Virus record (IMG/VR): IMGVR_UViG_3300009152_000202
Span: 1 to 24,248 of that record
Source of the DNA: a virus
Strand: one strand, 5' to 3'
Length of the DNA stretch: 24,248 nucleotides
Shown: piece after piece, positions 1 to 24,248 of the stretch
Numbering within the stretch: position 1 is the stretch's first letter
Layout: each line of letters opens with the position of its first letter
Notes under the pieces: generated by a model
Told to the model about the DNA's origin: nothing
Databases searched by the model: none
Seen by the model: the letters and a program-made list of their open reading frames with translations, nothing else
Program-made: the position numbers and the translations under genes

Positions 1-100
1 AAAATATCCAACGGTTAGTCAAATAAAAAGTTTATCTTTTGAACTCCAAGTATGAGATATAATAGATAAACTTTTTATTTGACTAACCGTTGGATATTTT
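1..100. repeat. Perfect 37-bp inverted repeat at the left end (fold-back)
   Basis: Bases 1-37 are the exact reverse complement of bases 64-100, with a 26-base spacer. The arm begins at the first base of the window and lies inside the 3' part of a protein-coding gene. A coding sequence has no obvious reason to contain a perfect 37-bp palindrome arm, so this looks like a fold-back made during amplification or assembly. A short natural complementarity (GATAAACTTTTT against AAAAAGTTTATC) could have primed it. If the window is internal to a longer contig, the repeat could continue leftwards and be a real inverted duplication. Confidence 0.95.
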
Positions 101-222
101 AACGAATTAATGCTATAATGATTAATAGATTTTACATCTCGTTCTTCTATAACTTCTCTTAAACTATCATTGTTAAAAATGCTTGTATCTCTTGTTTGAT
201 TTCCACTATAACGAGTAGCCAT
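19..222 (-). CDS. Probable gp53/LysM-like baseplate wedge protein, 3' end disrupted
   Basis: Starts at an ATG four bases after the upstream stop, with AGGAGGA inside the 3' end of that upstream gene as ribosome binding site. The first 50 or so residues form a soluble N-terminus ending in a KYPT motif. Residues 57-66 read HTWSSKDKLF, which resembles the start of the LysM-like core of T4 gp53-type wedge proteins (aromatic, then D-K/R, then L-A-x-x-Y-Y-G). The rest of that core is absent because the frame runs into the left arm of the inverted repeat and stops after 67 residues. The true protein is probably much longer. Its place directly after a gp48/gp54-like gene fits a baseplate role. The family call rests on a short motif plus context and could be wrong. 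Confidence 0.5.
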   Translation of the reverse strand: MATRYSGNQTRDTSIFNNDSLREVIEERDVKSINHYSINSLKYPTVSQIKSLSIISHTWSSKDKLFI

Positions 223-225
223 TTA

Positions 226-1032
226 TTATGTTCCTCCTGTTATTGTTGCTACATTTGCTTCTGCAACAGGTTCAACACTATCATCATCAAAAAAAACATT
301 AGAAGTTAATGTTTCTTCGTTGTGTATTGACTCAACATAATCATAGAAATATTTTTTAACTAATATTCCTGTTCCATCATCAGTTTGATCCGCTAGATTT
401 TCATTGAATACTGTAAAGCCAATGTTTATATCAAAACCATTTGGATAGAACCCAACAGTTTTACCACCTATCCCACCATAGTTAGTGTTTCCTTGTTGAG
501 TTTTTGTCATTACAGAATTTGGAGAAAAAATAGGATTAGCAGAATAACTATCTATTGTGCAAAGAACACCATTACTTTCACCGCCCATTGTATCCTCTCC
601 AGCATGTATTAAGTTTCCATATTTAATACGGAAAAGAGGAGGAGAAGTCATAACTTGATTTTTATCGTATCTTGGATATAATACTCTTTTTAAATGGTCC
701 ATCGCGTGCAATAATTCATCAACAGGTAAAAGAGCAGCGTCTCCACCACCTATTTTATTACCATATCTAGCTTTTACTTTAAAGGTAGCGTTCATTGTTC
801 TTCCCATTCTTTTGAATGTAGAAATAGGGTCCATTCTACCAATAACAGTTTCTTTATTCCATTCTGGTGTTAAGCTTTCTGTTATTTTAACATCATAAGG
901 AAGAAACTTAAAATATACACCATAGGTAATACTTTTAATATTAAACAATAAGTAATCATCAATACCCTTAAGATATTTTAAATCTGGATATACTTCTCTT
1001 ATTTGACCTGTTGTATTTTTACTTTGAGCCAT
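226..1032 (-). CDS. Baseplate tail-tube initiator (gp48/gp54-like)
   Basis: A 268-residue soluble protein. I recognise the pattern of tube-associated baseplate proteins on which the tail tube polymerises: a W-x-K-E-T-V-x-G-R-x-D-P-I motif near residues 58-70, LYPRY near 118-122, a PPL-x-x-IKYGNLI stretch near 131-142, and a C-terminal beta strand pattern ending NIGFTVFNENL near 203-213. In T4, gp48 and gp54 cap the hub and start tube assembly. Here one gene follows the tape measure, matching the T4 order 29-48-54. The ribosome binding site (GGAGT) overlaps the stop region of the tape-measure gene eight bases upstream, implying co-translation. Whether it corresponds to gp48 or gp54 cannot be decided by eye. 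Confidence 0.65.
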   Translation of the reverse strand: MAQSKNTTGQIREVYPDLKYLKGIDDYLLFNIKSITYGVYFKFLPYDVKITESLTPEWNKETVIGRMDPISTFKRMGRTMNATFKVKARYGNKIGGGDAALLPVDELLHAMDHLKRVLYPRYDKNQVMTSPPLFRIKYGNLIHAGEDTMGGESNGVLCTIDSYSANPIFSPNSVMTKTQQGNTNYGGIGGKTVGFYPNGFDINIGFTVFNENLADQTDDGTGILVKKYFYDYVESIHNEETLTSNVFFDDDSVEPVAEANVATITGGT

Positions 1033-1040
1033 TCATACTC

Positions 1041-3434
1041 CTAATATGCTGTTGCTGTATTGCCCATCATAGGCTCAACTACTTCAACCACAAGATTTTT
1101 TAATTGTTTATCGCCTATCTTAACTATTATGGTTGGAGAATATGTTGAACCAGCTTGTTGTTGTTGAGGCATAGCAGCTTTTAATATTTTTTCTAATCCA
1201 GCAGTATTGTCCTTACTTAAACTAAAACTGTTTATAGCGGTTATTAGTTCACCAGTTTGTTTAATAGCATTATTTGGACCAGTAGTTGTTTTAACATTTA
1301 GTTCTGCTATATTTTTTGTTATAGCTGCAAAATTAAAAGATTTATCTTTATCTAATTTATTAAGAGTAGAAACAATGTTAGATAATGCAAACGAGAAAAG
1401 TAAAAGACCAGCCATTACAATTGGATTAGTAAAGATTAAACCTACAGATGCCATAGCTAAAGCAAGAGAAAGAAGTGAGTCAGCAATACTATCTGTATTT
1501 GCTAATACCTTAAATAACTCTACAAAGTTCTTGACCAAATAACCTATGCCAGCATACATAAGTGCCATAGCTGCGGCAACTAAAGCAATTGGTACAAGAA
1601 CAGTAAATAATGAACCACCAAAAGCAGCAATTTCGGGTGCTGCTGTGCCTCCTGCTGCACCAACAGCTTCAATACCAGCAGCAACGGGAGCAGTAGCAGG
1701 AGCAGTAACAGCGGCTGTTATATTAAAAAATCTAAGTGCAGCACTAAAAGCTTGAAACGCTGATGCTAATTTTGTTATAATAAACATAGCAGTAAAAATT
1801 ACTAATAAACCACCAAGAATATATCTTGCAATTGGACCTTTATCAAGAAACTCAGTTATTGTAGATAAAAATCCCGATATTCCATCAACAACTGGTCCCA
1901 TAACAATAGCAAAATTAGCTGCTATTAAAGATAATTTTTCTTGAATAGGTATTGCTCTTTGTACTGCTTCATTTAATAATTTTTGTTCATTTGCTCTTTC
2001 AGCACTTATTCTTGCTGCTTTTTCAGCTTCTGCGTTAGACATAGAAAGAACACGGCTTGCTTCTTCAATTGATTTAAAGCCAGCAGCATCAGCAATCATT
2101 TTCTTTTCGTAGAAAGACATTTGATCAAAAGCTAAACCAGCATCATCTAATCTTGTTCTCAACAAATCAATTGCTTTTGCTGGGTTTTCTGCTGAAGCTT
2201 CTAACAATTCCATAGCATTAATAAATCCACCACCAAGAGCAGCATTAAGTTTACCAGCGGCTTGTGCAGCACCTTCAAACGTTTGGAACTTCTCTGCTAT
2301 TGAAATTAAATCATTTACAGCAACACCAGTAGCTTTTGATTGTATTTCAAGATCTTTGAACACATTTACCATATTATTGCCATAAGCTGCTAATTGATTA
2401 GAAGCTCCAGCAAAATCTTGTGCTACTTGTTGTGGAGATTTACCAATTGCTAAAGCAAGTCCAGCCAACTCTTCACTTGTTTTTCCTGCTTGAACTTCGG
2501 ACATTCCCATAATTTGTGTTAGGGTTCCAATTTGTTTTGCACTTTCAGCACTAGATATTCCAAGTCTATCTAATTTAGCAACAGAGATAGTTAGTTGTTG
2601 TTGAGCAATAGAATTAAGATTTGTGAATGTATTTAAGTTTGTATATAAGCCTTCAATTGCTCTACCAGCTTGCTCAAAAGAAATACCATAAGCAGTTGCT
2701 CCTCTTGAAGTATTTTCTAGAACACCTTGTAGTTGTTTATTTGCCCCTGCTACTTTTGCCAAACTTGCGGCGGCACCATCATAAGCAGTAAAAGCAATTG
2801 CTGTAGCTTCTTGAATTTTCATCAAAGTAGAACCAACAAGGTTTTGTATATTAACAGTATCTTTAATGGAAGCAGAAATTGCCTTCATATTTTTTACACT
2901 ATCACCATCTTTATCTAATAACTTACCAAAAAAAGTTTCTTTCCAACGAGCAGAAATACCCATAGTAGCTGAGATGATATCTTTTGTTTGTTGACCTAAC
3001 TTACCAGATATTTCAAGTTGTTCTTTTAAATTTAATAATTTCTTTTCTTCAAGAAGATATTCTTCTAATTTTGCTTTCTTTTGATCTTCACTAAGACTCC
3101 CAGATTCTAATTCAACCTTTAATGCGTCTTTTTTTGCTTGTAAATTAATTTGTAATCCGTCAATTTCTATTTGTTGAAGTCTTACAAATGCATCAAGATT
3201 TTCTTGTTTAGAATCAAGAAACTTAGCATTAGCTTCTAAAAGATCTTTTTCTAATTTTAGATCATCTAATTTTTTTTGTTGATATTCAGCAGATTTTCTT
3301 TGAAGTTCAAGATTTTGTTGAAGGCTTAATGTAATTGCTGCTAAAGCATTTTTTTCAGCGTCAGTTCTGGCTGTAATAGCTTCTAATCTTTGTTTTTCTG
3401 CTTCTAATATTAATTGATGTTCTTGAAGAGTCAT
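1041..3434 (-). CDS. Tail tape-measure protein (gp29-like)
   Basis: A 797-residue protein with tape-measure architecture. Residues 1-145 are an almost uninterrupted K/E/L/Q-rich coiled coil. Residues 150-530 are alanine-rich amphipathic helix. Three strongly hydrophobic segments follow at about 536-560, 608-634 and 650-690, as expected for a tape measure that contacts the host membrane. The C-terminus (about 767-797) has a short beta-forming IIVKIGDKQLKNLVVEVVE stretch. It lies immediately before a tube-initiator-like gene, as T4 gp29 lies before gp48. At about 0.15 nm per helical residue its length corresponds to a tail of roughly 120 nm, longer than expected from T4 gp29 (590 residues). ATG start; AAGGA lies about 13 bases upstream. 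Sequence identity to gp29 is not visible; the call rests on architecture and position. Confidence 0.8.
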   Translation of the reverse strand: MTLQEHQLILEAEKQRLEAITARTDAEKNALAAITLSLQQNLELQRKSAEYQQKKLDDLKLEKDLLEANAKFLDSKQENLDAFVRLQQIEIDGLQINLQAKKDALKVELESGSLSEDQKKAKLEEYLLEEKKLLNLKEQLEISGKLGQQTKDIISATMGISARWKETFFGKLLDKDGDSVKNMKAISASIKDTVNIQNLVGSTLMKIQEATAIAFTAYDGAAASLAKVAGANKQLQGVLENTSRGATAYGISFEQAGRAIEGLYTNLNTFTNLNSIAQQQLTISVAKLDRLGISSAESAKQIGTLTQIMGMSEVQAGKTSEELAGLALAIGKSPQQVAQDFAGASNQLAAYGNNMVNVFKDLEIQSKATGVAVNDLISIAEKFQTFEGAAQAAGKLNAALGGGFINAMELLEASAENPAKAIDLLRTRLDDAGLAFDQMSFYEKKMIADAAGFKSIEEASRVLSMSNAEAEKAARISAERANEQKLLNEAVQRAIPIQEKLSLIAANFAIVMGPVVDGISGFLSTITEFLDKGPIARYILGGLLVIFTAMFIITKLASAFQAFSAALRFFNITAAVTAPATAPVAAGIEAVGAAGGTAAPEIAAFGGSLFTVLVPIALVAAAMALMYAGIGYLVKNFVELFKVLANTDSIADSLLSLALAMASVGLIFTNPIVMAGLLLFSFALSNIVSTLNKLDKDKSFNFAAITKNIAELNVKTTTGPNNAIKQTGELITAINSFSLSKDNTAGLEKILKAAMPQQQQAGSTYSPTIIVKIGDKQLKNLVVEVVEPMMGNTATAY

Positions 3435-3450
3435 AGACTATAATAGTTCC

Positions 3451-3777
3451 TTATTTAAACGGCCACTTTAAGCCTGTATCACTTTCAAATTTAGAAACAG
3501 ATGCATCAAGTTCATATTTGTTTCTATATGTTCTTGGATCGTTAAGACCATATCTAACATATGAATCAAAATATCTTCTTTCACTAGCTAAAGCTCTAGC
3601 AAAGGATTCAACTTGGTATCTATCCCCAGTTACAGAAACAGGAGGTAAGAATACATCTTGTCCAAACATACGCTGAAGAATAAGCTTAACAGTTGAGCCA
3701 AACATTTCTAAAAATGATTCATTCAATTGATTGCTGTTTGTAAAGTCGATGTGGATTGGAACTATTTCTTTGGACAT
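3451..3777 (-). CDS. Conserved-looking small structural-module protein, unknown
   Basis: A 108-residue soluble protein that I do not recognise. The N-terminus is beta-like (VPIHIDF), followed by a helical, aromatic-rich half with FLEMFGSTVKLILQRMFG near residues 22-39 and a C-terminus ending GLKWPFK. No signal peptide or membrane segment. It has its own good ribosome binding site (GAGG six bases upstream of ATG) and a candidate promoter octamer 15 bases upstream. It lies between a large low-complexity protein and the tape measure. By T4 gene order this is around the gp27/gp28 hub positions, but I see no sequence support for either name. Confidence 0.75.
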   Translation of the reverse strand: MSKEIVPIHIDFTNSNQLNESFLEMFGSTVKLILQRMFGQDVFLPPVSVTGDRYQVESFARALASERRYFDSYVRYGLNDPRTYRNKYELDASVSKFESDTGLKWPFK

Positions 3778-3792
3778 ACATAAACCTCAAAG

Positions 3793-3800
3793 TAAATAGT
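3793..3800 (-). promoter_or_regulatory. Candidate late promoter octamer ACTATTTA
   Basis: Transcript-strand ACTATTTA 15 bases upstream of the start codon of the 108-residue gene, in the 34-base gap after the 702-residue gene. One of six identical intergenic copies in this window. Confidence 0.5.
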
Positions 3801-3811
3801 ATCTATCTTTA

Positions 3812-5920
3812 TTATTTAATGTTAGCTAAAACTTTCCAACGATTAACTATTGTTTCGTTTAATAGTTCTTGTGTAAAATCAAAATTTTCTTGTATTTGTT
3901 TGTTGGTTAATCCATTTACTTTTAACTGATCAACTAAATCTTTAATTATTTGTTTAAATTGATCTTGAATATTTGGATCATTTACATTGACACTTTTAGC
4001 TCTACTTTTTATAGAACTATTTATTCTTTGTAATAGGGAAGCATTACCAGTAAATAAAGGAATTGGTTGGTTTATATCAATTTTAGTTTTTACTATTGCT
4101 TGTGCTTCTGGCGTTTGTGGAATTAAAGCAACTGGTGCTTGTGCTGCTGGTTGTGCTTGAGGTTGTGCTTGAGGTTGTGCTTGTGCTGCTTGTTTTTTTG
4201 CAAGTTCAACAACTTTATCACGAAAGCCTCCTCCATTTGTAATTACATCTGTAAAAGTAGTGTAATTAGCAATAGCTGGATTCTTCATTGCTATACTTAT
4301 ATTATCACGATAGTCTTTTTTAAGAGCAATAGTATCGGGCATATTATAAATAATTCTATATATAGAAGCAAGAGTTGTAGCTTGAGATATTGCATCAGTT
4401 TTAGACACCATATAATCTTTTACATCCTTAAGCTTTTTCTCATCAGTCTCATCAGTCTCAACAGGAGCAGCTTGTTGTTGAGATAGATTACTACTAGTTC
4501 TATTAACTCGTTTTGCTGTTTTTACTTGTTGTGGATTTAAAGATATTATACTTTGAGCAAGACTTCTAGCTTGTATCATATTAATCTTTATATTTTGTTT
4601 TTCTAAAGCTTTTAATAATTTAGCTGGTTGATCATTTATTTGATCACGTTTATAATTTTTTTGTATTTCGTTATCTATAGCTTCTTTAATTTCTTGCTTA
4701 AATCCAAATTCTTTTGCTAATTGTGGATTTGCTGCAAACAACTTAGAAAGAATTAAAACTGGATTTTTGCCTAGCTCTTTTGGAAATACTTTTTTATCTA
4801 TTTTATCTAATTGATTACTATAATGTTTTAAACTTTCTGTTTCTTGACCGGGATTAGTTGGTGGATCTTCTACATTTTCTTGTGTATCTTCTGTTTGCTC
4901 ACCCTCCGAAGATTGTGTATCTTTAGGTTCATTTGCATTTGAATCTGCTTCAGTAGACTTTCCATTTGCTTTTTCTATTATTTCTTTTGATTCCTTAATT
5001 TTATTAATAATGGTTTTTGCTTTTTGTAATAATTGATCAATAGATTCGTCAGTTAATAAATAACTAGGTGCATCTTTTTTAGCTTGTTGACCGCCTGTGT
5101 CTAAACGGTTTTTAAACTTTTCAATTAATTTAATTAATTGTGTTTTAGTATAATTATCTAAAATATTACTAATTCTAGTGTTTGTTAGTGCAAAGTGTAT
5201 TTGTTCTTTAGTAAACCCTTTTAAAAAATTTTTAAGTAGTGATGGATCACGTTCTATAAGTTCTGGTTTTTTAAATATTAAAATACTAGTTATATATGTT
5301 TCAAAAAAATATTTAAAATTAGGAGCAGCCTTATCATCAACTGTCATAGCCTCCTCTGGTGTAGCTTCTCCATGAAACTCTAAATAATCCTTTGCATTTT
5401 TAACTTCTTGATCAGTTTGCTCAGATAAAGTTACAACTTTTGGCTTAGCAGATTGATCTTTTTGTGGGTTTTTAGACAAAGAAGTTTTTTTACTTCTTAA
5501 ATCTGTAACATTAATACCTCTTGCATTTAAATGAACAGTTAAAAATGGAATAATAATGTTTGCTATTATTTGCTCTGAAAATTGTTTTTGTTGTGCTTCG
5601 TCGGTTATACCAGCAGCTTGAAGTGCTAACATCATTTTTCCATATGTTGCTCTTCTTACATCTATCATACCAGCTTTTGGTTGAACTCTTCCTCCACCTT
5701 TATCAGCACTAGTTCCTTTAGCTTGTTTGGAAGCCGTTGTTGTATCACTTTGATTTGAAGGTTGGGTTGAAGGTTGGGTTGAAGGTTGGGTTGTAGTAGA
5801 GCTACCTTGCTCGCTTGGTTCTTCAGCTTTGTTTGGTTTTCCAAAAAAAGCATTTCCAAGACCAGAAGCAGCACTTTTAAACATATCAGTTACTCTACCT
5901 TCTCTTAATCTATCAGACAT
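3812..5920 (-). CDS. Large low-complexity virion-module protein, unknown function
   Basis: A 702-residue, lysine-, glutamine- and asparagine-rich, mostly helical protein that I cannot assign. Residues 1-30 contain an amphipathic helix followed by AFFG. Residues 40-60 are a disordered linker with three PSTQ-type repeats. Residues 85-140 form a possible folded helical domain. A long acidic, E/T/Q-rich linker occupies roughly 320-370, a QAQP repeat linker is near 590-605, and the last 100 residues are again a helical domain. It sits where T4 has gp27/gp28, between the gp26-like and tape-measure genes, but nothing resembles the gp27 hub fold. It starts at ATG with AAGGAAA upstream and has its own terminator-plus-promoter gap, suggesting separate, perhaps high, expression. 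Alternatives include a hub or tail-lumen protein, or an assembly chaperone. Confidence 0.85.
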   Translation of the reverse strand: MSDRLREGRVTDMFKSAASGLGNAFFGKPNKAEEPSEQGSSTTTQPSTQPSTQPSNQSDTTTASKQAKGTSADKGGGRVQPKAGMIDVRRATYGKMMLALQAAGITDEAQQKQFSEQIIANIIIPFLTVHLNARGINVTDLRSKKTSLSKNPQKDQSAKPKVVTLSEQTDQEVKNAKDYLEFHGEATPEEAMTVDDKAAPNFKYFFETYITSILIFKKPELIERDPSLLKNFLKGFTKEQIHFALTNTRISNILDNYTKTQLIKLIEKFKNRLDTGGQQAKKDAPSYLLTDESIDQLLQKAKTIINKIKESKEIIEKANGKSTEADSNANEPKDTQSSEGEQTEDTQENVEDPPTNPGQETESLKHYSNQLDKIDKKVFPKELGKNPVLILSKLFAANPQLAKEFGFKQEIKEAIDNEIQKNYKRDQINDQPAKLLKALEKQNIKINMIQARSLAQSIISLNPQQVKTAKRVNRTSSNLSQQQAAPVETDETDEKKLKDVKDYMVSKTDAISQATTLASIYRIIYNMPDTIALKKDYRDNISIAMKNPAIANYTTFTDVITNGGGFRDKVVELAKKQAAQAQPQAQPQAQPAAQAPVALIPQTPEAQAIVKTKIDINQPIPLFTGNASLLQRINSSIKSRAKSVNVNDPNIQDQFKQIIKDLVDQLKVNGLTNKQIQENFDFTQELLNETIVNRWKVLANIK
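4151..4184. repeat. 12-bp tandem repeat encoding QAQP units
   Basis: Unit TTGTGCTTGAGG on the plus strand, two perfect copies plus a partial third. It encodes a glutamine/alanine/proline linker in the C-terminal third of the 702-residue protein. Confidence 0.85.
5755..5790. repeat. Three perfect 12-bp tandem repeats encoding PSTQ units
   Basis: Unit TTGAAGGTTGGG on the plus strand repeated exactly three times. It encodes a disordered PSTQ linker near residues 45-57 of the 702-residue protein. DNA-level identity suggests recent slippage, so copy number may vary between relatives. Confidence 0.95.
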
Positions 5921-5941
5921 TATTGTTGTTTCCTTTTTAAA

Positions 5942-5949
5942 TAAATAGT
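5942..5949 (-). promoter_or_regulatory. Candidate late promoter octamer ACTATTTA
   Basis: Transcript-strand ACTATTTA 21 bases upstream of the 702-residue gene start and 11 bases downstream of a hairpin terminator. On the plus strand the overlapping bases 5949-5956 read TATAAATA, the T4 late promoter consensus, but no plus-strand gene follows it. Confidence 0.55.
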
Positions 5950-5960
5950 ATAAATATAAG

Positions 5961-5985
5961 AAAAGGGATCATTTAGATCCCTTTT
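5961..5985 (-). terminator. Hairpin terminator after the gp26/small-ORF unit
   Basis: Perfect 10-bp stem (AAAAGGGATC / GATCCCTTTT) with a 5-base ATTTA loop, starting two bases past the stop of the upstream gene. The stem ends in CCCTTTT on both strands, so it could act bidirectionally. It separates the baseplate-assembly genes from the next promoter. Confidence 0.85.
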
Positions 5986-5986
5986 A

Positions 5987-6211
5987 CTATTTCTTTTTAG
6001 AAGCCTTCTCCATAGCCTCTGCTTCGTCTTGTATCTGTTTAGCAAGTCTTTCTACAAACCACATTCTAAGTCCTACTGGAAGGCTATATGCTTCGATAAA
6101 CGACCATCCTCCATGATACTTTAGGATAAAGAATTGTTCATATACTTGTTTCTGGTATTCATCACTTAGGCCAAAAAAAGTCCGATGTGAACGGAACCTC
6201 CAGCCTTGTTT
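5987..6211 (-). CDS. Small ORF overlapping gp26-like gene; possible tail-assembly chaperone extension
   Basis: About 74 residues from an ATG at 6211 that lies inside the gp26-like gene, overlapping it by 50 bases in the +1 frame. The open frame extends further upstream to 6328, but that part is probably only shadow. Residues beyond the overlap look conserved: YEQFFILKYHGGWSFIEAY, then LPVGLRMWFVERL, then a charged helical C-terminus ending KASKKK. It occupies the T4 gp51 position (26-51), but is much shorter than T4 gp51. No good ribosome binding site precedes an ATG at the overlap, and the upstream frame contains a 7-T run just before its stop. It may therefore be made as a frameshift extension of the upstream protein rather than from its own start. 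Confidence 0.65.
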   Translation of the reverse strand, partial: KQGWRFRSHRTFFGLSDEYQKQVYEQFFILKYHGGWSFIEAYSLPVGLRMWFVERLAKQIQDEAEAMEKASKKK

Positions 6212-7013
6212 CATATGAACAAGAGCGACATTCAAAATCGTGTGACAAATCCATATTTGGAGCAATCTTAGCATATGCTTGTCTAATTGCTTTTGAGTCT
6301 TTTGCTGGAAGTGTAGATACAACTTCATTTAATATTTTAGGATCTGATAAACCATTTATTGATTTTATCATTAATCTTAATTGTAGAGATAGAATTGAAT
6401 CCATTTCTTTCTTTGCTAATTGTGCTTCTCTTACTTTTGAACTTATGAAGTTTTCATCTTTACTTGTTAATAACTTTAATTCAACTGGAACTTTGTATAT
6501 TGGAATTTGAATAACAAAAGTATTATCTTCTGTTCTTATTATTCCTTCTTCTTCCAATTCTTCATCGCTTATTGGATCTTTTACATTACAAATATTAAGA
6601 TCAAATTCATATCCTTGAACTTTACCACAAGAAGGACAAGTTACTTTTGTTTGATAATCTGCACCATAAGCAGATTTACGAGCAGCAACAATTACTGCGT
6701 TTTTATCACCAACTAATAAGGTATCCATATTAATTGATTTATCTACAACAATATCTTGTAATACTTTTTCTAATGCCATACCTTTTTTGAGTAGGGATTG
6801 ATTTGACAAAGTATCTTCATCTTTGGCTGTCATGTATCTAATTTCAATTGTATCTTTACCATTTAGTGGGTGTCCTTCTGGATAGAATACACCTCTTGAT
6901 GGTAAATCTACAATCTCAATTGGAGTTACAAAGGATAATCCTGTAGCTCCTGCTATATCATTTTGTTGGGGTTTTTTTGTATCTAACCCTAGTCTATCTA
7001 GGTTGTTTCTCAT
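6162..7013 (-). CDS. Baseplate hub/tail assembly protein, gp26-like (T4 baseplate protein family)
   Basis: A 283-residue soluble protein. It carries the signature I associate with the gp26-like T4 baseplate family of marine myoviruses: VDLPSRGVFYPEGHPL near residues 35-50, then IEIRYMTAKDEDTLS near 57-70, LLKKG near 74-78, and VGDKNAVIVAARKSAYGADY near 101-120. Four cysteines form two C-x-x-C pairs (126/129 and 262/265), probably one structural zinc site. In T4, gp26 is needed for hub assembly; its place upstream of the tape measure also fits a tail-assembly chaperone. The last codons read through a 7-T run at 6173-6179 and stop at TGA, while a second frame continues across it. The ATG at 7013 has only a weak GAGTGA as ribosome binding site. 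Confidence 0.8.
   Translation of the reverse strand: MRNNLDRLGLDTKKPQQNDIAGATGLSFVTPIEIVDLPSRGVFYPEGHPLNGKDTIEIRYMTAKDEDTLSNQSLLKKGMALEKVLQDIVVDKSINMDTLLVGDKNAVIVAARKSAYGADYQTKVTCPSCGKVQGYEFDLNICNVKDPISDEELEEEGIIRTEDNTFVIQIPIYKVPVELKLLTSKDENFISSKVREAQLAKKEMDSILSLQLRLMIKSINGLSDPKILNEVVSTLPAKDSKAIRQAYAKIAPNMDLSHDFECRSCSYETRLEVPFTSDFFWPK
6173..6179 (-). other. Candidate ribosomal frameshift site (T7 run)
   Basis: On the transcript strand the sequence is GAC TTT TTT TGG in the gp26-like frame, five codons from its stop. Moving +1 (or -2) on the seven Ts keeps Phe-tRNA paired with TTT and enters the frame that encodes the conserved-looking 74-residue ORF. A fusion of roughly 345 residues would result. 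Confidence 0.35.
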
Positions 7014-7026
7014 ATATCACTCGTTG

Positions 7027-7671
7027 TTAAATAAGTATTACACTAATATCACTACATTCACACCACTCTGGTAAGAATGTGACTGTTATTTCATTGGCTT
7101 CATCAGACGCATAATCAAGAGAACCAAAATCTATTTTAGTTATTTTTGGTTTTTTAATAATAAAATCTACTGCAAGATTTTTTCTATTGTCTGTCTCTTT
7201 AAGTTCTCTTTCTTCTAAAATTTTTGAATTTTCTTTTTTTTTAGTTTCTTGATCAATATAAGTAGCATAACTTGATATTGTTATTGTATTACAAAAAGTA
7301 GCTAAATCTAACATTGAAGTTCTATTCTGTTCTGTTATTAAATTTTGATTTAAATAATCAAAAAACATTTTTTTCCAATTTGAAATATTTTTTTGCGTAC
7401 CTGTATCTGGTAGTACGTCTACAAACGTAATTGTTATAGGTTCCCAATTTACTTCACCAACATGGAAGTAATGAACAAATTGGTTACCATGTAATCTTTC
7501 AAATGGAATATTTAATGAGGGCAAATTAAGTTTCTTAACTAAAAGACAAATATTTTTATCGTTGTCATCTCCCTCCCAATTAGAAACACTAGTATCATTA
7601 AATCTAGCAACGAATAAGTTTTTCTTATTAAGTTCTAATGTGTAATATTTATCTTGATTTGCCCAGAACAT
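7027..7671 (-). CDS. Second tail-tube-fold protein (gp19 paralogue)
   Basis: A 214-residue protein next to the tube gene that shares its ending. KITKIDFGSLDYASDEANEI near residues 174-194 matches the tube protein's WIKSVNFGSLEYGSDDISDV in spacing and key residues (FGSL-Y-SD), followed by a terminal beta strand. An internal HVGEVNWEPITITFVDV near 70-86 mirrors the tube's YPGRVSWKEVSVTIIDP. A charged K/E-rich insertion occupies about 140-170. In contractile phages such divergent tube-fold paralogues serve as tube initiator, terminator or baseplate ring; T4 gp48/gp54 are examples. Which role applies here is inference. The start lies 11 bases after the tube gene's stop with AGGAA overlapping that region. 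Confidence 0.65.
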   Translation of the reverse strand: MFWANQDKYYTLELNKKNLFVARFNDTSVSNWEGDDNDKNICLLVKKLNLPSLNIPFERLHGNQFVHYFHVGEVNWEPITITFVDVLPDTGTQKNISNWKKMFFDYLNQNLITEQNRTSMLDLATFCNTITISSYATYIDQETKKKENSKILEERELKETDNRKNLAVDFIIKKPKITKIDFGSLDYASDEANEITVTFLPEWCECSDISVILI

Positions 7672-7682
7672 TTATATTCCTA

Positions 7683-8306
7683 TTATGGTTCAAGTGATGA
7701 ATCAAATCTTGTGCCTGTAATTCTCACATCGGCCCAATCGTAACGGAAGGTCATTGAAACATCGCTGATATCATCTGATCCATATTCAAGCGAACCAAAG
7801 TTAACGCTTTTAATCCAAGCATTATTAAGTGTCCAAGTTTCAAGAGCATTACCATTGGCATCAATTTGAATTATTTCAATTTGTGCGAATTGTGCTGTTG
7901 CGGTTCCTTTAGCCATTGTTCTTAAGGTTGAAAGGGCTGAGCCACCTGTTATAGCAACACCAGCCGCAGTTGGAGATTGATAACCAGCAGAAAGAAGAAC
8001 ATTATATAAAGCGTCAGTTACATCGTTTGCTGCTGCTCTAAGTGTGCTAGCGTTGGCATCGTCAGCAGCAGGTAATCCACCACCAGCAGGGTCAATGATG
8101 GTTACAGATACTTCTTTCCACGATACTCTACCGGGATAATAGAAAGCGTGTCCAAGAAAGTCGTGCTTTGTTTCCGATACATCAAATGATGGTTTATCAG
8201 CTTTTTTAGCAATAAAGCTTGGTAGCTTATCGGATGCTGCTCCAAATCTTATTAAGAATTTAAACTTTCTCTTTGGTTCTAATGCTGCTTCGTTCCAGAA
8301 TGCCAT
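7683..8306 (-). CDS. 19: Tail tube protein (gp19-like)
   Basis: A 207-residue protein, somewhat longer than T4 gp19 (163). It begins MAFWNEAALEPKRKFKFLIRF, typical of marine T4-like tubes, has the YPGRVSWKEVSVTIIDP strand near residues 56-72, and ends with VNFGSLEYGSDDISDVSMTF near 168-187 and a final WADVRI strand. An alanine-rich stretch at about 75-135 forms the variable part. It directly follows the sheath gene, as 19 follows 18 in T4. Good ribosome binding site GGAGGA eight bases before ATG. It should stack as hexameric rings forming the inner tail tube. Confidence 0.88.
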   Translation of the reverse strand: MAFWNEAALEPKRKFKFLIRFGAASDKLPSFIAKKADKPSFDVSETKHDFLGHAFYYPGRVSWKEVSVTIIDPAGGGLPAADDANASTLRAAANDVTDALYNVLLSAGYQSPTAAGVAITGGSALSTLRTMAKGTATAQFAQIEIIQIDANGNALETWTLNNAWIKSVNFGSLEYGSDDISDVSMTFRYDWADVRITGTRFDSSLEP

Positions 8307-8343
8307 TTATTATGTCCTCCAACCTTTATATATTAAGTAGTTA

Positions 8344-11145
8344 TTAATCAGCAAATGACGCACCGCTATCGGTAATTGTAAAATCAATTGCGATAAATTC
8401 AATTGCTCTAGCTGGCTTCAAGAATATCTTGGCATACATTATGTTTCTATCAACAAGATCTGGTGTAGTAGTTGTGCTGTCAAGTATTACACGGTAGTCA
8501 GTAAGACCCAATCTTGATTTAACGGTTCCAAGGAATGGATTTACTTGACCTGTAAATCTTGACCAAGTTACTTGAACATTTTGATCGAAGAGAAGTCTTG
8601 ATGCAATCTTTGAAATCTCGCGTTTAACGAAGATCATCATTCTACGAACGTTAATTCTGTCAAGAGCAGATGGAGTAACTTGAAGTGTCTTTTGACCAAA
8701 GATTACGATACCTTCTGCTGGGAATTGTGCGATAGGATTAATGTTGTTTTCATAAAGTGTATCTCTTTCTTTTGATGAAAGTTTTTGTGATACATTAATA
8801 ACTGGAACACCACCACGACCTTCTGTTAAACCACCTCTGGTAAACCCTGCTGGGGCAAACCAAAGTTCTTGTGAAGATTGTCCATAAGACATAGCTCCAA
8901 GGGCTACAACTGAAGGAGGAACGAAGATGCTTCTATTACTTAATGTATCGCGGATTTGAACCCAAGGATAATATGTAGCTGCGTAGCTTGAATTTAATCC
9001 TCTAGTCTTTAACACTGAAGAAACATTACTAACATTACCAATATATCTACTTGTTCTTGAAGTAACTTTTGCTTCTTGTTCTGGTATATAAACATCTGGA
9101 AGATCAATTATAGCAAGTGCATCTGCTCTATTCTCACAAGTTTGAATAAGTTTGTTAGTTAATCCTGCAAGTGTTAAGCCGGGGATAGTTATAATATCTG
9201 TAACCAAACTTTCTGGATCAGCACAAGTATCAATTGCTCTGCTGTATGTACTATATACTGATGAATTCTTTTCAGTAGAAGTGGAAGACATTAATGAGTT
9301 TCTTAATGGTTCTGCTTCTGTTACATCAAATCCATCGAAACCACCATAGAGAGGCATTGTGAATTTATTATAACCAGCATTTATTACTGTTCTATATCCG
9401 CTTGTTCCGTTATAAGAAGTTCCTGCTGCTCTTGAACCAACTTTATAGTCAAGTCCTGTTCCGCCTGCTGAGGAAGATAATTCATCAAGTGAGAATACAA
9501 AGGAAGTTGAAGTAAAAGAACCAGAAGAATCGTAAGCTGCTCCTGCTACATCTGCTGGTAAAGCTCTTGTAAAATCGTAGTATGTTGGGTCAAAGGTGGT
9601 TGTAGAAACACTTTCACCAACAGTAATACCAAAGTAAGCGTTGCGTGGATCTCCTAATCCTCCTGCTGAAGAAGAAATGCGAAGTGGAATTGATGGGAAT
9701 TGAATTGATGCTGTTAGATTTACTGCTGTGAACAAGAAGTTACCAGCACTATAAGTATTACCAAACCCACCAGAAACAGGTGAAGCAGAAGGAGCAACAG
9801 TAGAAGAACCAGATGTTACGGTAAAGGTATTAAAGCGTGAAGCACCAAAGAAACCAAATGGTAGATAAGTTGGATCTACGTTACCAGCATCAACATCGTC
9901 ATTCATTTCAACTCTTATTATATTAGACAAGTTATTATAAGTTCCATATTCTACAAGTCTTCTATTTGTTTCATCCCAAGTAGTAAACTTATCACCTATT
10001 CTTGCGGCAATATAATCTGGTGAAGCTGGATTAAGATTTACATTTACATATCTTTCTACAAATTGTGGTGTGTTATCATTATCAGTAGCTCTTCTAACTG
10101 AAAGTGTAAATGTTCCATAATCATCAAAGTCTGTCAATGGTGCTCTTACATCACTAATAGAAATTTTATAATTCTTTTGTTCGTATTCTCCACTATCTAA
10201 TGTAGCAATACGGAATAATTTTTGTTGTGCGGAAGCAACGTATGAAGCAAAATTAGTAGTAAGATCTTGTCCTATTACCCAACCTGTTTTTGATTCTTTT
10301 GAGTCCATTAAGAAGTTGTTACATTTAACAGTGGCATTACCAAGAGGGGCTATAAACCCGTAAGTTGTTGTAGAAATATCTACTAACTCTTGTAATGATC
10401 TTTCGTATGACTCACCAAGCCAATAATTTTCAATTGTTGCGTCGGAGGTTATATCTGAGTTAGTAAGGATTGGATTAGTATTGAATACTTTTCTTATATA
10501 GAAATCTGAGTCTGCGTTAAAATTAAAGTTAGAGGTGTAGTTACCAGAAGGGCCTGTTAATACTGCTCTAAATTCTCCATTGTTAGCAACAGAAGAAATT
10601 AGAACGTTTGCGCCTTGAACTGGTGTTGAAGTTGAAGCAACATTACCAGTTAATTGTATTGAGCCACTTTGGATATACCAAATAGCAGCGAGAGTTCCAG
10701 TTACAGTAGAAGCAGCAGAAGCAGAAGGAATTATAAATAAACCATAAGCTCCACCACCAGTATTACCAGCAGCAAAATTATTATCAGTTTTCCATCCAGC
10801 ATATCCAGCAGCAGTAGGGGAAGAATTTTGTTTACCAACTAATCTAACTACATTTAAAGCTGGTGTGTTCTTTAACCAAGCTTGGGCGGCATAAGCAGCA
10901 TAAGTAGTTCCTATATAGTTTCCATCACGCCATACATCATCACCAGATTTACCGGGAATTGGATTACCAAATGTTTCAACAAATTGTGAGAACGAAGTAA
11001 TATAAACAGGTCGCATAGTTGGACCTTTTTCAAATCTACCAATTACGGTTGGACCAGTTAGTGTTGAAATTGCTGGAAGTTGGGAGTTGTCGATCTCTTG
11101 GACTTGAACACCGGGAGATACGAAACGATAAGATGTAATAGCCAT
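8344..11145 (-). CDS. 18: Tail sheath protein (gp18-like), unusually long
   Basis: A 933-residue contractile sheath subunit. The N-terminus is canonical: SPGVQVQEIDNSQLPAI near residues 10-26, TGPTVIGRFEKGP near 30-42, SFSQFVETFGNP near 51-62, and a W-L-K-N-TPALNVVRLVG segment near 90-104. The C-terminal third is equally typical, with INVRRMMIFVKREISKIASRL, then DYRVILD and MYAKIFLKPARAIEFIAIDF before the end. Between about residues 110 and 690 lies a large S/T/G-rich region containing the variable protruding domains. T4 gp18 is 659 residues, so the surface domains are expanded. Own promoter octamer 39 bases upstream and AGGAG about 11 bases before ATG fit high expression. Confidence 0.95.
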   Translation of the reverse strand: MAITSYRFVSPGVQVQEIDNSQLPAISTLTGPTVIGRFEKGPTMRPVYITSFSQFVETFGNPIPGKSGDDVWRDGNYIGTTYAAYAAQAWLKNTPALNVVRLVGKQNSSPTAAGYAGWKTDNNFAAGNTGGGAYGLFIIPSASAASTVTGTLAAIWYIQSGSIQLTGNVASTSTPVQGANVLISSVANNGEFRAVLTGPSGNYTSNFNFNADSDFYIRKVFNTNPILTNSDITSDATIENYWLGESYERSLQELVDISTTTYGFIAPLGNATVKCNNFLMDSKESKTGWVIGQDLTTNFASYVASAQQKLFRIATLDSGEYEQKNYKISISDVRAPLTDFDDYGTFTLSVRRATDNDNTPQFVERYVNVNLNPASPDYIAARIGDKFTTWDETNRRLVEYGTYNNLSNIIRVEMNDDVDAGNVDPTYLPFGFFGASRFNTFTVTSGSSTVAPSASPVSGGFGNTYSAGNFLFTAVNLTASIQFPSIPLRISSSAGGLGDPRNAYFGITVGESVSTTTFDPTYYDFTRALPADVAGAAYDSSGSFTSTSFVFSLDELSSSAGGTGLDYKVGSRAAGTSYNGTSGYRTVINAGYNKFTMPLYGGFDGFDVTEAEPLRNSLMSSTSTEKNSSVYSTYSRAIDTCADPESLVTDIITIPGLTLAGLTNKLIQTCENRADALAIIDLPDVYIPEQEAKVTSRTSRYIGNVSNVSSVLKTRGLNSSYAATYYPWVQIRDTLSNRSIFVPPSVVALGAMSYGQSSQELWFAPAGFTRGGLTEGRGGVPVINVSQKLSSKERDTLYENNINPIAQFPAEGIVIFGQKTLQVTPSALDRINVRRMMIFVKREISKIASRLLFDQNVQVTWSRFTGQVNPFLGTVKSRLGLTDYRVILDSTTTTPDLVDRNIMYAKIFLKPARAIEFIAIDFTITDSGASFAD

Positions 11146-11184
11146 TTGCTTTAATACTCCTGCTTATTTAGAATTAATCAATAA

Positions 11185-11192
11185 TAAATAGT
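11185..11192 (-). promoter_or_regulatory. Candidate late promoter octamer ACTATTTA
   Basis: Transcript-strand ACTATTTA 39 bases upstream of the sheath start codon and a few bases after a hairpin at the end of the gp15-like gene. Confidence 0.55.
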
Positions 11193-11196
11193 ATTA

Positions 11197-11217
11197 AATA
11201 AAGCAAAAAGCTTTATT
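11197..11217 (-). terminator. Hairpin at the end of the gp15-like gene
   Basis: Perfect 8-bp stem AATAAAGC / GCTTTATT with a 5-base loop. The TAA stop codon of the gp15-like gene lies within the stem. It is AT-rich and has only a broken T-tract, so terminator strength is doubtful. Confidence 0.5.
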
Positions 11218-12085
11218 CTCTATAAGATGTTTTGTTTTTATTTGAATTTAAATAATCTGGTATATCTCCAAAGATTACTTTTTCTCTTGGGAACTTAACT
11301 TCTACTGCGTTTTCTCTTATAACCATTTTTGGATTATCTTGATTGTTACCACTACCTATAAGATATCCAATAACTTCTATTGAAATTGATGCTGCGTATG
11401 TTTTTCTATCTTCATTTAAACTTGAGGAATTATCTTCAAAAGTAAAATCACCTTTAATAAAAGCATCATATTTATGGTGTTCATTACCTAATTGAATATA
11501 TTTTGTATTACCATTCTTAGTAAAGAATACGGTTGTTATTTCATTTAGTTGTTGTAGATAATCTGTTTTAATATTTATTTGATAAGTAACAGCAACGTGA
11601 ACTGGTATAGGAATAGTTATTGTTTCATAAACAACTTTATCATTTCTAGTGTATCCTTTTGCGCCTAATGGATAAACTTTTTGTCCTCTTCTATTAACTG
11701 GACTTCTTGCGTTATCAACATTTTGAAAGTTAGAAGTTTTCTCTTGTTGTATTCTTCTTGCTATTGTTATTGTTCCACCCTTTTCATCTTGAACGGGTCT
11801 AAGATTTGCTGGTATTGAACCTGTTTTTTGTGGATCTTTATTTATTGATTTTCTATCAATAGTTATAATAGGATATTTAATCATACCAGATGAGTCACGA
11901 ATATCTTTATTGTTCTTAATTTGATGTGAACGTTCAGCAGATATCCAAGTTACTGGAACTTTCATCCATCCTTCGGTAGTTGTTGAATAAACATTTATCT
12001 TTTCGTTTAACCAATTATAAAAAGCAAAGTCAATTGTTTCAAGTGTAGAAGATTGGAATGTTATTTCTTGTAGTATTTGGCTCAT
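11213..12085 (-). CDS. 15: Tail completion / sheath stabiliser protein (gp15-like)
   Basis: A 290-residue protein. The layout matches T4 gp15: an N-terminal helix (LETIDFAFYNWLN), then KVPVTWISAERSHQIKNNK near residues 42-60 (T4 has VPITYASKEH at the same place), a KYPIITIDRKSI strand near 70-81, then IPIPVHVAVTYQINIKTDY and a helix LQQLNEI, and finally an R-K-T-Y-A-A-S-I-S-I-E-V-I-G-Y motif (T4 ends its core with RRIEWSLTFEVNGW). In T4, gp15 forms the hexamer that terminates tube and sheath and joins the neck. Its place after gp13-like and before sheath agrees. AGGATGA overlapping the upstream stop serves as ribosome binding site. Confidence 0.72.
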   Translation of the reverse strand: MSQILQEITFQSSTLETIDFAFYNWLNEKINVYSTTTEGWMKVPVTWISAERSHQIKNNKDIRDSSGMIKYPIITIDRKSINKDPQKTGSIPANLRPVQDEKGGTITIARRIQQEKTSNFQNVDNARSPVNRRGQKVYPLGAKGYTRNDKVVYETITIPIPVHVAVTYQINIKTDYLQQLNEITTVFFTKNGNTKYIQLGNEHHKYDAFIKGDFTFEDNSSSLNEDRKTYAASISIEVIGYLIGSGNNQDNPKMVIRENAVEVKFPREKVIFGDIPDYLNSNKNKTSYRE

Positions 12086-12090
12086 TTATA

Positions 12091-13380
12091 TCATCCTGTA
12101 TATATAAGAACAGGAATCTTTTGAGAAACCTTTTGAACATCGTCAGACATTTTAGCTTCTGTTTCAGCAATCTTATGATAAGTTACTTGATCAAGAATCT
12201 TATTTAATTCTTCTTTCAATTCTTTCTTTTCTTCTTTTGCTTCGGACATAAGAGCAGGACCATTTAAAGTAACTGAATCGCCGGGAATTGGAAGTGTTGA
12301 GAATTTAGATCTTACTTGTGCTAACATTTCTTTACATACTGCTAAAGCATATCTTCTTATCCATTGTTTGCCTATTGCATTTATATTTTCATATGGTATA
12401 TTGGAGAAGGGAAGTGTGTTTATGTTATTAACCCCACCAGTTTGTGAGTCACTTGAATTTGAAGGTGTTTCCCAAGGATTTGCTTCATTTGATATACTAA
12501 ATTCAACCCACATATGATCTACACCTATATCACTTGGGCATGGATATAATCTAACTTTATTATTTTTAATCTCATAAGAGAAGTGAGAGTTTCTTGTATA
12601 GATTGCTGTTTCATAAGCCATAGCCTGTAATTTATTGTGCCATGTTGGGATTACTTCAAATGTGCTATCATCAGCATATTGACCATAAGATGATAAATTA
12701 CCAATAGCATTTAAGCCGCCATAGTAACCAAAAAATCTCCACATAGAGTTTGGAGTTTTATAAAATACTTTTCTTATTATTATTCTTTTATTTCCAACTG
12801 AACCAGAATAAGGAACAGGACCACCACTTGCTTGGTCCACGTTACTTAAAGAAGATGATTCAATAATAGTTTGTAAATCATAATCTTGAATACTTGGAGT
12901 AACGCTAAACGAAGCAGAATAAATTTGTTGTGTTCCACCTATTCCAGCTTCAAGTGAAAAGGCATCACCATATCTTGAAAAGTAATCTAAGTTATATCTT
13001 GGATAAGCTAATTGAGGTTTTTGGCCTGCTAACGCTGAACCAGAAGTAAATTCTCCATCACTATTAAATGTTCCTGTTGCTGCTCCAAGAAAAGTTGGCA
13101 TAGCGTTAATTGCTTGATGTAAATTAACAATATAAGAATATTCTAATACAGCTTCTTCATAAGCGGCGTATACATTTCCTGTTGTTATTTCAATATCTAA
13201 TATATCACCGCCAAGCTTTTTATATACATATCCTACTTGGTCAACTGCACCCGTTAGAAACGCTTGTGAGGAAGCATATATACCAAAGGGTAAAGTTGCT
13301 GCTACATCTACCAGATTTCCTGCTGATGGTAATACAATAGCACTTAGCGTAGAAGCTGGAGTTAGCGTAGGGACTGCCAT
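12091..13380 (-). CDS. 13: Neck / head completion protein (gp13-like)
   Basis: A 429-residue protein, longer than T4 gp13 (309). The N-terminal KLGGDILDIEITTGNVYAAY followed by EEAVLEYS corresponds to T4 LGAPIINVELTPDQIYDC and RALELY. The C-terminal block near residues 335-395, KQWIRRYALAVCKEMLAQVR then SVTLNGPALMSEAKEEKKEL, corresponds to T4 [20 protein letters not shown] then [21 protein letters not shown]. An extra alpha-helical tail follows. In T4, gp13 binds the portal after packaging and anchors gp14 and the tail. The central, T/S/G-rich part is expanded. GAGGAG upstream and its own terminator-plus-promoter gap separate it from the capsid gene. Confidence 0.85.
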   Translation of the reverse strand: MAVPTLTPASTLSAIVLPSAGNLVDVAATLPFGIYASSQAFLTGAVDQVGYVYKKLGGDILDIEITTGNVYAAYEEAVLEYSYIVNLHQAINAMPTFLGAATGTFNSDGEFTSGSALAGQKPQLAYPRYNLDYFSRYGDAFSLEAGIGGTQQIYSASFSVTPSIQDYDLQTIIESSSLSNVDQASGGPVPYSGSVGNKRIIIRKVFYKTPNSMWRFFGYYGGLNAIGNLSSYGQYADDSTFEVIPTWHNKLQAMAYETAIYTRNSHFSYEIKNNKVRLYPCPSDIGVDHMWVEFSISNEANPWETPSNSSDSQTGGVNNINTLPFSNIPYENINAIGKQWIRRYALAVCKEMLAQVRSKFSTLPIPGDSVTLNGPALMSEAKEEKKELKEELNKILDQVTYHKIAETEAKMSDDVQKVSQKIPVLIYTG

Positions 13381-13403
13381 TCAATAAATACTCCTCAATA
13401 AAT

Positions 13404-13411
13404 TAAATAGT
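13404..13411 (-). promoter_or_regulatory. Candidate late promoter octamer ACTATTTA
   Basis: Transcript-strand ACTATTTA 23 bases upstream of the gp13-like start codon, just after the T-tract of the capsid-gene terminator. Confidence 0.55.
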
Positions 13412-13420
13412 TACAAATAA

Positions 13421-13459
13421 AAGAAAACCCCCCAAACCTTTCGGGATGGAGGGCTTCTT
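13421..13459 (-). terminator. Terminator after the major capsid gene
   Basis: On the transcript strand CCCTCC (with an inner A-U and two C-G pairs) folds onto GGTTTGGGGGG around a CGAAA loop, followed by TTTTCTTTTATTT. Flanking AAGAA/TTCTT can extend the stem. This is a good intrinsic terminator, as expected behind the most strongly expressed gene. Confidence 0.85.
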
Positions 13460-13460
13460 T

Positions 13461-13472
13461 GCCTAATTAGGC
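13461..13472. other. 12-bp perfect palindrome between capsid stop and terminator
   Basis: GCCTAATTAGGC, a perfect palindrome seven bases after the capsid TGA stop codon. It could be a small accessory stem or a protein site; no assignment is possible. Confidence 0.5.
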
Positions 13473-13479
13473 TATACTA

Positions 13480-15237
13480 TCAAGAACCGCTTTCGCCAAG
13501 AAGACCACGAATAATGACCAAGCCGTACATATCTGGCTTAACCATTTTCTTAGCGTAACGTGTCATAACACCTTTGCGTGGGACGAAATCGTCAGTACCA
13601 AAGATGGTAGGAGTTACTTGTAATGGAACGTATGGTGCGTATACATAGCCAGACTCAAGGAATGAGCTACCCTTACGACCAATTAGAATTACATTACGAA
13701 GGAAGTATGGATCAACGTAAACGTCAAACTTCTTGGAGATTGAACCAACGTTAACTGCTCCAATTTCACCCTTCTCATCTTCGTGAGTTACTTTAGCTCT
13801 GAAACCAGATGTAAACTCAAGAATGTTTGCAGTTTCTGGACCACATACGATGAAGTTTGCACCACCGCGAAGTGTCTTTCTGTGAATTTGGGCTGATACA
13901 TCATTGATTGTTTCAATGAGTGTTTCATACCATTGTGACACAGTACCAGTGAAGTCTGGGGCTTTGGTTGATGCACCAACTTCAACACCAGTTATACGAT
14001 TTACGAATAAACCGGGTGATCTTGACCAGTAGAACGAACCAGCAGTTGCACCTTTGATAAGGTCTTCAAGAATTTCACGGTCGATTTCAAGACCGATTTG
14101 TTCAGAAAGAATTGAAGTAAGTTCAACTTCTGCATCAAGATTATGATAAGCATTAAGGTCTTGACCAAGTTCTGGTGTCCATTTTGCTTTCATTTTCTTG
14201 GTGACAGCAGTAATTGATACTGAGTCAATTTTTATATCAATTTCTGGAATGTTTGAATTAGCCTCAAGACCCCAAGTTGATTGACCAGCAATTGCACCAA
14301 GAGCGTTGGTTGAACCAGCAGCTACTGATGTACCAAAAGCATCAGTAATTGGGAAGGTGCATTGAACTACGTTATCAAGTGCAGTTTTAAGTGTAGTAGC
14401 GGATTCTGAGCCAGAACCCTCAACAACAATAAGAACATTTGTTGGGTCTAATGGGTCAATTCTTGTAAGACGACGAACCAAACGGCCATCAGTAATTGAT
14501 GGTAAGCCCGAGCTTGCTGTAGCGAAAGAAACTGCTACAAAATCTCTACCGTTAAATTGAGCACCAGTAAGTGAAGCAAGTGTAATAGTTGCAGCAGCAA
14601 ATTTTGATCCGCTTACAAGGTCTGCATCAAAACGAAGAAGACTTGAAAGAGCGGTGTAAGCAGCAGTACCACCATCAAACACTGGAATACCACCATCGGT
14701 TACCGAACCAGAAGCAACTATAGTTGTTGCGATAACGGCTGAACCAGTTGCTGATGAATAACCATTATTCATATTGTAGAAGCCTTTCTCAGCATTAGCA
14801 CCAGTTAGTGAAACACCACCAGTGATTTGTTGACCAAGAACGCCACCACCGTAAAGTGAATCATTTGAACCATAACCAAGTCTTGGAGCACCGTTGCTGT
14901 CCGAAACTTTGAAGTCAAGGAAGAAGATAAGACCGGATGGAAGTGACATTGGTTGAACTGAAACTAAATCGTTGGCGATAAGACCAGCGAATACTCTGCG
15001 AACTATTGGGAATGCGACTGCTGCGAAACCTTCTACATCGCCACCAGCCATTGTGTTTGACTCACGAAGAAGCTCTTTTGCTTGGTTCTCAAGAAGACGA
15101 GCCATTGTGTGTCTTGATCTTTCTGTACGAATGCCTTCAAGAAGACCTGTTTTTTCCCATTTATTAAGAAGGGCTGTTCCTTCTTTTGCGAGGTCACGGT
15201 GAACCATGCCCTCTGTTAACTTTTCTATAATAGACAT
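13480..15237 (-). CDS. 23: Major capsid protein (gp23-like)
   Basis: A 585-residue HK97-fold capsid protein of the T4 type. The hallmark stretch GFAAVAFPIVRRVFAGLIAN (residues 70-89), followed by DLVSVQPMSLPSGLIFFLDF (90-109), parallels T4 gp23 around LVRRAMPNLIAYDICGVQPM and GPTGLIF. The first 60 residues are charged and helical and end LLRES; L57-R58-E59 fits the L/I-x-E rule for prohead protease cleavage, so the mature protein may start at residue 60. The C-terminal domain has typical strands (YVYAPYVPLQVTPTIF; GVMTRYAKKM) and ends VIIRGLLGESGS. Strong AAGGAG ribosome binding site, terminator behind it, TGA stop. It follows the scaffold gene by 25 bases, as 22-23 in T4. No gp24 vertex paralogue is seen in the window. 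Confidence 0.96.
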   Translation of the reverse strand: MSIIEKLTEGMVHRDLAKEGTALLNKWEKTGLLEGIRTERSRHTMARLLENQAKELLRESNTMAGGDVEGFAAVAFPIVRRVFAGLIANDLVSVQPMSLPSGLIFFLDFKVSDSNGAPRLGYGSNDSLYGGGVLGQQITGGVSLTGANAEKGFYNMNNGYSSATGSAVIATTIVASGSVTDGGIPVFDGGTAAYTALSSLLRFDADLVSGSKFAAATITLASLTGAQFNGRDFVAVSFATASSGLPSITDGRLVRRLTRIDPLDPTNVLIVVEGSGSESATTLKTALDNVVQCTFPITDAFGTSVAAGSTNALGAIAGQSTWGLEANSNIPEIDIKIDSVSITAVTKKMKAKWTPELGQDLNAYHNLDAEVELTSILSEQIGLEIDREILEDLIKGATAGSFYWSRSPGLFVNRITGVEVGASTKAPDFTGTVSQWYETLIETINDVSAQIHRKTLRGGANFIVCGPETANILEFTSGFRAKVTHEDEKGEIGAVNVGSISKKFDVYVDPYFLRNVILIGRKGSSFLESGYVYAPYVPLQVTPTIFGTDDFVPRKGVMTRYAKKMVKPDMYGLVIIRGLLGESGS

Positions 15238-15262
15238 AATTATAAACTCCTTAAATGTTTAT

Positions 15263-16291
15263 TTATTTAATACCTGCTAAACGACGCATTCTTTCCACTT
15301 GTGGAGTTGCTGTATCGTTTTGCTTTGTTTGAACTACAGTTGAAGAAGATCTACTTATTGCTTCGCTAAGTGATTTTGGAGCATTAACTTTGTTATTGCC
15401 CTGCACGGTGCTTTGAAGTGTTTCGTAAATTGTCTTTGCTTCATCTGCTGATTTTGCGTTTGATAGTGCTTCGACAATTTTATCTTTTTGTCGCTCATTC
15501 AAGGAGTTACTATTTAATACGCGGTTTGTGAAAAGAAGTTTAGCATTTGATAAACTCAAACGATCAAACCTCTCTTTAAGTTGTGATATTTTGCTCTCGT
15601 AATTTTCTACTTTATTTGCGAGTGCTTCAGTAATCTTTTCAAGTTTTTTATATTCAACTTGTAAATTTTTATTTTGTCTTGTAAGCTTTTTGTTTTCTTC
15701 AACCTTAACTTCAACTTCTTCTTCTGCTTCAAGTTGAACTCTTTTGGCTGCTGCAATATCTTTTACATATTCTATTTCAAGTGTGTTTGCTGGATATTCA
15801 ATATTACCATATGGAACTACTCTTGCATCTACTGTAAGTTTTTCATAGAGATCCAAAAGTTCTCCTTTATCAATCTCATATTCTTCGCCTTCTTGAAGTT
15901 GTGCTGCTTGTGATTGAAGAAAGTCGTCACGGGACATAGCAGAACCATTATTACCAGAAAGATCAATTCCAGTATCTTTTGCCATTCCATCAATATCGCC
16001 AAGTGTTAAATCAATTGTAATTTGTTCCCCATCTTCTGGGCAAGGACACATCTTTTGTCCGTCTTTAAAAGCTTGTTCTGTTTGATCTCCAACACTTCCA
16101 CCATTAATACCAGAGGTTGAACCCTCCGATGCTGCTGGTGAATTAAAGCCTTCGTCTTGTTCTAATAAGGTTTTTATTGCGTCTTTCACTTCAGTTGAAT
16201 ATCTTTCTAATACTTGTGCTTCTGCATTCTTAAGTGCAGCTTCTTTTAATGCTGTAGCATCTATAATTGCTTGTTCTAACAAAGAAGACAT
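15263..16291 (-). CDS. 22: Prohead core scaffolding protein (gp22-like)
   Basis: About 342 residues from the ATG at 16291, chosen because GGAG lies nine bases upstream; a TTG at 16306 in the same frame overlaps that GGAG. The protein is strongly acidic and helical with a long K/E/L coiled coil at about 190-255, a short C-P-C-P-E motif near residue 82, and a C-terminus ending VERMRRLAGIK, an ending I associate with scaffold proteins of marine T4-like phages. Several L-x-E sites could be cut by the prohead protease during maturation. It directly precedes the capsid gene, the T4 22-23 arrangement. gp22 family members diverge strongly, so position carries much of the assignment. Confidence 0.82.
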   Translation of the reverse strand: MSSLLEQAIIDATALKEAALKNAEAQVLERYSTEVKDAIKTLLEQDEGFNSPAASEGSTSGINGGSVGDQTEQAFKDGQKMCPCPEDGEQITIDLTLGDIDGMAKDTGIDLSGNNGSAMSRDDFLQSQAAQLQEGEEYEIDKGELLDLYEKLTVDARVVPYGNIEYPANTLEIEYVKDIAAAKRVQLEAEEEVEVKVEENKKLTRQNKNLQVEYKKLEKITEALANKVENYESKISQLKERFDRLSLSNAKLLFTNRVLNSNSLNERQKDKIVEALSNAKSADEAKTIYETLQSTVQGNNKVNAPKSLSEAISRSSSTVVQTKQNDTATPQVERMRRLAGIK

Positions 16292-16322
16292 TAAGGAGTT
16301 CTCCAATATATATAATCAAAAA

Positions 16323-16330
16323 TAAATAGT
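16323..16330 (-). promoter_or_regulatory. Candidate late promoter octamer ACTATTTA
   Basis: Transcript-strand ACTATTTA 31 bases upstream of the scaffold ATG. It could drive the scaffold-capsid pair, since no other copy lies between those two genes. A seventh exact copy at 16457-16464 lies inside the small gene upstream and may be chance. Confidence 0.55.
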
Positions 16331-16350
16331 GTCTAAGTTTAGAAAAACCC

Positions 16351-16366
16351 TAATTTAATTAAATTA
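16351..16366. other. 16-bp AT-only perfect palindrome
   Basis: TAATTTAATTAAATTA, a perfect palindrome covering the stop codon of the 64-residue gene. On the transcript strand it is followed by GGGTTTTTC. It is too AT-rich to be a convincing terminator, but its position at the end of a gene is like the other hairpins. Confidence 0.4.
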
Positions 16367-16558
16367 CTCACCTATTATCTCTTCAAAAGTTTGAGAAACA
16401 ACAAAAGGATATATTGTTTCTTCTGTTATACTACCCTGCATAGAAGGAGGGATGATTAAATAGTATCCAGAACAGCCTTCTTGCTCTGCTATTGTTTTTG
16501 CTTCTTCGTGTGTTAAGTTAGGTGCTAATAGAGTTTTAATAGTTGTTTCAACTTTCAT
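16364..16558 (-). CDS. Small protein of unknown function
   Basis: A 64-residue acidic soluble protein that I do not recognise. It has a helix with THEEAKTIAEQEGCSGYYLI near residues 16-35 and a C-terminal acidic helix ending FEEIIGE. ATG start with AGGAA about nine bases upstream. It lies between the glycine-rich adhesin and the scaffold gene and has no visible promoter of its own, so it is probably transcribed with the adhesin. It could be an adhesin chaperone or a small virion protein; no sequence evidence decides. Confidence 0.7.
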   Translation of the reverse strand: MKVETTIKTLLAPNLTHEEAKTIAEQEGCSGYYLIIPPSMQGSITEETIYPFVVSQTFEEIIGE

Positions 16559-16579
16559 TTTTATAATTCCTGTATAATA

Positions 16580-17818
16580 TTAAGATAATACAATAATACA
16601 AAGAGAACCAGCATTACCTGTAGTTCCATTTGTTTCAACCCCTGTTCCTGTATTAAAAGCAGAAGTTCCACCAACCCCACCATTAGCTTGAATGGTTCCT
16701 AATGATGCTAAAGCGGTCTTTGTGATAACACAAGTATTTCCGCCTCCACCACCTCCACCACCACAACATTCAGCAGTTCCAGTTGCTAAAATTCCATTAG
16801 CACCTTTTCCGCCATTAGCAGAAATTCTTCCTTGATTAACAATATTTTTAGCAGATATCCAAACTGCTCCACCACCACTTCCTCCACCACCAGAAGAAAA
16901 AATACCAGAGGTATAAGCAGTTATATTAATTGCGCCACCACCACCACCAGAGCCTCCATTAAATCCGTTAGCAGAATATCTTCCTGTTTGCCAAGCTCCA
17001 TTCCATTTTTGAGGAAGGACTGTTGCTGTGCCACCATTACCACCTGTATTTCCACGAAGGGTGACGTTTCCACCTTTTCCTCCTGTTGGTGATTGTCCAG
17101 AATTGTTTGGAGAAGCATTACTAATAGTATTACCGTTAGAGCCATTAGAAAAACCAGTAGCAGTTAAAGCAACTCCGTTGCCACCTTGAGAAGAATTTGC
17201 TATTAAGTAATTTCTACTCGCCAAAGCCAAACCAGCAGCTTGATTTGTAGCATTATTTCCATCATCATTTAAGGAAGCATCAGATCCAATAGTAAGTGTG
17301 TTGGATACAAAGACTTTATGACCGTTTGGCTTAAATGTTGCGCCTGTTGGAATTATAAGATTATTAAAATGCATTTCTCTTGCAGCGGTAAAAGTTCCAA
17401 CAACAGTTAAATCACCATCACTACCATCACCAAATTGTCCTCCAAAGAAATCGCTGGATATAGAAGCTGGTAATCCAACCCAATTAGAAGCTGTTATTGT
17501 TGTTAAGGAAATGCTTTCTGCTAAATTTAATGTTACTGCTCCGCTTGCTCCTCCACCAGTTAAATTAGTGCCAGCAGTTACGGAAGTTATATCTCCACTT
17601 CCTCCAACACCTCCACCAGAAATATTAGCCAAAGAAGAACCATCACCAGCAAAATAAGAAGCACTAAACTGATTTGAAGTTATTGATGCTACTATTGTTC
17701 CACTTACAATAAAATTAATTCGATCATCACCAAAATCAATTTTAGTATTTCTTTGTGGATCTTCGGCTGATACTAAATCGCCAATAACTTGTGAACCTAT
17801 ATTAAATTTGAATGCCAT
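16580..17818 (-). CDS. Glycine-rich fibre/adhesin, putative receptor-binding tip
   Basis: A 412-residue protein from the ATG at 17818; the frame continues upstream into the terminator hairpin and that part is rejected. Residues 1-60 resemble the start of the neighbouring fibre (MAFKFNIG against MAYKFQLG). Residues 60-130 are a G/S/T fibre linker. Residues 135-190 form beta strands including HFNNLIIPTGATFKPNGHKV. From about 205 to 405 there are repeated glycine runs of up to eight, alternating with short beta strands (AINIT, AVWISAKNIVNQGRISANGG, GTIQANGGVGG). This pattern recalls glycine-rich adhesin tips such as gp38 of S16-like phages, where loops between polyglycine strands bind the receptor. 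An adjacent Cys-Cys pair sits at 351-352. No Shine-Dalgarno motif is visible; the promoter octamer ends five bases before ATG. Confidence 0.75.
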   Translation of the reverse strand: MAFKFNIGSQVIGDLVSAEDPQRNTKIDFGDDRINFIVSGTIVASITSNQFSASYFAGDGSSLANISGGGVGGSGDITSVTAGTNLTGGGASGAVTLNLAESISLTTITASNWVGLPASISSDFFGGQFGDGSDGDLTVVGTFTAAREMHFNNLIIPTGATFKPNGHKVFVSNTLTIGSDASLNDDGNNATNQAAGLALASRNYLIANSSQGGNGVALTATGFSNGSNGNTISNASPNNSGQSPTGGKGGNVTLRGNTGGNGGTATVLPQKWNGAWQTGRYSANGFNGGSGGGGGAINITAYTSGIFSSGGGGSGGGAVWISAKNIVNQGRISANGGKGANGILATGTAECCGGGGGGGGNTCVITKTALASLGTIQANGGVGGTSAFNTGTGVETNGTTGNAGSLCIIVLS

Positions 17819-17823
17819 AAAAA

Positions 17824-17831
17824 TAAATAGT
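17824..17831 (-). promoter_or_regulatory. Candidate late promoter octamer ACTATTTA, five bases from the start codon
   Basis: Transcript-strand ACTATTTATTTTTATG. If the octamer acts as a -10 type element, transcription would begin at or beside the ATG, giving a leaderless message. Confidence 0.5.
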
Positions 17832-17841
17832 AGTAAACAAA

Positions 17842-17877
17842 TAAAAAGGGTGGCACCCCCCGAAGAAGATGCCACCA
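17842..17877 (-). terminator. Terminator after the 515-residue fibre gene
   Basis: Stem GGTGGCA / TGCCACC around a 14-base loop, with CCTTTTTATTTG following on the transcript strand. Clear intrinsic terminator placed directly ahead of the next promoter octamer. Confidence 0.9.
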
Positions 17878-17917
17878 CATTTTGTTTAAGACTAAACCAA
17901 ATACAAAAGTATAAGGA

Positions 17918-19465
17918 TTAGAATACCATCCAACCTTCTGTTGAACCACCGTATACTAATGAAACGGCTGCACCGAATGATTCAAGAGTGATTTGTGCAT
18001 TAACTACACCTTCAATCTTTCCTCCTTCGTATGGCTTGATTGCAATAACTGGGTTTGAGGCATCAGCAACAACACATTTAATTCTGTGCTCTTGACCAAC
18101 TGCTGGTGAAGCTGGAAGAGTAAGAACTTGTGAAGCAGCGTTAGCTCTTGTTACGTTAGCAGAAATATCTGCTGTTGCAGTAGATATTGTTGCTATACCA
18201 AGTATTGACGCACCTACGAAGTTACCATAGAATGTTCCAGCCTTCATCGAAGGAGCAACTAATGGAAGTGATGAAGAAAGAGCATTTCCAACATCAGCAA
18301 CAGCAAGAGCAGTCTTCAATGAAGCATAGCCACCAAGTTCAATACCTTGATCAGCAGCAAAAACAGCAGAACCAGAAGCAATCTTAACAAGTGCATCAGC
18401 AACATCAAGATTTGTGGTATTGATGTAAGTTGTTGTACCAGTTACAGTTAAACCACCGCTGATTGTTACATCACCAGAGAAAGTTCTTGAACCAGCGATT
18501 GTGCTCTTAAGAGCAACAGCATCACCAGTAACTTCAAGTGCGTCACCGTTAACTGCTACGTCAAGAGTTATTGTTGAACCAAGTGCTACTGTTCCACCAC
18601 CTGTAAGGGCTCCACCAGCAGTTACTGTTACTGAAGAATTTACAAGTTTAGCGTTTTCAATTGCTAAAAGTTTATCATTAGCAATTGAGCCAGACAACAT
18701 AGAATTTGTGATACCAAGAGCTTTAACTCTTAATTTATCATCAAAAACCTCAACAGATGAAGCATCTACTCTAACGTTAAGAACACCACTAGCTAATTCA
18801 AGTGCTTCACCAGCTATTGATGAAGAAACAGCAAATTCGCCTACTGACTTGTTATATGAAAGACCGCTTGATGCTGCAACTCCTACTGCGTTTCTTACGG
18901 AACCAGTGAAATTTGCACCAAGAACACCAACAACGCCAGAACCACTATCATAACTAACGAAGTCAGAACCACCAAAGTGTTTTCTTGCTTCAGCAGCAGA
19001 TGGGCCTGTGTAAGTGAATACACCAGCAGCGTAGCTGAATGATCCATCACCACCAGCGTCAACGGCTGAGAAGTGTGCTCTTGCTTCAGTAGCTGATGGA
19101 CCTGTGTAGCTGATAACACCAGTTGTGTTATCATATGAGAGTGAGCCATCACCACCAGCATCAGTTACAGATACTGCGGTTCTTGCTCTTGAATCTAAGT
19201 AGTATTTGTTGGTTGAACCTTCAGTTACTGCATCAGTTCCAAATGAGCCAGATTCGCCAAGTGCTACTGTTACACCGTTAAACTTTACTGTGTTGTTAAC
19301 AAGTTTATCGTTTGTTATACCACCAGAAAGTTCGGCATTGTTAATTACGCCAGCGTCAAGATCTACATCACCATTAACGATAAGACCGCCTTGTGAAGTA
19401 ATTGCTTGTGCTGTTTCGATTGAACCAGAAAGTTTTGCTTTACCTAATTGAAATTTATAAGCCAT
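17918..19465 (-). CDS. Long repeat-containing tail fibre protein
   Basis: A 515-residue protein starting at ATG 19465, with TGGAG ten bases upstream; an earlier in-frame ATG lies in the terminator and is rejected. Residues 1-60 begin MAYKFQLGKAKLSGS and contain an AELSGGITNDKLVNN motif that recurs as SGSIANDKLLAIENAKLVNS near 258-277. Residues 97-165 are repeats with DAGGDGS-SY and YTGPSA-EAR. A T-G-T-T-T-Y-I-N-T-T motif near 342-351 is common in T4-like fibres of marine phages. The last 80 residues form the C-terminal domain shared with three other proteins here. The sequence is low-complexity G/S/A/V with almost no cysteine, typical of trimeric beta-structured fibres. It is probably a side-tail or long tail fibre. 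Confidence 0.85.
   Translation of the reverse strand: MAYKFQLGKAKLSGSIETAQAITSQGGLIVNGDVDLDAGVINNAELSGGITNDKLVNNTVKFNGVTVALGESGSFGTDAVTEGSTNKYYLDSRARTAVSVTDAGGDGSLSYDNTTGVISYTGPSATEARAHFSAVDAGGDGSFSYAAGVFTYTGPSAAEARKHFGGSDFVSYDSGSGVVGVLGANFTGSVRNAVGVAASSGLSYNKSVGEFAVSSSIAGEALELASGVLNVRVDASSVEVFDDKLRVKALGITNSMLSGSIANDKLLAIENAKLVNSSVTVTAGGALTGGGTVALGSTITLDVAVNGDALEVTGDAVALKSTIAGSRTFSGDVTISGGLTVTGTTTYINTTNLDVADALVKIASGSAVFAADQGIELGGYASLKTALAVADVGNALSSSLPLVAPSMKAGTFYGNFVGASILGIATISTATADISANVTRANAASQVLTLPASPAVGQEHRIKCVVADASNPVIAIKPYEGGKIEGVVNAQITLESFGAAVSLVYGGSTEGWMVF
18955..19190. repeat. Tandem ~96-bp repeats in the fibre gene
   Basis: Two clear copies with a 96-base period (32 residues; compare GCTTCAGCAGCAGATGGGCC at 18987 with the related sequence at 19083) and a partial third. 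Each encodes VDAGGDGS-SY...YTGPSA-EAR. The copies have diverged at DNA level, so the repeat is not freshly duplicated. Confidence 0.85.
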
Positions 19466-19488
19466 ATTTTTTATTCTCCAAATAAAAA

Positions 19489-19532
19489 ACGACACATAGT
19501 TTAAAAGTCGAAACGATTAGACTATGTGTCGT
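19489..19532 (-). terminator. Terminator after the 136-residue tip gene
   Basis: A 12-bp perfect stem (ACGACACATAGT / ACTATGTGTCGT) with a 20-base loop that can form a small inner stem, followed on the transcript strand by the T-tract TTTTTTATTT. It sits about 24 bases before the next start codon, with the GGAG of that gene directly after the T-tract. No exact promoter octamer is visible after it, so either read-through or another promoter type must serve the fibre gene. Confidence 0.9.
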
Positions 19533-19587
19533 AAAAGTAATTAGTAAATTTATTTCTCAAAAGCACTTGACAGATTAAAAAAGTTTG

Positions 19588-19998
19588 TTAGTAGATAAAC
19601 CATTTATTAGATCCATCAGTATAAATATTTAATGAAGCATAAGGAGATTCAATTATTATTGAGGTTTCACCATCAATAGTATTTCCACTTATAGCATTTA
19701 AAATTATATTATTTGTTTCTGCTCCACCTGTTTCATCTTTAATAACGTAAGATCTACCAGATATAGAACCAGAAGCATTTGGTAATGATAAGGTGATTGA
19801 GCTTGTTGCTGCTAAAGTATTAACACCAACAAAATAATGAGAATAATTTAATTGATAAGAAGAAGATATAGAAACTCTATTTAAGATTGTTGATTGAGCA
19901 GATATAACCGAAGCAGTAAGTAATCCAGTAGATACTTGATTTGTTATTGTTTCTGTTCCTAAAGTTAAGGCTCTTGCTTTGCTATATTTATAAGACAT
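19588..19998 (-). CDS. Small fibre-tip-like virion protein
   Basis: A 136-residue protein from the ATG at 19998, which overlaps the preceding stop as TAATG; this fits translational coupling better than the in-frame ATG 15 bases upstream. It starts MSYKYSKARALTLG, has a short S/T-rich stretch, and from about residue 53 consists of the shared C-terminal domain: YFVGVNT, SITLSLPNASG, YVIKDETGGAETNNIIL, GNTIDGE, and the terminal GSNKWFIY. It is essentially a free-standing copy of the domain found fused to the three other proteins. It could be a fibre tip, a fibre-attachment protein or a decoy copy. Confidence 0.75.
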   Translation of the reverse strand: MSYKYSKARALTLGTETITNQVSTGLLTASVISAQSTILNRVSISSSYQLNYSHYFVGVNTLAATSSITLSLPNASGSISGRSYVIKDETGGAETNNIILNAISGNTIDGETSIIIESPYASLNIYTDGSNKWFIY

Positions 19999-21044
19999 TA
20001 GAATACGAACCATCCTGTTGTATCTTTGTAAGCAGATATAGAAGCAAAGTCTATATCTAATTTTGTAAATGGATCTAAATCTATCAACTGACCAGAAGAA
20101 GCTGATATTGTAATCGTATTAGTTGCTCCAACGCCAGCAACATCTTTAATTACTAAAACTTTTCCATTGTTTGTTGAAGCCAATGTAGGAAGAGTAATAA
20201 CAATACCAGAGTAATTTGTATCTACGCCAATAAAATAATCATCACTTACTACTGTATAACTTGATGTTATTGTTCTCGTATTAAAAGATATATTAGAACT
20301 TGAAAGTGCGAGAGTATTACCATTTAATAATAAACTTCCACTAATATAAACAGAACCAGTTATTATTACACTATCATTTGCTCCGTTACCTAAATAAGAA
20401 TTTCCTCCAACAGTTAGATCATTTACAACTGTTAGATTATTAAATGAATAGTTGTTTGAGTAATTACCTTGTGCTGAAGAACCAGTTGAAGTTGAAGTTG
20501 TAACTCTTGTTGTTGGAACAGTATTAGCAATAAATTGTGGATTAAATAATCCTTCTCTTGCTCTTATACCTTTTGCTACAATTTCAAATTTATTTTCTAT
20601 CTGCCCGAATAATTGTTTTGGTTCATCAAGTTTAACAATTTCATAATATCTATCACCATATAAAACAAAATCACCTTCACGAACAAAAACATCTTGATCT
20701 TCTGTTAGACGTTTTTTGTGAAAGTGAATTTCTATTGATGTTGCTTTATCAATACCAATATTTTGTGTGAAGGATTGTGTTTGACCTTCCCATTTAACCA
20801 AAGCATAAACTCTTATTGGAGGAAGATAAGTTTTTTCTATTGCTTCCCCATAAAGAGGATGAAAGTTGGAACGATCTATATCTATTGAAAAATAAGCAAT
20901 CTGCTGACCAATAACTCTTTCAATAAGTTCGTCATTAACTTGCTTAACAAGGTTACGCTCCTTCTCCCCTGTAAATAAGGGAGGAGGAGGTTGAGCGGGC
21001 TGCGTCCAAGCAGTTTCTTCTTTTTTCTTTTTAGGTCTTGCCAT
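19998..21044 (-). CDS. Neck protein (gp14-like) with fibre-type C-terminal extension
   Basis: A 348-residue protein. Residues 28-165 follow the layout of T4 gp14: a helix KQVNDELIERVIGQQIAYF (T4 VYVETLVAEAIQMRGLDCYW), then an F-x-x-x-Y-G-E motif, a FTQNIGIDKATSIEIHF strand, and VREGDFVLYGDRYYEIVKLD then QLFGQ (T4 KVGDLIYIPMNNGLFEITWV then FYQLG). gp14 binds gp13 at the neck. Residues 175-260 are a T/S/N linker with a VTGSVYISGSLLLNG fibre motif, and 268-348 are the shared domain (YFIGVDT ... VLVIKDVAG ... GWFVF). T4 gp14 (256 residues) has no such extension. The N-terminus is K-rich then P-rich. No Shine-Dalgarno motif precedes the ATG. Confidence 0.6.
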   Translation of the reverse strand: MARPKKKKEETAWTQPAQPPPPLFTGEKERNLVKQVNDELIERVIGQQIAYFSIDIDRSNFHPLYGEAIEKTYLPPIRVYALVKWEGQTQSFTQNIGIDKATSIEIHFHKKRLTEDQDVFVREGDFVLYGDRYYEIVKLDEPKQLFGQIENKFEIVAKGIRAREGLFNPQFIANTVPTTRVTTSTSTGSSAQGNYSNNYSFNNLTVVNDLTVGGNSYLGNGANDSVIITGSVYISGSLLLNGNTLALSSSNISFNTRTITSSYTVVSDDYFIGVDTNYSGIVITLPTLASTNNGKVLVIKDVAGVGATNTITISASSGQLIDLDPFTKLDIDFASISAYKDTTGWFVF

Positions 21045-21050
21045 TAACTA

Positions 21051-21058
21051 TAAATAGG
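21051..21058 (-). promoter_or_regulatory. Variant of the promoter octamer (CCTATTTA)
   Basis: One mismatch from ACTATTTA, six bases before the gp14-like start codon, in the 14-base gap after the 62-residue gene. The gene lacks a ribosome binding site, as does the other gene with the motif this close. On the plus strand bases 21049-21056 read TATAAATA. Confidence 0.35.
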
Positions 21059-21247
21059 TTAGTCGGTTAATTTAACTCTACCTATTACATTATTACCAAC
21101 ATCTAATATCTCAATATAATCTTGTTGATGAAAAGAATATGATACTCCTATTAAAGAGAAATCTAATCTTGTTCCAAAGTAAGAAGGAAGGATAAAAGTA
21201 GCAGCGGTTGGATAATCAACAACTAATTGTAAAAATTGCTCGGTCAT
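21059..21247 (-). CDS. Small virion-cassette protein, unknown
   Basis: A 62-residue soluble protein beginning MTEQFLQLVVDYPTAATFIL and ending VGRVKLTD-like (VIGRVKLTD). The start is the ATG that overlaps the previous stop as TAATG; a longer in-frame start exists 30 bases upstream but would lie within the upstream gene. The alternating hydrophobic pattern in the second half (DYIEILDVGNNVIGRVKL) looks like a small beta barrel or sandwich. I do not recognise it. Tight coupling to the 327-residue gene suggests a partner or attachment protein. Confidence 0.65.
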   Translation of the reverse strand: MTEQFLQLVVDYPTAATFILPSYFGTRLDFSLIGVSYSFHQQDYIEILDVGNNVIGRVKLTD

Positions 21248-22230
21248 TATGTTGAACCTGTTGAAAATAGAACACAATCAGCAGCAGTAGATGTATTATT
21301 TCCTATGATATATCCGTTTACAGTAGCACCATTTGTTACGGTATTACCAATAATAGCATCTCTAAACATCCAAATTTCTCTTAATCTTCCAGCAAAATTA
21401 ACTGGAGCTACAGTAAATTTTGTTGTTATTGGAAGTTTTATTAATCTACCAGATCTTGAAGTTAGTTCTTCTATGGTTATAGTTCCTAATGATATATTTT
21501 TTGTAGTTGTTTTAATACTACCAGTAGCAGGAGTAAAAACTCCCATATGATTATTTCCTGCTGCTCCACCATGAGCAAACATATTGGTTGTTGTGCTTGC
21601 ATCATTATTCGCTATAGCCATAATACTTGTACCAGTACAAACTATACCATAAAGCCTATTATCTGTCTCGGAGTCGATTGATGTGTCTGTTGACTCTGGA
21701 TCAAGAATAGCACCAGCAATAGAACCATAAACGTTATTAGCAGTAGTGTTTTGTATAAATACTGCTATTGCTTCTTGTGACTCTAAACATCTTACAATTT
21801 GTGGAGTACCAGATGAAGTAACCCAAGTTTTCCAATAACCAAAGAAAGAACCAGAACTAAATGGAGCAAAACCATTCCAAGTTGTAAATGTAGAAGCGTT
21901 TTTAGCAACGCTTGTATAAAGTGTGGCAGGAGCGTATACTGTGTCTGGTGATGCAAGTTGTGGGGTTAAGGATAATCTTGACGAACCAGCTAAAATAACT
22001 CTTTGATTTAATGAACCAGTTGGAGCAATACCCCAAACTGCTTCAATTGTAGAACCAGAAAGTTCTTGTGCGAAAGTCCAAGCAGAAGCTGAACCTGTAA
22101 CTCTGGGGCTTCCATCTATATAAATGGAGGATGTAAAAGCATCATAAATACCTTTGATAACAGCATCAATTGTGCCAGATGTTAAGGTTACTAATGGTAA
22201 TGCTTTCCAATTTAATACTGGTAAACTCAT
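21247..22230 (-). CDS. Virion appendage protein, unknown family
   Basis: A 327-residue S/T/G/A-rich soluble protein, probably beta-structured. Features include SLPVLNWKALPLVTL at the N-terminus, SAWTFAQELSGSTIEAVWG near residues 48-66, a WNGFAPFSSGSFFGYWKTW aromatic patch near 118-136, an IMAIANN strand and a C-terminal NFAGRLREIWMFRDAIIG near 275-293. No signal peptide or transmembrane segment. It lies among fibre genes, starts one base after the stop of the 56-residue gene with GGGAG upstream, and overlaps the next start. A structural appendage or fibre-attachment role is inferred from context only. Confidence 0.75.
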   Translation of the reverse strand: MSLPVLNWKALPLVTLTSGTIDAVIKGIYDAFTSSIYIDGSPRVTGSASAWTFAQELSGSTIEAVWGIAPTGSLNQRVILAGSSRLSLTPQLASPDTVYAPATLYTSVAKNASTFTTWNGFAPFSSGSFFGYWKTWVTSSGTPQIVRCLESQEAIAVFIQNTTANNVYGSIAGAILDPESTDTSIDSETDNRLYGIVCTGTSIMAIANNDASTTTNMFAHGGAAGNNHMGVFTPATGSIKTTTKNISLGTITIEELTSRSGRLIKLPITTKFTVAPVNFAGRLREIWMFRDAIIGNTVTNGATVNGYIIGNNTSTAADCVLFSTGST

Positions 22231-22231
22231 G

Positions 22232-22402
22232 TTATGCTACGCTCCCTGTTGTTGAACTTATGTTTATATTTGAAACAGAACCAAATTCTGCTTCGGTTAT
22301 TGTAGAACCGTAAGAATAAGTTACTATTCTTTCCGAAGTTGTTGTTGGGGTGACATTTCTTATAACCCAAACATTATTTATTAATACTAATTCTTTCGCC
22401 AT
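22232..22402 (-). CDS. Small virion-cassette protein (56 residues), unknown
   Basis: An open frame of 56 residues that exactly fills the gap between two larger genes. ATG at 22402 is one base after the preceding stop (GGAAT upstream) and its TAA stop is one base before the next ATG. The protein begins MAKELVLINNVWVIRNVTPT and continues with S/T-rich beta-like sequence ending SSTTGSVA. Perfect packing, sensible codons and absence of any other gene here argue it is real. Function unknown; perhaps a small fibre adaptor. Confidence 0.7.
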   Translation of the reverse strand: MAKELVLINNVWVIRNVTPTTTSERIVTYSYGSTITEAEFGSVSNINISSTTGSVA

Positions 22403-22403
22403 A

Positions 22404-23684
22404 TTAAATAATTCCTACTATATAAAATCCATTTGAACCATTTGATATAATTGAAACACTTGAAGAATTTGCTGTTAGTGAAACACCAGAAGCACCATCA
22501 ATAGTTTCTGATCCGCTTGCTTTTATTAAAATGTTGTTTGTTCCAGCATATCCACCAATATCTTTAAATATTAAAGTTTGTCCTTGTGGATATTTAGTAG
22601 CAGCAAGTAAACTGGCAGTAAGAACAGAAGATACGCTATTTAAACCAACAAAATAAGATGTGTTTGGTATGGAAGTGTTAGATGAATGTGTAGCATATCC
22701 ACCTTTAATTGCACCAGTTACGTTAAGGTTTCCCGATAAAATAAATGTGCTTCCACTAAAAGTTAAGTTAGAAGAACCTGTTAAAGTTCCTGTATTACCA
22801 TCTTTAAATTGAATGGTCCAATCATTACCAACACCGTTAACGTTAGCACCGTTAATACCAGTTATATTATTTCCATCACCACTAATCGAAGTAGCAGACA
22901 TAGTTCCTATTACATTTAAACTACCAGAAATAATAGAACTACCAGTTACTGTTAAACCATTTTTAATATTAGCAAAATTGTTTATTGTTAAATTCATTCC
23001 TGCTGTAACATCACCAGCAGTTTGTAAATTGACTGAGGATGATATTGAGCCAGTTACAGTAACAGTTGATCCAAAAGAACCACCACCAGATATTTGTAAT
23101 CCAGAGCCGTTTATATTACCAGAACTGGAAAGATTACCATTTAAAACAATAGCAGTTGCTGTTATCTCTCCTGTCTTTACGCTAACAGAAGAAGAAATAG
23201 CAGAAGAAGATAAGGTAGTTATATAACCAGTTCTCCAAAATCTTGATGAAGCACCAAGATCTACGTCATTTGTTGTTGCTGGTTGAATATTTGTTTTTGA
23301 ACTAGCATTAAAATAAACTTCATCACTTAAAGAAGTTCCTAATTGGACGTAATCTAAAAATGATGCTGATGTTGCTGTTATTGTGTTTGTTGCTGTTAGT
23401 GAACCAGAAACAAGAACAGAACCAGTAAATTGGTGTGTGTCTGTTGGATCATCACCAAATTTAGTTGAACCAGATTTGAATATTGTTGATGAAGATACAA
23501 TTAAATTATCAGCATGTAAAGTTCCAGTTAATCTTACTATGTTTGTAGTATAATCAAAAGTAAAATTGGTTGAGCCGCTAAAGGTAGAACCAGAAGCAAA
23601 TTGAATTGCTTTATCAGATCCTCCGGGTGTTCCACCAGAGCCAGTTATAACATCATTAACATAAGCCCAACCAAATCTACTCAT
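22404..23684 (-). CDS. Beta-repeat tail fibre protein
   Basis: A 426-residue protein dominated by short repeated strands of the type TGSVLVSGSLTAT, LTVTGSSIISGSLNVIGTM, and FSGSTFILSGNLNVTGAI, typical of trimeric beta-helical phage fibres. Residues 1-12 (MSRFGWAYVNDV) may be the virion-attachment segment. A D-V-D-L-G-A-S-S-R-F-W-R-T-G-Y motif near 144-158 resembles a recurring element of phage fibres with an intramolecular-chaperone-like or knitted trimer fold. The last ~85 residues, beginning SYFVGLNS, are the domain shared with three other proteins. ATG is one base after the preceding stop, with AGGA upstream. Confidence 0.85.
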   Translation of the reverse strand: MSRFGWAYVNDVITGSGGTPGGSDKAIQFASGSTFSGSTNFTFDYTTNIVRLTGTLHADNLIVSSSTIFKSGSTKFGDDPTDTHQFTGSVLVSGSLTATNTITATSASFLDYVQLGTSLSDEVYFNASSKTNIQPATTNDVDLGASSRFWRTGYITTLSSSAISSSVSVKTGEITATAIVLNGNLSSSGNINGSGLQISGGGSFGSTVTVTGSISSSVNLQTAGDVTAGMNLTINNFANIKNGLTVTGSSIISGSLNVIGTMSATSISGDGNNITGINGANVNGVGNDWTIQFKDGNTGTLTGSSNLTFSGSTFILSGNLNVTGAIKGGYATHSSNTSIPNTSYFVGLNSVSSVLTASLLAATKYPQGQTLIFKDIGGYAGTNNILIKASGSETIDGASGVSLTANSSSVSIISNGSNGFYIVGII

Positions 23685-23685
23685 T

Positions 23686-24123
23686 TTATCCTACCCCTAC
23701 TGAACCAGACCAATTTGGTAAACCAGTTGGACCAGATCGCAATAATAAATTAGTATCTATATTTGTAAGTTCTGCTGATATGGAAGCAGAAGTAGGATTA
23801 GTAGGATCATGTGATAAAATATATATCTCTGATACCTTTACTCTAAGGTCAATATAACTGAATTGAGATGCAGGGACACCAGCATGTTCATGAATTAAGA
23901 AGTAATTACTTCCTTTTACACCATTAGAAGAAAATCCAACCCTTAGATGTTCTGTTCCAACATTTTCAATAATAATTCTTTGTGTTACACTAGGAAAGGT
24001 AATTTGTACTGGTGTGCCAGATGAAACTGGCGCGGTTACAGAACTGGTTACAAATGGAATACCAGATACTTGATAAGAACCTACATTCTGTAATCCAACA
24101 CCATAAGGATATTGCTGTGACAT
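23686..24123 (-). CDS. Small beta-rich virion protein, unknown
   Basis: A 145-residue soluble protein starting MSQQYPYGVGLQNVGSYQVS, then FVTSSVTAPV, and strands QRIIIENVGTEHLRVGFSS and SYIDLRVKVSEIYILSHD, ending with a glycine/serine-rich NWSGSVGVG tail. The strand pattern suggests a jelly-roll or Ig-like sandwich. I do not recognise the family. GGGAAGA precedes the ATG. As first complete gene of the appendage cassette, and directly before a fibre, it may be a fibre-base or decoration protein. Confidence 0.72.
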   Translation of the reverse strand: MSQQYPYGVGLQNVGSYQVSGIPFVTSSVTAPVSSGTPVQITFPSVTQRIIIENVGTEHLRVGFSSNGVKGSNYFLIHEHAGVPASQFSYIDLRVKVSEIYILSHDPTNPTSASISAELTNIDTNLLLRSGPTGLPNWSGSVGVG

Positions 24124-24125
24124 AA

Positions 24126-24248
24126 TTAATCTTCCCTTCTTTTATTGTTATCTACACGTTTATTATAATTAGCTTCTTTTAATGTTTCTTTCTTTCTTTT
24201 ATCTGCTTCAAATTTTTTCCATCTAGCAATTCCAGCAAGTTTTTCTTT
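24126..24248 (-). CDS. C-terminal end of a gene cut by the window edge
   Basis: The last 40 residues of an open frame, ending KRRED before a TAA stop two bases upstream of the next start. The tail is highly basic and helical (EKLAGIARWKKFEADKRKKE near its start). LAGIARW plus a K/R/E-rich helix is a common C-terminal style in phage structural proteins, but nothing more can be said. Confidence 0.7.
   Translation of the reverse strand, partial: KEKLAGIARWKKFEADKRKKETLKEANYNKRVDNNKRRED

Follow-up and report, generated by a model that had tools for sequence, protein, structure and literature searches.

The window analysed here, a stretch of 24,248 nucleotides (IMG/VR record IMGVR_UViG_3300009152_000202), encodes a large protein, which we call X. 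Most likely, X is a T4-style head-internal cargo protein with a scaffold-derived C-terminal tag. We are fairly confident that X is loaded into the head via a gp22-type tail, is cut by gp21 at both ends and, most likely, is ejected; we infer this tail targeting, cleavage, packaging and ejection from sequence. X is regarded as a passenger of the head because it has the gp22 tail and gp21-like sites, and because its body is swapped between phages, as expected for a loaded or injected protein.

Gene and domain organization of X

X is a 702-codon ORF with an ATG start at positions 3812-5920 on the minus strand. The original prediction, which gave no strand, had described a 702-residue K/Q/N-rich protein with PSTQ and QAQP repeat linkers. 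The ORF, the composition (K 11.0%, Q 8.5%, N 6.8%) and the linkers (QPSTQPSTQPS at residues 45-55; QAQP at about residues 581-595) were confirmed. The description as helical beads on flexible linkers also holds, as far as can be judged from the sequence. The helices were seen only in a low-confidence model: AlphaFold2 on a two-sequence alignment of X gave a pLDDT of 33, which is unusable.

The following segments of X are all on the minus strand, and a slash marks a candidate cleavage site. Residues 1-7, MSDRLRE (5900-5920), form a leader ending in a prohead-protease-like LxE/G site. Residues 8-27, GRVTDMFKSAASGLGNAFFG (5840-5899), are a predicted helix of the mature N-terminus, and residues 28-77 (5690-5839) are, by sequence, a disordered PSTQ linker. 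D1 (residues 78-167; 5420-5689) ends with TLSE/Q and is homologous to the X of another phage, L041 (E 1.5e-15). D2 (residues 168-330; 4931-5419) is followed by an acidic linker with a net charge of -10 (residues 331-362; 4835-4930). D3 (residues 363-480; 4481-4834) is basic, with a net charge of +11, and helical in the low-confidence model. D4 (residues 481-580; 4181-4480) is also helical, and a QAQP linker follows (residues 581-610; 4091-4180). D5 (residues 611-689; 3854-4090) ends with LLNE/T and is homologous to L041 X (43% over 72 aa). The gp22-type C-terminal tail, TIVNRWKVLANIK, occupies residues 690-702 (3815-3853).

Another contig, L001, carries a near-identical homologue, and L002 carries a 581-aa version that is 85% identical. 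No family match was found for X and its variants in Pfam, PHROGs, NCBIfam, PADLOC or PDB. Furthermore, tblastn with X and the L011 variant gave no match in 50,697 phage records, and searches for D1 and D5 elsewhere returned only the three already known carriers.

The phage group and the gene slot of X

The window phage is a distant T4 relative. A sister contig, L116, encodes gp21 (7907-8503; PF03420, E 5.5e-29), portal (PF07230) and terminase; there is no gp21 gene within the 24-kb window. By capsid protein, the nearest cultured relatives are Microcystis phage Mel-JY01, Rhodothermus phage RM378 and Flavobacterium phage immuto. These belong to the far-T4-like group, which has been described for RM378 and aquatic viromes (PMC7198788).

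The position given in the original prediction, next to the tape measure, is right: X is located between the gene for a gp26-like baseplate protein (6162-7013, minus; PF12322, E 7e-17), its upstream neighbour, and that for the tape-measure protein (1041-3434, minus; assigned by position and size) downstream. We surveyed this slot in about 100 loci, gathered with the sheath and the gp26-like gene. The usual order is the gp26-like gene, an overlapping small ORF (ORF2), a gene for a protein of about 110 aa ending with WPFK (Y) and the tape-measure gene. In the window's clade, X is an additional gene after the small ORF; most surveyed loci have no X, and it is also missing in L015 and L048. Thus, X does not stand in the place of T4 gp27/gp28, as had been proposed, but is an extra, clade-specific gene. 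The lengths of X across phages are 142, 234, 241, 283, 376, 380, 581, 631 and 702 aa.

In the window, Y has 108 residues (3451-3777, minus). It showed no family match. In an alignment (A5), the Glu of [LIM][ND]E near residue 20 is invariant, and the C-terminus, TGLKWPFK, is conserved. Because of this Glu, Y too might be a prohead protein, perhaps processed by the prohead protease. In L047 and L051, Y is joined in frame to an X-like cargo that has no gp22 tail. In L065 (4557-4784) and L073 (3283-3510), a protein of 75 aa with a hydrophobic stretch is encoded between Y and the tape measure.

The small ORF, which ends at 5987, overlaps the gp26-like gene in the +1 frame at a TTTTTTTGG run (6171-6179, minus). 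This run is kept in 58 of 59 related loci, and in 8 loci ORF2 has no upstream ATG, GTG or TTG. The overlap looks like a programmed frameshift that yields a gp26-ORF2 fusion, comparable with the G/GT tail chaperones of other phages, which are encoded between tube and tape measure. Directly after the tube protein gene, a second tube-type protein (phrog_4542) is encoded at 7027-7671 (minus), perhaps a paralogue that acts as tube initiator or terminator.

Transcription signals of X

A hairpin terminator with a 10-bp stem (5961-5985) is located just upstream of X, between ORF2 and X, and similar hairpins were found in L002, L007, L003, L032, L016, L019 and L021. The element ACTATTTAWT occurs 8 times in the window against 0.5 expected. 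One copy, ACTATTTATT (5940-5949, minus), lies about 20 nt upstream of the X start codon and is the putative late-promoter element of X; it is conserved in relatives. The element also precedes the sheath, neck and gp22 genes, and is a putative late promoter of this phage group. The copies at 5940-5949, 11183-11192, 13402-13411 and 16321-16330 (minus) are all just upstream of late genes. A sigma-70 promoter for X was rejected, with 14 sigma-70-like matches against 11.6 expected in the window. Given the hairpin upstream and the element that it has in common with sheath, neck and gp22 genes, X is probably transcribed separately as a late gene, from its own late promoter. The original prediction had given X its own terminator and promoter signals; the terminator was found, and the probable promoter is the ACTATTTAWT element.

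X and the scaffold gp22 share a C-terminal tail

X ends with the C-terminal signature of gp22, the prohead scaffold (RWKVLANIK); the W in this tail is the sole Trp of the whole protein. The gp22-position scaffold of the window (15263-16306, minus) is encoded directly upstream of the major capsid gene and ends with ...RMRRLAGIK (tail, 15266-15292). The assignment of gp22 in this lineage is purely positional, and hhalign of this protein against T4 and P-SSM2 gp22 gave no significant result.

When 173,076 sequence windows were scored with a gp22-tail profile, gp22 being excluded, all six complete X proteins ranked 1-6, each match lying 1-5 residues from the C-terminus. In the reciprocal search with a profile of the X tail, gp22 ranked first and second. 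Among 319 ORFs from the window and related contigs, the regular expression R[WM]xxLAxI had 13 C-terminal matches, each to X or gp22. In a control in which the C-terminal 60 residues of 575 proteins were shuffled, the C-terminal motif had 15 real matches, all gp22 or X, against a mean of 0.1 in the shuffles. Moreover, in blastp comparisons of several X pairs with unrelated cargo, mainly the last 16 residues were aligned, with 69-81% identity. The constant part of X is [LIV][NS]E/[ST]xxxRW[KR]xxAxxK.

The gene right before the capsid gene ends with RWQKLAGIIK in immuto, ILNESNNVVERMKKLAGIVK in Mel-JY01 and ERIKRLAGL in RM378. In all three, this gene was the top C-terminal match in the genome parts examined. 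Even the LxE site that precedes the tail of X is present in the gp22 of Mel-JY01 (ILNESNNVVERMKKLAGIVK) and of several contigs (ESLNEGAASRWKMLAGIK, VNESVSSRWKTLAGI). We regard the C-terminal tail as an old feature of gp22. X carries the C-terminal R(W/M)xxLAGI tail by which gp22 is recognised; it has neither the gp22 N-terminal region MSSLLEQAI..KEAALKNAE nor the position before the capsid gene.

A core protein of 140-150 aa, Z, adjoins gp21 in L116 (9580-9999), L138 (6283-6735) and L146 (4997-5419). The Z C-termini GGWKQIK, VWKSLVGDKK and TWKALAGN are perhaps related to the gp22 tail.

Candidate prohead-protease sites in X

T4 gp21 sites have the form LxE. The T4 gp23 record reads FLTE/A at the known cut of this protein, near residue 65. 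At the corresponding place, the major capsid protein gp23 of the window (13480-15237, minus; phrog_138, E 7e-70) has a likely maturation site, LLRE/S, and LLRE/S or LLRE/A is conserved. In T4, gp23, gp24 and the internal proteins lose terminal peptides to gp21, which trims Alt at both ends (PMC9958956, PMC9026906).

Candidate LxE sites were found at both ends of the cargo in 9 of 9 complete X proteins. The N-terminal sites are LRE/G, LKE/A, LNE/G, INE/A, IKE/Q, INE/G, LEE/G and LDE/G, and [LIV][NS]E/[ST] directly precedes the tail in all nine (the C-terminus of L003 X is beyond the contig end). Thus, in every complete X, an LxE motif would split a terminal targeting peptide from the body, as in the internal proteins (IPs) and Alt of T4. 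In the window X, only MSDRLRE precedes the first site, and this leader is otherwise unlike the T4 N-terminal capsid targeting sequence (CTS).

The motif LSE/Q at residues 165-167 of the window X closes D1. At this place, L041 has LSE/S and then its tail, so that X can possibly be read as a polyprotein.

After the leader, EG..DTF/DTI-like segments occur in other X proteins and in some leader-bearing proteins of the core region, with weak statistics. The motif LxE[GA]..D is about threefold enriched near N-termini (14 early matches versus 16 in 3.4x residues), and half of the early matches are X. Because of this modest enrichment and the share of X in it, the motif lends weak support to a common mature N-terminus.

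Many ORFs around gp21 share a leader M..LTE..LR.IIREEL..L.E, which often ends with LxE/G (most of 26 pattern matches). Examples are located at 7356-11036 of L116, 9541-12163 of L126, 121-1463 of L123 and 2401-3033 of L118. These ORFs probably encode further head-targeted proteins with a leader resembling a capsid targeting sequence.

Cargo swapping and domain shuffling

The sheaths of the window and L003 are 95.5% identical, and their X proteins are unrelated. L002, with a sheath 96% identical to that of the window, lacks D2, which has about 160 residues. In L041 X, the window's D1 and D5 are present in reversed order, with D5 N-terminal and D1 C-terminal. The L003 version of X is common to L011, a phage only 69% identical in gp26.

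Several cargo variants contain glycine-rich hydrophobic stretches, e.g. PLTGLLIILIGGLGTLTGAKIAKN, as if for a membrane. These variants are encoded at 9797-10927 of L016, 14176-15318 of L019, 6577-8415 of L003 and 14331-16226 of L011. Judged by eye, no such stretch is present in the window X.

Tagged proteins beside gp21 in other lineages

We searched 2.9 million viral contigs with two DNA patterns for the tail. Most matches by far were gp22, encoded directly before the capsid gene; X was also matched, as was a third class of large variable proteins of 556-836 aa with an N-terminal leader and a C-terminal tail. Proteins of the third class are encoded directly between gp21 and Z in L165/L172, L193, L204, L209 and L222. 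In L212 and L231, a tagged ORF clipped by the contig end is located right before Z, and L226 has a tagged ORF with no gp21 or Z nearby. Fragments and short spurious ORFs were not counted (L169, L171, L188/L218/L225/L230, L205, L217 and the genome match L185), nor was the genome match L186, which had no row in the C-terminal listing.

The leaders of the third class are MILTESQIKEAIREEF... or WSSFEKDKLIIEGFRDFF..., reminiscent of the T4 CTS. The tagged proteins beside gp21 have WSSFEKDKLIIEGF-type leaders, unlike the window X. The 836-aa tagged protein is homologous to the slot protein of L003 and L011 (blastp, 4e-13; hmmsearch, 1.6e-13). From this homology and the position between gp21 and Z, it follows that the same kind of protein adjoins the tape measure in the window's clade and the prohead protease elsewhere.

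Proposed mechanism and alternative explanations

We propose that during prohead assembly the last approximately 13 residues of X, a copy of the gp22 tail, would draw X into the scaffolding core. gp21 would then cut X after LxE, at LRE/G near residue 7 and at LNE/T at residue 689, and perhaps also between domains at LSE/Q 167. The cleavage would free a string of helical domains on flexible linkers, about 680 residues long, inside the head, and the freed X would most likely enter the host along with the DNA. From the example of T4 IPI and Alt, one may guess that the cargo acts in anti-defence or in host take-over. Its fast turnover would fit an arms-race role like that of T4 IPI.

The position of the X gene among tail genes speaks against a head protein. 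The original prediction had offered three readings, namely a tail-lumen protein, an ejected protein or an assembly factor. Of these, the ejected protein is favoured, although via the head, and the tail readings, having only the gene position behind them, are not supported. The location between gp26 and the tape measure would suit a tail-lumen or tail-tip protein, and if Y is a tail protein, its fusions with X-like cargo in L047 and L051 point to the tail. However, a tail protein would have no reason to carry the gp22 tail, other phages encode equally tagged proteins between gp21 and Z, and most relatives make a tail without X; we consider this reading quite unlikely. A displaced gp27/gp28-type hub that has diverged beyond recognition is far less probable still, and we give it almost no credence. 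Gene position alone favours it, and no hub family in PHROGs, Pfam or PDB matched X, in agreement with the original remark that it resembles no known hub. Since the slot is empty or filled with unrelated sequence in close relatives, and most surveyed loci have no gene there, X is not an essential hub, and the gp27/gp28 identity was rejected.

An accessory scaffold or core assembly factor would share the tail and the LxE sites with a cargo protein. In this role, X would enter the prohead by means of its gp22-type tail and, as with T4 gp67/gp68, would be lost through digestion by gp21, so that it would have no function as an injected protein. The related tail in distant relatives (WKALAGN, WKSLVGDKK) of Z, which is encoded beside gp21, is consistent with such a role. 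Nevertheless, a range of 142 to 702 aa and full replacement of the cargo between near-identical phages would be odd for a factor with conserved partners, and the gene is missing from L015 and L048. In addition, the 702 residues of the window X contain no more than five [LI].E[AGSTQ] sites, so that it would not be cut into small peptides. We therefore judge an assembly factor improbable and prefer head cargo.

Beyond the window, we consider it nearly as likely as not that far-T4 phages own a portable tag of about 13 residues, copied from the scaffold and placed at the C-terminus of unrelated proteins that are packed, cut at both ends and injected. Some of these, like X, would be polyproteins with shuffled domains parted at LxE sites, giving several injected proteins per gene.

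Comparison with known systems

With their fast-evolving bodies, which resemble nothing, the proteins that phages inject from the head are difficult to find. A searchable mark for them is the short tail of scaffold type. With the two DNA patterns, seven more tagged proteins encoded in the prohead-core cluster were found as candidate cargo, and a predicted injectome can be listed for an aquatic phage group that is abundant and little studied.

Within the far-T4-like group, gp22 of immuto, Mel-JY01, RM378 and the contigs has the R(W/M)xxLAGI tail in common with X, in some cases with LNE/S or LNE/G before it. However, the bodies are unrelated, and X is no gp22 paralogue over its length. The proteins between gp21 and Z resemble X in the tail, the LxE site, the large variable body and the N-terminal leader. 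They differ in that they belong to the prohead-core cluster and have a longer T4-CTS-like or LTES..IREE leader, whereas the leader of the window X has 7 residues.

In P22, the basic C-terminus of the scaffold binds the coat protein and can bring fused cargo into the shell (PMC9962691), and we take it as a working model for X. As proposed for X, the cargo of such engineered fusions enters the capsid via the coat-binding C-terminal part of the scaffold (PMC9962691); these fusions are artificial, and their P22 segment is longer and unrelated in sequence. In SPN3US, a gp21-like protease removes propeptides from ejection proteins and from the prohead protease, and it was suggested that a C-terminal propeptide directs the protease to the prohead interior (PMC7411985). 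In contrast to X, cargo targeting there was inferred for long N-terminal propeptides.

A close parallel is offered by the T4 IPs and the ADP-ribosyltransferase Alt: the core carries them, gp21 processes them (Alt at both ends), and they are ejected (PMC9026906). IPI, IPII, IPIII and Alt combine carriage in the prohead core with LxE-type sites and removable terminal peptides, as predicted for X, and like X they are variable and dispensable between relatives (PMC9026906). X has no sequence similarity to them, is up to 702 aa long and multi-domain, and its gene stands in the tail cluster. The T4 IPs are marked by an N-terminal CTS of about 10 residues, whereas the recognisable signal of X is a C-terminal copy of the gp22 tail. 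The tail thus offers a targeting signal that can be tested and that differs from the N-terminal CTS of T4.
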